Part shown: piece after piece, positions 1 through 64,000 of the stretch | How the letters are laid out: every line of letters begins with the position of its first letter | Numbering within the stretch: position 1 is the first letter of the stretch | Assembly: GCF_030378065.1 (NCBI RefSeq) | Contig: NZ_JAUCGJ010000008.1 | Coordinates: forward strand, 1-64,000 | Origin: Candidatus Venteria ishoeyi | GTDB taxonomy: Bacteria; Pseudomonadota; Gammaproteobacteria; Beggiatoales; Beggiatoaceae | Length of the DNA: 64,000 nucleotides | Direction of reading: 5' to 3' | The notes under the pieces: generated by a model | Told to the model about the DNA's origin: nothing | What the model saw: the letters and a program-made list of their open reading frames with translations, nothing else | Database searches by the model: none | Position numbers and translations under genes: made by a program

Positions 1-37
1 ACACCTTTGTTTTGCTGTCTCTGTAAGAGAGAGGCGC

Positions 38-65
38 ATTATACAGACCCCTTTCTCGTTGTCAA
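38..65 (-). promoter_or_regulatory. Strong sigma70-type promoter (proximal of a tandem pair) reading left
   Basis: On the minus strand a consensus -35 box TTGACA (60-65) is followed after 16 bases by a consensus -10 box TATAAT (38-43) and then a GCGCC discriminator. Consensus boxes plus a GC-rich discriminator are the known signature of rRNA and tRNA promoters under stringent control. It points out of the window to the left, so its gene is not visible. The early transcript would contain a small hairpin, TCTCT-TAC-AGAGA. Confidence 0.85.
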
Positions 66-186
66 CTGCTTTTTTATTTTAATTCAAAACTAAAATTCAA
101 AAACTGTTTTCAACCTCTCTTAAAACATTCCCACAATTCAATCTGCTTTCGCTGCTTGTTTTGCGTTCTCTGTAAGAGAGGGGCGC

Positions 187-214
187 ATTATACAGGCCTG
201 CCAAACACCGTCAA
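187..214 (-). promoter_or_regulatory. Strong sigma70-type promoter (distal of a tandem pair) reading left
   Basis: The minus strand has TTGACG (209-214), a 16-base spacer, TATAAT (187-192) and the same GCGCC discriminator and hairpin as the second promoter 149 bases further on. The -10 to hairpin block is almost identical in both copies, so this looks like a duplicated P1/P2 pair of a stable-RNA operon. It lies directly after the purN stop, so purMN transcripts would run into the same operon unless terminated. Confidence 0.8.
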
Positions 215-241
215 GCCTTTTTTACAGTTTTTTACAATTAA

Positions 242-832
242 TTAAACTTTACTGGCTGCAAGGTGGCGAATAGCGCGTGGATACAGCACATGTTCCTGTT
301 CTAAAACTCTAGTTGCCAACAGCTGTTCTGTATCATTTTGATAAACCGGTACGTGTGCCTGCAAAATAACCGGGCCAGCGTCCAGCTCTTCAGTCACAAA
401 ATGCACGGTTGCCCCATGCTCTGTGACACCCGCTTCCAAGGCACGACGATGAGTATCCAATCCCTGGAACGCAGGTAATAAAGAAGGGTGAATATTAATC
501 AAACGCCCTGCATAACGATTAACAAAGCCAGGACTTAAAATCCGCATAAAACCGGCAAGTACAACCAAGTCGGGATTCCAGCACTCAATGCGCTCAGCCA
601 GGGCCTCATCAAATTCAGCACGGCTGGCATATTGCGTATGATCCAGTACCGCAGTTGCAATACCTGCTACTTTAGCATGTTGCAAACCAGCCGCTTGCGG
701 GCGATTACTCAGCACGCCCAACACCTTATAAGGTGCATCCGCTTTTTCCGCATCGGCAATAATCGAAACCATATTACTGCCGCGTCCAGATATTAGAATA
801 ACCACGGAAAGAGGAAGTTGATGTCCCATCAT
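242..832 (-). CDS. purN: Phosphoribosylglycinamide formyltransferase
   Basis: Third step of de novo purine synthesis: transfers a formyl group from 10-formyltetrahydrofolate to GAR in the cytoplasm. The 196-aa length fits the family. The phosphate-binding GRGSN loop (residues 16-20) is present, and the catalytic trio is visible as N113, H115 (in NIHPSLLP) and D151 (in ELDAGP). The first ATG overlaps the purM stop by one base (TAATG), showing translational coupling; a second ATG follows at once, so the exact start could be one codon later. Gene identity is not in doubt. Confidence 0.96.
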   Translation of the reverse strand: MMGHQLPLSVVILISGRGSNMVSIIADAEKADAPYKVLGVLSNRPQAAGLQHAKVAGIATAVLDHTQYASRAEFDEALAERIECWNPDLVVLAGFMRILSPGFVNRYAGRLINIHPSLLPAFQGLDTHRRALEAGVTEHGATVHFVTEELDAGPVILQAHVPVYQNDTEQLLATRVLEQEHVLYPRAIRHLAASKV

Positions 833-1872
833 TATTTGTCAATCACTATCGTTTGCTGCGCATCGGCAGTAATTTCCCCGATTACCCAAGCCGTTTCACC
901 CACTGCTGCCAGCGTATCCAACGTCTGTTGTTGCGCGGTTGCCGGAACGCAGAGCACCATACCCACGCCACAGTTAAAGGTGCGCAGCATTTCTTGAGCT
1001 TCAATATTCCCCTGCTCCTGCAACCAGTTAAACACGGGCGGCATGTCCCAGGTGTTGCGCTGAATATTTGCACACATCCCCGGTGGTAATACTCTGGGAA
1101 TATTTTCCAGCAAACCACCGCCGGTAATATGCGCTAAAGCGTGAACATCCACCACATCAAACAGTTTCAATAAGGACTGTACATAAATACGGGTGGGTTC
1201 CAATAAGGTTTCACCCAAACTTGAACCTTCAAATGCCATTGCCGGGTCAGCGCCAGACACTTCCAGCACCTTGCGAATCAGAGAATAACCATTGGAATGC
1301 GGGCCACTGGAAGCCAGGGCAATTAATACATCTCCAGCCTGTACCTTGCTGCCATCGAGTATTTTCGACTTTTCAACAATGCCAACGCAAAAACCAGCCA
1401 GATCATAATCACCGTCTTGATACATGCCCGGCATTTCTGCGGTTTCACCGCCGATTAAAGACATCGCACTCAGTTCACAGCCGCGCCCAATGCCTTCCAC
1501 AACTTGGGTCGCTACTTCCAACTCTAACTTACCGGTCGCGTAATAATCCAGGAAAAACAGTGGTTCTGCACCTTGTACAATCAGGTCATTGGCACACATG
1601 GCAACCAGATCGATGCCAACGGTATGATGCAGATTTAATTGCATCGCCAGCCGCAACTTGGTACCCACGCCATCAGTACCCGAAACCAGCACCGGTTCCT
1701 TATAACGATCCAGAGGAATTTCAAATAATGCACCAAAACCACCCAAGCCGCCTAACACGCCGGGACGCTGGGTACGGGCAGCAATTGGTTTGATGCGATC
1801 GATCAGGCGATTACCGGTATCAATATCAACACCCGCATCGCGATAACTCAAAGAGGTTTTTTGTGTATTCAT
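832..1872 (-). CDS. purM: Phosphoribosylformylglycinamidine cyclo-ligase
   Basis: AIR synthetase, which closes the imidazole ring of purines using ATP. The 346-aa protein has the family's [12 protein letters not shown] start, the GTDGVGTKL nucleotide-binding segment near residue 65, the [12 protein letters not shown] motif and the C-terminal [14 protein letters not shown] motif. It is the first gene of a purM-purN pair, the common gammaproteobacterial order, and overlaps purN by one base. All signature motifs are intact and nothing is unusual. Confidence 0.96.
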
Positions 1873-1902
1873 AAAAGAATTATAACAAGCCAGGCATATG
1901 CT

Positions 1903-2475
1903 TTAGAAGGTAAAATTTACCTGTAACTGCTGCATCATGACTTTATAGACCTGTTGTTGCATGATTTGTATCACTTTTTCAGGACGCCGTGGACTGCAAC
2001 GCTGCATTTGCCAAAGCCCTGCCGCCTGCCATTGACGCAACAAAGCCATATTAAAAATACTGGAAGCCGTCCAATTGATAGGTCCGGCAAAACCAATCAC
2101 CCCCAAAGCGCCACAATTTTGCTGCAAACGCTGCACATCCTGTCCCACAAAACAGGCATCCAGCAATAGAATGCTACGTTTTAACTGCCCACGCAAAGCC
2201 TTCAACACTACATTCAAATCAAATCGACTATCACCACCTCGAAACCAACACTCACGCTTATCCCCATACTGCGCATGAGCACTTAAGATAATCAAATGCG
2301 GCCCTCGTTGCCGTGCGGGATGCCGGATAAAATCTAACAACACCTGCTGACACGAATCAGCCATTAATGCCTGAGTTTGCATCAAATCAGCAGGTAAAAC
2401 CCGCTGATAAACATCAGCCAGCAAACGCGACTCCTGTGGTAACCAATTGGATTCTAACAATAATATTTTTTGCAT
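1903..2475 (-). CDS. Small caspase-like (clan CD) protein, hypothetical
   Basis: A 190-aa soluble protein with no signal peptide. Residues 60-115 show the two landmarks of a caspase/CHAT-type cysteine peptidase fold: a hydrophobic strand ending in a histidine (LIILSAHAQYGD, H67) and a second strand ending in a cysteine (SILLLDACFVGQD, C108). The usual HG after the first strand is HA here. The protein ends soon after the catalytic region, so it is a minimal domain. It lies 30 bases upstream of purM on the same strand, but no functional link is evident. Family assignment is inferred from motif spacing only; a degenerate relative without activity is possible. Confidence 0.55.
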   Translation of the reverse strand: MQKILLLESNWLPQESRLLADVYQRVLPADLMQTQALMADSCQQVLLDFIRHPARQRGPHLIILSAHAQYGDKRECWFRGGDSRFDLNVVLKALRGQLKRSILLLDACFVGQDVQRLQQNCGALGVIGFAGPINWTASSIFNMALLRQWQAAGLWQMQRCSPRRPEKVIQIMQQQVYKVMMQQLQVNFTF

Positions 2476-2610
2476 AAAATCTGCATTTAAATAGAATAAC
2501 GAAGTCTCTTATATAAGACCTCATTCAGGCTGAGGTATTAAGTGATTTTCAGTACCTTTTATGTGGTTCGAGCTTACACCGAACCCAGCTAATTAAGCAA
2601 ATACAACACT

Positions 2611-2773
2611 TAGGAGTGAGAATTTTATAACTTCAGCAACCTGGCTGGTCTTTTTCTCCATTTTCTACGTTGTGAAAACAGTTACATAGCTTGCTATGCG
2701 CCTGTTTTCACGCCTTGAAAATGAATAAAAATCCTGCGCCCAGTTTCTGTATTTATTTCATCCTCACTCCTTA
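2611..2773. repeat. Foldback repeat family A, copy 1 (about 163 bp)
   Basis: The element begins TAGGAGTGAG and ends CTCACTCCTTA, so its ends are inverted repeats. The centre is a cruciform-forming segment: GTGAAAACAG and CTGTTTTCAC flank ATAGC-TT-GCTAT. Near-identical copies occur at 29481-29643 (opposite orientation) and 49720-49876. It has no coding capacity and fills most of the gap between the caspase-like gene and the epimerase gene. Confidence 0.88.
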
Positions 2774-2852
2774 GACCATAGCGCACCCGTTTTTATCACT
2801 TGATTTATTTGGAGATAACAACATCAATAAAGATGTAAGCGGGAGAAAAATT

Positions 2853-3749
2853 ATGAATATTTTAATCACAGGTGCCTCCGGGTTGATTGGTAGCGCTTTA
2901 CAACAGACATTAAAACAGGATGGGCATCAGCTTTTCATCATGCAACGCCCGCTAAAAGCAGATGCTGATTTTAGCTGGCAACCTGATAAAAACATGATTC
3001 ATTGGGATAAAACCAAACCCATTGATGCGGTTATTCACCTTGCCGGGGCAAATATTGCCAATGGACGCTGGACTGCGGCAAGAAAAAAGCTGATTATCGA
3101 CAGCCGCGAGCAAAGCACCTTGTTATTAGCAAATACACTGGCGCAACTAGCCCAACCACCCAAGCTTTTTATTTCCGGCTCCGCTATTGGCTTTTACGGT
3201 GATACCGGTGCGCAATCCGTGGATGAAGACAGCCCCTTAGGCAGTGGTTTTTTAGCTGAAATATGCAAACGCTGGGAAGCGGCAACTCAAGCCGCCACTG
3301 ACGCAGGCATTCGTACCATTCACATGCGCACCAGTATCGTATTAAGCCCCAAAGGCGGTGCTTTACGACAAATGCTCACGCCATTTAAGCTGGGGCTGGG
3401 CGGCAGGGTTGGCTCAGGACAACAATATATGAGCTGGGTCAGCCTGCCGGAAATCATCAACATGATTCGGTTTTTATTAAGCAACGAACAACTCAGCGGC
3501 CCGGTCAACCTGGCTTCCAAAACAGCAGTCAATAATGCCGAGTTCAGCCGAATGCTGGGACAGGTATTACACAGACCCACCGTTTTACCCTTACCCGCGT
3601 TTATGGTACGGCTGATTTTTGGTGAAATGGGAGATGCTTTATTATTATCCAGCAGCCGGGTGTATCCAAAAAAACTGGAACAGGCCGGTTATATTTTTAT
3701 GGATACAGACTTAAAGCAGGCTTTAAACCGCGTACTCAACAGCACCTGA
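2853..3749 (+). CDS. TIGR01777-family NAD(P)-dependent sugar epimerase-like protein
   Basis: A 298-aa extended short-chain dehydrogenase. The Rossmann motif GxxGxxG is at residues 7-13 (GASGLIG), HLAGANI follows near residue 65, and a YG motif lies in GFYGDTGAQ. The C-terminal part (TVLPLPAFMVRLIFGEMGDALLLSSS) is the DUF1731 region that distinguishes this family (E. coli YfcH relatives) from sugar-nucleotide epimerases. Substrate unknown; cytoplasmic. A purine-rich ribosome site (GGGAGAAA) sits about 7 bases before the ATG. It stands alone, with a foldback repeat upstream and no partner gene. Confidence 0.88.
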   Translation: MNILITGASGLIGSALQQTLKQDGHQLFIMQRPLKADADFSWQPDKNMIHWDKTKPIDAVIHLAGANIANGRWTAARKKLIIDSREQSTLLLANTLAQLAQPPKLFISGSAIGFYGDTGAQSVDEDSPLGSGFLAEICKRWEAATQAATDAGIRTIHMRTSIVLSPKGGALRQMLTPFKLGLGGRVGSGQQYMSWVSLPEIINMIRFLLSNEQLSGPVNLASKTAVNNAEFSRMLGQVLHRPTVLPLPAFMVRLIFGEMGDALLLSSSRVYPKKLEQAGYIFMDTDLKQALNRVLNST

Positions 3750-3915
3750 ACCGCATAGTAATTTTTACACGACTTTTATTAGATGATAATTAGCCCGACC
3801 AGCCCCGCATCATTCGCCTGCCGCGCAATTAGCTCTATTAAACCTCAACTGAAAACTGTCCGGCAAGCACTCCCAGCCTATCCTGAGCTATGGGTAATCA
3901 TGTGGGCTTAAGTTG

Positions 3916-6900
3916 CTAGCCGTGGCAGGTACGTTGCTTTAACACCAATAGGGTAATATCATCTCTTTTTTTGGTGCCGCCTAAATGTGATTGCACGTCT
4001 TCAATAATCGCTTCTTGAATGCTTGTTGCATCATCTTGCGCATATTGTTGAACAATATTTTTTAAACGTTGTATGCCATAGAGCTTGCGCTCAGCATCCA
4101 TAGCCTCCGTAATGCCGTCAGAATAAAGTACCAGACCATCGCCAGGATCTAAGTGTAGTTTATATTTTTTTATATAGGGCGTGATGTCTTCACAGAGTCC
4201 AACAAAAAAACCCAGGGCAAAGGTATCCAGTTCTTCAATTTGTCCATTTGCGCGAATAATTAAAATATCCTCGTGTTGACCACTGATTTCCAGATCGCCC
4301 TGATGATAATCCAGCAGGCACAGGGTCAGGGTACGATCACTACCCATGCGTTGCAGATTGCCATAAAGTGCATGATTGAGTATGGCTAAACAGTGTTCAG
4401 GCTGGGTAAAACCACTGCTCAGTAAAGTGCGCACCGCCATTTGCACCATCAACATGATCAGGCCGCTTTCCAGGCCATGCCCGGTCACGTCACCGATGCC
4501 TATTTTGATGTGTTCATCTTGTTGCAAAATATCATAATAATCACCGCCAATTTCATCAGCGGGACGCATACAGGCGGCAACATCTAACTGGGAAAGCTGC
4601 TGTAATTCCTGCTTCCGTGGTAATACCACTTGTTGTAAGTGCTGCGCCACATCCAGCTCACTGCCCATGCGTTGGTTTTCTGCCTGCAATTGCTGATTTA
4701 AGGTGTTGATTTCCGCGTTGGCATTGGCAAGTTCCTGGGTGCGTTGCTCCACTTGATTTTCCAATGTCCGGTAAAGAAATGCATTTTCCAATGAGACAGC
4801 CACTTGAGAGGAAAGCAGTTTCAGCACTTCCTGACGATCAGGGGTAAATGCACCGGATACCAGGTTATTCTCCAGATAAAGCACGCCATTAAGTTGATTT
4901 TGATGCAATATTGGCATACAAAATATGGATTTAATCTGTTTTCCTTTGATGTAGCTATCGTTGTTATAGCCGCTGTTCAGGCTCGCATCATCTAATACCA
5001 GCATTTCCCTGGTACGTAATACATATTGCAATAGACGCTGTGGCAGATCGGTGCTTTGCCCAATGGGCGTATTTTGTAATACCCCGGTTTCTTTTGAGTC
5101 AGCTAACCAGGAGGCTTGAATTTTTAATTCTCCCTGCTCATCTAACATTAAAACACCACGTTGCGCGCCTGCATTTTTTACCAAAATACGGATGAGTTTA
5201 TCCAGTAGTTGTTCTAATACAATCTCTTCTGCAAAAACACTGGCTGCTTGAAAGACCGCCTGCAAATCTAAGGTGTGTGTATAGCGGGTGGAGCTTAAGC
5301 TGTGATTCAAAGTGCCGTTGCTTGTGCCTGTTGCACTGCTATGGTGTTGTAAGTACCGCTGATAGTGACTTTCCAGAGCGGATACTTTTTGTGTTGCACC
5401 CCATAAGCGATACCAATGATGGGCTTCACGCAGATAATGCACCGCAGCCCCTGATAATGCCTGACTTAACCAAAACTGAGCGCACAGCTCATTGGCTAAA
5501 GCCAGATGCGCCCAAATCTGCGCGCCATTTTCTCCAGCAGCAGCAATGGCCTGTTCGTATAATTGCGCGGTGGTTTCTAATGCCTGCCCGTCTAAACGGG
5601 CGGTTTCAGCTTGTACAAGAAAATATTGATAAGCAAAATTATCAGCACAATGAGTTTGCCAGTTACATAATTTTTCTGTATCTGTATCGAGTAGTGTGCG
5701 GTAATGGGTTTGTTGTTCGGCATTGAAGTGTGGATAAAGCTGAATAATGCTCAGGGCGCGATAAAAGTGAAATAAGCTTTGTTGATACAGTCCACGAATA
5801 AAAAAATAAAAATCTTCCAGTTTTTCCGCAGCTTGCAGAGCCTGCTCAAATTCTCCGGCAGTGAAGTGCAAAACCTGTTTGGTGAAGTAGTAATAACACA
5901 AGCCGTTACCATATTCACGCTGCTGTAATTCTTCCACATAAGCCTGCTCATCAAAATTTTCCGCACTCAACTGGTTCGGCGTTGCGCTGAAGCCTTGCAA
6001 ACTGTCTCCCAGTTGCAGCAACAGGCGCAGGACGCCACTCACGTCACGGTCGTTAACGCGCTCGACAAAAGGTTGATATTGACGATATTCCTGCTGGGTA
6101 TCCTGGAGTGTTTGCGCTGAGAAAAACGGCTGAAAAAAAGAGAAAATAACATTGTACACGCCATAAACGTAAGCACCGCTTTCACTACAACCCTGATGGG
6201 CGATTTGGCGTAACGGGATGCTGGCTTTTTTATGTTTACACCAATGTTGAACGAAGTTACTAAAGAAAAAATGTACCGTACCGCGTACAAATAAACTGGG
6301 ATAACGCTTGTTCATTTCCAGTGATAAGCGCCCATAGTCATAACCCAGGGCATATTGTTCCGGCTCTCCACACAACATCAAGCCATAAATCCCATAACCC
6401 AGTGCAGAAGTGCTGAGATTACCATGTTGATGCGAGAGTTTGACCATCTGTAACACAGTCCAGGCAAAAGCAGGCGGCTGGGCTAACCAGGTGGGGGGGA
6501 TAGCCAGGGTTAAGATACCAAAGGGGGCAATTTTACTTGCCTCTGTCATTGCGGGAGCATCTAATAAGTCAAAGACCTGACGCTCGCCCAGGCTCTGCAT
6601 TGCCAGTCCAAACTCAGCCATAATCACATCATTGTCAATTACCACGGGCATATCCATGCCTAAGCGCGCCAGTCCTTTGCGGGTTAAGTCAACGGCTATA
6701 TCATAATGATTCATGGTGCTATACAGATAGACAGCTTCACCGAAAACCTTACTGATTTGTTGCGGTGTTTGCGCATGTTCCATCAAATTCTGAAAGTGCT
6801 GTTCCGCCCGCGCCAAGTCACCGCTACGGTATTCACATAATGCCAATTCATTGTGTAGCGCAAAATTTAATTCAAAATGCGTCAGCCAGGGTTGCTTGCT

Positions 6901-9228
6901 GGGAATGGCAGATAAACCCGCACTGAGTATTTCTTGCGCACTGCTGTAGGCTAATGCGCTCATGGCTTTGTGTCCAGCCTGTAAATTGAGTTCAGCTAAT
7001 TGCAGTGTTTGCGTGGTGTCCAGCAATGCAGCACAAATATTTAAGTGACCAACAATTTCAAATAGACGCTCATCCAGGCGTTCCGGGGTATTGGCAACAC
7101 TGAGCAATAATTGACCGATATGTCGATGCTGCGTGGTTTTTTCTGTTTCATCATTTAAGGCGTAGGCTGCCTGCTGCACGCGATCATGCAAGAAACGAAA
7201 TGCTGCATTATGTTGCCCATCGGTTTTCACCGTGGCCTGTACCAGTTTGTAATTATCATCTAAAGGGAGCAACAGACCCACCTTGACCGCAGGCCATAAT
7301 GACTGCAAAGCACTGTGCAAATCACAACTTTGCACGCTGGCAAGGGTTTGTAAATCAAAGCGGTTGCCGATACATGCGGCTAATTTCAAACTGGTGATAC
7401 ATTGTTGGGGGAGATCCGCAATTTTATTTGCCATCAGCTCAACCACATTGGAACTCATTTCCTTTTGTTGGATTTGACTGAGTTCCCAATGCCAGCAACG
7501 CTGCTGAAAATCAAAACTGAGTAACTGGTCTTGATATAAAGATTTTAAAAATTCTATGCTAAAAAAGGCATTACCGGCTGTTTTGTCATAAATTAAATCG
7601 CTGAGTGTTTCAATATTCTCAGTTTGATGCAGGCTATCACTGAGTAATTGTGCGACATCAGGCTGACTGAGGTTATCGAGTTTAATGGTGGTAAAGGAAC
7701 GGGTTTGTTTGTTTAAGTGCTGCAACATACGCAGCAAGGGGTGATCGGCATCTACCTCATTATCTCGATAGGCGCCAATGATAAAGACATATTGTAATTC
7801 TGGATGCAGCAACAAGGTTTGTAAGAGTTGTAATGAAGCGCTATCAGTCCACTGCAAATCATCCAGAAACCAGATTAAAGGGTGTTCTGCCTGAGCGATA
7901 GCCTGCATAAAATCACAAAAAACCTGATTAAAGCGATTTTGTGCTTCTTCTGCGCTGCTGGCTTCCGCAACAGGAGACTGCTTACCTAAAATGGATTCCA
8001 AAGCAGGAATGACATCTAATAAAATCTGTCCGCGCTGAGCCAGCGCTGTTAAAATTCGCTTTTTCCAGCGGGCTAATGCTTCGGGCGTTTCTGTCAGCAG
8101 CAGATCACAAAATTCAGCAAAGGCCTGACTGATGGCAGAATAGGGGGTATTGCGCTGATATTGATCATATTTCCCGGCAATAAAATACCCGCGCTGCGCC
8201 GCCATTGGCTTATGGACTTCATGCACTAAGGCGGATTTACCCACCCCGGAATAACCGGAAACCAGCAAAAACTCCAAATTTCCCTGGCAGGTTTGCTGAA
8301 AGACATCAAGCAATTGTTGCTGCTCACTCTCACGACCATAGAGTTTCTGGGGAATTTTGAAATTTCCCAGATTGTCTTCCTGTGCCAGAAGAAAGGGCGT
8401 TATATCCCCTTTCTCCTGCCATTGTTTTAAACAGTGTTGTAAATCAGTGGCTAAACCCGCTGCAGATTGATAACGATCTTCTGCATTTTTTTGTAATAAT
8501 TTTAAGATGATCTCAGAAATAACGGGGGGCAGGTCTGCATTAAATTGGTGTGGTGGTGATGGACGTTTGGCAATATGGTTATGTACCAGTTCCATTGCTT
8601 CTTGCTTATCAAATGGCAGCCTGCCGCTAAATAAGCGATACAGCGTCACCCCCAGAGAATACAGGTCGCTGCGATAATCGAGTATCCGGTTCATGCGTCC
8701 GGTTTGTTCGGGTGAAATATAAGCTAAAGTCCCCTCCAGCACATGGGGGTTGCCTAAGTGCTGAATTTTGGTATCAATTTGAGAAGAAATACCAAAATCA
8801 ATTAAGCGCACCTGTTTATTCAGCGGGTTAAGTAAAATATTATGACTATTAATATCTTTGTGAATCACATTTTGCTGATGCAGATTTTGCAAGGATTTGG
8901 CAATCTCAATACTGATTTCCAGCAGATCCACCAAATCTGAGCTATGAAATTCATCCAGTGGCTGACCTTCAAAATATTCCAGCACCAAGCCATCCATACC
9001 ATCCACTTGCACCCGCTCCAGCGCCCGTCGAATGCCTTTTCCCGTCAGTGTGCGGCTGATTTCATATTCATTATTCAGGCACATGACTTGTTGCGGCGTG
9101 GGGTATTCTTCTTTGAGCAATTTTATAATGCGAGGACTCGCTTGTTCCTGTGCCTGATACAGATAAACAATGCTGTTACTTCCCTCAAATAAAAATTGTA
9201 AGTTTTGCTGTGAAATGCTGGGATTCAC
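3916..9228 (-). CDS. Ser/Thr protein kinase - AAA ATPase - GAF - PP2C phosphatase fusion
   Basis: A 1770-aa soluble signalling protein. Residues 12-270 are a eukaryotic-type kinase with K36, catalytic loop HKDINSHN (D125, N130) and DFG (144-146), all intact. Residues about 298-650 are a STAND-like ATPase with Walker A GYSGVGKS and Walker B LIWFLDD. About 700-1290 is helical repeat sequence. A GAF domain lies near 1340-1490, then a coiled coil, then a SpoIIE/RsbU-type PP2C domain to the end (EIGGDYYDI, GIGDVTGHG, VLYSDGITEA, RDDITLLV). Kinase and phosphatase are thus on one chain. Relatives more often end in a histidine kinase or GGDEF domain. RsbU-like domains usually act on anti-anti-sigma factors, but no STAS gene is nearby, so the target is unknown. 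Confidence 0.9.
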   Translation of the reverse strand: MNPSISQQNLQFLFEGSNSIVYLYQAQEQASPRIIKLLKEEYPTPQQVMCLNNEYEISRTLTGKGIRRALERVQVDGMDGLVLEYFEGQPLDEFHSSDLVDLLEISIEIAKSLQNLHQQNVIHKDINSHNILLNPLNKQVRLIDFGISSQIDTKIQHLGNPHVLEGTLAYISPEQTGRMNRILDYRSDLYSLGVTLYRLFSGRLPFDKQEAMELVHNHIAKRPSPPHQFNADLPPVISEIILKLLQKNAEDRYQSAAGLATDLQHCLKQWQEKGDITPFLLAQEDNLGNFKIPQKLYGRESEQQQLLDVFQQTCQGNLEFLLVSGYSGVGKSALVHEVHKPMAAQRGYFIAGKYDQYQRNTPYSAISQAFAEFCDLLLTETPEALARWKKRILTALAQRGQILLDVIPALESILGKQSPVAEASSAEEAQNRFNQVFCDFMQAIAQAEHPLIWFLDDLQWTDSASLQLLQTLLLHPELQYVFIIGAYRDNEVDADHPLLRMLQHLNKQTRSFTTIKLDNLSQPDVAQLLSDSLHQTENIETLSDLIYDKTAGNAFFSIEFLKSLYQDQLLSFDFQQRCWHWELSQIQQKEMSSNVVELMANKIADLPQQCITSLKLAACIGNRFDLQTLASVQSCDLHSALQSLWPAVKVGLLLPLDDNYKLVQATVKTDGQHNAAFRFLHDRVQQAAYALNDETEKTTQHRHIGQLLLSVANTPERLDERLFEIVGHLNICAALLDTTQTLQLAELNLQAGHKAMSALAYSSAQEILSAGLSAIPSKQPWLTHFELNFALHNELALCEYRSGDLARAEQHFQNLMEHAQTPQQISKVFGEAVYLYSTMNHYDIAVDLTRKGLARLGMDMPVVIDNDVIMAEFGLAMQSLGERQVFDLLDAPAMTEASKIAPFGILTLAIPPTWLAQPPAFAWTVLQMVKLSHQHGNLSTSALGYGIYGLMLCGEPEQYALGYDYGRLSLEMNKRYPSLFVRGTVHFFFSNFVQHWCKHKKASIPLRQIAHQGCSESGAYVYGVYNVIFSFFQPFFSAQTLQDTQQEYRQYQPFVERVNDRDVSGVLRLLLQLGDSLQGFSATPNQLSAENFDEQAYVEELQQREYGNGLCYYYFTKQVLHFTAGEFEQALQAAEKLEDFYFFIRGLYQQSLFHFYRALSIIQLYPHFNAEQQTHYRTLLDTDTEKLCNWQTHCADNFAYQYFLVQAETARLDGQALETTAQLYEQAIAAAGENGAQIWAHLALANELCAQFWLSQALSGAAVHYLREAHHWYRLWGATQKVSALESHYQRYLQHHSSATGTSNGTLNHSLSSTRYTHTLDLQAVFQAASVFAEEIVLEQLLDKLIRILVKNAGAQRGVLMLDEQGELKIQASWLADSKETGVLQNTPIGQSTDLPQRLLQYVLRTREMLVLDDASLNSGYNNDSYIKGKQIKSIFCMPILHQNQLNGVLYLENNLVSGAFTPDRQEVLKLLSSQVAVSLENAFLYRTLENQVEQRTQELANANAEINTLNQQLQAENQRMGSELDVAQHLQQVVLPRKQELQQLSQLDVAACMRPADEIGGDYYDILQQDEHIKIGIGDVTGHGLESGLIMLMVQMAVRTLLSSGFTQPEHCLAILNHALYGNLQRMGSDRTLTLCLLDYHQGDLEISGQHEDILIIRANGQIEELDTFALGFFVGLCEDITPYIKKYKLHLDPGDGLVLYSDGITEAMDAERKLYGIQRLKNIVQQYAQDDATSIQEAIIEDVQSHLGGTKKRDDITLLVLKQRTCHG

Positions 9229-9343
9229 ATGTCCTCCAATATGCCACTAAGGCAGCATTTTTTATAACTTAAGCTAAGTTGTATATCATATCAGCCGCTA
9301 TCAAGCCTTGCTTGCTTCTTATGCTCATGCCCTCACTTCCAGG

Positions 9344-12124
9344 TCAGAAGGAAAACTTTTTTTCAGAAAAAAGTAACAAGCATGCATCGACAACAGCTTC
9401 ATCAAACATTGTTCCTCGATGTACCTGAATCGCTTCCAGCGCGACATCTATCCCTAAACTGGCACGGTAAGGTCGATGGTTGCTCATAGCCTCCACGACA
9501 TCCGCGACGCAAACAATTCTTGCTGCTAAGCATATTTCATCGCCCTTTAGCCTCTGAGGATAACCAGAACCATCGATCCGTTCATGATGCTGATATGCAA
9601 TCTCTGCGATGGGCCACGGAAACTCGATATCTTTCAGGATATGATAACCAGCTCCAGGATGTGACTGAATAAGCTTGTATTCAAGTTGGGAAAGCTTGCC
9701 GGGCTTGCTTAATATTTCTGACGGGATTTGAACCTTGCCAATATCATGAATAGTAGCACCAATTCTGATTCCTTCAACTGTCTCGTCATCAAGTCCCATT
9801 TTTTGCGCAATGGCTCTCGACAGTTGTGACACGCGATGTTGATGGCCTGCTGTGTACGGATCTCTGGCCTCTACGATTTTGGAGACAACATCGATTGTTC
9901 CCTTTAAACCCTTTCTTATCGTGGATATGTTTTGCAGAATTTTATCTTTGGCTTTATTTATTTCAGTCAGGTTGCGAATAAATGCATTGAAAGTGACTGT
10001 ATCACCAAGTGCTAACGGGATGATAGTCAACTCTACAGGTATCAGGATGCCATTTTTGTGAAGCGCGGTGATCTCTATATGCTTGTCAATAAGTCGCCCT
10101 TCACCTGTCGCCAGGTAATGTTTCATGCCCTCTATATGCGCTTTTCTTTGCGCCAGCGGAATAATTGTGTCAGATAATAGCTGTCCAATCACTTCTTCGC
10201 TGCTGAAACCAAACATCCTTTCCGCTTCAGGATTCCAGTCGATAACGATACCTTCTCTGTCTATGGCAACAAACCCATCTCTGGCATTTTCAATCACACC
10301 TTTGGCATGCTTTTCAGCCTTATCCTTCGCCACTTCCACCCGTTTGCGATCAGATATATCATGCACAATTGAATACAGGACTTGTTTTTGATTCCAGTGA
10401 ATAGGGCCGGAGTATACTTCCACATCCCTGATGTCCCCATCAGCCAGTCTATGCCTGAATATGAAATGATCACTTTTTTCCAGTTTGGCCCGTGCCATCT
10501 CTCTACCTATCTGTTCCTTTGACAGTGTATTGATATCGGAAATGCTCAAGTTTAATAACTGCTCCTGGCTATATCCATAGAATTTCTCTGCCGCCCGGTT
10601 TGCCTCGATGATGCGACCATCATCAGGATCGATAATAAGTTCAACAGATTTATTTCCCGTGAAAAGTTCCCTGAAATGCTCTTCACTTTGATGTAACGCC
10701 TGCTCCGTCTGCTTACGCTTGGTAATATCAACATGCGTTCCAACAAAACGTACATAGGTTCCATTTGATTCATTACGAATGGCGAAACCCCGAGCCAGAA
10801 TATCCACCCAGTGCCCGTCTTTATGAAGCATTCTGTGTTCAAGCTCAAATTTAGGCACTTTTCCAGTCAGGTAATCATCAATGACCTGTTTAGCGCGCTT
10901 GATATCATCCGGGTGTACCAATCTTTCCCATGTGGCAAATTTATTTTCCAACTCATTTTCGGCATATCCCAACATCGACTTCCAGCGCACAGAATAAGTG
11001 ATCACATTGGTCTGCATATCCCAATCCCACAAGCCATCGTTGGCACCCTGCATCGCGAGTGAAAAACGTTCTTCACTCTTTGCCAGGGCTTGCTCGGCTT
11101 GTTTGCGCTCGGTGATATCACTGGCAATACCTTCAATCGCTACAGGCCTGCCGCTGTCATCTGTGACCAAAACATTACGTTGAACAATCCATTTGGTTTC
11201 CCCAGATGGCGTGACAATTTGAAATTCATAGGTAGGCGGCATATCCCCATTTAGAAGTTTTTGCCACTGCTCATCGAAATAAGCATGCCAGTTTGGATGT
11301 ATCAGTTCCTGAATTTTTTTTGGAGTGTTATAGAATGCTTGTGGCGTGATGCCGAACAGTTCGCTAGAGGCTGGATTTATATACTCATATCGACCGTCAG
11401 GTATCGACATTCGATAGATTACATCTTTTGCATTGCTTGCCAGACGGGAGAACTGCCGATTACTGTCTTCAAACTTATCGGATATCTGGCGGCTGGTTTG
11501 GTAAAAGATTCTTAGAGCAAAAAGGCTTATCAGTATGGCAAAAGCAATAATAACCATGCCTGCTTTAATAAATGGCGCACGAATTTCTTGCATATCAAGC
11601 TTGGCAACAATACCGAGGTTGAGGATATCAACCGGTTCGTAGGCTGCCATCACATGCACCCCCCGGTAATCATTCCCTATCATCCAGCCAGACTTTCCTG
11701 ATAAGGCTCTGCGCATTGGTTCCGCTCTATCGGTTCTGTCTAATGAAACCGGATTGGGAATATCCATGCCTGCAAGATAATTTCTCATCAGGAATACAAT
11801 CTGCTTTCCCTGCTTTTTAGCTAAAGTAAATTCACCGCTCTGACCGAACCTTATCTGCTCATGCGCTGCTTTAACCTGACTCAAGGTTGCATCGAAGCTG
11901 CTTGCCCCGGAATGCATTTCTTTTGAGTGGGCTTTATCAAAATATGCAACTTCCTCAATCATGCGGGCATTGCTTTTTGCGGTTTCGGTGAGCCGCTGCG
12001 CGGTTTCTGAAATGGATGTCTGGTAGATAATGTAGCCGCCGCTCCCGGCGGTAAAGAGTATGGCAACAAACATCGTAAGAGCCAGTTTTATCAGTTTGCC
12101 GCGAATCAAATCCAATCTAAACAT
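9344..12124 (-). CDS. Membrane Cache-PAS(x4)-HD-GYP phosphodiesterase
   Basis: A 926-aa protein likely to hydrolyse cyclic di-GMP. Two membrane helices (about 12-34 and 188-210) bracket a periplasmic single-Cache-like sensor. Four PAS segments follow (about 220-340, 345-470, 478-600 and 610-725), several ending in the DITxRK signature of PAC motifs. The C-terminal HD-GYP domain (about 745-915) keeps the metal-binding IHDIGK and the HHERIDGSGYP motif, so activity is expected. It lies 115 bases upstream of the kinase/phosphatase fusion on the same strand, suggesting possible co-transcription. The signal sensed is unknown. Confidence 0.93.
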   Translation of the reverse strand: MFRLDLIRGKLIKLALTMFVAILFTAGSGGYIIYQTSISETAQRLTETAKSNARMIEEVAYFDKAHSKEMHSGASSFDATLSQVKAAHEQIRFGQSGEFTLAKKQGKQIVFLMRNYLAGMDIPNPVSLDRTDRAEPMRRALSGKSGWMIGNDYRGVHVMAAYEPVDILNLGIVAKLDMQEIRAPFIKAGMVIIAFAILISLFALRIFYQTSRQISDKFEDSNRQFSRLASNAKDVIYRMSIPDGRYEYINPASSELFGITPQAFYNTPKKIQELIHPNWHAYFDEQWQKLLNGDMPPTYEFQIVTPSGETKWIVQRNVLVTDDSGRPVAIEGIASDITERKQAEQALAKSEERFSLAMQGANDGLWDWDMQTNVITYSVRWKSMLGYAENELENKFATWERLVHPDDIKRAKQVIDDYLTGKVPKFELEHRMLHKDGHWVDILARGFAIRNESNGTYVRFVGTHVDITKRKQTEQALHQSEEHFRELFTGNKSVELIIDPDDGRIIEANRAAEKFYGYSQEQLLNLSISDINTLSKEQIGREMARAKLEKSDHFIFRHRLADGDIRDVEVYSGPIHWNQKQVLYSIVHDISDRKRVEVAKDKAEKHAKGVIENARDGFVAIDREGIVIDWNPEAERMFGFSSEEVIGQLLSDTIIPLAQRKAHIEGMKHYLATGEGRLIDKHIEITALHKNGILIPVELTIIPLALGDTVTFNAFIRNLTEINKAKDKILQNISTIRKGLKGTIDVVSKIVEARDPYTAGHQHRVSQLSRAIAQKMGLDDETVEGIRIGATIHDIGKVQIPSEILSKPGKLSQLEYKLIQSHPGAGYHILKDIEFPWPIAEIAYQHHERIDGSGYPQRLKGDEICLAARIVCVADVVEAMSNHRPYRASLGIDVALEAIQVHRGTMFDEAVVDACLLLFSEKKFSF

Positions 12125-12187
12125 GGCTTATGCCTGTAATTTCTTAAAATTAAAATATAGGCATACTCACAAAGTAGAACAAGGCTC

Positions 12188-12883
12188 CTAATCTACTGTA
12201 ACACTATCAAAAGTAATGCTTGCCGTACCTAATACTTCAACTGTGTCAATTGCCTGCATCAGCACATCATAGCTGACATTTAATGAATTTTCTGTCGGCA
12301 AACTGCCTGGTGTTTCTGACAGTGCATAAATATTCAGTGTATATTCATGAGAGCCGGTACTTGGTGAACAGGGAGAAGTGTAGGAAACCATATTACCATC
12401 CTTATTTGCCCCTAAATACCAAGGCCCATCATCAGCAGCACCATGCTCAATTTCAGTGACTGAAGCATCGATACCCCACAATAATAAATAAGCATTAGGC
12501 TGACTGGTATCATCTGAATTTGGATAATGCACCATTGTTACCGCTAATGCTGCGGTACCACTGGGAACATTTGACCAACTCAGAGGAATCGAGCTTTCCA
12601 CGCCATTGGTTTTCTCCTCACATTGGTATTGACTTAATAGTTCACCATTACTAATTGCCGGACTGCTGAGGGTAAATACATTTGGATTTGTATCTGAATA
12701 GCTAAGAAGACTAAAAAGACCATCAGCATTAAGCTGTAATTGTGCATCATAAACGCGTGATTCAGCTATTTTTACAGATGGAATCGTCAGAATGCTGGTC
12801 GTAACATCATATTCAGCCTCATCCACAGCCCATGCAGATAATGAATAGAGCATTAAAGATAGAATAAACGTCATTTTTTTCAT
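12188..12883 (-). CDS. Secreted YbhB/YbcL-type (PEBP, Raf kinase inhibitor-like) protein
   Basis: A 231-aa protein with a clear signal peptide (MKKMTFILSLMLYSLSAWA), so periplasmic or secreted. The mature part follows the bacterial PEBP pattern: FTLSSPAISNGE, CEEKTNGVESSIPLSWSNVP, LAVTMVHYPNSDD, then GPWYLGANKDG and YTSPCSPSTGSHEYTLNIYAL. The usual DPDAP ligand loop is replaced by HYPNSDD and the GPCPP loop by SPCSP, so the ligand site may differ. About 60 extra residues precede the domain. Role unknown; no partner genes. Confidence 0.75.
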   Translation of the reverse strand: MKKMTFILSLMLYSLSAWAVDEAEYDVTTSILTIPSVKIAESRVYDAQLQLNADGLFSLLSYSDTNPNVFTLSSPAISNGELLSQYQCEEKTNGVESSIPLSWSNVPSGTAALAVTMVHYPNSDDTSQPNAYLLLWGIDASVTEIEHGAADDGPWYLGANKDGNMVSYTSPCSPSTGSHEYTLNIYALSETPGSLPTENSLNVSYDVLMQAIDTVEVLGTASITFDSVTVD

Positions 12884-12933
12884 TGCAAATTTCCTCTGCT
12901 TAAAAATTAGATTGGTATTTCACCTGAATTTAT

Positions 12934-14670
12934 TTACCAGGGTTTACGGCGTGGCGCATACAAATCTGTAATCGTACCACTTGCCATTTCTGCGGCTAAA
13001 TTCACCGTTTCACTGAGCGTGGGGTGGGCGTGCATGGTCAGTCCAATATCTTCGACATCCGCGCCCATTTCATAAGCCAGCATCACTTCCGCCAATAATT
13101 CCCCGGCGTTGGTGCCGACCAGACCGCCACCAATCAGACGTTTTGTGTCCCGATCAAACAGTAGTTTGGTTAAACCTTCATCACGCCCAATACTGAGCGA
13201 ACGACCACTGGCAGCCCACGGAAAACTGCCTTTTTCATAAGCAATGCCCTGCGCCTTGGCTTCGGTTTCCGTCACACCCATCCAGGCAATTTCCGGATCG
13301 GTGTAAGCCACGCTGGGAATGGCGGCGTCAAACACGACCTTATCGTGACCACAAATCACTTCGGCAGCCACCTTGGCCTGGTGTACAGCTTTGTGCGCTA
13401 ACATGGGGTTATCAACAATATCTCCGATAGCAAAAATATGCGGGATATTGGTGCGCATCTGCGTATCGACCGGGATAAAGCCCATGTCATTAACTTCAAT
13501 ACCCGCATTTTCCGCGCCGATTCTAGGCCCATTAGGGCGGCGGCCTACGGCAACCAATACCCGATCATAGACAGCGGATTCCGGGGCTTTATCACCTTCA
13601 AAAGAGACTTTCAGACCTTCTGCCTGGGATTCTATCGCGGTAACACGGGTATTGAGATAAATTGCTTCATAACGCTTGCTGATGCGTTTTTGCAAGGGCC
13701 TGACCAGATCGCGGTCACAACCAGGAATCAGATCGCCACTGAGTTCAACTATGCTGACTTTGCAATCGCCCATGCCCAGCGCGTCATATACGGTCGCCAT
13801 TTCCAGGCCGATAATGCCGCCACCCACCACCAGCATGTTTTTCGGCACTTCCGCTAATTCCAGGGCATCCGTGGAATCCATCAGGCGTTCATCATCATAA
13901 GGAAAGCCGGGGATTTTTGTGGCTTGTGAACCGGCGGCGATAATCGCATGTTCAAAACCAATCACCTGCGCCCCGGATTCATTTTCCACGCGCAGTTGCT
14001 TGGCTGAAATAAACTGGCCTTCACCCTGCACCACAGTGACTTTACGCTGTTTTGCCAGATTGCCCAGACCGCCAGTGAGACGCTTGACCACTTTTTGTTT
14101 CCAGCCGCGCAATGTGTCCAGGTTGATATCGGGCTTGGCAAACTGCACGCCGTGTTCTGCCATTTCCTGACTTTCATTAACCACCTGCGCAACGTGTAAT
14201 AAGGCTTTGGAAGGGATGCAGCCGACATTCAGGCAAACCCCGCCTAATGAAGCATAGCGTTCTACCAGCACCACTTTTTTACCCAGGTCAGCAGCGCGAA
14301 AAGCCGCCGTATAACCACCAGGCCCGGCACCTAAGACCACGACATCTGCCTGTAAGTCAGTATTTTGCTTGCTGGCAGTGGCGCTCGTTGCCGCAGATGC
14401 TGGCGCAGCGCTTGCTGTTTCCACCTGTTTTTCAATTGACATGGTGAGCAGTGGCATACCCTGAGAAACCTGATCCCCCAGTTTAACCAGTACTTCTTCC
14501 ACTTTTCCGGCATAAGGCGTCGGAATTTCCATCGCTGATTTGTCACTTTCTAAAGTAACAATGGAGTCTTCCAGCGACAGGGCGTCACCAGCTTGTGCAA
14601 AAATTTCAATGATTTCCACGTCTTTAAAATCACCAATATCCGGGACACGTACTTCAACGATGGTACTCAT
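12934..14670 (-). CDS. lpdA: Dihydrolipoyl dehydrogenase (E3) with N-terminal lipoyl domain
   Basis: FAD-dependent E3 of a 2-oxoacid dehydrogenase complex; reoxidises dihydrolipoamide and makes NADH. Residues 1-80 are a lipoyl domain with the modified lysine K44 in ESDKSAME, followed by an Ala/Ser-rich linker (85-105). The E3 core has VVLGAGPGGYTAA, the redox disulfide GGVCLNVGC (C146, C151), a second GGGIIGLE dinucleotide site and the C-terminal HAHPTLSE with the catalytic His-Glu pair. Such lipoyl-E3 forms usually follow aceE-aceF. Here neither gene is adjacent, and the upstream 900 bases hold only repeats, so the complex must be encoded elsewhere. Confidence 0.95.
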   Translation of the reverse strand: MSTIVEVRVPDIGDFKDVEIIEIFAQAGDALSLEDSIVTLESDKSAMEIPTPYAGKVEEVLVKLGDQVSQGMPLLTMSIEKQVETASAAPASAATSATASKQNTDLQADVVVLGAGPGGYTAAFRAADLGKKVVLVERYASLGGVCLNVGCIPSKALLHVAQVVNESQEMAEHGVQFAKPDINLDTLRGWKQKVVKRLTGGLGNLAKQRKVTVVQGEGQFISAKQLRVENESGAQVIGFEHAIIAAGSQATKIPGFPYDDERLMDSTDALELAEVPKNMLVVGGGIIGLEMATVYDALGMGDCKVSIVELSGDLIPGCDRDLVRPLQKRISKRYEAIYLNTRVTAIESQAEGLKVSFEGDKAPESAVYDRVLVAVGRRPNGPRIGAENAGIEVNDMGFIPVDTQMRTNIPHIFAIGDIVDNPMLAHKAVHQAKVAAEVICGHDKVVFDAAIPSVAYTDPEIAWMGVTETEAKAQGIAYEKGSFPWAASGRSLSIGRDEGLTKLLFDRDTKRLIGGGLVGTNAGELLAEVMLAYEMGADVEDIGLTMHAHPTLSETVNLAAEMASGTITDLYAPRRKPW

Positions 14671-14805
14671 TTTTTTCCTTTGGGTTAATCAGTAGATGGT
14701 TTTGCGAGACTAACAGTAGTTATTACACTGAAAGCCACTTCCGTCAAATTCAGATTGTGTAATAATAACAGAGCAGACATTATTGGTCTGCGCTTGAGAA
14801 TAAAT

Positions 14806-15360
14806 AAGCTGAATTCGGCGTAAGCTTCTTTTATCCGCTATGCGGATAAAAACCGCTTCCACCTCATGCCAACTTATTGATAGTACGTGCCAAATTTAAC
14901 TATTTCTTCTTAAAAAACCTTACGTTAGGCTCAGGTTAAATAATCTAAGCTGAATTCGGTGTAAGCTTCTTTTATCCGCTATGCGGATAAAAACCGCTTC
15001 CACCTCATGCCAACTTATTGATAATACGTGCCAAATTTAACTATTTCTCCTTAAAAAACCTTACGTTAGGCTCAGGTTAAATAATCTAAGCTGAATTCGG
15101 CGTAAGCTTCTTTTATCCGCTATGCGGATAAAAACCGCTTCCACCTCATGCCAACTTATTGATAATACGTGCCAAATTTAACTATTTATCCTTAAAAAAC
15201 CTTACGTTAGGCTCAGGTTAAATGTTAAATAATCTAAGCTGAATTCGGTGTAAGCTTCTTTTATCCACTATGCGGATAAAAACCGCTTCCACCTCATGCC
15301 AACTTATTGATAGTACGTGCCAAATTTAACTATTTCTTCTTAAAAAACCTTACGTTAGGT
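14806..15360. repeat. Tandem array of four inverted-repeat elements (family B, period about 141-148 bp)
   Basis: Four copies start at 14806, 14947, 15088 and 15236. Each begins AAGCTGAATTCGG-GTAAGC and ends near CCTTACGTTAGG-TCAGGTT, which is an imperfect inverted repeat of the start. The inside has a hairpin TTTATCCGC-TAT-GCGGATAAA; copy 4 has one stem mismatch. The third spacing is 148 because of a 7-base duplication (GTTAAAT). Relatives occur at 44215-44348, 53502-53640 and, partially and reversed, near 25588-25680. Confidence 0.9.
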
Positions 15361-15363
15361 CTA

Positions 15364-15580
15364 AAACTTGTGGGTGCTGATTCTATAAGATGTATTTTAT
15401 AACCTATTGATTTATATGGAGTGATATTTTTATATTTTATATTAAACATGAATTTTAGTGCTTAATATTAAAAATATACCATTTCAAGTTATAAATTTGA
15501 GCATTCAGTAGCTATTTTTGGCTACTTCATACGGTATAAAATACAATTTTACATCGAAAAAAATCAGCACCCAAACTTGT
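15364..15580. mobile_element. 201-bp MITE with 8-bp target-site duplication
   Basis: The element (15372-15572) starts GGGTGCTGATT and ends AATCAGCACCC; partial pairing continues inward (GATGTA and TTTTATA-CC blocks). It is flanked by a perfect 8-base direct repeat AAACTTGT (15364-15371 and 15573-15580), the hallmark of transposition. It is AT-rich and has no open frame, so it would need a transposase supplied in trans. The insertion abuts the stop codon of the DUF58 gene. Confidence 0.88.
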
Positions 15581-16578
15581 CAAAACAAAGCCAAAGCTTC
15601 CAAACATAAATGCTTATGATTTTCCCCTTGATCCAAATCCAGCTCATACCCTGGTAAACGCAAACCATAACGCAAATTCTGCGCATCGGCTAATAATATC
15701 CAGCGACATAGTTGAGACAAGGCGCGCTCTTTATCTGCCAGATGCGCCACGCTGTCCCAGTCAAACCAGTAATGGCTGTCACCTGCTTCACCGCCAAACT
15801 GTTTAATCAGCCAGCCTTGCTCGCGTGCCACGGCTTTCCAATCGATATGTCGCGGAGAATCCCCCGGATGGTAGTCCCGGTAGCCGGTAAAGTCATCGCC
15901 TTTATTGCCATGCTCATATTGACTGCCCTGCTGATCCAGAATACCGCTGGGTACGGGCATGTCACCTTCTGGTTTTGGATAAGCAAGTACTTGTGCTGAC
16001 TCCAGTTCCAGCAAACTCCAGGCATAAAATAAACCCAGCGGAAAACGTGTAGTCAGGCGTAACCTGCCAGCTGATTGGAGGCCACGTTGTTGCAATGGCA
16101 CGGAAAGATGAACTTGGTTTGTTTGATCAGCGCCCAAATCAAATAATAAAGGCGTTAATGGTTTTTGCTTTTTAGGATATTGTTGTATGCTGAGCCCATG
16201 ACGCGCTGGCTGCTGATGATTATGAAATAGCAACACGAAATAACCCATCTCGCCAGCAAAAAATGGTGGCGCACTGCCCGCTTGAATACGCAGATGCGCT
16301 AAATTGCGCCAAGTATGGAAAATAGAAACCAATGCCATGCCAGAGAGTAGAAAAGTCAGCATAAATCCCATACTATTTGCATAATTGATAGAACCTAACA
16401 GCATAAAAAACAGTATCAGGCCAAACAACAAACCCTGACGGGTTGGCAGTACAAAAATATGTTTTTGAGTTAAATGAATACTATGGGTTTGTGTTTTACT
16501 GCTCATGGCTATGGCATTTAAGTTGCTAGAAGTTGTTAAAGTTTTACTCAGTTCAGGATGACTTATATCATAGAACAA
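15580..16578 (-). CDS. DUF58 membrane protein (MoxR/Bat-associated type)
   Basis: A 332-aa protein with two adjacent membrane helices (about 46-90) and a C-terminal DUF58 region carrying the signature YRDYHPGDSPRHIDWKAVAREQ-like segment (GDDFTGYRDYHPGD near 235). In other bacteria DUF58 proteins are encoded with MoxR ATPases and VWA/Bat proteins and are thought to help membrane or metalloprotein assembly. Here no moxR is adjacent; a batD-like gene lies far away at 60013. An internal ATG at residue 25 (MSSKTQTH) is an alternative start. A MITE has inserted exactly at the stop codon without altering the protein. Confidence 0.82.
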   Translation of the reverse strand: MFYDISHPELSKTLTTSSNLNAIAMSSKTQTHSIHLTQKHIFVLPTRQGLLFGLILFFMLLGSINYANSMGFMLTFLLSGMALVSIFHTWRNLAHLRIQAGSAPPFFAGEMGYFVLLFHNHQQPARHGLSIQQYPKKQKPLTPLLFDLGADQTNQVHLSVPLQQRGLQSAGRLRLTTRFPLGLFYAWSLLELESAQVLAYPKPEGDMPVPSGILDQQGSQYEHGNKGDDFTGYRDYHPGDSPRHIDWKAVAREQGWLIKQFGGEAGDSHYWFDWDSVAHLADKERALSQLCRWILLADAQNLRYGLRLPGYELDLDQGENHKHLCLEALALF

Positions 16579-16588
16579 TTTCAGCTTA

Positions 16589-16640
16589 TGCTATACTGAA
16601 TTTCCCTCTTGGTACCAGCCATCATTTAGAATGATTATCA
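16589..16640 (+). promoter_or_regulatory. Extended -10 promoter with Fur-like operator
   Basis: TGC-TATACT (16589-16597) is an extended -10 element with no clear -35. Downstream, TTAGAATGATTATCA (16626-16640) matches the 7-1-7 Fur consensus TGATAAT-N-ATTATCA at 12 of 14 palindrome positions. A site overlapping the early transcribed region would fit iron repression of the two small genes that follow. Identified by eye, with no position-weight score. Confidence 0.42.
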
Positions 16641-16668
16641 ACCAAATTAATGTGTTGAGGAGAATATA

Positions 16669-16941
16669 ATGAAAAACTATTTGCTTGCCATCACTGCGAT
16701 GGCATTGTTATTTGCAGCAAATATGAGTTATGCGGGGCAACCCACTGATATTAATTATTGTGCCAGAGGTACAAACGTGCTTGGGGTTCGCTATTCTGTT
16801 TATACCGTGCGTTGTTCGGACGGTAAAAAACGGGAAATCACTTCCTGGAATAAACGCAAAAAATGGTGCGTGGGTACTTCCCGGAAGTGTACCAATGATC
16901 AACTCAAAGCCGCCCAGATGGCGTGCCGCCAGAAAAAATAA
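16669..16941 (+). CDS. Small secreted Cys-containing protein (duplicate 1)
   Basis: A 90-aa protein with a signal peptide (MKKYLL-type start, cleavage likely after SYAG/YAGQ near residue 23). The mature 67 residues are basic and contain five cysteines: NYC, VRCSDGK, KWCVGTS, RKC and MAC. A good ribosome site (GAGGAGAA) precedes the ATG. The next gene encodes a homologue, so this is a recent tandem pair. It resembles no family I can name; the fixed cysteines and the SDGK-R-I-SW-KRKKWCVGTS core suggest a disulfide-stabilised periplasmic or secreted mini-protein. Possible iron control from an upstream Fur-like site. Confidence 0.75.
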   Translation: MKNYLLAITAMALLFAANMSYAGQPTDINYCARGTNVLGVRYSVYTVRCSDGKKREITSWNKRKKWCVGTSRKCTNDQLKAAQMACRQKK

Positions 16942-16989
16942 TGTCCATCATGGACTTGTGCTCCGTTACTGATTGAAGGCAGAAAAAGG

Positions 16990-17262
16990 ATGATCCGAAA
17001 CAAGATATTTTATGTGGCACTGACCTGTTTAATCTATTTAAGCAGTGTTTCAGGTTTTGCTGCAACGCCCAAAGATATTAAATATGCTTCCAAAGGCAAT
17101 GCGCTGATAGGGGGGAAATATTACATTTATAATGTCCGCTGCTCAGATGGTAAAACCCGGAAAATATCTTCCTGGGATAAACGTAAAAAATGGTGCGTGG
17201 GTACCAGTAAACGAAATTGCAGTAATGACCAGCTAAAAACTGCAAAAAAAGCTTGCAAGTAA
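16990..17262 (+). CDS. Small secreted Cys-containing protein (duplicate 2)
   Basis: A 90-aa paralogue of the preceding gene, 48 bases downstream. The signal peptide runs to about residue 25 (SSVSGFAATP). The conserved core is VRCSDGKTRKISSWDKRKKW followed by CVGTSKRNC. It keeps four mature cysteines but lacks the first one of duplicate 1 (NYC is KYA here), so the disulfide pattern has probably changed. A likely ribosome site (AGAAAAAGG) lies just upstream. Function unknown. The two genes are probably one transcript ending at the inverted repeat immediately after. Confidence 0.75.
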   Translation: MIRNKIFYVALTCLIYLSSVSGFAATPKDIKYASKGNALIGGKYYIYNVRCSDGKTRKISSWDKRKKWCVGTSKRNCSNDQLKTAKKACK

Positions 17263-17263
17263 T

Positions 17264-17355
17264 TATAGATTTTCAGGCAAATAATTTCCTGACAGCGATG
17301 GTTTTTGAGGTGTTGCCAGCATTCAAGCTGGGAATGCAGGAACTGAAAATCTATA
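17264..17355. repeat. Long-range inverted repeat after the small-peptide pair
   Basis: TATAGATTTTCAG (17264-17276) is the exact reverse complement of CTGAAAATCTATA (17343-17355). The enclosed 66 bases contain a smaller stem (GCATTC-AAGCTGG-GAATGC). It begins two bases after the stop codon. It could be a foldback element or a structured 3' end; there is no U-run typical of a simple terminator. Confidence 0.65.
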
Positions 17356-17444
17356 AACCTACTAAGCACTATCAATAACTTGACGTGAAGTGCCAGTACT
17401 TTTCAGCACTTTTCAGCACTGATCGAGCCTGCACTGAACTCAAG

Positions 17445-17903
17445 TTATTTATTTTCTTCGCAACCACTAACGCAACGCGTGGTTTTTAACACCTGACCAC
17501 CACAAATCTGAAAACAACTTTCAAAATCCACCGTACAATTACAATTTTTATCGCACTGATAGCTGTGCATGTAGCTACTCTGCACGGGTGCTGAACGCTT
17601 ACGACAATCTTTGGCATCCTGCCAATGCTCAGCATGATCCAGACACTGTTCCTTGCGTTGCAGATAATCTTCCTGCGCTTCCAGATAATTGATTTTAGCC
17701 TGCATACGGGCTTTTTCCATGCAGTCATCATAAGCCCGATCACAACTGTATTGGCAACTGGATTTTTGTTCCTGGCAATCCAGAGCACAATTTTTCCCAC
17801 GCACGTCACCGGGTGGAATATACTGCACATCGGTTTTATAGGTGGGGCCGCAGGCGGTTAATAACAGGGATAAAAGGCTTAATACAATCCAATATTTATT
17901 CAT
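17445..17903 (-). CDS. Cysteine-rich lipoprotein
   Basis: A 152-aa protein with a type II signal peptide and lipobox LTAC (C18), so it should be lipidated and membrane anchored. The mature part has many cysteines in short spacings (CALDCQEQKSSCQYSC, CDKNCNCTVDFESC, CGG, CVSGC), separated by a charged helical stretch (residues 65-100). This suggests several disulfides or a metal site. It lies 18 bases downstream of the secretin gene on the same strand, so it is probably co-expressed. A pilotin-like role for the secretin is possible by position only; no pilotin motif is recognised. Confidence 0.75.
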   Translation of the reverse strand: MNKYWIVLSLLSLLLTACGPTYKTDVQYIPPGDVRGKNCALDCQEQKSSCQYSCDRAYDDCMEKARMQAKINYLEAQEDYLQRKEQCLDHAEHWQDAKDCRKRSAPVQSSYMHSYQCDKNCNCTVDFESCFQICGGQVLKTTRCVSGCEENK

Positions 17904-17921
17904 AATAAAAAACTCATCATG

Positions 17922-19946
17922 TTAAGAGGCAGGGGCTGCTGGCGGTGGTAAGACAACAGGTTGCTCATCGCCGGGTAATACCCTTAAAAACTGACTCATG
18001 TCGGGTAAGACCGGAATATCAGGCATCTGGGTAAAGGGTACACCACTGGTCTGTAAATTTTGCTGGGTCTGGCGCATCATCCGGTATTTATCACTGCTGA
18101 TTTGACGCTCTGTTGCGGGGTCACGCACGATACGCGGGTGCAGGAAAACCATCAAATTACGTTTGACCTTAGTCAGCCCCTGCGAGCGAAATAACGCACC
18201 TAATACCGGAATATCCCCCAGACCTGGCACTTTTTGCTCGGTATCGGTCAGGGTTTCATCAATCAAGCCCCCCAGCACCAGAATGCCACCATCTTCTATC
18301 ATCACCGTGGTTTTTAAGGTGCGGATATTGGTGACAAGATCAGAAGCACTGATACCTGCCTGATTGGGTACAATGGTGGAAACCTCCTGTTCAATTTCCA
18401 GCTTAATCGCATTGCCTTCATTAATCTGTGGTTTGACTTTAAGTTTTACGCCCACATCTTCGCGCTGTATGGTCTGAAACGGATTGGCTGAACCATTAGC
18501 CGCGCCGGTATTGGTGTATTGCCCGGTAATAAACGGTACATTCTGCCCAACATGAATCAAGGCTTCCTGGTTATCCAGTGTCATCAGAGACGGCGTGGAT
18601 AAAATATTAGTGCTGCGATCAGAAGCCAGGGCGCTTAGTAACACGCCAAAATCCAATACCCCATTCTTATAACGCCCAGCGCCAAAATTTGCACCATTAA
18701 TCGCACTGTTACCCGCCAGGGTATTGTTTTCAATACCGGCAATTAAATCCACAATACCTGCGCCGGGACTGCCAAAATTAATAATACCTACCGGGCCGCT
18801 GGAGCCGTTTAAGCCTGGCATGATCCACTGTACGCCCAATTCCTGAGTTTTGGAGGACTCCACTTCAGCAATCACCGCTTCCACCAGCACCTGAGCACGG
18901 CGTATATCCAGTTGCCGAATCACTGATTTTAAAGCAAGCAGCACATCAGGAGCAGCGGTAATAATGAGGCTGTTGGTGGATTCATCCGCTTGAATGCTGG
19001 TGTTCATTTTTTTAGCATGAGCAATCCCGGCTTTTGCAGGTGCGCCGGATACTTTTACCATGCTGCTGGCAACACCGGCTTGTTTTACCCCGGTAATATT
19101 ATCACTGACGCTTTGCAGGACGCTAACCAGGTCTTTGGCCTCAGCATAATGCAGATAAATGACCTGGGTATTTCCCACCGCTTCCAAAGGTGTATCCAGA
19201 TGGGTAATCAGCGCATTTAAACGCAGACGGTCGGGTTTTTCACCACTGATTAACACACTGTTGGTACGCTCATCGGCAATCACCCTGGCTTTACGCGCGC
19301 TGTTTTTAGCCGATGCCCGCGTGGATTGTTCCAGATTATCAATCAAACGCACCACTTCTGCGGCGGCGGCATGTTGCAGCATAATCACATCCACTTCATC
19401 GTGATCAGCGCGATCAATGCGACGGATAATCTGCACCATGCGCTTCACATTAGCAGCCCGATCCGACAGGATAATCATATTATTGTCAGGATGTGCTGCA
19501 ATATGCCCCTGCTGTGGCACTAATGGACGCAAAATGGGAATTAACTGCGCCGCGCTGATGTGATTGATTTTAATAATCTGGGTAATGATTTCATCGCCCG
19601 CTTGGTCTGAGGGCTGGGTCAATGGCGTATTACTGGATTTTGCCAGTGCTTCCGGCACGATTTTAATAATATGCCCACTGGGAATTGCGGCATATTGATG
19701 TACGCTGAGGATGGATAAAAAAGTCTGATAGAGTTCTTTTTCATCCATGGGTTTGGCGGAAATCACCGTCACCTTGCCCTTAACCCGCTCGTCCACCACA
19801 AAATTCTTTTTGGTAACTTCCGAGACCATCTGAATCAGGGTTTCGATTTCAACCTGCTTGAGATTTAAGGTGACTTGCTGGGCAAACGTCAGTGGCGTAT
19901 TCAATAACAGCAGCAGCCAGAAGGTATGAGAGATTATTTTTTTCAT
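17922..19946 (-). CDS. gspD: Type II secretion system secretin
   Basis: A 674-aa outer-membrane channel subunit. A signal peptide ends near FAQQ (23). Then come the N0 domain (VTLNLKQVEIETLIQMVSEV), three N1-N3 repeats (to about 400), and the secretin core with VPFITGQYTN, GVKLKVKPQINEGN, LVLGGLIDE and the signature VPGLGDIPVLGALFRS. The C-terminus is Pro-rich with a short S-domain-like tail. No other gsp gene is in the window, so the remaining apparatus must lie elsewhere, as is common where gspD and gspC are separate from the main cluster. Confidence 0.93.
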   Translation of the reverse strand: MKKIISHTFWLLLLLNTPLTFAQQVTLNLKQVEIETLIQMVSEVTKKNFVVDERVKGKVTVISAKPMDEKELYQTFLSILSVHQYAAIPSGHIIKIVPEALAKSSNTPLTQPSDQAGDEIITQIIKINHISAAQLIPILRPLVPQQGHIAAHPDNNMIILSDRAANVKRMVQIIRRIDRADHDEVDVIMLQHAAAAEVVRLIDNLEQSTRASAKNSARKARVIADERTNSVLISGEKPDRLRLNALITHLDTPLEAVGNTQVIYLHYAEAKDLVSVLQSVSDNITGVKQAGVASSMVKVSGAPAKAGIAHAKKMNTSIQADESTNSLIITAAPDVLLALKSVIRQLDIRRAQVLVEAVIAEVESSKTQELGVQWIMPGLNGSSGPVGIINFGSPGAGIVDLIAGIENNTLAGNSAINGANFGAGRYKNGVLDFGVLLSALASDRSTNILSTPSLMTLDNQEALIHVGQNVPFITGQYTNTGAANGSANPFQTIQREDVGVKLKVKPQINEGNAIKLEIEQEVSTIVPNQAGISASDLVTNIRTLKTTVMIEDGGILVLGGLIDETLTDTEQKVPGLGDIPVLGALFRSQGLTKVKRNLMVFLHPRIVRDPATERQISSDKYRMMRQTQQNLQTSGVPFTQMPDIPVLPDMSQFLRVLPGDEQPVVLPPPAAPAS

Positions 19947-20132
19947 ATTTGTTTTTGATAAAATTTTGTAAAATTATTACTTGCTTCTAAGAAGTAATGT
20001 TAAATAATCCGGTTGTTTCAGGTTTACGTCTTCTCAGACTAAGCAAAAATCAGTGTGGCGCAAAAAGTAATTTTTTTGTACCTTTAAGGTGCAAAAAAGA
20101 AGCTTTGCATAACTCATGTGAGGCAATCTGAC

Positions 20133-20711
20133 TCATTTCAATGCCACCTTGGCATAAATATCCACCATTTCCAACGTACAATCCAAACTTTCCAGGTTTA
20201 TTTTTCCATCTGCTTCATCAAGCACGCGCAACAGCCATTGCCCATCCGCCTGACGACGGTAATGTTCAATATGTTGCTTATCCTGCGCAACCAATAAATA
20301 TTCCCGGACACTGCCCAATTCCCGATACAAAGAAAATTTACGTCCCCGGTCATAAGTTTCAGTCGATTCTGAAAGTACTTCAAAAATCACTGCGGGATTG
20401 AGCAAGGTGTCGCCATGCGCATCTTCCAGTTTGGCCTTGTCACATAAAGCAATTACATCCGGGTAAACATAATGACCGGCAGTATCAATTTTGACGCGCA
20501 TGTCACTGGAATAAGTCTTACAAGGACGGCATTTCATCTGGAAATGTAATTCTGACGTAATATTAGCCGTAATTAAATTATGTGCTTCACTGGCCCCTGA
20601 CATCGCATAAATAATACCATCCACAAATTCATGACGTTCTTTGGCCTTGCGCTCGCTTGCCAGATATGCTTTTGCATCAGGTGGTGATTGTAAGTTGTTT
20701 GCAGCAGACAT
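20133..20711 (-). CDS. Uma2-family PD-(D/E)XK protein
   Basis: A 192-aa DUF820/Uma2 protein, a family of predicted restriction-endonuclease-fold proteins abundant in cyanobacteria and large sulfur bacteria. Visible family features are the N-terminal KERHEFVDGIIYAMSGAS, the HNLITANITSELH segment, the YPDVIALCD acidic site and VIFEVLSEST, then REYLLVAQDKQHIEHYRR. The ATG directly follows the pepP stop (TAA-ATG), so it is the last gene of a phosphatase-pepP-Uma2 operon. Substrate and role are unknown for the family. Confidence 0.87.
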   Translation of the reverse strand: MSAANNLQSPPDAKAYLASERKAKERHEFVDGIIYAMSGASEAHNLITANITSELHFQMKCRPCKTYSSDMRVKIDTAGHYVYPDVIALCDKAKLEDAHGDTLLNPAVIFEVLSESTETYDRGRKFSLYRELGSVREYLLVAQDKQHIEHYRRQADGQWLLRVLDEADGKINLESLDCTLEMVDIYAKVALK

Positions 20712-22061
20712 TTACGCTCGCTCCATCGCGCCTATGGATTTAGGCAACAAAGCGGTCAATACCTCATGCCCCTTATTGGTAACCAGCACATTGTCTTCAA
20801 TCCGAATGCCGATGCCGCGCCAGCAATCGGCAACTTCTGGCTGGCCTTTTGCCGGGATAAAATCCGGCGCGATATAAATGCCGGGTTCTATGGTCAGCAC
20901 GTTGCCGCTGCATAGTTTACGGGATTTTTTATCTGGATTTTTGGCATCACGATAACAACCCACGTCATGCACGTCCAGACCCAGCCAGTGACTGGTGCCA
21001 TGCGGAAAAAAACTTTTCCAGGCTTGTTTTTTAATTAATTTCTTAAGTTTTCCCCGTAGCAAACCCAGTTCCAACAAACCTTCGGTAATCACTTTTGCCG
21101 CTGCACTATGTACCTTATGGAAACGCTGACCGGGTTTTACCGCATCAATTGCGGCAAGCTGGGCAGCCAGCACAATTTCATATAAAGCTTTTTGCTCCGG
21201 GGTAAAGCGTTGACCTACCGGGAAGGTGCGGGTAATGTCAGCATTATAATAACCCACGCTGCAACCAGCATCGATTAATAATAAATCGCCTTGTGCCATT
21301 TTGTGGTTATTGTTGATGTAATGCAAAATACAAGCATTGTCACCGGAAGCCACAATTGAAGGATAGGCAAAACTTTCCGCGCCAGCGCTCAGAAATAGCT
21401 GCTCCATCAGCGCCTGGATTTCATATTCGTGCTTACCGGGTACGCAGTGGTGATGCGCCTGCTGATGTGCCGCGATGGAAATCGCCATGGCCTTGCGTAG
21501 TTGCGCAATTTCCAGCGGACTTTTGTGCATGCGCATCTCATGCAACACTCTGCCGGCATCTGTCAGGCCCAATATACCTTGCCCGGTTTTCGGGTAGGCA
21601 TGAATCTGTTGTTTCCAGTGTGAAAATATCCGTTGATCCTGTTTTTCATCAATATCTGCGATGTAATAAAGCTGGTTTGCCCGTTGCAAATAACGTGGTA
21701 ATACTTTATCTAGTTTATTAATGCTAAAGGCCCGATCCGCGCCATATAGCACTTGCGCTTGCTCCACCCCAATGCGCCGACCGGACCAGGTTTCTATTAA
21801 AGGATCTTTGGCTTGCACGAATAATACAAATTCATGCTTTTGTCCTGGCGCTAATACCGCTACTGCATTGGGTTCATCAAAACCAGTTAAATAAAAAAAA
21901 TCACTATTCTGACGATAACGGTATTCCACATCGCGGTGCATGATCGCCATCGGTGCGCTGGGAATAACCGCGACAACATCCGCGCCCTGCGCCTGTTTTG
22001 ATAATTTGCGCATGAATTGTTGTCTGCGCTGTTGATATTCCTGTTGTAATGGTGATTTCAT
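20712..22061 (-). CDS. pepP: Xaa-Pro aminopeptidase (aminopeptidase P II)
   Basis: A 449-aa cytosolic metallopeptidase that removes N-terminal residues before proline. The N-terminal creatinase-like domain is followed by the pita-bread catalytic domain. Dinuclear metal ligands are visible: D in LLIDAGCSVGYY, D in NADITRTFPVG, H in HGTSHWLGLDVHD, E in LTIEPGIYI and E in GIRIEDNVLV. The start overlaps the upstream phosphatase stop by four bases (ATGA). The usual gammaproteobacterial ubiH/visC partners are absent here. Confidence 0.95.
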   Translation of the reverse strand: MKSPLQQEYQQRRQQFMRKLSKQAQGADVVAVIPSAPMAIMHRDVEYRYRQNSDFFYLTGFDEPNAVAVLAPGQKHEFVLFVQAKDPLIETWSGRRIGVEQAQVLYGADRAFSINKLDKVLPRYLQRANQLYYIADIDEKQDQRIFSHWKQQIHAYPKTGQGILGLTDAGRVLHEMRMHKSPLEIAQLRKAMAISIAAHQQAHHHCVPGKHEYEIQALMEQLFLSAGAESFAYPSIVASGDNACILHYINNNHKMAQGDLLLIDAGCSVGYYNADITRTFPVGQRFTPEQKALYEIVLAAQLAAIDAVKPGQRFHKVHSAAAKVITEGLLELGLLRGKLKKLIKKQAWKSFFPHGTSHWLGLDVHDVGCYRDAKNPDKKSRKLCSGNVLTIEPGIYIAPDFIPAKGQPEVADCWRGIGIRIEDNVLVTNKGHEVLTALLPKSIGAMERA

Positions 22062-22648
22062 TTTTTATCAGCAAATTGTTGTACGATGTCTTGTGCCTGT
22101 TGCAAGCGGGTTAGACTGACCTTCTCAACCACCAGGGTATTATTGGCAATTTGAAAATGATTCATATTTTGAATACTGCCAATTTCAATCACTGATAATA
22201 AGGCGCGCAGCCAAGCGGCATGAGCAAAACCTAAAACCCGTGGATACTGCTGATATTTTGCCAAAAAAGACCAAACCCGTTGCTCAAGCTGAATAAAAGG
22301 CTCACCAAACACCAAATCCCGAGGCTTATCAATCCAGTCTTCACCAACTTCAGCTAACATTTCAACCCGTGCTTTACCTTCAAACTGTCCAAAATCCAGT
22401 TCATTGAGCAATGGTTCTTGTTGCAACTCACCTTTAAATTGATAGTGTTGCGCTGTTTCTATCGTACGTTTTAAGGTGCTGGCCAATACCTTGTCAAAAG
22501 GCGCTAAATCCATTAAACGCTGTTGATTTCCTGCCACTTGCCGTTGTGCTTCCTTGGCTAAAGGTAAAATAGACTCATCCTTAAGACCTTGCAGCAAACC
22601 TTGCTGGTTATAAACGGTGGGTAAATGTCGAATCATAACTAGTAACAT
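22058..22648 (-). CDS. Histidine phosphatase superfamily protein
   Basis: A 196-aa phosphoglycerate-mutase-like protein. The catalytic phosphohistidine motif appears as MIRHLPT (residues 5-11), with RHL in place of the usual RHG. The second arginine lies in STLKRTIETAQ, and ELDFGQFEGK and the second histidine GFAHAAWLRALL follow. It is the first gene of the operon with pepP and Uma2. Related proteins act as CobC-like or sugar-phosphate phosphatases; the substrate cannot be read from sequence. It sits 9 bases after the upstream binding-protein gene, so all four genes may be one transcript. Confidence 0.83.
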   Translation of the reverse strand: MLLVMIRHLPTVYNQQGLLQGLKDESILPLAKEAQRQVAGNQQRLMDLAPFDKVLASTLKRTIETAQHYQFKGELQQEPLLNELDFGQFEGKARVEMLAEVGEDWIDKPRDLVFGEPFIQLEQRVWSFLAKYQQYPRVLGFAHAAWLRALLSVIEIGSIQNMNHFQIANNTLVVEKVSLTRLQQAQDIVQQFADKK

Positions 22649-22657
22649 GGCATATAC

Positions 22658-23719
22658 TCAATCATAATAAGTTGCAGTAGCACGGCTGAAGGCTTCGTAA
22701 ATCGAGGGTACGATTAACTGCCTTTTATTAACATCCGATTCCCGCATGGCAATAATAAATTGCTGGCTGCTCTCCACAGGAATCTGATTGGCCTGAATCT
22801 TTTTATTAATAATTTTTTCTGCCATTTTCGCAGCCACTTCGCCTTGCTCATAAGGCGATACACCAACAGACAGCATAGCACCATCTTCCACATTAAATAC
22901 GTTTAAGCCAATGACGGGCATTATTGCATTTTGTTCAGTCCAAGACATGACTTCCTTAGGTGGCACAAAAGTTTTATCCGTACTGGAACGCGGCAGTTTT
23001 CGATAATTGGCTAACACCACATAATCGACTTGCCCCTCAAGTTCTTGGATAATTTGCTGCCATTGTTCATAATTTTTTGCAACTTTGGAACCGGCATATT
23101 GCAAAGGCTTCCAGGCATATTCTTCAATCGCTTTCTGATTGCGTTTAACCGATACTGAGGGATCCATCAAATAAAACAAGCGTAAATTTTTTTTGCTTTC
23201 CAGTGTATCAACTTTGCCTACCTGTTTAAGCGATAACAGGGTTTCTTTTAATGCCCCTAACTGACGGCGTTCTAAAATACCTGTGACATTTTTTGCACCC
23301 ACATAACCATAAGGCTCAATCGAGCCATTCACCCCGGCAAATACAATGCTAATGGAAGGGTCATCCACATAAAATTTTGCCGCCAGTTTCTGCGCATAAT
23401 CATCAACGGCAATCAAAACATGTGGCTCCCATTTATCAATAGCTCGCCGCGCAACCAGTCCGGCTTTGGTCAACCATTCTGGATCATTATGCTTTTTGGT
23501 ATCCATGTGGTGCCAGATAAGCGAATAATTATTCCAGGTTTTAGCAATACGATTCAAGCCCACATTAACATCACGGGTCCAGGCATAATCAGGATGATAG
23601 CTGTGCAAAATCATAATTCTGGGTTTATTGATATTAAAGGTGATCGCCGTCACTATTAATAAAGCCAGTAAAATTAAGCTCAGTATGCGGCTTAATGTGA
23701 ATATTTTTTGATGTTCCAT
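22658..23719 (-). CDS. ABC-type substrate-binding protein (COG2984-like), membrane anchored
   Basis: A 353-aa protein with one N-terminal hydrophobic helix (residues 11-28) and no clear cleavage site, so probably periplasmic and tethered. The sequence fits the ABC_sub_bind family: RIMILHSYHPDYAWTRD, HVLIAVDDYAQKLA, SIVFAGVN, NVTGILER and MLSVGVSPYEQGEVAAKMAEKII. No permease or ATPase gene is adjacent. Such orphan binding domains often serve as sensors, but no partner kinase is next to it. Ligand unknown. Confidence 0.72.
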   Translation of the reverse strand: MEHQKIFTLSRILSLILLALLIVTAITFNINKPRIMILHSYHPDYAWTRDVNVGLNRIAKTWNNYSLIWHHMDTKKHNDPEWLTKAGLVARRAIDKWEPHVLIAVDDYAQKLAAKFYVDDPSISIVFAGVNGSIEPYGYVGAKNVTGILERRQLGALKETLLSLKQVGKVDTLESKKNLRLFYLMDPSVSVKRNQKAIEEYAWKPLQYAGSKVAKNYEQWQQIIQELEGQVDYVVLANYRKLPRSSTDKTFVPPKEVMSWTEQNAIMPVIGLNVFNVEDGAMLSVGVSPYEQGEVAAKMAEKIINKKIQANQIPVESSQQFIIAMRESDVNKRQLIVPSIYEAFSRATATYYD

Positions 23720-23831
23720 ACTTAAATTCTGTCAACAAAAATGAAAACCAAGGTTATCATACATTTTTCACGCCTGTTTGACTAAGGTGATTTCTATTGC
23801 GTATAACAATTGCCTGAATGGCTGATATAAA

Positions 23832-24356
23832 ATGAGTACAGATAAGGACAATAACTTATTCCGACAATTAGTTGGTGATGTTAAACCACTCAAACAAAAC
23901 CGGATACATCCCTATCGCAGAGCAATCAAGCCGCTGCCTCGCCAACAAATGCAGGATAATGAGCAGGTACGTCGTGAATTACTCTCGGATCATTATGATC
24001 CTGCCGATCTGGAAACCGGTGAGGAGTTAATCTATTTACGCTCAGGTATGCAACATGGGGTTTTGCGTAAACTGCGGCGAGGACAATACAGTCTGGAAGG
24101 GGAATTGGATTTACATGGCCTGACAGTGCCAGAGGCGCGTGTTGCGATTACCGATTTTTTACATGATTGTGCATTTTATCATATTCGCTGCGCCCGTATT
24201 ATTCATGGCAAAGGTAATGGCTCCTGGCAGAAACAACCAGTACTAAAAAACAAGCTTAACCACTGGCTGCGGCAATATGATCAAGTACTGGCTTTTTGCT
24301 CGGCGCGCGCGGTAGATGGCGGCACCGGGGCAGTTTATGTTTTATTGAAACAATGA
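23832..24356 (+). CDS. Smr-domain protein
   Basis: A 174-aa protein with an about 80-residue charged N-terminal extension and a C-terminal Smr domain: LDLHGLTVPEARVAITDFL (LDLHG motif), RIIHGKGNGS (HGKG motif) and RAVDGGTGAVYVLL. This matches the stand-alone SmrA/SmrB class in Proteobacteria. Smr domains have endonuclease activity; E. coli SmrB cleaves mRNA in collided ribosomes. This N-terminus and domain arrangement fit SmrA or SmrB, but I cannot decide which. It is divergent from the binding-protein gene. Confidence 0.9.
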   Translation: MSTDKDNNLFRQLVGDVKPLKQNRIHPYRRAIKPLPRQQMQDNEQVRRELLSDHYDPADLETGEELIYLRSGMQHGVLRKLRRGQYSLEGELDLHGLTVPEARVAITDFLHDCAFYHIRCARIIHGKGNGSWQKQPVLKNKLNHWLRQYDQVLAFCSARAVDGGTGAVYVLLKQ

Positions 24357-24400
24357 CAAATGTATTATAATAAATAAAAAAATGGAAAGGATGACGGTCA

Positions 24401-24820
24401 TTGAGTAACAATACATTTATACAAAATCCTTATTCCAAAGATAATGACTTTGGATTTATTCCACATATGGAAAAGTATCCTGAATTTCAGGAAGGTTTTA
24501 TCAAGTTAAGAGTGGGGAAGCATAGAGGGCCTAATAGAGGCTTTGGTGTAAACCATATATGGGCGGAGCACAAGCAATATTTAATCAAAAAAGGTTATCA
24601 AGATTGGGGGAGTGTTGCAGATATTCTACAGCCTGGCTCTCCTATTTATTGCGAGTTTAATAACATCAGAGGAAATCATAGGGTTGCGGTTGTCAAATCA
24701 ACACTGGGACAAGCAATCCTTGAAAAAAAGCAGGATGCAAACAACAAGATATTTTACTCTGTTGTAACCGCATTTGAGGGGAAAAATGCACACGGTACCA
24801 GAATTGGTACCGTGCGCTGA
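24401..24820 (+). CDS. Hypothetical protein, possible PBECR-type (barnase/EndoU-like) nuclease
   Basis: A 139-aa protein. The start is TTG: no in-frame ATG precedes it, and AAAGGA lies about 9 bases upstream. The middle has FGVNHIWAEHKQYLIKKGY, with histidines in a pattern seen in phage-associated PBECR nuclease domains, and the end has HRVAVVKSTLGQAILEKKQD, then FYSVVTAFEGKNAHGTRIG, resembling the VVTAY strand of those toxins. No antitoxin or phage gene is next to it. Base composition is more AT-rich than its neighbours by eye, hinting at transfer. Family assignment is weak. Confidence 0.5.
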   Translation: MSNNTFIQNPYSKDNDFGFIPHMEKYPEFQEGFIKLRVGKHRGPNRGFGVNHIWAEHKQYLIKKGYQDWGSVADILQPGSPIYCEFNNIRGNHRVAVVKSTLGQAILEKKQDANNKIFYSVVTAFEGKNAHGTRIGTVR

Positions 24821-25104
24821 ATTATTATGTGTGGTAGTAGCAGCAACTCTTTAGCTTTAAGGGTCAGAGTCCACCATTACGTGTCCTACCTACAAGCCCC
24901 CTGAAGGCTTGCCGTCCACCAAGAGAGGCCAATACCAGGTGAAGCCCCTTCTTAAATGCTCATTACGTCCACATTTATTAGTTTAAGAGTAAACCTTTTT
25001 TCTGTCAAGACGCATTTCCTCTATATTTCATCTCAATTTTGGCAACAAGGCTGAAAAAAGACACCTGTAGAATAAGACACCTGTAGAATTAAGACAAAGC
25101 TTGC
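24821..25104. other. Gene-free spacer with short hairpin and direct repeats
   Basis: No frame with coding character was seen. A stem ACAAGCC/GGCTTG (24890-24915) and a doubled 13-base unit (AGACACCTGTAGA, near 25051-25088) are present. GGGTCAGAGTCCACC near 24861 resembles sequences seen near IS200-type elements, but no transposase fragment could be shown. Confidence 0.4.
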
Positions 25105-25584
25105 TTAATGCCCCTTCATAATCCTTTCTTTTTCACGCTGCCAATCGCGATTTTTTTCGGTATCACGTTTATCATGGGCTTTTTTACCGGAAGCCAGGGC
25201 AATTTCCAGTTTTGCCCGACCTTTTTTCCAATACATGGCAGTTGGAATTAAAGCCTTACCCTTGCGCTCTACTGCGCCAATGAGTTTACTCAGCTCATCA
25301 CGATGCAGTAATAATTTACGGGTGCGCGAAGGATCTGGTTGAATATGCGTGGATGCCGTTGCCAGTGGCGTGATCAATGAACCTAGCAACCAGGCCTCGC
25401 CATGTTTGAGCAGAACATAGGCATCGCTGAGCTGGGCACGACCTGCGCGCAGGCTTTTCACTTCCCAGCCTTCTAATACCAGTCCTGCCTCAAAACGCTC
25501 TTCCAGAAAATATTCAAACTTTGCTTTTTTATTCAAGCAAATGGTCTGACTATTCTGGGCAGTTTTTTTACTTTTTTTACTCAT
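25105..25584 (-). CDS. smpB: SsrA-binding protein
   Basis: Partner of tmRNA in trans-translation rescue of stalled ribosomes. I start at the ATG at 25584 ([11 protein letters not shown], 159 aa), which matches usual SmpB length and has CAGG about 8 bases upstream; the frame is open for 12 more codons upstream but that start is unlikely. Family motifs: [40 protein letters not shown] and the basic C-terminal tail [13 protein letters not shown]-like segment. The tmRNA gene was looked for nearby and not found. The leader is formed by the end of a family B inverted-repeat element. Confidence 0.96.
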
Positions 25585-25587
25585 AGT

Positions 25588-25680
25588 TAACCTGAATTCG
25601 ATATAAGATATTTTATCCAAAAATGTTGAAATCTAGCACATACCATCAATAATCAGCGTGAAACAGAAGCAGTTGGTAAA
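25588..25680 (-). repeat. Partial family B inverted-repeat element upstream of smpB
   Basis: On the minus strand CACGCTGATTATTGATGG and GTGCTAGATTT closely match the element at 53502-53640 (CACGCTATTTATTGATAG, CACGCTAGATTT). The end CGAATTCAGGTTA matches the terminal repeat of the 14.8 kb array. The central hairpin is missing or degraded. The element supplies the leader of smpB. Confidence 0.6.
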
Positions 25681-25689
25681 CAGATAAAC

Positions 25690-26364
25690 CTACAATAAGC
25701 CCTGCTCAGCAAAGGATAAGGCGCGATCACCAATCACAAAATGATCCAGTACCCGAATATCAACCAAATCCAAAGCTGTTTTTAAGCGTTGTGTCAAACT
25801 AATGTCAGCCTGACTGGGTTGCTCATCCCCGGAAGGGTGATTATGCGCAAAAATAACGGCAGCGGCATTATGTGCCAGTGCACGTTTTAAAACTTCTCGG
25901 GGATACACTGCCGCGCTGTCAATAGTGCCATAAAATAACTCATCAAAAGCAATGACCCGATGTTTAGTATCCAGGAACAAACAGGCAAACACCTCATGTG
26001 GACGCGTATGCAGCTTTGCCAATAAAAAGCGCCGGGTGTGATCCGGGCTGCTAAAAGATTCACCGCGCTGCATCTCGGCTATAAAATAACGCCGGGATAG
26101 TTCCAGGGTTGCCTGCAATTGAATATATTTTGCAGGTCCCATACCTTTAATCTGGCAAAACTGTTCTAAATCCGCAGATAATAAGTTACGTAAACTCGAA
26201 AAAGACTCCAGTAACTCTTCTGCCAGATCAATAGCTGTTTTACCACGCACCCCCACACGCAAAAAAATAGCCAGCAATTCCGCATCAGAAAGTGCTTTTG
26301 GGCCATGCTTTAGCAGTTTTTCCCGGGGGCGTTCAGCTTCTGGTAAATTGGGAATACTTAACAT
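25690..26364 (-). CDS. radC: RadC/JAB-domain DNA repair-associated protein
   Basis: A 224-aa protein with an N-terminal helix-hairpin-helix region ([16 protein letters not shown]) and a C-terminal JAMM metalloprotease-like domain with ligands in [15 protein letters not shown] (HxH and D) and the upstream glutamate in DELFYG. Its cellular role is uncertain despite the name. The start codon overlaps the rnfC stop by one base (TAATG), which is an unusual operon partner. Full length, motifs intact. Confidence 0.95.
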
Positions 26365-27950
26365 TAATCGTCCGTTTTATCCGGTTTAGCTGCTTTTTTC
26401 GCCTTAACCCGCGCTTGCGCGGCAGCAATTGCCGCTTGTTTATCCGTTACCACATTTTTTGCACCCGCTACCGGTTTTTTCAAGGCATTACGTTTTTGCT
26501 GATGGCGCGCTTTGCGTTCTGCTTTTTCTCGCTCCAGACGGAAACTACGGAATTCAAAACGCTCACGCGCACGCTCCGCCTGTAATTTTTCAGCATCACG
26601 GGTACGCACAGCGGCTTTGGCATAACGATAATATTGTACCAGCGGAATCTGACTGGGGCAGACATAAGCGCAACAGCCACATTCAATACATTCAAACAAA
26701 TTATAACGCTGCACCTTGTCAAAATCATTGGCCTTGGCATACCAATACAGTTGTTGCGGCAATAACTCAGCAGGACAGACCTGTTCACAAGCACCACACC
26801 GGATACAAGGCATCGCAGGCGTTACAGTATCAATTGCAGTTTGTGCAGATGCTATCAAGCAATTGGTCGTTTTAATAATGGGTAAACTGGCACTGGGCAA
26901 AGCCAAACCCATCATCGGCCCCCCCATGATTAAACCACTGACATCCGTTTTAACGTCACATTGTGCCAATAAATCTGACATCGGCGTACCCAGCAACACT
27001 TCCATATTCTGCCGCGTATTCACGCCATCGCCAGTAATCGTCACCACCCGGGAAATCAGTGGCTTGCCAATTTTAACCGCCTGATAAATGGCAGCCGCCG
27101 TGCCCACATTATGCACTACGATGCCAAAATCACGCGGCAGGTTGCTGCGTGGCAGCGCATGTCCGGTTAACACCCGGATTAACTGGCGCTCCCCACCCAT
27201 AGGATAACGCGCCGGCACGGAAATCACATCCAGTTGCTCAGTGGAAATCTGATACTTGCCATCATCACTGTCTAATACCGCTTTTATCGCTGCGATAGCT
27301 TCTGGTTTATTATCTTCAATAGCAATAATGCAGCGTTTCACCCCACCCAGGGCATGCGCCAGAATACGTGTGCCTATTACCACCTGCTCTGCACGCTCGC
27401 GCATCAGGCAATCATCACAGGTGATATAAGGCTCACATTCAGCGCCATTAAGTATTAAAGTCTGAATATCACCGGGATTAATTTTTAAATGTGAAGGAAA
27501 TCCTGCACCACCCAAACCCACGATACCCGATTGCGCAATGGTGCGACGCAATTCCTCTGATGTCAGATTAACGCAAGTCTTCACCGGATTTAGTGTTATC
27601 CACTGCTCTTTACCATCCGGCTCAATAATAATGCAGGGTGCGGATAAAGCGGAAGGGTGGGGTACCGGCAACGCAGCGATACCGGTGATCACTCCCGAAG
27701 TCGGCGCATGAATCCGCGCCGTCACGGTGTCTTCTGAACACTCCAGACACTGCGCAATGACCTGGCCTTTTAATACCTTATCGCCAACTTGTACAATCGG
27801 TGTTGCAGGTTCGCCTAAATGCTGGCTCAGCGGCACGGTTAGTTTTTCAGGTAAAGCAGCAGGTACAATCTGCGTATGCGTCAGATTGGCACATTTTTCC
27901 AAATGCACGCCACCATGAAATTTCCAAAGTGGGGGTAAATGATGACTCAT
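26364..27950 (-). CDS. rnfC: Rnf electron transport complex subunit C
   Basis: A 528-aa membrane-associated subunit of the ion-translocating Rnf/Rsx complex; binds NADH and FMN and carries two 4Fe-4S clusters. Seen: [16 protein letters not shown]-binding loop near residue 140, [12 protein letters not shown], then the cluster motifs [12 protein letters not shown] and [12 protein letters not shown]. The C-terminal about 90 residues are a Lys/Ala/Arg-rich coil, shorter than in E. coli RsxC. It overlaps rnfB by four bases (ATGA). rnfD, G and E do not follow; radC does. Confidence 0.95.
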
Positions 27951-28525
27951 GAGGTTGTGGACTCCTCAACAGATGTGCCGTTTATCAAATTTGGCGATTG
28001 TTCGGGGCTGGGCCATGACCAACTTGAGGGGGTCATGGGTACTTCCACCATGTCAATACAATCAACCGGACAGGGTGGCAGGCAAAGCTCACAACCGGTA
28101 CATTCCTGCGCAATCACGGTATGCATCAATTTCGATGCCCCTAAAATAGCATCAACCGGACAGGCCTGAATACATAAGGTGCAGCCAATACACAGATCTT
28201 CATTAATGACTGCCAGCCTGTGTTTTTCTTCTTGAACCACTTCATCCATCGGCAAGGGTTCGCGATCCAGTAGCTGTGCAATATTTAACATTGTGCTTTC
28301 CCCACCAGGCGAACATAAATTAATAGGGGCATCCTCATTCACTATCGCCTCGGCATAAGGACGACAACCGGGATAAGTGCACTTGCCACACTGGGTTTGC
28401 GGCAACAATTCATCAAGCTGATCCACCACCGGATTACCCTCAACCCGAAAGCGCACCGAGGCATAACCCAGAATCAACCCAAAGCTCAGTGCCAGCCCAC
28501 CAGCAACCATTAATGCGACAAACAT
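27947..28525 (-). CDS. rnfB: Rnf electron transport complex subunit B (ferredoxin-like)
   Basis: A 192-aa protein with one N-terminal membrane helix, the Fe-S domain ([22 protein letters not shown] plus a later Cys) and a two-cluster ferredoxin domain ([16 protein letters not shown] and [16 protein letters not shown]). In the complex it relays electrons between RnfC and the membrane subunits. The usual rnfA gene is not upstream; instead a MORN gene ends exactly at the rnfB start (TGATG overlap). Full length and intact. Confidence 0.95.
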
Positions 28526-29355
28526 CAGCGTTTTACTTGCTGACCATGTTCAAACTTAACTTCATACATCGCACCATTGGCCCAGATCATCTTGCCATCA
28601 CCATGACGTTTATCATTTTCAAAGCCACCTTCATAACGATCACCATAAGCGGAAAACATGGTGCCAAGGCCATGACGCTGATCATCTTTGAACGCGCCTT
28701 CATAACGCTCTCCAGTTTTCCAGGAGTAAATACCCTGACCCGTACGCTGGTTGGTTTCCCAATCGCCCACATATTTATTGCCGGTTTCTTTCCAGGTATA
28801 GGAGCCGGTGCCATGACGGCGACCATTCAGGTATCCCCCCTCATAACGATCACCATTTTTCCAGATATAAACGCCTTTACCCGTGCGCTCATCATCTTTA
28901 AAATCACCGGTATAGACATCGCCATTATTCCACGCCAGCTTCCCCTTACCGGTACGGTTATCCGCCACAAAACTGCCTTCATAACGATTACCATTACTCC
29001 AGGCAAAAATGCCTTTGCCGGTGCGTTCGCCTTTTTCCCAGCGCCCCTCATAGCGGTTGCCATTAGTCCAGGTATATTTACCCTGCCCCTGACGCTCGCC
29101 ATTGAGATATTCTCCGGCATATTGATCTTTACTGTCTGCCCAGGTATAAATTCCTTTGCCATGACGCTTACCTGCTTTTAATTCACCTTCGTAACGATCA
29201 CCATTTGACCAGGTCGCAATGCCCTGACCTGAATAATCACCGCCAACCGCCTTACCATCAGGCGCTGTCAAGGTCATGGTCACATCTGCCTGGACATTGA
29301 GCGTCAGGCTCAGACCCAAATATAACAGGGAAATCAGGAATATCGGTGTACGCAT
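28525..29355 (-). CDS. Secreted MORN-repeat protein
   Basis: A 276-aa protein with a signal peptide (residues 1-23, ending NVQA). The rest is about ten MORN repeats of 23-24 residues with the pattern YEGx-KxxRxGKGxYxWxNGD, the last truncated ([13 protein letters not shown]). MORN arrays form elongated beta sheets that bind lipids or proteins. The stop codon overlaps the rnfB start by one base, so the two are translationally coupled, although the protein is periplasmic and its link to Rnf is unknown. Confidence 0.9.
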
Positions 29356-29480
29356 CGCTCACTCCTTAAAAAATGTTAAAATACAGATAAAGCTGTGGAA
29401 CCTAATATGACATCATAGTTTAGCAAGAAGTAGAGAATTCTTCAGTATTTACAGTCAAGCGTTACGCAAATATTAGGGTT

Positions 29481-29643
29481 TAGGAGTGAGAATGAAATAA
29501 GTGCAGGAACTGGGCGCAGGATTTTTATTCATTTTCAAGGCGTGAAAACAGGCGCATAGCAAGCTATGTAACTATTTTCACAACGCAGAAAATGGAGGAA
29601 AAGACCAGCCCAGTTGCTGAAGTTATAAAATTCTCGCTCCTTA
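29481..29643. repeat. Foldback repeat family A, copy 2 (inverted orientation)
   Basis: This is the reverse complement of the copies at 2611 and 49720. It starts TAGGAGTGAG and ends CTCGCTCCTTA, with the same internal ATAGC-AA-GCTAT cruciform. It lies in the spacer between the MORN gene and the permease gene. Confidence 0.88.
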
Positions 29644-29679
29644 GCAAGGTACAAATGAAAATCAGCATGCAGTAAAAGC

Positions 29680-29722
29680 AGTTTTTTTGCGTTTCAAATC
29701 TTCAAAACCTGCAAAAAAAACT
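29680..29722. repeat. Inverted repeat immediately before the permease gene
   Basis: AGTTTTTTTGC (29680-29690) pairs with GCAAAAAAAACT (29711-29722), with an A/T-run stem. The right arm ends one base before the proposed TTG start, so the structure would occlude initiation. Could be a regulatory hairpin or the edge of a repeat. Confidence 0.5.
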
Positions 29723-29723
29723 T

Positions 29724-30605
29724 TTGCGTAATACCCCTTATCTTTTTACAACATTAAATGGATTAAGACCATTGAGCAATCCTTTGCCCCCCATTCTAAG
29801 TTGGCCTCGAAGTTGGTTTTTTGCCACCAAAAATGGCCTCATTGAACCTCTGCAATATGCTTTTGCACATTATTCACTGCTATGGATGCTGGCAAAACGT
29901 GATATTGCCGGACGCACTTCCGGCACCGTGCTGGGTGCAGGCTGGTTAATACTACAACCCGGCCTGCAATTACTGGGCTTCTGGTTTTTAATGGATATGG
30001 TGCTACAGATACGTTTTCCAGGCCGGGTATCCTTTGTAGAATATTTTATTGTTGGTATGTTGACTTGGTTTTTTATTGCCGATGTCTTATCTCGCAGCCT
30101 GACCGTATTTCAGGAATATGCCAGTTTATACCAACGCGCCTTGTTTCCCCTGGCAATATTACCGCTGATACCCTTGCTCATGTCCGGTTTGATTTACACC
30201 CTGGTGAACGTCATCACCGCCACCTTAATGATTGGCCCTGCGGCTGCGCCTCTGGCCCTGTTTAATATGCTGGTTTTAATGTTGTGGCTGATTCCACTGG
30301 TTTATTTGCTTGCGGTTATCGGCATATTCCTGAAAGATCTGGGACAGATTTTTCCTTTTTTTATCACCCTGACCATGTATCTCACACCGATTTTATACAA
30401 ACCGGACATGATGCCAGATGCCATGCAATGGGTACTGGTGATTAATCCTTTTGCTGACATCATGAGCCTAATTCACGGCGGCTTACAGGATATGACGTGG
30501 AACGGGTACCATATTCTGCGCCCCGTTATACTCTGGCTGCTATTGCTGGGGCCTGCCTGGATGCTGTTTCGCCGCGCTGAACCGCATGTGCGGGAAATGC
30601 TGTAA
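29724..30605 (+). CDS. ABC-2 type transporter permease (polysaccharide export, Wzm-like)
   Basis: A 293-aa protein with about six membrane helices. Features of the ABC-2/Wzm family: LAKRDIAGRTSGTVLGAGWLI after an amphipathic N-terminus, the FVEYFIVGMLTWFF segment, and the C-terminal LTPILYKPDMMPDAMQWVLVINPF. The start is uncertain: TTG at 29724 is the first available and no ATG occurs until the first core helix. The partner ATPase (Wzt) is missing; the following gene encodes an unrelated secreted protein. It is probably part of a broken or split export locus. Confidence 0.82.
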   Translation: MRNTPYLFTTLNGLRPLSNPLPPILSWPRSWFFATKNGLIEPLQYAFAHYSLLWMLAKRDIAGRTSGTVLGAGWLILQPGLQLLGFWFLMDMVLQIRFPGRVSFVEYFIVGMLTWFFIADVLSRSLTVFQEYASLYQRALFPLAILPLIPLLMSGLIYTLVNVITATLMIGPAAAPLALFNMLVLMLWLIPLVYLLAVIGIFLKDLGQIFPFFITLTMYLTPILYKPDMMPDAMQWVLVINPFADIMSLIHGGLQDMTWNGYHILRPVILWLLLLGPAWMLFRRAEPHVREML

Positions 30606-30814
30606 GGCGAATAAGGCAAAGCCGCCATCCGCCATAAGGAAAAATTACACATCACTTTTTTCTTCAAGGTTTGAAAAAGTTGCTCATTGCAGAAAGTGTC
30701 AATTTATTTAGAGAGCAACACAATATCTCTGATGAGCTTTATTCTGAGATGCAGGCATATGCAGGCATTGCCTCGGAATAGTTTTGCAGCATTTTCAGGA
30801 TTAAGGTATCACTT

Positions 30815-33800
30815 ATGCTCAACAAACAATTAAGTCTGTTTTTATGGGGACTGGCGATATTAGTCACTAGCTTGGAAGTTGCAGCCGTTCCAAAGTTTGA
30901 GTCCGTTTCTTCTGCTTACTTCCCACAAATCACTACCATGACAGGCTCCACAGTTTCAGGTGGGGCAATGGCTGATCTTGATCATGACGGTGATTTGGAT
31001 TTAGCCATAGGCCAATTTGGCAGAATTTTATATTATGAAAACACAGGGAACGCCTTGTATGTGAATTTGGAAGAACGTTATGCTCGTGGTAATCCTTTTT
31101 ACGGGCCTGATGCTACACTTCCTCCTGTTGTCGATGTAGACAGCGGTGCTACACCTGCCTTGGTTGATTTTGATAAGGATGGCGATTTAGATCTGTTTGT
31201 TGGAAATGAGCAGGGAAAAATTTTTTATTATGAAAACAAAGGAAGTCCTCAACAAGCGGTTTTTGAAGCACAAGCAAATATAGAAAATCCATTTGATAGC
31301 ATGGATGTTGGTTTTTTTAGTGTACCTACTTTTGGAGATATTGATAATGATGGCGATATAGATGCATTCATTGGAGAGCAAGGGGGGACAGTAAAATTTT
31401 ACCGAAATACAGGAGCTGTTAAATCACCTAACTTTATTGAAGTTACGGGTGAAAATAATCCATTAAACCGGCTTTATGAAACACCATTAAGCGGAAAAAG
31501 CGCACCGTCTCTGATTGATTTTGATCAGGATGGAGATTTGGATCTCTTTATTGGAGAAGATAATGGTCAAACACGTTATTATTTAAATATAGGTTCTATA
31601 TTTAAACCAGAATACATAGAACAATTTGGTAATATTAATCCTTTTTCAGAATCCAGTTTATTATCTAATAGCATACCCACATTTGGTGACATAGATGCTG
31701 ATGGTGATTTAGATGCTTTTTTGCGTGGTGTATATTATGAAAATGTGGATAAGCATATTTTTTCTGAACAGAAGTTTATTAAACATACTGGTGAAAATAA
31801 CCCACTCAATAGTTTTAATAGCAGTATAGGGCAAAGACCTGCACCATTTTTTATTGATTTTGACAAAGATGGGAATCAAGATGTTATCGTTGGTTTATTA
31901 AATCCTCAATCGGGTATTCCTTTCTATCAAAATGTTAGCAACTCTATGGGTCTTAGATTCATAGAAAAAATTAAATCTGAAAGCCCTATTCAAATACAGT
32001 ATGACAACCGTGCAGTCTATCAATATCCAGTATATTTAGACATAGACAAAGATAATGATACTGATTTATTTATTGGTAATATTAATGGAACTATACAATT
32101 TTATGAAAATATTACTAGCAACTCATCTTCTCAATTTATAGAGAAATTTGATGCAGAAAATCCATTATCACTTGTCGAACTACAAGCTTATTATAACTTA
32201 CAAGGTGGTATACCTGCGGCTCCTGCTTTTTGTGATATTGATAAAGATGGAGATTTTGATGCTGTGATAGGGACTAATCAAGGCCATCTTTTATTTTATA
32301 AAAATATAGGAACACCTTATGTACCTAGCTTTATTGAACAGGACGAAACTCAAAACCCATTAAGTCGTATGAAATTTAACTCACTTGTCAGACCTGCTTT
32401 TGCAGATATGGATAAAGATGGCGATTGCGATCTGTTTATATCAAGTTCTGATCAAGCCGTGCATTATTATGAGTATATCAATACAGCTGAAAATCCTGTT
32501 TTTTTTCACCGTTCAAGTCCAACGGGTATATTTCCCAATATAGTTTCTGAATTTGCCACTATTACAGGAGTTTCTTTAGGAGATATTGACAATGACGGTG
32601 ATCTGGATGCCATTGTAGGTGAATGGAGCAACCTTGAACATTCTATCCACTTTTTTGAAAACCTTGGCAGTTCAATAAAGGCCTTGCCACCGGGTGATAC
32701 TTATGCAACTTCTCAAGCGGTTGGTTTAAGCTGTACCGCCTGCACAGCCATTCATTATACGCTTGATGGCACAACTCCCAGTTTAGAATCTCCCAAGTAC
32801 TCTGATAAAATTATTATTAAGGCCAACACCAACTTAAATTTTTCGGCAGTTAATGAGCAAGGCCAATTAGGTGAAATCAAAACCGAAACCTATACGATTG
32901 ATACCACACCACCAGAAATCGTAATTACTTACCCGCCCCAAAATTCTACCCAGACAAATCTGTCCAGTATCCAGGGAACAGCTTTTGATAACGGTACAGG
33001 TTTACATCACCTTGAACTGCAAGTACAGGTAGAAACGGCTGACGGGATACTCTATTTGACTGACAGTGTGGAAAACCCCTTGTCTGCTAACCCACGTTGG
33101 TTGACTTTACCTGCGCCGCAAGAAGAAACCTGGCGTTATGACTTTAATGCAATCACCTTACAAGGTATTTATACGATTACAGTGCGGGCTGTAGATGAAA
33201 CCAGTCATCGCAGTGACCACAGCATCAATATTCATAACCGCAACTTTACTGCAATCTCTTTAACAGCCAGCACACCAACTTTAGAAAACAAAGGTGATTT
33301 CAATTTGGCAGGCAAGGTCAATCGTTATCCGGCTACCAATGATGATTTAACAGGATTATCTGTAATTTTGACTGTCATCGCGTCTGATAATACTGAGACA
33401 ACATGGGAAACAAGCACTGACAGCCTTGGTTTTTTTTATTTTGATACACAAAATTTGCCGATCTTTGAACAAAAAGGGCAATACCAATTCCTTTCCCGTT
33501 TTGATGGCAGTCCCGCTTTAGAGTCCTCGCAGTCTTTGGAGCAATCAATATTAGTGGGGCAGTCGGCAGGTTATGCGATATTAGTGGAAGGCAAAGTCAA
33601 AGATGAGGAAGGGCTGGCAGCGCATAATAAAACCTTGTTGCGTATTTGGCGGCAGTTGAAAGAACGCGGATTTGATGATGAAAATATTTATCACTTTAAT
33701 TATGACAATACGCAAACTGGCGTTGATGCCATTCCCGACAAGGCGGACTTGCAGGATAAGGTGGAAAATTGGGCCGCGCAACGCCTGAATGGTTCCCCCG

Positions 33801-35737
33801 CACCTTTGTATATAATTATGGTCGATCACGGTAATCCTGGTGCTTTCATATTAAATTATGAACACATTACGCCACAAGAATTAAATACCTGGCTGGAAAA
33901 TCTGGAGGCGAATCTGGAAACGCCGGAAGCACTGGCAAGTCCACGTATCGTAATGCTGGGTGCTTGTTATTCCGGCAGTTTTATTCCTGAGTTGTCTGGG
34001 GAAGGGCGGATTATTATTACCAGTGCCACAGGTGATGAAGTCTCTTATAAAGGCCCGTTAGAAGCCGATGGTATCCGCAACGGTGAGTATTTCATGGAAA
34101 ACTTATTTCAACGTTTGGGCGCTGGTGATAATCTGAACACTGCTTTTATAAGCGCAACCCATGATACGGAATTATTTACCCGTAACAGTGCCAGCTTGCT
34201 CAGTGATTTTACTAACCGCTTCCATGACGACGCAGCACAGCATCCTCTGCTGGATGATAACGGCGATAGGAGTGGCAGTAATGTGTTGTACAGTGGCGGT
34301 GATGGCGACTTTGCGCAACAGATTAAACTGGGCGTGGGCGCGTCATATAGCAAGATTAACTGGGAAAATCTGTATATTACCCAGGTCACGGAAACCCTTA
34401 TTTTACCAGAGAATAAAAACCAAGCTTTGCTGTGGCTAGGTGTGAATGACTTCAACCGGACTGAAGCAGCAGCAATACAGATACGCGAACCCTTACCGCT
34501 GGAACTGTTGTGGAATGATAAATTCATTGCCAGTGAGCAGATAGAAATTGATTTGCCAGGGTATTTTCCTAAACTCAATGAAGCAACCGGGCGTTTTGAA
34601 TTTGCTTATGAGTATTTCGACAAACCCGGACGTTATGACATTTTGTATTATATCCATGATATCACCACACAAACCCTGGATAATCAGGGCCGCGTGGTTC
34701 ATAAAGGAGATATTTCCCCTATCCGTCATTCCGTGGTTTATAAACGGCTTCCCGCAAGCCAGAATAACCAACCGCCCAGCACATTTAGTCTGCTGTTCCC
34801 AGATGCCAATGGCAAAACGCAAACAGGTAAAAATCCGCAAACAGCTTTGCTGTTTGATTGGCAGGACAGCGTAGACCCGGAAGCCTGTTTAGTCACTTAT
34901 AATCTGGTAATTGCCACAGACGCTTCTATGCAATCTGTTATTTATCGGCAGGATGATTTACACCGTTCCATGAGTGCAATAGGTGGTGATGCTTTAGTCT
35001 GGGATGAGCAAGCCAAAGTATTTAGGGAAGGACTGAAAGACCAGATGACTTATTATTGGCTGGTTGAAGCGCTGGACTGCTATGGCGAACTGACACGCAG
35101 TGAAATTCGCTCATTCAAGCCAGATAATCCCGGTGAGGGCTGGGGTGAGAGTCCAGTGGAGTATAGTGTTGTAGGCGTTCTCGGCATAGATCCAGTGCCT
35201 ATTGTTACTGTAAGGCCTTCGGCTTCACAAAATGAACTTGAATCTATCGGACAAGGAAACAAGGGTATTTTTTTACCAAATTCCAGTGTACCCGCAATTG
35301 ATATCAGCGTGAGTGCGCTTGGTTTTCAGCCGACGACATTAACACTGACGCAAGACTCAGTTCCCCCTAATAATCAAGTTGTTATTGCCCAGGAACCTTT
35401 ATCCGTTTATTCGCCTGAGCAATTACAACTGGATATTCCTGCACTGAATGTAATGGATAGGGAACGCTTTAGCTTAACGCTGGCGTTGGCAGGTATGGAA
35501 GGTAATGTTGCACGTTTTATTTTACTGCCTGAAACACTTAAATCCGTGCATCAACAAATCAACAATGAAGCGGTTTTTGGTACATTAGAAGCGGGAGCTA
35601 ATACATTGTTGTTACCACTGGTGGAAGTACCATTTCCTGATGGTTCAGTGCAGAAATTCCGGGTGAAAATGTATTTGACGGATATGGAACCGGTGACTTT
35701 GAGTTTGGACTTGAAAGATGTGGTGCTTGTTCCATAG
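30815..35737 (+). CDS. Secreted FG-GAP repeat protein with C13/caspase-like peptidase domain
   Basis: A 1640-aa secreted protein. The signal peptide covers residues 1-24. Residues about 50-610 contain ten DxDxDGDxD calcium-binding loops of FG-GAP/VCBS repeats (e.g. DLDHDGDLDLAIG), forming a beta-propeller. About 625-690 is a CHB_HEX-type module (HYTLDGTTPS). Ig-like sequence follows to about 910. Residues 915-1150 are a legumain/caspase-like peptidase (family C13): IIMVDHGNPG with H1005 and VMLGACYSGSF with C1051. The C-terminal 400 residues include a fibronectin-like segment. No sortase or PEP-CTERM tail is seen. The dyad is intact, so proteolysis, perhaps of adhesins or of itself, is plausible but unproven. 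Confidence 0.87.
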   Translation: MLNKQLSLFLWGLAILVTSLEVAAVPKFESVSSAYFPQITTMTGSTVSGGAMADLDHDGDLDLAIGQFGRILYYENTGNALYVNLEERYARGNPFYGPDATLPPVVDVDSGATPALVDFDKDGDLDLFVGNEQGKIFYYENKGSPQQAVFEAQANIENPFDSMDVGFFSVPTFGDIDNDGDIDAFIGEQGGTVKFYRNTGAVKSPNFIEVTGENNPLNRLYETPLSGKSAPSLIDFDQDGDLDLFIGEDNGQTRYYLNIGSIFKPEYIEQFGNINPFSESSLLSNSIPTFGDIDADGDLDAFLRGVYYENVDKHIFSEQKFIKHTGENNPLNSFNSSIGQRPAPFFIDFDKDGNQDVIVGLLNPQSGIPFYQNVSNSMGLRFIEKIKSESPIQIQYDNRAVYQYPVYLDIDKDNDTDLFIGNINGTIQFYENITSNSSSQFIEKFDAENPLSLVELQAYYNLQGGIPAAPAFCDIDKDGDFDAVIGTNQGHLLFYKNIGTPYVPSFIEQDETQNPLSRMKFNSLVRPAFADMDKDGDCDLFISSSDQAVHYYEYINTAENPVFFHRSSPTGIFPNIVSEFATITGVSLGDIDNDGDLDAIVGEWSNLEHSIHFFENLGSSIKALPPGDTYATSQAVGLSCTACTAIHYTLDGTTPSLESPKYSDKIIIKANTNLNFSAVNEQGQLGEIKTETYTIDTTPPEIVITYPPQNSTQTNLSSIQGTAFDNGTGLHHLELQVQVETADGILYLTDSVENPLSANPRWLTLPAPQEETWRYDFNAITLQGIYTITVRAVDETSHRSDHSINIHNRNFTAISLTASTPTLENKGDFNLAGKVNRYPATNDDLTGLSVILTVIASDNTETTWETSTDSLGFFYFDTQNLPIFEQKGQYQFLSRFDGSPALESSQSLEQSILVGQSAGYAILVEGKVKDEEGLAAHNKTLLRIWRQLKERGFDDENIYHFNYDNTQTGVDAIPDKADLQDKVENWAAQRLNGSPAPLYIIMVDHGNPGAFILNYEHITPQELNTWLENLEANLETPEALASPRIVMLGACYSGSFIPELSGEGRIIITSATGDEVSYKGPLEADGIRNGEYFMENLFQRLGAGDNLNTAFISATHDTELFTRNSASLLSDFTNRFHDDAAQHPLLDDNGDRSGSNVLYSGGDGDFAQQIKLGVGASYSKINWENLYITQVTETLILPENKNQALLWLGVNDFNRTEAAAIQIREPLPLELLWNDKFIASEQIEIDLPGYFPKLNEATGRFEFAYEYFDKPGRYDILYYIHDITTQTLDNQGRVVHKGDISPIRHSVVYKRLPASQNNQPPSTFSLLFPDANGKTQTGKNPQTALLFDWQDSVDPEACLVTYNLVIATDASMQSVIYRQDDLHRSMSAIGGDALVWDEQAKVFREGLKDQMTYYWLVEALDCYGELTRSEIRSFKPDNPGEGWGESPVEYSVVGVLGIDPVPIVTVRPSASQNELESIGQGNKGIFLPNSSVPAIDISVSALGFQPTTLTLTQDSVPPNNQVVIAQEPLSVYSPEQLQLDIPALNVMDRERFSLTLALAGMEGNVARFILLPETLKSVHQQINNEAVFGTLEAGANTLLLPLVEVPFPDGSVQKFRVKMYLTDMEPVTLSLDLKDVVLVP

Positions 35738-35772
35738 CTTGTATATTGCCCATTAACCTAAAGCTCCTTAAT

Positions 35773-35805
35773 ATAAAACAGGTTTTATAATAAAGCCTGT
35801 TTTAT
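35773..35805 (+). terminator. Rho-independent-like terminator after the FG-GAP gene
   Basis: ATAAAACAGG (35773-35782) and CCTGTTTTAT (35796-35805) form a perfect 10-bp stem with a 13-base AT-rich loop. It is AT-rich and partly bidirectional, with only a short U-run. It lies 36 bases after the stop codon. Confidence 0.55.
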
Positions 35806-35919
35806 CTAAAGTTGAGTTTATAGCTACCATGATTTCTCCAGTGATTACCCAGGCTTCCACGCTGATATTAGCCCGTCCTCAGCCGCAATATAAGCAATTT
35901 CTTTATCAGCAAGATTGAA

Positions 35920-38250
35920 ATGATTAAAACTTTATCCAAAATCTTTGCTTTTATTCCACTTATCATAAGCACTGCTTACGCTTATGCTGAAATCACAGTG
36001 GATAATAGTCTCGGTAAAAGACAAACCTTATCAGGGCCAAATTTATATATCCAGGCTGATTTGGGACAGCAAAAAGGCAGCAACTTATTTCACAGTTTTG
36101 CAACATTCAATCTAAGCACTGGTGAGAATGCGGTATTTTCCGGCCCGGATACTGTTAAAAATATTATCAACCGTGTCACCGGTGGAGCGGCTTCGTATCT
36201 TGACGGCAGTCTGGTGTCTTTGATTCCTGATGCGGATATGTATTTTTTTAACCCGGCGGGCATCAAGTTTGGGCCAAACGCACGTTTGAACCTGCAAGGT
36301 TCATTGTATGCCAGTACGGCAGATTATCTACGCTTAACAGATAATGTCCGTTTTGAGACGGCTTTTCCTGAAAACAGCCACTTAAGTTCAGCCCCACCTG
36401 CCGCTTTTGGTTTTTATCAAGATGCGCCTGCCAGCATTGTCAAACAAGAAAGTTTTTTACTGGTACCCGCAGGTAAAACACTGGCTTTTATTGGTGGAGA
36501 TATTGAACTTCAGGATAGCTATGCTGCAATGCAAGAGGGTTTGATACTGAGCAGTTTTATCGCCGCATCGGGGGGAGAGATACGGCTAATCAGCATAGCC
36601 TCAGCGGGAGAAGTTTCGATAAATCCATCGGAAACGATAAATACGGATTCTGTGCGGTTCGGTACAATCCGCATAACGGATGATACGCTTGCCGAGAAAA
36701 GTCTTGAAAGAAAAATTGCTAACGTGGAGGTCAGCGGTTCAGGTAGCGGCAGGGTCTTGATACAAGGTGGAAAAATCATACTGAATAATGCTTATATTTT
36801 TGCAGATGCGCGAGGGAGAAAAGACAGTCGTGGTATACAAATTAATGCCACAGAAACCTTGATATTACGTAACGGCGCAAGAGTAACCGCCCAGGCTGTA
36901 GACAGGCCGGGTAGTACAGGAAATGCTGGAGATATTATTGTAAAAGCAGGGAATATCAAATTGCATCAGGCAAAAATCACCAGTTCCAGTGATACTGCTG
37001 GAAATGCTGGAAACATTGATATTGAAGCCGATAAATCGATAGAAGTTTCCGGTCAGTTTTTAGGTTTCAGTAGTGGGCTATCAACCGCGGTAAGCAGCAC
37101 CGGTAAGGGCGGAGAAATTATAATAAAAACCCCTGCGCTGATGGTTGCAGATGGTGCAGACATACGTTCGGATACACAGGGAAATGGTGATGCTGGTAAT
37201 ATTGATATTCAGGTTAAAACCTTGAATGTTAATTCCGGCGGACAGTTGTCAGTGATTGCAGGAAGCAGGACTCAGGCTGAAGGCAGCGGCAATGCAGGTG
37301 CATTAAAAATCAACGCAGCAGAAGCCGTTTATATCAACGGGAGAAAAGATAAAAACTACCCCTCTGCGTTACTCAGTAATGTATTCTCTAGCGGGAAAGG
37401 TGGAGAAATCATGGTTGATGCGCCTTTGCTCATAATAGAAAATAACGGGCTTATTCAGGCTGGTACGCAAAATACAGGTGCAGCAGGCAATATTATTATC
37501 AATGCGGATAAAATAAACATTGCTCAACATGGGCGATTAAGCACAGAGACTTTAGGAGCGGGTAAAGGTGGGGATATTCTTATTAACTCAAAACTTACTC
37601 AGTTAACAGAAAATGCTGTTATAGCCACCAGTTCCGGTAATAACATTGTCAATACTGGCGATAATAACCCAGGTTCTGAAAATAAGGCAGTCAGGACAAT
37701 TGAAAAACTGAACCTGGGTGATGCCGGTAATTTATACATTGATACTGACAACGGTGTTATCCAAATGCAAAACAGCAGCCTGCATACCTCCACCACACAA
37801 TCTGATGGTGGCAACATCACGCTGTCTTCACTGTCTTATCTGTATCTGGCAAACAGTGAAGTGAAAACCAATGTCAGTGCCGAAGAAGGTAATGGTGGTA
37901 ATATTAAAATCAATCAACCACAGTTTGCAGTTTTGCAGCATAGTGAAATTAATGCGGGTGCTATCGGTGGCAATGGTGGCAATATTTTTTTAACCGCTGA
38001 TTTTTTGGCACAGTCTACGGACAGTTTAGTGGATGCATCTTCCCAGAAACAAGTCGATGGTCAGATTGTGTTTAATGCCATTGATTTGGATGTGAGTGAA
38101 GCTTTGGTGTTGCAGGTGCAGCCTTTGGATATGCGCAATCAAGTAATGCAGGCTTGTGAATGGCGTGGGTTAGATGAGGTGAGCAGGATGCGTATTAGTA
38201 ACATTCAAGCAGTAGCGCCGCCGGATGCTTTACCTTGGAAGATAGAATAG
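35920..38250 (+). CDS. Filamentous haemagglutinin N-terminal domain (TpsA-like) adhesin
   Basis: A 776-aa exoprotein. A signal peptide ends near AYAE (25). Residues 26-160 are the TpsA secretion domain, with NIINRVTGGAASYLDG, then IPDADMYFFNPAGIKFGP and LNLQGSLYASTADYLRL, which form the family signature. The rest is right-handed beta-helix sequence with repeats of the type GNAGNIDIxA and GKGGEIxI, and ends in a short Cys-containing tail (MQACEWRGL) common in cyanobacterial and Beggiatoa-type relatives. The partner TpsB transporter is not in the window. It follows the FG-GAP peptidase on the same strand after a terminator. Confidence 0.9.
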   Translation: MIKTLSKIFAFIPLIISTAYAYAEITVDNSLGKRQTLSGPNLYIQADLGQQKGSNLFHSFATFNLSTGENAVFSGPDTVKNIINRVTGGAASYLDGSLVSLIPDADMYFFNPAGIKFGPNARLNLQGSLYASTADYLRLTDNVRFETAFPENSHLSSAPPAAFGFYQDAPASIVKQESFLLVPAGKTLAFIGGDIELQDSYAAMQEGLILSSFIAASGGEIRLISIASAGEVSINPSETINTDSVRFGTIRITDDTLAEKSLERKIANVEVSGSGSGRVLIQGGKIILNNAYIFADARGRKDSRGIQINATETLILRNGARVTAQAVDRPGSTGNAGDIIVKAGNIKLHQAKITSSSDTAGNAGNIDIEADKSIEVSGQFLGFSSGLSTAVSSTGKGGEIIIKTPALMVADGADIRSDTQGNGDAGNIDIQVKTLNVNSGGQLSVIAGSRTQAEGSGNAGALKINAAEAVYINGRKDKNYPSALLSNVFSSGKGGEIMVDAPLLIIENNGLIQAGTQNTGAAGNIIINADKINIAQHGRLSTETLGAGKGGDILINSKLTQLTENAVIATSSGNNIVNTGDNNPGSENKAVRTIEKLNLGDAGNLYIDTDNGVIQMQNSSLHTSTTQSDGGNITLSSLSYLYLANSEVKTNVSAEEGNGGNIKINQPQFAVLQHSEINAGAIGGNGGNIFLTADFLAQSTDSLVDASSQKQVDGQIVFNAIDLDVSEALVLQVQPLDMRNQVMQACEWRGLDEVSRMRISNIQAVAPPDALPWKIE

Positions 38251-38282
38251 GTGCTGAAAACTCCGAAGAACTTTTTTACCTC

Positions 38283-38472
38283 TACTAAACAACCACCCGC
38301 TAAAAGACGGGTGGGTTAGAGCATTTGGTGGCTGAAAGCCGAGATACAGGGCGGACAAGCCCCTTTGGGGTGTTAGTGCTAAAACCCATATTTTAAGTTT
38401 TACCGTTAAACATCAGAGATAAATCTGTTCGCCTGAAAGGCGAAGGTTTTAACCTTGTGCATGGAAAATAAA
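38283..38472. repeat. Short copy of palindromic repeat family C
   Basis: Almost identical to 51807-51886 joined to 52312-52424, lacking the about 425 bases in between. It contains hairpins CCACCCG-CTAAAAGA-CGGGTGG and TTCGCCT-GAA-AGGCGAA. The join falls within a run of C shared by both ends (AAGCCCCTTTGGGG), as expected for deletion or insertion between short repeats. It separates the adhesin from the first AAA gene. Confidence 0.8.
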
Positions 38473-38579
38473 GTCTCGTCATTTAACGGTATATAAACCT
38501 GTAAAAATAAATAAATGCCAGATAGTGCAACAGGTTATACTTGAGAGAGATAATAAATCCAGTATAGAGTTAACTCATC

Positions 38580-40175
38580 ATGGAAAAATTTTTTAACAAT
38601 GCCGGGCCTTCGGTTCCCAGCAAGCACTATACAATTGATCCTCTGCAAAGGATTGATGTTGATAATATAGAAGCATTGATTGCACAAGAACGTTATTTTG
38701 TATTACATGCCCCGCGCCAGACTGGAAAAACCACTTGTTTATTAGAACTGATGTTTCATCTCAATAAACAAGGCAAATATCAAACTTTATATGCCAATAT
38801 TGAAGCAGCACAGGCTTTGCGTGGCGATGTAAAAAATGCCATGAACAATATTTGTCATGCAATAGCACATCATGCAAGTATCTATCTGAATAATACTCAA
38901 TTGCAGGACAAAGTAGGTGATTTATTAACTACAAATGCCAGCGGTTCATTGACAAGTTTATTGACTTATTGGACACAGGTTTCTGATAAACCTACGGTAT
39001 TATTTTTAGATGAAGTTGATGCTTTAGTTGGTGATACTTTAATTTCTTTATTACGCCAAATCCGTGCAGGTTATGCCCAACGCCCAACGGCTTTTCCACA
39101 AGCGATTATTCTTTGTGGGGTTCGTGATGTGCGTGATTATCGGATACATACCCAACACCAAGAAATTATTACTGGTGGTTCGGCATTTAATATCAAAGCC
39201 GAATCTCTACGTTTAGACAATTTGACTGAATCCGAAGTACGGAATTTATGGCTGCAACACACAGGCGAAACCGGGCAAACTTTTGATGACAATATTTTTG
39301 TCCAATTATGGGAAGATACGCATGGACAACCCTGGTTAGTAAATGCTTTAGCTTATGAACTGACTTGGCATAATAAACGCTTACGTGACCGCAATGTGCC
39401 TATTACTTTGGAAGATTATTGGCAAGCAAAAGAAAACTTGATTCAATCGCGTGCAACCCACCTTGATCAACTAACTGATAAACTTAAAGAAGCAAGAGTA
39501 CATAGTGTAATTTCCGCGCTATTATCTGGTAAGGTTACAGGAGATACCATTCCAACTGATGATGTACAATATGTGATTGATTTAGGTCTCATAGAATCTC
39601 GTCCACAACTGCGTATTTCCAATCGCATTTATCAGGAAGTTATTCCCAGAGAATTAACCTGGACACGGCAGATTACCATTGCTCATGAACAATCCTGGTA
39701 TCTCACTCCGCAGCGTCATATCGACATGCCCAAACTCTTGAGCGCTTTCCAGCAATTTTTTCGGGAAAATGCTGATGCCTGGATAGAACGCTTTGATTAC
39801 AAGGAAGCCGGGCCGCAATTACTGCTCCAGGCATTTTTACAACGCATTATTAACGGTGGCGGACGTATCAACCGGGAATATGGCCTGGGCCGCAAACGCA
39901 CAGATTTATTCATTGAATGGCCCATCAGTGAAGAAGACGGTTATTATGGCGCAGTGCAGCGCATTGTGTTTGAGTTAAAAATCCTTTACCAATCACTGGA
40001 AAGCACGGTTGTAGACGGCTTAAAACAAACCGCTGCTTATGCCGAGCAGTGTGGCGCGGATGAAGCGCATTTACTGATTTTTGACCGCCGCCCCGGCATA
40101 GCCTGGGACGATAAAATCTGGCAAGACCCAGCCCGTCATGTGGGGCAGCGCTCAATCAGCGTTTGGGGGATGTGA
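38580..40175 (+). CDS. AAA-like ATPase with C-terminal PD-(D/E)XK nuclease-like domain (copy A)
   Basis: A 531-aa cytoplasmic protein. The N-terminal ATPase has Walker A APRQTGKTT (45-53) and Walker B VLFLDEVDALVG (near 140). A helical lid follows. The C-terminal 110 residues have GLGRKRTDLFIEWP and RIVFELKI, matching a PD-(D/E)XK nuclease core (acidic residue, then ExK). Such AAA/PD-(D/E)XK proteins occur in many copies in Beggiatoa-like genomes; their role is unknown and may relate to mobile DNA or defence. It is nearly identical to the next gene except for residues about 66-135. Confidence 0.85.
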   Translation: MEKFFNNAGPSVPSKHYTIDPLQRIDVDNIEALIAQERYFVLHAPRQTGKTTCLLELMFHLNKQGKYQTLYANIEAAQALRGDVKNAMNNICHAIAHHASIYLNNTQLQDKVGDLLTTNASGSLTSLLTYWTQVSDKPTVLFLDEVDALVGDTLISLLRQIRAGYAQRPTAFPQAIILCGVRDVRDYRIHTQHQEIITGGSAFNIKAESLRLDNLTESEVRNLWLQHTGETGQTFDDNIFVQLWEDTHGQPWLVNALAYELTWHNKRLRDRNVPITLEDYWQAKENLIQSRATHLDQLTDKLKEARVHSVISALLSGKVTGDTIPTDDVQYVIDLGLIESRPQLRISNRIYQEVIPRELTWTRQITIAHEQSWYLTPQRHIDMPKLLSAFQQFFRENADAWIERFDYKEAGPQLLLQAFLQRIINGGGRINREYGLGRKRTDLFIEWPISEEDGYYGAVQRIVFELKILYQSLESTVVDGLKQTAAYAEQCGADEAHLLIFDRRPGIAWDDKIWQDPARHVGQRSISVWGM

Positions 40176-40189
40176 AAAAACATATCCAT

Positions 40190-40243
40190 TTATTTATCTT
40201 TTGGCTTATCCGCCACCAGGGCTTTATCCTGTCTTTTGGCAAA
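40190..40243 (-). pseudogene. Seventeen-codon remnant of a P-type ATPase tail
   Basis: The minus strand encodes FAKRQDKALVADKPKDK then a stop. It matches the end of the reading frame at 42015 (LAKHQDKALVEEKHKE). Homology stops abruptly at about 40243, shortly before the duplicated upstream region of the second AAA gene begins (40276). It therefore marks the junction of the tandem duplication. Confidence 0.65.
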
Positions 40244-40386
40244 CCAGCACTGATATTTTCGTAAACGGTAGTCAATGAAGTCTCGTCATTTAACGGTATA
40301 TAAACCTGTAAAAATAAATAAACCCCATATAATGCAACAGGTTATACTTGAGAAAGATAATAAATCCAGTATAGAGTTAACTCATC

Positions 40387-41985
40387 ATGGAAAAGTTTTT
40401 TAACAATGCCGGGCCTTCGGTTCCCAGCAAACACTATACAATTGATCCTCTGCAAAGGATTGATGTTGATAATATAGAAGCATTGATTGCACAAGAACGT
40501 TATTTTGTATTACATGCTCCACGCCAGACTGGAAAAACCACTTGTTTATTAGAACTGATGTTTCATCTCAATAAACAAGCTAACTATCATGCTTTATATG
40601 CCAATATTGAAGCAGCACAAATAGCTAGAAATGAAGTGACACGCGGTATCAATACAATTGCCAGTGTTATTTCCCGCGCAGCAAGTCTTTATTTAGATAA
40701 TCAAGATTTATTATCCTGGTTAGAGGCGTATCATGGGAAAATCAATACTGATGATTTGCTGAGTTCATTATTAGAACACTGGACAAAACAATCAGAAAAA
40801 CCCACTGTATTGTTTTTAGATGAAGTTGATGCTTTAGTTGGTGATACTTTAATTTCTTTATTACGCCAAATCCGCGCAGGTTATGCCCAACGCCCAACTG
40901 CTTTTCCACAAGCGATTATTCTTTGTGGGGTTCGTGATGTGCGTGATTATCGGATACATACCCAACACCAAGAAATTATTACTGGTGGTAGTGCATTTAA
41001 TATTAAAGCCAAATCGTTACGTTTAGGTAATTTGACTGAATCCGAAGTACGGGATTTATGGCTGCAACATACGGCAGAAACAGGGCAAATATTGGATGAA
41101 ACTATTTTTCCTCAGTTATGGGAAGATACCCACGGACAACCCTGGTTAGTAAATGCCCTGGGTTATGAATTAACTTGGGATAATAAACGCTTACGTGACC
41201 GCAATGTGCCTATTACTTTGGAAGATTATTGGCAAGCAAAAGAAAACTTGATTCAATCGCGTGCTACCCACCTTGATCAGCTAACTGATAAACTTAAAGA
41301 AGCAAGAGTACATAGTGTAATTTCTGCGCTATTATCTGGTAAGGTTACAGGAGATACCATTCCAACTGATGATGTACAATATGTGGTTGATTTAGGTCTC
41401 ATAGAATCTCGTCCACAACTGCGTATTTCTAATCGCATTTATCAGGAAGTTATTCCCAGAGAATTAACCTGGACACGGCAGATTACCATTGCTCATGAAC
41501 AATCCTGGTATCTCACTCCGCAGCGTCATATCGACATACCCAAACTCTTGAGCGCTTTCCAGCAATTTTTTCGGGAAAATGCCGATGCCTGGATAGAACG
41601 CTTTGATTACAAGGAAGCCGGGCCACAGTTGTTGCTCCAGGCATTTTTACAACGCATTATTAACGGCGGCGGACGTATCAACCGGGAATATGGCCTGGGC
41701 CGCAAACGCACAGATTTATTCATTGAATGGCCCATCAGTGAAGAAGACGGTTATTATGGCGCAGTGCAGCGCATTGTGTTTGAGTTAAAAATCCTTTACC
41801 AGTCACTGGAAAGCACGGTTGTAGACGGCTTAAAACAAACCGCTGCTTATGCCGAGCAGTGTGGCGCGGATGAAGCGCATTTACTGATTTTTGACCGCCG
41901 CCCCGGCATAGCCTGGGACGATAAAATCTGGCAAGACCCAGCCCGTCATGTGGGGCAGCGCTCAATCAGCATTTGGGGGATGTGA
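40387..41985 (+). CDS. AAA-like ATPase with C-terminal PD-(D/E)XK nuclease-like domain (copy B)
   Basis: A 532-aa tandem duplicate of the preceding gene, offset 1807 bases. The same Walker A, Walker B and ExK features are intact. The about 110 bases before the ATG are also duplicated (AACGGTATATAAACCTG and CCAGTATAGAGTTAACTC blocks), so both copies probably share promoter and control. From residue 66 to 135, between the Walker motifs, the sequence differs completely in most positions (QIARNEVTRGINTIAS against QALRGDVKNAMNNICH). The rest of the protein differs at only a handful of positions, mostly between residues 205 and 270. Confidence 0.85.
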   Translation: MEKFFNNAGPSVPSKHYTIDPLQRIDVDNIEALIAQERYFVLHAPRQTGKTTCLLELMFHLNKQANYHALYANIEAAQIARNEVTRGINTIASVISRAASLYLDNQDLLSWLEAYHGKINTDDLLSSLLEHWTKQSEKPTVLFLDEVDALVGDTLISLLRQIRAGYAQRPTAFPQAIILCGVRDVRDYRIHTQHQEIITGGSAFNIKAKSLRLGNLTESEVRDLWLQHTAETGQILDETIFPQLWEDTHGQPWLVNALGYELTWDNKRLRDRNVPITLEDYWQAKENLIQSRATHLDQLTDKLKEARVHSVISALLSGKVTGDTIPTDDVQYVVDLGLIESRPQLRISNRIYQEVIPRELTWTRQITIAHEQSWYLTPQRHIDIPKLLSAFQQFFRENADAWIERFDYKEAGPQLLLQAFLQRIINGGGRINREYGLGRKRTDLFIEWPISEEDGYYGAVQRIVFELKILYQSLESTVVDGLKQTAAYAEQCGADEAHLLIFDRRPGIAWDDKIWQDPARHVGQRSISIWGM

Positions 41986-42014
41986 AGCACAAAAAGTTTA
42001 TCCATTTATTGGCT

Positions 42015-42326
42015 TTATTCTTTGTGCTTTTCCTCCACCAACGCCTTATCCTGATGTTTCGCCAGAGGATACAGCGTATACCCCAATTGCCCCGCGCTGC
42101 TCAGATAATACAATCCCATGCCAAAGCCAGTATGCAGCAACAACACCCCGGCGATGTTGATGATGCCCGGTGCTATCGTACCGACCAGATTGCCACTCAT
42201 GGTTTGTTCAAATTCATCCGAGAGTTGCAACAGCGTTTGTAAACGCTCCAGTGTGCCGTCCATGAAAATGATTTGTGCAGTATCGGTGCAGATTTTGAGG
42301 TTAAATATGCCTAAAACACGCGCCAC
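42015..42326 (-). pseudogene. C-terminal fragment of a P-type cation ATPase
   Basis: About 100 codons. The middle reads ICTDTAQIIFMDGTLERLQ and later NLVGTIAPGIINIAGVLLLH, resembling the ATD-TA-I-LMD segment and last membrane helices of heavy-metal P-type ATPases, and ends YPLAKHQDKALVEEKHKE. The catalytic DKTG and nucleotide domains are absent, and the only start is a GTG overlapping the SCO gene. A broken 3' remnant is more likely than a functional gene. Confidence 0.6.
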
Positions 42327-42837
42327 TTTGGGTGGACTGCTGATTTTACTGAGTTTCAGCCTATTGTTTGTTCTGCCTTTGATTCCCTTACATAGCGGTA
42401 AAATTGCACAACTACCATTTGTTTTAGAACGCGAAGCACATTTTGTGCTGGTATTTTTTGGTTATCCCGGTTGTAACGAAGTTTGCCCACGGACTTTACA
42501 AAACCTGACTGAAATCTATCAGAATTATTCTCAGCAAGTTGCTTTGCAAGTGGTTTTTATCAATTTACATCCGGGTGCCTCCCAAGTTGCAATACAGGCT
42601 TATGCAAAAAATTTTCATCCCCATTTCCAGGGGGTTAATTTAACTGACCAAATATTGGAAAATCTAAAGTCAAACCTTGGTGTAACTGCAATAAAAACAA
42701 TGGACAAAAGTAATGATATTCTGCATAGTGAGCAGCTTTATTTATTAGAAAAATACAATAATGACTGGAAAATTAAAGTGATTTACTGGAACACTGATAA
42801 GTTGAGACAAGGCTTATATAACGATATGAATTCATGA
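42307..42837 (+). CDS. SCO1/SenC-like thioredoxin-fold protein
   Basis: A 176-aa protein started at the ATG at 42307 (MPKTRATLGG). It has an N-terminal membrane anchor (residues 8-27) and a thioredoxin-like periplasmic domain with the copper-binding CxxxC motif GYPGCNEVCP and the later conserved histidine (ILHSEQLYLL). SCO proteins deliver copper to cytochrome c oxidase or act as periplasmic thiol reductases. The stop overlaps the next gene's start by four bases, so it is coupled to a sensor kinase rather than to oxidase genes, hinting at a sensory or regulatory use. Confidence 0.78.
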   Translation: MPKTRATLGGLLILLSFSLLFVLPLIPLHSGKIAQLPFVLEREAHFVLVFFGYPGCNEVCPRTLQNLTEIYQNYSQQVALQVVFINLHPGASQVAIQAYAKNFHPHFQGVNLTDQILENLKSNLGVTAIKTMDKSNDILHSEQLYLLEKYNNDWKIKVIYWNTDKLRQGLYNDMNS

Positions 42838-44222
42838 TAATAAAACAACATTTTACAAAAAAACCACGTATTTCATTTTCAGAACGCCTGACCCAAGCTT
42901 TTCTTGAGGATTATCAGCACGTTGATAAAATGATGCTGATATTATTGTTTTTACACTGGTTTACTGCCTCAACTATCATGGCCTATGCTTATGGCCTGTA
43001 TACCTTGGGTTTTGTCGGTGGTGGGCTGGTGATGTTGATTGCCACGCTGGCTTATATGCTTTATCGCGGTACTGTGGTTTTTCGCATTATTGTGGGCATT
43101 TCCCTGATGTTGTTCTCAGCCATTTTTATCCAGCAGCATTTAGGGCGTATTGAGATGCATTTTCATGTCTTTATCGCGCTGGCATTTCTGATTCGCTACA
43201 AAGACTTCATCCCTCTGCTTGCTGGTGCTATCACAACAACTGTGCATCACGCGGTTTTCAGTTACTGCCAAGTGTATGACATTACGCTATTGGATATGCC
43301 GATTAAAGTTTACAACTACGGTGAAGGTTTCAGCATCACCCTGTTACATGCCGCATTTGTCGTACTGGCTGTTTCCGTCTACATCTATATGATTCAGTCC
43401 TTGCGTCAACAGTTTATCAAAAATATTCAATTTAGCGATACACTGGAATTAAAAAACCAGGAGATTGAACAATCAAAAATCGCACTGAAAAAAGAAAAAG
43501 AAAGAGAAGTGGCGGCTAATAAAGCCAAAAGCCAGTTTATCGCCAATATGAGCCATGAACTACGTACACCGCTGAATGCGATTATTGGCTACAGTGAAAT
43601 GCTGCGAGAAACTGCTGAAGAAGAAGCGCGGCAGGAAGACGTTACCGATCTGGAAAAAATTCATGTGGCTGGCAATCACCTATTAAGCCTGATTAACGAC
43701 ATCTTAGATATTTCCAAAATTGAAGCAGGGAAAATGGAGATTGCACCACAGGTGTTTAATCTTCCAGCTTTAATCGAAGAAGTTGCAGTCACAGCTGAGC
43801 CACTCATCCATAAAAATCATAACCAGTTTAACTTGATCATGGAAGATGATTTAGGTGAAGTGAATACTGACACTACAAAATTGCGCCAGATATTATTAAA
43901 CCTGCTCAGCAATGCCAGCAAATTTTGTAAAAACGGTAATATTGATCTCGATGTCAGTATGCAACAACAAGATAATGAAACCTGGATTAATCTCATTGTC
44001 ACTGATGAAGGCATTGGTATCAGCGAACAACAATTACAAAAACTCTTCCATGCCTTTGTCCAGGCTGATGCCTCAACCAGTAATCAATATGGTGGCACGG
44101 GTCTGGGGCTGGTTATCAGTGAGCGTTTTGCGCGTTTAATGGGCGGGCGCATTGAAGTCAGCAGCGAAGTGGGTAAGGGGAGTTGCTTTTCTGTATGGTT
44201 GCCTGTGGGTAAGATAAGCTGA
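42834..44222 (+). CDS. Membrane sensor histidine kinase
   Basis: A 462-aa kinase. Six membrane helices (about 35-190) include HMGH-like histidines (GRIEMHFHVFIALAFLIRYK, TTTVHHAVF), then a coiled coil, a HisKA domain with SHELRTPLNA (near 236) and a HATPase domain ([28 protein letters not shown]). No receiver domain, so the response regulator is elsewhere. The start overlaps the SCO-like gene by four bases. Membrane histidines could bind a metal, which would fit the copper-protein partner, but this is inference. The last codons and the stop lie inside a family B repeat element. Confidence 0.9.
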   Translation: MIIKQHFTKKPRISFSERLTQAFLEDYQHVDKMMLILLFLHWFTASTIMAYAYGLYTLGFVGGGLVMLIATLAYMLYRGTVVFRIIVGISLMLFSAIFIQQHLGRIEMHFHVFIALAFLIRYKDFIPLLAGAITTTVHHAVFSYCQVYDITLLDMPIKVYNYGEGFSITLLHAAFVVLAVSVYIYMIQSLRQQFIKNIQFSDTLELKNQEIEQSKIALKKEKEREVAANKAKSQFIANMSHELRTPLNAIIGYSEMLRETAEEEARQEDVTDLEKIHVAGNHLLSLINDILDISKIEAGKMEIAPQVFNLPALIEEVAVTAEPLIHKNHNQFNLIMEDDLGEVNTDTTKLRQILLNLLSNASKFCKNGNIDLDVSMQQQDNETWINLIVTDEGIGISEQQLQKLFHAFVQADASTSNQYGGTGLGLVISERFARLMGGRIEVSSEVGKGSCFSVWLPVGKIS

Positions 44223-44348
44223 GTTCGGCGTAAGCTTCTTTTTGCACTAATCGCACAAAAAACCGCTTCCACCTCAGGCCAAGTTATTGATAGTGTGTAC
44301 TGAATTTAAGTGGTTTTTATTAAAAAACCTTACGTTGGGTTCAGCTTA
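44215..44348. repeat. Inverted-repeat element family B, dispersed copy
   Basis: Starts TAAGCTGAGTTCGGCGTAAG and ends CTTACGTTGGGTTCAGCTTA. The two ends pair as about 20-base terminal inverted repeats with only transition differences. The hairpin TTTTTGC-ACTAATC-GCACAAAAA differs in sequence from the 14.8 kb copies but still pairs. The element begins inside the kinase gene and supplies its stop codon. Confidence 0.85.
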
Positions 44349-44374
44349 AAATAAGCGGAATAAAGCAACTATCT

Positions 44375-44785
44375 TCACCCATTGGTTTCCAAACCCAGCG
44401 TATAAGCTGCCAAAAGCGCATCCATAAGGGATTTATTTTCTGTCTGCTTGTCAGTATCAAAATATTGCTGCACGATAAGCTGTAATTTATTGATAATTTG
44501 CTGTTTGCGCCATTTTTCTTCAAAACCCGGTATATCAAAGTCATGCTTATGACAGAATTCTACTGCCACTCCCTGCGCTTCACTAAACTCGATATCTGAC
44601 ACTTGCATGACTTCAAACAGATATGAATAGGTGTCGATATCATTGTTATTTGCAACAAAATAATCAAGGGCGGGAATATGGCCCGTGGTATCCATTAACT
44701 TATCCAGATCTAAAATGCTGGCGGGTTGATAATTGATACCTTTAAATGAAAAACGAAAAGTGACTTTAATCGAGTTTGCCATCAT
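44375..44785 (-). CDS. Unknown 136-aa protein translationally coupled to cbbO
   Basis: Not recognised. The start ATG overlaps the cbbO stop by four bases (ATGA), with a second ATG at once, so it is the last gene of the RuBisCO operon. The protein is acidic, soluble and has no signal peptide. The first half looks like a beta-rich domain (IKVTFRFSFKGINYQPAS, then DYFVANNNDIDTYSYLFEVM); the second half is helical (EEKWRKQQIINKLQLIVQQY). Coupling suggests a CbbQO accessory factor, but nothing in the sequence proves it. Confidence 0.8.
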   Translation of the reverse strand: MMANSIKVTFRFSFKGINYQPASILDLDKLMDTTGHIPALDYFVANNNDIDTYSYLFEVMQVSDIEFSEAQGVAVEFCHKHDFDIPGFEEKWRKQQIINKLQLIVQQYFDTDKQTENKSLMDALLAAYTLGLETNG

Positions 44786-47034
44786 TTAGTCAGACTCATA
44801 AACAGTTTGGGTAATTTTTCCGGCAGGCGATCAACATGATCGATGACTGAATATTGTCCACCAAAAATATCTTTCACATAGTCGTCAGCACGGGGATCAA
44901 GATTAATGCAATAGGTAAAAATACCGTCCTGATCAAGTTCCTGCACAGCCTTATGCGTATCCTGAATCAAAATCTGCTCATCATCCGTATCAATATCGGC
45001 AGGCTCGCCGTCGGTTAAAACCAGTAATAGCTTTTTATCGGCCTTTTGTTTTTCGAGGTAGTGCGCAGCATGGCGCATGGCAGCGCCCATACGGGTTGAA
45101 TAACCTGCCTGAATTGCAGCGAGCCGCGCCTTGACGGCATCATCCCAGCGCTCAGTGAAGCCTTTGATATGCTGATAACGGACTTCATGTCGGGTATTGG
45201 ATGAAAACCCTGCAATGGCAAATTTATCACCTAAATGCTCAATTGCCCAGGCCAGCAAGGAAACCGCTTCCTGGCTTAATTCCAGAATGGTTTGCTGACA
45301 GCCGTCAGGAATATCATTTAATGATTGTGACAAATCCAGTAATAACATGACTGCGATATCACGCCCATCATGCTTATGACTCATATTAATGCGTGGATCA
45401 GGTTGTGAGCCTGCTTTGTAATCAATCAAAGAGCGGATGGCAACATCCAAATCCAGTTCGCTGCCTTCTTCCTGATAACGCACCCGCACATATTGCTGTG
45501 GTTTTAAGGTATCAAGAATTTGTTTCAACCTTTTGGCAAGGGCGCTGTTTTTTTCCAGTAATTTGTCAATATCTGCCGCTGAGCCGGAAGGGTGCAGAGA
45601 TTCATATAAACTAACCCAGTCAGGGCGATAGCTGCTGGAGCGATAATCCCACTCCTTATAATGCCGGGGGGGCAAACCATCGACTTCAATGTCTTGTTCT
45701 TTGGTTTCGCGGGTGGCATCATAATCTTCTGCTTCATCATTTTCTTCAATAAAAATCCACATGTGCCGATTGTCATCACGATAATCCACTTCAGTATTTT
45801 CAAACCGGATATTGGGGGATTGATCCGATTGCAGCCGGGTTTTTGCAATAAAAGAGATGGCGATGGAAGCCATTTCCTTGGGGCTTGACTCGCCCTGTTG
45901 CATGGCGGCATAAAAACGTTCGACAAATTCTTTGATAACTGGATTTTGATAACCATGATCCGCATCTAAAATGGCGCGGGAAAGCATAGCCAGACGATGC
46001 AGAATACAGGATTCTTTTTGGGGTTCACAATCCCCTTCTATGGGGGCGGGGTGTAATGCCTTAAGGATATTGCGCAAGCCGGGGTATTGCTGCATGGCCA
46101 GATATTCAACCCGCGAGTCTTCCAGCAGCTCCACACCAACCCGTTGGAAAGGGCTGAAATTGTCGGCAATAATGGGGCTGGTCCAGCGCCGATGCGCCGC
46201 CATATGGGCAATGGTTGCGCGGTAGCGATCAATGCCTGGCACGTTATTTTTATCGTCGTAGACATCAGGCAGACGAATGCCCACATTATCATAATAAGGC
46301 CGGGGTTTGCGCAGTTCATCAAAACCCAGGGAATAAGGCACAAACTGTTCGGTTTCATCCCACAGTGCTTTCAGGTAAGCGTCAAGCTTACGCTCGTTAT
46401 CCATAAATAGAGTGCCATGACGCTCACGTTGCAACATGGCTTTACTGTCCGCAGATTGCAGGCAGAAATAGCTGGCCTGATAATCCGGGCGCATATAATA
46501 ATTGCGCACACCGTAGGCCATCCAGTTTTTCAGGCCTTCAAGCGATAGCTGGCTAAGCAGATAGGGAATTTGTTTGAGTAATTCAGGCAGCCCCGGACTG
46601 GGGATGGTTGCATTCTGGTTATTATGGATAGAACGACTGGTGTCATTCATCATTTCCACAATGAGTTCGATATAATGCTTGAAGCTATCTTCTGAACCCA
46701 GTCTGCGCGCAGCTTCTGCAATGCTATCCAGAAACAGTGGAATCGCCTTGCCATTGGGGGAGCGCGACATATCCCAGACCGTCTGTGAAACCAGGGTCAA
46801 AGCGTCTTCACCAACCTGATGAGCAACCGTGGGCATTTCTTCAAGATAAACCAGCACCGGCTCAAAGCCCCTGCCAATCATACAAATCAGGGAGGCACCT
46901 TTAAGATAGTCCTTAACCCCCTGAGGGCTTAATTGCCGCAGCGCATCGTTAATACAATCTTCAAAAATATTTTCGAGTTGAGCAAAGCTGCATTGCAGTT
47001 GATCACGATAAACCTGAATTTCTTCTGGAGTCAT
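44782..47034 (-). CDS. cbbO: CbbO, VWA-domain RuBisCO activase subunit
   Basis: About 750 aa. Adaptor of the CbbQO-type RuBisCO activase, which remodels inhibited RuBisCO. The C-terminal 200 residues form a von Willebrand A domain with the MIDAS motif DLSQS (in VMLLLDLSQSLND) and the later TDGEPAD. The long N-terminal region (QVYRDQLQCSFAQLENIFED) is typical of CbbO/NorD. I chose the ATG at 47034 with AGGTAA about 9 bases upstream; a TTG at 47109 in the same frame would add 25 residues. It follows cbbQ after about 96 bases and overlaps the next small gene by four. Confidence 0.92.
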   Translation of the reverse strand: MTPEEIQVYRDQLQCSFAQLENIFEDCINDALRQLSPQGVKDYLKGASLICMIGRGFEPVLVYLEEMPTVAHQVGEDALTLVSQTVWDMSRSPNGKAIPLFLDSIAEAARRLGSEDSFKHYIELIVEMMNDTSRSIHNNQNATIPSPGLPELLKQIPYLLSQLSLEGLKNWMAYGVRNYYMRPDYQASYFCLQSADSKAMLQRERHGTLFMDNERKLDAYLKALWDETEQFVPYSLGFDELRKPRPYYDNVGIRLPDVYDDKNNVPGIDRYRATIAHMAAHRRWTSPIIADNFSPFQRVGVELLEDSRVEYLAMQQYPGLRNILKALHPAPIEGDCEPQKESCILHRLAMLSRAILDADHGYQNPVIKEFVERFYAAMQQGESSPKEMASIAISFIAKTRLQSDQSPNIRFENTEVDYRDDNRHMWIFIEENDEAEDYDATRETKEQDIEVDGLPPRHYKEWDYRSSSYRPDWVSLYESLHPSGSAADIDKLLEKNSALAKRLKQILDTLKPQQYVRVRYQEEGSELDLDVAIRSLIDYKAGSQPDPRINMSHKHDGRDIAVMLLLDLSQSLNDIPDGCQQTILELSQEAVSLLAWAIEHLGDKFAIAGFSSNTRHEVRYQHIKGFTERWDDAVKARLAAIQAGYSTRMGAAMRHAAHYLEKQKADKKLLLVLTDGEPADIDTDDEQILIQDTHKAVQELDQDGIFTYCINLDPRADDYVKDIFGGQYSVIDHVDRLPEKLPKLFMSLTK

Positions 47035-47130
47035 TTGCTTATTACCTGCCAAACAAACGGTATTGAAAGAAGGACAAACACACAGTTTTGACCCTGCAAG
47101 ATTGGACAAAGCATAGCGGCTTAATGTCTT

Positions 47131-47940
47131 TTATGCGAAAATCGTATCAACCGCATGATCCAAGGTGCTGCGAATATCCACATCATCCGTAATCGGTCTA
47201 ACCAGCGCCATTTTGCAGGCGGCGGCAGGCTCAACACCCTCGGACATAAGGTTGGCTGCATAAACCAGCAAGCGGGTTGAAATCCCTTCATCCAGGCCAT
47301 GACCTTTCAGATTTCTTGCTGTTTTACCAATTTTCACCAGTTTTGCTGCGGTCTCATTATCCAGATCGGCTTCTTTGGCAACAATTTCCACTTCCACTTT
47401 GGTTTCGGGATATTCAAAATCCATAGCGACAAAACGCTGTTTGGTGGATTGTTTAAGATCTTTCATCAGGCTTTGATAGCCTGGATTATAGGAGATGACC
47501 AGTTGAAAATCAGGATGCGCCTCGATCAGTTCCCCTTTTTTATCCAATGGCATGGTGCGACGGTGATCGGTGAGTGGGTGGATTACAACCGTTGTATCTT
47601 GACGTGCTTCAACAATTTCATCCAGATAACAGATAGCGCCCATCCGAGCCGCTACGGTTAATGGGCCATCCAGCCAACGGGTGCCGTCTGAGTCGAGCAG
47701 GTAACGACCAATTAGGTCGGATGCGGTCATATCTTCATTACAGGCCACTGTAATCAATGGTTTTTGCAGTTTCCACGCCATATGCTCAATAAAACGGGAT
47801 TTACCACAACCTGTCGGGCCTTTGATCATGACAGGGAGACGGCGTTTATAAGCCGCTTCATACAGGCTTACTTCGTTGGACTGCTGCTCATAATAAGGTT
47901 CATCGGTAATTTTATATTGTGCAATATCAAAGTCGCTCAT
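47131..47940 (-). CDS. cbbQ: CbbQ, AAA+ ATPase of the RuBisCO activase
   Basis: A MoxR-class AAA+ protein of 269 aa that forms the hexameric motor with CbbO. Walker A GPTGCGKS (near residue 44) and Walker B AICYLDEIVEARQD are intact, as are NPGYQS of sensor 1 type and the C-terminal lid. I used the ATG at 47940 (MSDFDIAQYK) because GGTGAG precedes it at a good distance; a GTG at 47952 is possible. It lies 85 bases after cbbM, separated by a strong terminator-like hairpin. Confidence 0.94.
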   Translation of the reverse strand: MSDFDIAQYKITDEPYYEQQSNEVSLYEAAYKRRLPVMIKGPTGCGKSRFIEHMAWKLQKPLITVACNEDMTASDLIGRYLLDSDGTRWLDGPLTVAARMGAICYLDEIVEARQDTTVVIHPLTDHRRTMPLDKKGELIEAHPDFQLVISYNPGYQSLMKDLKQSTKQRFVAMDFEYPETKVEVEIVAKEADLDNETAAKLVKIGKTARNLKGHGLDEGISTRLLVYAANLMSEGVEPAAACKMALVRPITDDVDIRSTLDHAVDTIFA

Positions 47941-47975
47941 GACTGTTCTCACCAGGTGCTTGGAAATTGAAAGGC

Positions 47976-48012
47976 TGAAAAAAAAGCCCCTGAATCAGGG
48001 GCTTTTTTTTCA
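47976..48012 (-). terminator. Strong intrinsic terminator between cbbM and cbbQ
   Basis: On the minus strand AAAAAAAAGCCCCTGA is followed by TTCAGGGGCTTTTTTTT: a GC-rich stem (AGCCCCTGA/TCAGGGGCT) with a long U-run. It sits 14 bases after the cbbM stop and would stop most transcripts, leaving partial read-through into cbbQ-cbbO. Confidence 0.9.
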
Positions 48013-48025
48013 CTGAAGATTCAGC

Positions 48026-49414
48026 TTACTTGTGAACGCCCAGTTTGTCTCTCCAACCTGGGAACAAGGCATCAGCATCATGCTCAAATGATTCGAAAGC
48101 GCGTGCAAACTCTTTATGTTCTTTCGCGTATTCGATAGGATCAGCACCTGTTTTCCAGCAATCATAAGCCTGTTTTAATGAGGCTGCACCAGCTGCCGGG
48201 CTGTCAATATGACCGTAAGAACCACCACCGGAAGTGTTGATAACGTTACCATGACCCAGGTTCTCAAAGAAGCCAGGCAGGCGCAACGCATTCATGCCAC
48301 CAGAGATAATGGGTGTGGTTGGTTTCATGCCATACCATTTCTGATAGTAGAAAGGTCCCTGACACTCATCACGTTCAATCATGTAAGCGATGACTTTATC
48401 GGAAGCATCACCTTCCATTTTGCCATAACCCATAGTACCTACATGGATACCGGAAGCACCTTGTAGACGAGACATCTTAGCCAATACAAATGCGGTATAA
48501 CCACGTTTTGAAGAAGGCGAAGTCACTGCACCGTGGCCTGCACGATGATAATGCAAGTACTGACCAGGGTAATTACGGCGTGCTGTGGTCACCATGCCAG
48601 GGCCACCAACATAACCGTCAACCAGGAAAGCAACCTGAGAGGCGTTTTCACCGAAGGCTTCCAGGATGTAGTCAGCGCGGGCGCACATTTCATGATGGTC
48701 ATCAGCAGTGATGTTAGCTGAGAACAGCTTGGTTTCACCGGTTTCATCCTGTGCGCGGTTCATCGCATCGACCACTAAAGGAATAACCTTTTTCATGGGA
48801 CAGAAAACCTGGTTACCTTGAGGCTCATCATTTTTAATGAAGTCGCCACCCAGCCAGAATTGATAAGCCGCTTCCGCAAAGGGTTCAGGGCGCAGGCCCA
48901 GCTTAGGCTTAATAATCGTACCGGCGATGTAACCACCATTTTCAACTGGACGACCCAGCATACGCCACATATCAGAGATATCCATGGCAGGGCCGTCAAA
49001 TAAGCGCATCAACTTAGGTGGAACATAAAAATCTCGCATTTGAGAATTTTTAATATCACCCATACCCTGGTTGTTACCAATACACAGGGTCAAAAATGAA
49101 ACCAGCATGGTGCGGCCATCAATCACATTGCGATCGAACAAGTCGATAGGATATGCAATCTTCATGATGCCTTTGGCTTCATCAATGAAGTAAACCAGTG
49201 CATCAACGCCTTTGGTAAAGTCATCCGTGGTAGAGACTTCTACATTGGTACCGGTGGAAGATTCTGCCGCAAAGTGGGCTGCAGCTTCCAGGTAACCATA
49301 ACCTTCAGCAGGTTCCATATGGTATGCAACCAATATGTGTTTACCATCAGCCAGCAAATTTTCTTCATTCAAGCTCAGGTCGGAATAACGACCCGTTTGA
49401 TCCAATAATGCCAT
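48026..49414 (-). CDS. cbbM: Ribulose-bisphosphate carboxylase, form II
   Basis: A 462-aa form II RuBisCO, the CO2-fixing enzyme of the Calvin cycle, with no small subunit gene. Catalytic motifs are visible: [11 protein letters not shown] (K near 166), the carbamylated lysine in [14 protein letters not shown] (near 191), HYHRAGHGA and [11 protein letters not shown] for phosphate binding, and [16 protein letters not shown] good ribosome site (AAAGGA) is 7 bases before the ATG. It heads the operon cbbM-cbbQ-cbbO-orf136. No cbbR regulator is adjacent. Form II enzymes have low CO2/O2 selectivity and suit low-oxygen or CO2-rich habitats. Confidence 0.98.
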
Positions 49415-49719
49415 AAGAAGTCCTTTAATTATAAAAAATTGCAGAAATACCTGGTTTTAATCCAAATAAAACCAAATAAAAATCAATTAGTATTTCCGTA
49501 GGAGATATGAGTATACATTTTCTGCCTGCATTAGGGAAACATTTAATTCTAATCTTCTTTACAAGCAATGACTTACACTCATCTTATTATAAATATATAA
49601 AATGTATCCTCACCATTTGCCCATTTTAAAAGGCAGTTCCAAGAGTTGATTTGGGCTTACGAAATATCAATGAGTTATGCCCCGGTGATTTTCGATAATG
49701 ATGCTATCCGCTGAATCTA
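49415..49719. promoter_or_regulatory. cbbM upstream region
   Basis: A 305-base AT-rich stretch holding the cbbM leader and its ribosome site. I could not define a convincing -35/-10 pair. No gene is present. The distance to the foldback repeat at 49720 leaves about 300 bases for control sites. Confidence 0.4.
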
Positions 49720-49876
49720 TAGGAGTGAGAATTTTATAACTTCAGAAACTGGTCTTTTTCTCCATTTTCTGTATTGTGAAAACAGTTACATAGCTTGCTA
49801 TGCGCCTGTTTTCACGCCTTGAAAATAAATAAAAATCCTGCGCCCAGTTCCTGCACTTATTTCATCCTCACTCCTA
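49720..49876. repeat. Foldback repeat family A, copy 3
   Basis: Starts TAGGAGTGAG and ends CTCACTCCTA with identical internal cruciform to copy 1. The flanking bases form a TA-TA pair on both sides here, consistent with a TA target, which copies 1 and 2 keep only on the left. Confidence 0.88.
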
Positions 49877-50164
49877 TGGATCAAAATGCTAAGCGTTTAG
49901 TCTCCCCCTCGAAGCACCGACCTCCAGTCGGCACGGGCGGCTGAAAGCCACCCACTCCAGGGCTGGCAGAATGCCAGATGAACGGGTATGCTTTTCTGTG
50001 TTTTCCGCATATTCTGCGGCAAAAAATAATCAGAGTCTAAATAGTTATCTTTAATACCGTTAGTTTTTCAGATTCTCCTATAGCATTCAAAACCTACAAA
50101 GCTTATTATGTAAGTAGGCTCCGAAAGGGGTATTTTATTTGCAATTATCAAAGAGAGCGATTGA
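49877..50164. other. Spacer with small hairpins before a hybrid kinase gene
   Basis: Contains short stems such as GGCGGCT-GAA-AGCCACC and CTGGC-AGAA-TGCCAG (49940-49980) like those in repeat family C. No gene seen. AAAGAGAGCG just before the next start is a plausible ribosome site. Confidence 0.5.
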
Positions 50165-51802
50165 ATGTCATTGGCTTTCAGACCCACTATTCTGCTGGTG
50201 GACGACAATAAAAACAACTTATTTACCTTAAGAACCTTACTGGAAGAACATATTAATAACCTTCATATTCTGGAGGCAGATTCTGGTCAGGAAGCTCTGC
50301 GGCTGATACTAGGTAATCCTGTGGATTTGATTATTCTGGATATACAAATGCCAGATATGGATGGCTTTGAAACAGCGCAGCATATCCATTCCTGGAGCCA
50401 GACCAGTCATGTGCCTATTGTTTTTCTGACAGCGGCTTATAAATCTGAAGAATTTCGCCAAAAAGGTTTTCAATCCGGGGCTGTTGATTATCTCACCAAA
50501 CCTATCGATACCGCCCAACTCATTGGTCGCGTTAAAATCTATTTACGTTTTATAGAGCAAGAACACCTGCGTCTGACTGAGCTACAACATAAAAATACTG
50601 AATTAGAACAAGCGCATATTAAGCTGGAAAATTTAAGCAAACAAAATGCACTGATTTTGGATTCTGCCGGAGAAGGTATTTGTGGCATAGATTTGCAAGG
50701 CAACACCACTTTTGTCAATCCCGCAGCGACTCGAATGCTGGGGTTTAACTGTGAGGATATGATCAATAACAATCAACATGCTTTGATTCATCATAGCCAT
50801 ATCCAGGGAAAGCCTTACTTCAGCACCGAATGCCAGATTTACCTGGCAATGCAAAACCAGCAAAGTTATCACGTTGATGATGAGGTCTTCTGGCGTAAAG
50901 ATGGCAGCAGTTTTCCGGTTGAATACATGGTTATGCCGATGATACAAAATGACAATGTTGTTGGCGCGGTGATTACTTTTAAGGATATTACTGAGCGTAA
51001 AGAAGCTGAACAGACATTATGCAACGCTAAAAAAACGGCAGAAGAAGCAAACCAGGCTAAAAGCCAATTCATGGCCAATATGAGCCATGAATTACGCACA
51101 CCGCTAAATGCAATTATTGGCTATAGCGATATGTTAATTGAAGATGTCAGCGAAGCCACAGAACTGGCTGGCAATGCAACAGAAGATTCACCTTATCTGG
51201 AAGATCTTGAGAAAATTCAAAATGCGGGTCAACATTTATTGGGGCTGATCGATGATGTGCTGGATATTTCTAAAATTGAAGCAGGGAAAGTTCCCGTATC
51301 CAATAGCCTATTCAGTATCCAGAGTTTGCTAAATGAAGTCTTCGAACTTGCCAAACCCTTGGCAAAAAATCACTGTAACAAATTCGATGTGTTTATTGAT
51401 GACACATTGATAAGTATGTACAGCGACATCACCAAAATTCGTCAGATATTACTTAATTTATTGAGTAATGCTTATAAGTTTACCGAGCAGGGAAAAATTA
51501 CCGTCAATATACAGAAAGTCTTACAACAAGAAGAAAACTGGATCAGTTTTCAGATCAGTGATACGGGTATTGGCATGGATGAGGAGCAGGTCAATCGGAT
51601 ATTTCAAAGCTTTACCCAGGTCGATAATTCTGCCACGCGCAAGTATGGTGGTACTGGTCTGGGCTTGGCAATTGCCAAACATTTAACACAAATGCTGGAA
51701 GGGCAGATCACGGTAGAAAGTAAACTGAGAGAAGGCAGCACCTTCAGCGTCACCCTGCCTTTGCAGCAAACTGAAACACCTGAAACACCTGAAACAAAAT
51801 AA
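50165..51802 (+). CDS. Soluble hybrid: receiver - PAS - histidine kinase
   Basis: A 545-aa protein without membrane helices. Residues 8-125 are a receiver domain (LLVDDNKNN, LIILDIQMPDMDG with the phospho-acceptor Asp, KPID). Residues about 155-285 are a PAS/PAC sensor (ITFKDITERKEAE). HisKA ([11 protein letters not shown] near 305) and HATPase (NLLSNAYKF, SDTGIGMDE, GTGLGLAIAKHL) follow. An N-terminal receiver means this kinase is switched by an upstream kinase. The C-terminus is a short ETPETPETK repeat tail. Confidence 0.93.
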   Translation: MSLAFRPTILLVDDNKNNLFTLRTLLEEHINNLHILEADSGQEALRLILGNPVDLIILDIQMPDMDGFETAQHIHSWSQTSHVPIVFLTAAYKSEEFRQKGFQSGAVDYLTKPIDTAQLIGRVKIYLRFIEQEHLRLTELQHKNTELEQAHIKLENLSKQNALILDSAGEGICGIDLQGNTTFVNPAATRMLGFNCEDMINNNQHALIHHSHIQGKPYFSTECQIYLAMQNQQSYHVDDEVFWRKDGSSFPVEYMVMPMIQNDNVVGAVITFKDITERKEAEQTLCNAKKTAEEANQAKSQFMANMSHELRTPLNAIIGYSDMLIEDVSEATELAGNATEDSPYLEDLEKIQNAGQHLLGLIDDVLDISKIEAGKVPVSNSLFSIQSLLNEVFELAKPLAKNHCNKFDVFIDDTLISMYSDITKIRQILLNLLSNAYKFTEQGKITVNIQKVLQQEENWISFQISDTGIGMDEEQVNRIFQSFTQVDNSATRKYGGTGLGLAIAKHLTQMLEGQITVESKLREGSTFSVTLPLQQTETPETPETK

Positions 51803-51806
51803 TAAA

Positions 51807-52424
51807 TACTAAACAACCACCCGCTAAAAGACGGGTGGGTTAGAGCGTTTGGCGGCTGAAAGCCGAGATACAGGGTGGACAAGCCCTGTTGTTTAGCCCC
51901 AACGGGGCGCATTAATATAGCCAGGGGTAACACCCCTGGAATTGTATCCGTGCCATTCACGCCCTAAAAGGGCAGATTAAAATATTGCAATCATTTTAAC
52001 CTGCCCTTTCAGGGCATAAACGTGTCATTTTCTACCCTGGGGCGCTGCCCCACTGCCATTAACTTAAGACTTTTGGTTAAAAATTATTGCTTTATTCTCA
52101 TTGGGTGAGCAAGTATATCCCTGAAAGGGATAAACATACCAGCCTGGGGCAGCGCCCCAGGTAGGTTGTTTTGTTGAATTAGAGCCCTGGTATCATCACA
52201 TTACACACCCAGGGCGTTGCCCTGGGCTGGTATATTATACCCCTTTGGGGCTGGCTGAATATTTTCTTAAGTTAATGGTAGTGGGGCGCTGCCCCAGGCT
52301 ATATTAAAATACCCCTTTGGGGTGTTAGCGCTAAAACCCATATTTTAAGTTTTACCGTTAAACATCAGAGATAAATCTGTTCGCCTGAAAGGCGAAGGTT
52401 TTAACCTTGTGCATGGAAAATAAA
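51807..52424. repeat. Palindrome-rich intergenic cluster (repeat family C, long copy)
   Basis: About 620 bases without a gene but with many hairpins: CCACCCG/CGGGTGG, GCCCT-AAA-AGGGC, GCCCT-TTC-AGGGC, TGGGGC-GCT-GCCCCA, CCAGGGC-GTT-GCCCTGG and TTCGCCT-GAA-AGGCGAA. A 34-base arm at 52036-52069 is repeated inverted at 52265-52298 with four mismatches. The flanks match the short copy at 38283-38472. Translation in all frames gives no plausible protein. Confidence 0.85.
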
Positions 52425-52517
52425 TAATATAAGTGTTGGAAGAAGCTTAGGAGCTTAGCTCAAACTCAGGTTAAAAATAGCAATACAACTCCAACTATTT
52501 TAAGAAGGGAAATCAAC

Positions 52518-53504
52518 ATGAAAATTACAACATACTTCAACGCGCTCTGTGCGTTCATGTTGCTTGCAACGACAACTGCGGTATCGGCTAAAACTACACT
52601 TAAAGTGGGCTACCTGCCAATCCTGGATCATTTAACGCTGCTCGTCTCACACGTACAAGACAATAAAAACTTTCAACAGGTGGATATTAAACCCAAATTA
52701 TTTAAATCCTGGGGTGCAATGACCGGAGCCTTAAAAGCCGAGGTGATTGATGCCGCATTTATTTTGTCACCGCTGGCTATGGATACTTTTAACAAAGGCT
52801 CCAATATTCGGGCTATTTTGCTGGCACACCGCGATGGCTCTGCGATCACCATAAAAAAAGGTGCGAATATCCACTCCGCAGCGGACTTAAAAGGTAAAAA
52901 AGTTGCTATTCCATACCGGATTTCCACGCATACCGCCTTACTGAATCAATATCTAAGCAATGACGGTTTATCTTTAAAGGATATTAAAACCCGCATTATT
53001 GCGCCGCCTGATATGATTAAAGCCATGCATATTGGTGTTATCGATGCTTTTATTGTTGCTGAGCCTTTTGGCACTAAAGCGCAAAACCAGGGGCTGGGAG
53101 AAATCATGAAACTGACTAAAGATATTGTGCCCAATCATGTGGAATGTATTGTCGTGGTGCGTGAAGAAGTATTGCAGCAATCCCCGGCAGCCGTGGAAGA
53201 GTGGGTGGCAAGCCTGATCCGTGCAGGACAGTTTATCGACCAGGACAAACTGGAAAATGGCTCCAAAGCCGTGGCGCAAATGACGGCTAAAAAATACTGG
53301 CCATATAATAAAAAAGATATTATCAGTGGTTTACAAAACCCCAGTGATCGTATTTCTTTCAGTGATCTCAAGCCTGATAAAGCAGATTTTCAAACCATCG
53401 TTGATATTTCCATTGACAGTAATATTCTTGATAAAGTTGATCTCAACCGGTTTATTGAACCCAGGTTTTATCAAAAAGCAGTTACCGCAGAATCAGCAAA
53501 TTAA
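52518..53504 (+). CDS. Periplasmic substrate-binding protein (NrtA/SsuA/THI5-like)
   Basis: A 328-aa protein with a signal peptide (cleavage after AVSA, about residue 24). The mature fold matches NMT1/SsuA-type binding proteins: LKVGYLPILDHLTLLVS, FKSWGAMTGALKAEVIDAAF, DLKGKKVAIPYRISTHTALL and GVIDAFIVAEPFGTKA. Family members bind nitrate, bicarbonate, sulfonates or pyrimidines; the ligand here cannot be read. There is no permease or ATPase. A large membrane sensor kinase follows, so this protein may present a ligand to that kinase. AAGAAGGGAAATC gives a ribosome site. Confidence 0.85.
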   Translation: MKITTYFNALCAFMLLATTTAVSAKTTLKVGYLPILDHLTLLVSHVQDNKNFQQVDIKPKLFKSWGAMTGALKAEVIDAAFILSPLAMDTFNKGSNIRAILLAHRDGSAITIKKGANIHSAADLKGKKVAIPYRISTHTALLNQYLSNDGLSLKDIKTRIIAPPDMIKAMHIGVIDAFIVAEPFGTKAQNQGLGEIMKLTKDIVPNHVECIVVVREEVLQQSPAAVEEWVASLIRAGQFIDQDKLENGSKAVAQMTAKKYWPYNKKDIISGLQNPSDRISFSDLKPDKADFQTIVDISIDSNILDKVDLNRFIEPRFYQKAVTAESAN

Positions 53505-53640
53505 TCTGAGTTCAATTTAGGCTTCATTCATCGCTTAATGCGATGAAAGCCGCCAAAATCTCACGCTATTTATTGATAGTACACGCTAGATTTAAGTATT
53601 TTTGGATAAAAAATCTTATTTCAAATTTACCTTAAACTAA
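53502..53640. repeat. Inverted-repeat element family B, diverged copy
   Basis: Begins TAATCTGAGTTC at the stop codon of the binding-protein gene. The hairpin TTCATCGC-TTAAT-GCGATGAA uses a different stem sequence from other copies, and the downstream CACGCTATTTATTGATAG and CACGCTAGATTTAAG blocks match the others. It fills the whole gap to the next gene. Confidence 0.75.
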
Positions 53641-53650
53641 GGAAATAATC

Positions 53651-56600
53651 ATGCGAATTCAAACCAAGCTCTCTTTCAGCGCGGTGGCTGCTACCGTATG
53701 TCTGGTAATCATTGGCGCGCTCGGTTTTTTTTATATCCAAGACATTGCCAAATTGTCACATAAACTGGTCAATGAACAAGCAGAGCCGATTGTGCAGGCC
53801 AATGAACTGGAAAAAGCCACCTGGGAAATCTGGTCGCGCCTAATTGTGCATACCAGCACCTCAGATTTTGAGCTCATGCAAAATCTGGAAATGGAAATCA
53901 AAGAACTTGAAGGAATAAGTAAAATCCAGCTTGAACAGGTCAGCGCCAATTATGCCAACACCGGATTGCCGCAAGCCTTAATGGAATTTCAAGAAAATTG
54001 GCAGAGATTCCAGGAAAAATATGCAGAAGTACTGCAACTGAGCCAGGAATTCAGTAAAAGTGACGGACAAAACCTGCTGCTTGGGCCGGGGCGTGAATTA
54101 TTCAATCAGGCACTCAGCAACTTACGGGAAGAGGTGAATCTGCATCGCCAGGAAATGGAGCATTTGCGCAAACAAGCCTCCACCACCCGCCTCCAGGCTG
54201 GCTGGATTGTCAGCGGCATTACCGTATTAGTTGGCACTGCGCTGTTGATTATGTTATTAGGCATGGGACGCAGTATCAGCCGTCCACTGGAAACTGCGCT
54301 GAAAACCGCCAATCAGATTGCAGAAGGCGATCTGACTGCGCGCGCCGCCATGCATACCCGACGAGATGAAATTGGTACACTGCTTAATGCTATGAACGAC
54401 ATGGCTGAGCGCCTGCAACTGACCATCTCGGAACTGAGCAAAGTATTTGGACGTTTTTCCCAGGGTAATATGAATGCGCGCATCAAAACGGATTTCCCCG
54501 GTGATTTTGCCAAAATTAAAAGCGCCACCAATGAAATGGCAGACAATCTGCAAACGTTGATCATTGAAACCCGGCAGGCATTTGGACAATTGGCTGGCGG
54601 TAACATGGCGGTACGTATTGAGCATGAATTTCCAGGGGACTTTACTGATATTAAACAAGCCTCCAACGAAATGGCGGAAGAACTGCAAGGCGTGATCAGT
54701 GAAACCAGCCGGGTGCTGGATCACTTGTCACAAGGCAATATGGATATCAAGGTGGAGCGGGAGTTTGCCGGGGACTTTGGCGAGATTAAAAATGCCCTGG
54801 ATGACACCGCATCCAAACTTAGCCAGACCACTAAAGAAAATGATCGGCAATCCTGGCTGAAAAGTGGACAAACACAGTTAAATGAGTCGATTAGCGGCGA
54901 ACAAAACCTGATTCATTTAGCCGAAAATATTATCAACTTTCTGGTGCCTTACTTAGACGCACAGGTTGGTGCGGTTTATTTACAGGAAACGAGTGAAGAT
55001 AAAACCGATGTTTTGAAAATGATTGCCAGTCACGCTTACGTGTGGCGTAAAAGTGGCGAGCATATGTTTCATCTTGGAGAAGGTCTGGTCGGTCAAGCCG
55101 GATTAGAGCGCAAGCTGTTTGTGATTACCCACGCCCCTGATAATTATATTGCCGTGCGCTCCGGTCTTGGTAAATCCAGCGCCAAAGAAATTCTGGTTGC
55201 ACCTTTTCTTTATGAAGGCCAATTAAAAGGGGTGATAGAAATCGCTTCATTTGAAGCCTTCACTGAACTGCAACTGGAATTTTTCAAACAAATTCTGCCT
55301 AATATTGCCATTGCCATTAATACGGCAGAATCCCGTATGCAAATGCAGGCGTTGTTGGAAAAAACCCAGATTCAAACCAATCAACTACAACAACAGACTG
55401 TCGCGCTGGAGCAGCAACAGGCTGACTTGCAGAAGGCCAACGGAGATTTACAGGCACAACAAGAAGAACTGCATCAGGCTAATGAAGAATTACAATCACA
55501 AACCGAAGAATTACAGACCCAACAGGAAGAACTACGCCAATCCAACGAAGAGCTGGAAGAACGCACCCACGAACTGGAACAACAACGCAGCGCCATTCGT
55601 AAACAAAATGACAAGTTGGAAAAAGCACGCACGGCAATTGAGACTAAAGCTGAAGAACTGGCGCTGGCAAGTAAGTACAAGTCTGAGTTTCTCGCCAATA
55701 TGTCGCATGAGTTGCGTACACCACTGAACAGTCTGTTAATCCTGGCGCAAATGCTGGCAAATAACAAAGACAGTAATTTAACTGAAAAACAAGTGGAATG
55801 CGCCAATACCATCCACAGTTCTGGTTCTGACTTACTGACTTTGATTAATGAGATTCTGGATCTGTCTAAAATTGAAGCTGGACGTATTGAATTACACGTA
55901 GAAACAGTACAGTTAGGTGATTTTGCAGCCTCACTGGAACAAAAATTCCGTCATGTTGCAGATGACAAGGCATTGGGTTTTGAAATCCGTCAGGCAGATA
56001 ATCTCCCCCCCCACATCATGACAGATGCACAACGCCTGCAACAAATCATCAATAATCTTTTGTCTAACGCATTCAAATTCACCCGGCAAGGCAGCGTAAT
56101 TATGAGCATGCACCAGCCGGATGCTAATGATGATTTATCGGGATGTACGCTGACACCACAACAAAGTATTGCTTTCAGTGTGACGGATAATGGTATTGGC
56201 ATTTCGCCGGAAAAACAAAAAATCATTTTCGAGCCATTTCATCAGGCTGATGGCTCTACCAGTCGCAACTTTGGCGGTACGGGTCTGGGTTTATCAATTG
56301 CCCGCCAACTGGTTGAATTAATGGGGGGTAAATTCCACCTGCACAGTGAAGAAAATGAAGGTGCCTGCTTTACGATATATCTGCCCTTAAAACTGAATGC
56401 AAAACTGCTTGCACCTGACAATCAACCAGCCACTACGCAAGCAATACCTAACTTATCTGCTGATGCGTCTATCTCAACGGTATCGGCTGCCAAACCTGCC
56501 TCCCCTCCTGAGCCAGTGGCACTTGAGACAAGAGATAATGAAACTAAAATGGCAATACCTGAAATTCAGGATGATAGAGACAAGCTGGGGGAAGATGACA

Positions 56601-57769
56601 AATCACTGCTGATTATTGAAGATGATCCCAAGTTTGCCAAAATCCTTTTAGATCTGGCGCGAGAGCAAGGCTTTAAGTGTCTGGTAGCCTTAGATGGCGG
56701 CGAAGGCCTGCAACTGGCTGAAAGTCAACAACCCAGTGCAGTTATTCTGGATGTGGCACTGCCACAGGTGGACGGTTGGACAGTGATGGAACGCATCAAA
56801 CTAAATCCCGAAACCCGGCATATTCCCGTGCATTTTGTATCCGGTTCAGATCAACAACGGGATGCACGACGCATGGGTGCTATCGGTTACTCCCTGAAAC
56901 CTGTCAGCATGACGGAAATGGGCGAAGCCTTTCAGAAGATAGAGCACTTTATTAGCAAATCCGCCAAACACCTGCTTATCATCAGTGATAATGAGCAGCA
57001 CCGGCAAGCCATATTACAAACTGTGGATAGTGATGATATTATTATTGAACATGCCAATGACAGTGATGAGGCCTTGCAGCATTTACAGCAGCAGGATTAT
57101 GACAGCCTCATTCTGGATATCAGCAATAAAAAATTAGCCGGTCTCGAACTGCTGGAAAACCTGAGCAAAAATGAAAAACTGGCACAACTCCCCGTTATTA
57201 TCTATAGTACTGACAGCTTAAATGAAGTCGAAAAAACACGCCTGGAAGAGATTGCCGAGCACCTCACCGTAAAAACTGCGCATTCTCCAGAGCGGCTACT
57301 GGATGAAGTGACTTTATTCCTGCATCAGGTTGAGTCACAACTCCCCCAGAGTCAGCGCCAAATGCTGCGCAATATCCATGATAAAGAGTCGATTTTCACC
57401 AGTAAAAAGGTGTTAATGGTCGATGATGACATGCGCAATGTGTTTGCCCTGGCAACCGTGCTGGAACAAAAAGGCATGCAGGCTTTAGCAGCAAGCAATG
57501 GCATTGAAGCCCTGGAAAAACTGGAAAAAAATTCAGATATTGATATTATCCTGATGGATATTATGATGCCGGAAATGGATGGCTACAAAGCCATGCAGGA
57601 AATCCGCAAACAAACAAAGTTTCGTAAACTGCCGATCATTGCGCTGACGGCAAAAGCCATGAAAGGGGATCGCGCTAAATGTATTGAAGCGGGTGCCAGT
57701 GATTACCTGACCAAACCGATTGACTCAACAAAATTATTATCACTGATGCGCGTCTGGTTATATCAATAA
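53651..57769 (+). CDS. Membrane hybrid histidine kinase: HAMP array - GAF - HisKA - HATPase - REC x3
   Basis: A 1372-aa protein. Two membrane helices (about 8-30 and 187-208) bracket a helical periplasmic sensor. A HAMP domain (208-262) and three HAMP-like repeats (N-M-ARI-x-FPGDF-IK-A-NEM pattern) follow to about 395. A GAF domain (415-565), a long coiled coil (570-680), HisKA with [11 protein letters not shown] (H about 685) and HATPase (GTGLGLSIARQL) come next. Three receiver-like domains end the protein: one intact (VILDVALPQVDGW, near 1033), one degenerate (SLILDISNKKLAG), and one intact (ILMDIMMPEMDGY, near 1301). Probably co-transcribed with the binding protein. Confidence 0.93.
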   Translation: MRIQTKLSFSAVAATVCLVIIGALGFFYIQDIAKLSHKLVNEQAEPIVQANELEKATWEIWSRLIVHTSTSDFELMQNLEMEIKELEGISKIQLEQVSANYANTGLPQALMEFQENWQRFQEKYAEVLQLSQEFSKSDGQNLLLGPGRELFNQALSNLREEVNLHRQEMEHLRKQASTTRLQAGWIVSGITVLVGTALLIMLLGMGRSISRPLETALKTANQIAEGDLTARAAMHTRRDEIGTLLNAMNDMAERLQLTISELSKVFGRFSQGNMNARIKTDFPGDFAKIKSATNEMADNLQTLIIETRQAFGQLAGGNMAVRIEHEFPGDFTDIKQASNEMAEELQGVISETSRVLDHLSQGNMDIKVEREFAGDFGEIKNALDDTASKLSQTTKENDRQSWLKSGQTQLNESISGEQNLIHLAENIINFLVPYLDAQVGAVYLQETSEDKTDVLKMIASHAYVWRKSGEHMFHLGEGLVGQAGLERKLFVITHAPDNYIAVRSGLGKSSAKEILVAPFLYEGQLKGVIEIASFEAFTELQLEFFKQILPNIAIAINTAESRMQMQALLEKTQIQTNQLQQQTVALEQQQADLQKANGDLQAQQEELHQANEELQSQTEELQTQQEELRQSNEELEERTHELEQQRSAIRKQNDKLEKARTAIETKAEELALASKYKSEFLANMSHELRTPLNSLLILAQMLANNKDSNLTEKQVECANTIHSSGSDLLTLINEILDLSKIEAGRIELHVETVQLGDFAASLEQKFRHVADDKALGFEIRQADNLPPHIMTDAQRLQQIINNLLSNAFKFTRQGSVIMSMHQPDANDDLSGCTLTPQQSIAFSVTDNGIGISPEKQKIIFEPFHQADGSTSRNFGGTGLGLSIARQLVELMGGKFHLHSEENEGACFTIYLPLKLNAKLLAPDNQPATTQAIPNLSADASISTVSAAKPASPPEPVALETRDNETKMAIPEIQDDRDKLGEDDKSLLIIEDDPKFAKILLDLAREQGFKCLVALDGGEGLQLAESQQPSAVILDVALPQVDGWTVMERIKLNPETRHIPVHFVSGSDQQRDARRMGAIGYSLKPVSMTEMGEAFQKIEHFISKSAKHLLIISDNEQHRQAILQTVDSDDIIIEHANDSDEALQHLQQQDYDSLILDISNKKLAGLELLENLSKNEKLAQLPVIIYSTDSLNEVEKTRLEEIAEHLTVKTAHSPERLLDEVTLFLHQVESQLPQSQRQMLRNIHDKESIFTSKKVLMVDDDMRNVFALATVLEQKGMQALAASNGIEALEKLEKNSDIDIILMDIMMPEMDGYKAMQEIRKQTKFRKLPIIALTAKAMKGDRAKCIEAGASDYLTKPIDSTKLLSLMRVWLYQ

Positions 57770-57911
57770 GACCAGCTATGGTTTGGTCATAAAAATAGCT
57801 TCATAGATAACATCCATTTAATATACGCTAAACATCTGAAGACTATTTACCTGAAAAGCGGTAGAAAATAATATTTACAACCGCTAAAAACGACTTGAGA
57901 AAATACAGCCC

Positions 57912-60020
57912 ATGAGTCAATTAGCCATTATTTGTGTAGATGATGAAGCTATCATCCTGGATGCCTTAGAGTTAGAGCTTGAAAAAGCCATTACCGAAGA
58001 CTGCCTGATTGAAATGGCAGAAAGTGCAGAAGAAGCATTTGAGCTGATCCAGAACCTGAGTTGCCAACACTACGAAATTGCCGTCGTCATTTCTGACTAC
58101 ATCATGCCCAAGCTTAAGGGGGATGCTTTCTTGGCCCAAGTGCATGAACGCCTGCCCCATACCATTAATATTCTATTAACCGGGCAGGCAGATACTGACG
58201 CCATTGGTAACGCAGTCAACCAGGCCAATTTATTTCGTTATATCAGTAAACCCTGGAATCCGGAAGCCCTGCACCAAACAATATGTGATGCGCTGCAACA
58301 CTATCAATACCAGAGAAATAAACGGGTGCAGGAACTGAAATTAAAACACCTGGATCGCTTAAAAGATGAGTTTTTAGCCAATGTCAGCCATGAGTTGCTT
58401 ACCCCCTTAAACGGCATTATCAGTTTGAGCCGATATCTGCTCAATGATCGCCATAACAACTTATTAGCCGCACAACTGGAAATGCTGGAGATCATGAGCA
58501 GCAGCAGCCAACGCCTGCAAACGCTGGTTAAAGATTTACTGGACTTTTCCCGCCTTAAACGCGGCAATATTGAATTAAACCGGCAAGGCTTATCCTTGTA
58601 CGATTATGTGGAAGTTACACTAAGCCAGTTAAAGCCCTTGTTGAGAGATAAAGATATCCGCCTGGATAATCAGGTGCCTGAAAATCTGCCACAACTGTAT
58701 GCTGACAGTAACCGCCTGCAACAAATTCTGCATTATTTATTAAATAACGCAATTAAGTTCACCCATGCTGGACACGTTCAAGTCTCTGCACGTCTGGTGC
58801 GTTATGTGATGGATTTTGAAAATATCAATGTCTTTGATCCCAGTGCATTGCAAGATCTCAATTTTGAGCAACAAGATTTAGAGCCTTTGCTGCAAGATCC
58901 CACGCAAAAATCTCAAATTTTTATTGCGGTAACAGTCAGTGATACTGGCATTGGTATTCCCAAAGAAAAGATTTCTGGTATTTTTAATGATTTTGAACAG
59001 ATTGATGGCTCACGTACCCGCATGTACGAAGGTTCCGGCTTAGGTTTAAGTTTGACGCTCAAACTACTTGAATTACAGGGTGGTGAAATATTTGTTGCAT
59101 CAGAACTGGGTAAGGGGTCGCAATTTAGTTTTATCCTGCCACTGGCAGGTACGCAAAGCCAAAACATAACACCAAAACCCAGCCAATCACAGCCACCAAG
59201 CACATTCGCACTGAGCAATAGGGTCTCAACACCCACCTCTGAATTAGCTGCTAAAATACAGAATAATCGCAATATACAAATCCTGCTGATAGATGATGAA
59301 CCTGTTTCTTTAGCCTTATTAAGCAATTATTTAGAGTCAGAAGCTTATCAAGTCAGTACGGCAAGCTCCGGTATGGAAGCGTTGCATTATTTAGCCATGA
59401 GTGAAACACTGCCGGATATGGTATTGCTTGATATTATGATGCCGCAAATGAACGGTTATGATGTTTGTCTGAAAATCCGTGAATCCTGGTCTTTACAGGA
59501 ACTACCTGTATTATTTCTCACTGCCAAAGCCAGTGCCGATGATCTGGTAACCGGCTTAAAAATCGGCGCTAATGACTACTTAATCAAACCCATACAACCA
59601 GCAGCGTTATTAGCCTGTATCCAAACCCATCTGCAACTGAAATACTTAAATGATCACAAAAATTTATCCACTCTGGCCTTTCAGCAAAGTCCTTACGCCA
59701 GTATCGTAGTCAATGAAAAAATACAAATCATTGATGCCAATCCTGCATTTATAAAAATGTTTGGTTATGATAAACAGGAATTAATCGGGCACAATCCCGC
59801 TTTGCTCAGTTCAGGACAACAAAAACAAGATTTTTATCAAAACTTCTGGACAGAATTACAAGAAACCGGCAACTGGTGTGGCGAGCAGATCAACCGCTGT
59901 AAAGATAACAGCCTGCGCCGGATCAAATTGCAGGTTCAGCGTACACAAGAACAACACAAAACCTATTATATCGGTTATTATCAAACGCTCGAACACGATG
60001 AAGAATTAAATCATGAATAA
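57912..60020 (+). CDS. Soluble hybrid: receiver - histidine kinase - receiver - PAS
   Basis: A 702-aa cytosolic protein. Receiver 1 (3-125) has IICVDDEAI and VVISDYIMPKLKG. HisKA has NVSHELLTPLNG (H about 160), and HATPase (to about 425) has NNAIKF, SDTGIGIPKE and GSGLGLSLTLKL. Receiver 2 (457-575) has LLIDDEPVS and MVLLDIMMPQMNGY. A PAS domain ends it (590-695, SIVVNEKIQIIDANPAF). The kinase motif reads ELLTPLN rather than ELRTPLN. Its stop lies eight bases inside the next gene, so translation is linked to batD. Confidence 0.92.
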   Translation: MSQLAIICVDDEAIILDALELELEKAITEDCLIEMAESAEEAFELIQNLSCQHYEIAVVISDYIMPKLKGDAFLAQVHERLPHTINILLTGQADTDAIGNAVNQANLFRYISKPWNPEALHQTICDALQHYQYQRNKRVQELKLKHLDRLKDEFLANVSHELLTPLNGIISLSRYLLNDRHNNLLAAQLEMLEIMSSSSQRLQTLVKDLLDFSRLKRGNIELNRQGLSLYDYVEVTLSQLKPLLRDKDIRLDNQVPENLPQLYADSNRLQQILHYLLNNAIKFTHAGHVQVSARLVRYVMDFENINVFDPSALQDLNFEQQDLEPLLQDPTQKSQIFIAVTVSDTGIGIPKEKISGIFNDFEQIDGSRTRMYEGSGLGLSLTLKLLELQGGEIFVASELGKGSQFSFILPLAGTQSQNITPKPSQSQPPSTFALSNRVSTPTSELAAKIQNNRNIQILLIDDEPVSLALLSNYLESEAYQVSTASSGMEALHYLAMSETLPDMVLLDIMMPQMNGYDVCLKIRESWSLQELPVLFLTAKASADDLVTGLKIGANDYLIKPIQPAALLACIQTHLQLKYLNDHKNLSTLAFQQSPYASIVVNEKIQIIDANPAFIKMFGYDKQELIGHNPALLSSGQQKQDFYQNFWTELQETGNWCGEQINRCKDNSLRRIKLQVQRTQEQHKTYYIGYYQTLEHDEELNHE

Positions 60021-61578
60021 ATTGATATATCTGGTATTACTCATCCTGGGGTGTTGTATTATTCCAACACATATAGTACAAGCCAAAGAACAGCAGGGTA
60101 TCTGGGTTGAAGCACTGGTCAGCACGCCCAATCCTTACGTAAAAGAAACCGTCATTTACACCCTGCGTATTACCAGCACTGAACCCTGGCAAATTACCGA
60201 GCTTGAGCCATCTGCCCCTGCACTTTCCGGTATCATGTTATTAAAACGCCTGGAACAGGCACCGCGTTTTTACAGTAATCCTTACCGGGGCAAAACCTAC
60301 AATGTTTCAGAATTTCACTATGCTTTAACGCCGCTGACTTTTGGGCAAATCACCATTCCCCCGGCTAAGGTCAAAATTATTTACCACAGCACCAGCAAAT
60401 GGAACCCGTATAGTCGTAGCAGCAGCACGCAGACGCAACAAGTTGAACTCAGTAGTGCGGCACTGAAAATGGACATCAAACCCGCTGTCAGCAGTCTCGA
60501 TAAATGGCAGCCTTTACAACAATTAAAAGTACGGGGACAAGTGGATCGCACATCCGGACTCAACATTGGTGAACCGGTCAGCTTGAGTTTAATGGTTGAA
60601 GGCGGCATTGCTCGTGGCGAACAATTACCCGCGCCAATACTAAAAGTGGATGAAGCCGATTTTAAGGTCTATCCGGAAAATACCCTGATTGAAGAAACCC
60701 TGGCAAAAGACAATCGTTATCTTGGCGGACGCCGCGTTGAAACCTATACCTTGATTCCGCAACGTGGCGGTTTATTAAAATTACCCCCGATTCAGATACC
60801 CTGGTGGGACTTAAAACGCCATCAAGCAACCCGTGCAGAATGGCGTGGAGAAAATCTGCTGATTAAAGGTGGCGGCATTGCCACTGCTGAAGATGAGCAA
60901 CAGGCACGAAGTGCCGCCGCTTCCGGCAGCCTGTCCTGGATGTGGTTGGTATTGTCCAATTTTGTATTTCTGGCCATCGGCTGGTGGATAGGCGCGGGTC
61001 GTCCCGGCAAAGAAATCATGCAGGAAAAAGCCTTGCAGACTTGGCACTGGCTGCTGCTTGGCCTGCGCTGGTTTTGGCAGCGCAGCGCGGCATTACGCAA
61101 TAAATTTCCCCAGGACAGTTTCCGCGAAGCCGGTGAAAACCTGCACCGCTACGCCACTGCGCCCGTTACCTATCTACCGCAGCGTATTTATCAGCTCAGT
61201 TTATTTGCACCACTGCGCTCATTTCGCTTTTTACGGGCGATTGAAGCAGAAACCGAAGCCAAAGCACTGGCAGCGCAACTGATGCGCTTTTCCCATGAAA
61301 CCACAGGCACTGCTTTATTAACCCCCTTACCCGTGATTGCACGCAGTCTGGCTGCCACTTATCCATCATTAAATAAAACACGTTTACTGCAATTGTGCCA
61401 AAGCCTGGATCAAGCTTGTTTTGATCGTCCGGCAGCCTTTGACGCACGCCAATGGAAAATGGAATGTCGGCGGGTTTTCCAGTATTTACCCTTGTATAAA
61501 CCCAAACCGCATTGTCCTGATGACAATCGTTTGCCCGGTTTAAATCCCGTTGCAGGATGTGTACTGCGCAGCACTTAA
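60013..61578 (+). CDS. batD: BatD-like protein (oxygen tolerance/Bat operon)
   Basis: A 521-aa protein with a signal peptide (to about residue 24), beta-rich extracytoplasmic domains ([41 protein letters not shown]) and a membrane helix near 310-330 ([17 protein letters not shown]), then a basic cytoplasmic tail. BatD normally acts with MoxR, DUF58, BatA and BatB proteins; none is adjacent, but a DUF58 gene lies at 15580. It overlaps the preceding kinase gene by eight bases. Confidence 0.83.
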
Positions 61579-61603
61579 CGTGCTATCAATCGAGAAATCC
61601 AGC

Positions 61604-62383
61604 ATGGCCGAATTTAAATTACCTGTTCACTCGATTGTAAAACAAGGCCACACAGTTAATTATGCCACTGGACAACAGATCCGTTGCGTTTATATCTATC
61701 GCTGGAATCCAGAACATAATGACAATCCTTATCTGGATCGTTATGAAGTTGACATTGAGCAAACCGGAATAATGGTATTAGATGTCCTGCTGTATATCAA
61801 AAATGCCATCGATCCCACATTAACATTTCGACGCTCCTGCCGGGAAGGGGTATGTGGTTCCTGCGCGATGAATATCAATGGTCGCAACACCCTGGCCTGC
61901 ATTAAACCAGTCACGGATTTGCAGGGCGATCTGCGCATCTACCCCCTGCCGCATTTACCCGTGATTAAAGACCTGGTGGTGGATTTAAGCCATTTTTACG
62001 CACAACAGGCTACCACCCAGCCCTGGCTGAAAAGCCAAACCCCCGCACCACCGGATCATGAGCGCCTGCAAAGCAAAACTGAACGCGCCAAGCTCGATGG
62101 TTTATATGAATGTATTCTATGTGCCTGCTGCTCAACCAGTTGCCCTAGTTACTGGTGGAACAGTGAGCGTTATCTGGGACCCGCCACCTTACTGCAAAAC
62201 TATCGCTGGGTCATAGACAGCCGTGACGAAGCCACTGGAGAGCGTCTGGATATGGTGGAAGATGCTTTTCGTTTATATCGCTGCCACACCATTATGAACT
62301 GCACCCAGGCTTGTCCTAAGGGTCTGAATCCCGCCAAGGCAATTACTCAGCTTAAACAATTATTGGTCAAAAGAAAAAGCTAA
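61604..62383 (+). CDS. sdhB: Succinate dehydrogenase/fumarate reductase iron-sulfur subunit
   Basis: A 259-aa protein started at the ATG at 61604 ([10 protein letters not shown]), with GAGA about 10 bases upstream; upstream in-frame codons lack family similarity. The 2Fe-2S site is [24 protein letters not shown]; the other two clusters are [16 protein letters not shown] and [21 protein letters not shown]. It transfers electrons from SdhA to quinone. sdhC, D and A are not here; neighbours are batD (25 bases before) and a converging kinase gene whose stop overlaps by four bases. Confidence 0.93.
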
Positions 62384-64000
62384 ACAGCAGGTGCATTATG
62401 TTCAGCCCCGCCATTGGACTGTTCAGTCCGCTCAATCATCATCACATCCAGCGTATGATGAATTTCTGCCAGCAAATGATCGCTGTCATACAAGGCTTTT
62501 TGTAAAATCGTCGCGGCACTGCTGTGCAGGGCTTGCGCGTCATCATCATCCAGGTCTTTGGCAGTCAGTACCACAACGGGCAGGCTTTGCAGCTCATGTA
62601 TACTGCGCAAATGCTGCAAAAATTCAAAACCATCCATCACTGGCATCATTAAGTCCAGCAAAATTAACTCAGGTTTAAATTGCTCCAGACACTCCAGCGC
62701 CACTTTACCATTTTCTGCCTGAGTCACCTGCCAGCCATGTTTTCCCAGCATTTTACCAAGCACGTCACGCGTCGCTTCATCATCTTCGACCAGCAGCACT
62801 TGTTTATCAAGCGTCTGTGCTGACACATACTGGTTGATCACCTTAAATAAATCATCCTGATTGACCGGTTTAAGCAGATATTCGGAAGCACCGATGGTAT
62901 ATCCCTGTTTCTGTTCTACTGACAAGGACATCATAATCACCGGAATCAGCGCCAGTTCCGGATCCGTTTTTAAGGCCGACAAAGTCATCCAGCCATCCAT
63001 ATCCGGCATCATCACATCCAGGGTAATTGCTGCCGGACGCAGTTGTTTTGCCAGACGCAATCCTTCAGAACCGGTTGCCGCATGTACCACCTGATAACCA
63101 AAACTAGTAAAATAATGACTAATGGTCGTTGCACTTTGTTGGTTGCTGTCTATCACCAACAGGGTTCCAAAACCCGTAGTAGGTGGTTGTTGCGACAGCG
63201 CGGGCAGGCTAAGGGTAAAACAACTGCCTTTACCCACTGCACTCTCTAGCTGGATATCCCCCCCCATCAGTTTGGCAAAATGTTGACTAATCACCAGTCC
63301 CAGTCCCGTGCCACCAAATTTACGGGTTGTGCTGGAATCTGCCTGCATAAAAGGTTTAAACAACTTGTTTTGCTGTTCCGGTGTCATGCCGATGCCCGTA
63401 TCGCTGACACTGAGTTTGACCCAATCACGATGCCCCTGCCGGATATGCTGGGCGCTTAAGGTGATAACCCCGTTTTCAGTGAATTTACAGGCATTACTCA
63501 GCAAATTGAGCAAGGCCTGACGCAGCTTGACACTGTCCGTATACAGTTGCCCCAGGTTTTCTGCTGCTTCAAATTGAAACTGATTGTGATTTTTAGCTGC
63601 CAGCAGCGCTGCGGTATGTTGAATATCCTGCAATAAATCAATTAATTGAAAACGTTCTTTGTGTAACTGCATTCTGCCCGCTTCCAGCTTGGACATATCC
63701 AGCACGTCATTAATCAAACCCAGCAAATGCTTACCTGAGTTAATAATACGATTCAGGTCAGCATCCATTTCCACAGACAAGGCTTGCAAATCATCAGTGG
63801 TCTGTAAATCCTCTTTCATCATTTCGCTATAACCGATAATTGCATTCATCGGTGTGCGTAGCTCATGACTCATGTTGGCAATAAAACGGCTTTTCGCTTG
63901 ATTGGCCTGCTCCGCCTGCAACTTGGCTTCATGTAATGAGTGTTCATTTTTCTCCACAGATGCCATCATCATATTAAAATCCTGCGCCAGCAGACCCAGT
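62380..64000 (-). CDS. Hybrid histidine kinase with two receivers (5' end outside window)
   Basis: The frame is open to the right edge (540 codons visible), and the first visible residues ([21 protein letters not shown]) look like the end of a HAMP domain and a coiled coil, so the true start is beyond 64000. Visible: HisKA ([11 protein letters not shown]), HATPase ([32 protein letters not shown]), receiver 1 ([13 protein letters not shown]) and receiver 2 ([16 protein letters not shown]). It converges on sdhB with a four-base overlap of stop codons. Confidence 0.92.

Follow-up and report, generated by a model that had tools for sequence, protein, structure and literature searches.

A fast-evolving protein family attached to the form II Rubisco-CbbQO module: a candidate accessory of the activase

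The form II Rubisco operon of Candidatus Venteria ishoeyi located in the window (i.e., the whole 64,000-nucleotide stretch of DNA analyzed here) ends with a small gene placed after cbbM, cbbQ and cbbO, which raises the question of whether its product takes part in the activation of Rubisco. Much of the dark CO2 fixation in vents, iron mats and animal symbionts relies on form II Rubisco, and CbbQO, to our knowledge one of only three known types of Rubisco activase, has been treated as a two-protein machine. The distribution of the terminal gene suggests a third, undescribed helper of this Rubisco repair machinery in many sulfur- and iron-oxidizing bacteria. Judging from genomics only, we give about an even chance to the reading that its product is an accessory to the form II Rubisco-CbbQO module, optional across genomes, which most likely serves the CbbQO activase as an adaptor or modulator.

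The four genes are encoded on the minus strand and are followed by a histidine kinase gene on the opposite strand (Table 1). A preliminary description of the locus had proposed a frame of 136 amino acids that overlaps cbbO by four bases, closes the operon and belongs to no recognized family, and these points were confirmed: the frame starts with an ATG whose ATGA shares 4 bases with the cbbO stop, it is the last gene of the operon, and its product reached the cut-off of no Pfam or NCBIfam family. As most relatives begin at the second methionine, the true start may be located there, with a 1-base overlap. Likewise, the alignments of homologs begin at Met26 of CbbO and Met5 of CbbQ, so these genes probably start at the ATG codons in positions 47034 and 47940, respectively. 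The VWA domain was the sole Pfam domain of CbbO, consistent with its identity, and cbbM was the only Rubisco gene found in this genome (98.8% complete). In the same Pfam scan that matched CbbQ and CbbO, the AAA+ (PF07728/PF08406) and VWA (PF00092) domains were absent from the terminal protein; the Rubisco small subunit (PF00101) was unmatched by it at E ≤ 1, and a weak Antiterm match was discarded as chance. Small-subunit-like, activase-like and known-chaperone identities were rejected, as they have no sequence support. Elsewhere in the window, two tandem paralogous ATPase-like proteins are near-identical for the most part and divergent at approximately residues 65-130, a pattern suggestive of local exchange or diversification of sequence.

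Table 1. Location of the form II Rubisco operon and of other features of the window.
Feature	Coordinates	Strand	Remarks
cbbM, form II Rubisco	48026..49414	-	Pfam/NCBIfam
cbbQ, MoxR AAA+ ATPase	47131..47952	-	PF08406 and PF07728; Pfam/NCBIfam
cbbO, VWA-domain subunit of CbbQO Rubisco activase	44782..47109	-	VWA domain
Terminal gene	44375..44785	-	Acidic 136-aa protein, operon end; start possibly second Met, 44782
Histidine kinase	42834..44222	+	Past the terminal gene
ATPase-like paralog 1	38580..40175	+	~532 aa
ATPase-like paralog 2	40387..41985	+	~532 aa

Searches with the single sequence yielded no convincing homolog in the genome contigs, 58 relatives, 47 GTDB pattern hits or a plasmid collection. 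The sole approach that worked was seeding from genes adjoining cbbO in other genomes; for this, CbbO was searched in 369 genomes of the window's class and the neighboring genes were inspected. Proteins 25-39% identical to the terminal protein were encoded in 8 of the 29 other cbbO loci of the class, 6 of them directly after cbbO and 2 between cbbQ and cbbO (L027 and L037). A profile built from these neighbors retrieved 182 relatives in a GTDB scan, 80 of which were examined, and the carriers include Thiodiazotropha, Methylophaga-like, Thiotrichaceae, Gallionella, Sideroxydans, Thiobacillus, Sedimenticola and tubeworm symbionts. The edge of the family is sharp, as the class result was the same with a 96-sequence profile; large frames in two genomes (G223 and G037, with E of 0.003 and 9e-4) were rejected as chance matches. 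Conserved features comprise F-x-F-K-G, L-D, A45, D-x-Y-S-Y-x-Y-E-x-M, G72, D84 and a C-terminal A-L-x-x-A-Y-x-x-G, and the proteins are acidic, with a median pI of 4.7 and a net charge of -10. The number of relatives, together with dN/dS values between close relatives that are mostly 0.05-0.3, indicates that the terminal gene is not a chance frame; the family is conserved, fast-evolving and under purifying selection. Nothing but scattered chance matches emerged when 96 members were scanned against PHROGs and NCBIfam, and we found no description of a third gene of cbbMQO operons in the open-licence literature, while one may exist elsewhere. The terminal gene thus represents a protein family that is new, although the system it accompanies is known.

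AlphaFold2 models of two different members agree with each other (mean pLDDT of 89.5 and 92.8) and predict antiparallel strands at residues 5-26, three short helices, a strand at 64-71 and helices at 85-108 and 118-135, so that the beta-rich first half and helical second half proposed earlier hold broadly in the models. Foldseek returned nothing with E below 0.1 against the PDB and a viral library, and VIA-align gave a Z of at most 4.2, with the ArdA N-terminal domain as the top result for both models; on these grounds we claim neither an old nor a new fold. A profile search of PDB sequences gave no match, and the RbcS, Raf1, RbcX and PCD folds were absent among the fold-search results, an absence that excludes nothing.

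With form II-type CbbO defined by an E below 1e-180, the family was present in 25/55 genomes of the class that carry it versus 0/314 that do not (Fisher p = 7e-24, phylogeny ignored), and the 25 carriers span 18 family codes and therefore do not correspond to a single clade. All 25 have a CbbQ-bearing Rubisco system, as do most other carriers, the few in which Rubisco was not found being incomplete assemblies. The gene adjoins cbbO in 13 of them (2 degraded), is divergent from cbbM in 1 (L136), and is found elsewhere or on another contig in the remaining 11 (1 as a fragment only). Since the family is missing from roughly every second genome with form II-type CbbO, the gene is optional, and no shared substitute gene was observed after cbbO in the genomes lacking it. 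Among the 65 class genomes with cbbM, members were detected in 24/53 with form II-type CbbO and in 0/12 without it (p = 0.0024, phylogeny ignored).

Mapped onto a tree of 93 CbbO sequences, the gene requires a minimum of 14 changes to account for its presence or absence and a minimum of 6 for its position, adjacent or unlinked, implying that it has often been lost or gained and often moved, with CbbQO staying in place; furthermore, frameshifted or interrupted copies directly after cbbO in G144 (L146/L150) and G307 (L147/L151) point to ongoing loss. The gene also evolves much faster than its operon neighbors, with a median identity over 13 operons of 0.38, versus 0.85 for cbbM, 0.84 for cbbQ and 0.70 for cbbO. 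In these operons, its pairwise identities track those of CbbO (rho 0.61) and CbbQ (0.59), and hardly those of CbbM (0.19). At one locus (L047, 6747-9408), the gene after cbbO has been replaced by one from a different lineage: it shares 83% identity with its counterpart in L050, whereas CbbO shares 85% with the CbbO of the window and 68% with that of L050, and cbbM and cbbQ are also near those of the window. Such an exchange speaks against an interface under tight co-evolution.

These observations bear on a first alternative, namely that the protein acts on CbbM itself, much as RbcX, Raf1 and acRAF do on form I, as a chaperone or in assembly or stability, and independently of the CbbQO cycle. 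All linkages are indeed to the cbbM locus, including the arrangements divergent from cbbM without an adjoining cbbO (L136 and the LysR arrangement of family code f200, see below). However, the absence of the family from the 12 cbbM genomes without form II-type CbbO, the poor tracking of CbbM identities, and the fact that Acidithiobacillus CbbM was obtained functional in E. coli without a family protein (PMC4660213) make such a role rather unlikely.

Beyond the window's class, a sample of the phylum revealed the family in 49 genomes of a single family code, f200, whose class, judging from cbbM and the iron-oxidizer literature, is probably Zetaproteobacteria; form II Rubisco has been reported in such iron-oxidizer genomes (PMC4643136). 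In f200, a LysR-family regulator gene (PF00126 and PF03466) diverges from cbbM, and the family gene lies directly 3' of the regulator gene, usually overlapping it by 4 bases; this arrangement was present in 7/20 unselected and 4/8 selected loci. The association with CbbO is modest in this group (35/46 versus 7/15, p = 0.05), and several exceptions are incomplete assemblies. One f200 genome encodes an APH/EcKL-like kinase (338 amino acids) between cbbO and the family member (L219, 4469-8162). The coupling to the LysR gene favors a second alternative, in which the protein is a regulatory partner linking Rubisco status to transcription; the CbbR-type LysR protein encoded divergently from cbbM, for instance, might have it as a ligand or protein partner. 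We consider this improbable, given that coupling in the window's class is to cbbO, that the window holds no LysR gene divergent from cbbM, and that the terminal protein matched no DNA-binding family.

Altogether, four arrangements at Rubisco loci were recognized: after cbbO and between cbbQ and cbbO, both within cbbMQO operons of several lineages, divergent from cbbM, and overlapping the LysR gene divergent from cbbM (f200). In about half of the carriers the gene is located elsewhere in the genome. No cbbO was nearby in 56 of the 80 GTDB loci; 50 of those genomes were searched, and 44 contained form II-type CbbO, 1 more cbbM, 3 form I Rubisco only, and 2 no Rubisco. The carriers in which no Rubisco was found (G402 and G423) are both incomplete assemblies, and in the form I-only carriers (G417, G422, G435, G500 and G587, the last two from f200) cbbQ directly follows cbbLS. 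Hence, genomes that carry the family but no CbbQ-bearing Rubisco system are very rare. At a further locus (L101, 317-3240), a member is convergent with a form I-like operon ~180 bp away, whose CbbO is only 38% identical, a hint that the association of the protein extends beyond form II. The least probable explanation is a marker of microaerophilic sulfur and iron oxidation as a life style, its function being unrelated and its proximity to cbb genes opportunistic: the named carriers largely belong to sulfur- and iron-oxidizer lineages and their symbionts, half of the copies are unlinked and in lineage-specific housekeeping neighborhoods, and the CbbO association within f200 is weak, but four Rubisco-locus arrangements in two classes together with the 0/314 are hard to obtain by life style alone. 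A shared microaerophilic chemolithotrophic life style may nonetheless be partly behind the co-occurrence.

The functional claims of the preliminary description fared unevenly in view of these data. The proposal of an undescribed accessory agrees with the homologs in other cbbMQO operons and the 25/55 versus 0/314 distribution, but reading it as an activase in the sense of a motor finds no support, as AAA+ and VWA are lacking. Surveying cbbQO operons, as had been suggested, did recover the gene in others, yet of the genomes encoding form II-type CbbO, only about one in two carries it; its presence where form II genes are missing, named as contrary evidence, was limited to a few genomes, namely five that have form I Rubisco with cbbQ behind it, plus some incomplete assemblies in which Rubisco was not found. 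The idea that coupling implies stoichiometric production was not supported, as many genomes have the gene away from cbbO; it is further undercut by the overlap with the LysR gene in another class and by CbbQ and CbbO, themselves operon neighbors, which assemble at about 6:1 (CbbQ6O1; PMC4660213).

The conservation of the family, its repeated placement at form II loci and its near-restriction to genomes with CbbQ-bearing Rubisco are the basis for reading the protein as an optional accessory. Small, acidic and soluble, it would serve the module in which CbbQO activates CbbM, the form II Rubisco, and act in the same process as CbbQO. As an adaptor or modulator, it would bind CbbO or the CbbQO complex, or its docking on inhibited CbbM, and binding would change the efficiency of inhibitor removal under some conditions. 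As an activase, CbbQO frees Rubisco from inhibitors, and the MIDAS of CbbO engages Glu75 of CbbM (PMC4660213); with an acidic Rubisco residue reportedly engaged in this manner, the D-x-Y-S-Y-x-Y-E-x-M motif and the acidity of the family make a docking role plausible, although this is speculation. The protein cannot be essential in every form II CbbQO, as the Acidithiobacillus Q2O2-CbbM pair is active in vitro with no third protein described (PMC4660213), and the nine ORFs described for a Thiomicrospira-like cbbMQO cluster include no such gene (PMC5506194). Counting against an adaptor are the roughly half of form II CbbQO genomes without the family, its fast evolution, the exchange at L047, the coupling of the f200 gene to a regulator rather than to cbbO, and the carriers G402 and G423, incomplete assemblies in which no Rubisco was found. 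More tentatively, and with something short of an even chance, the protein may be a third CbbQO component, i.e., an optional adaptor by which sulfur- and iron-oxidizers adjust the activase to form II Rubisco and which, via the LysR coupling in another class, ties Rubisco repair to cbbM expression. If true, a conserved third protein would alter the way in which CbbQO is reconstituted and might account for activity that differs in vitro and in the cell; it would also be an obvious part to include when form II Rubisco is transferred into new hosts.

Regarding known systems, the N-terminal domain of ArdA, compared by fold only, ranked first in VIA-align for both models (Z 4.2 over 66-67 residues, rmsd 3.2-3.6, only residues 2-97 spanned) and is likewise acidic, but this Z is far below a meaningful level, identity is 4-6%, and no ArdA family match was obtained. 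DUF6900 (PF21841) shows a weak likeness to the C-terminal ~40 residues in 66/96 members (best E 2.6e-5, in one member); however, members inspected singly scored at best 21.5 bits, below the curated cut-off of 24.1, the terminal protein of the window gave no Pfam match to it, and the N-terminal sheet and YSY motif of the family lie outside it. RbcX, Raf1 and acRAF are assembly or accessory factors of form I Rubisco, and share with the family a small size, encoding in or near Rubisco operons and an optional presence across lineages, whereas our protein has no Pfam match above cut-off and is associated with form II, for which no factor of this type was described in the literature searched. In contrast to the subunits of the CbbQO activase, it has neither AAA+ nor VWA, and it is not described in the CbbQ6O1 complex (PMC4660213); nevertheless, it shares with them the same operon and the same genomes, and the tightest phylogenetic association of the family is with form II-type CbbO.
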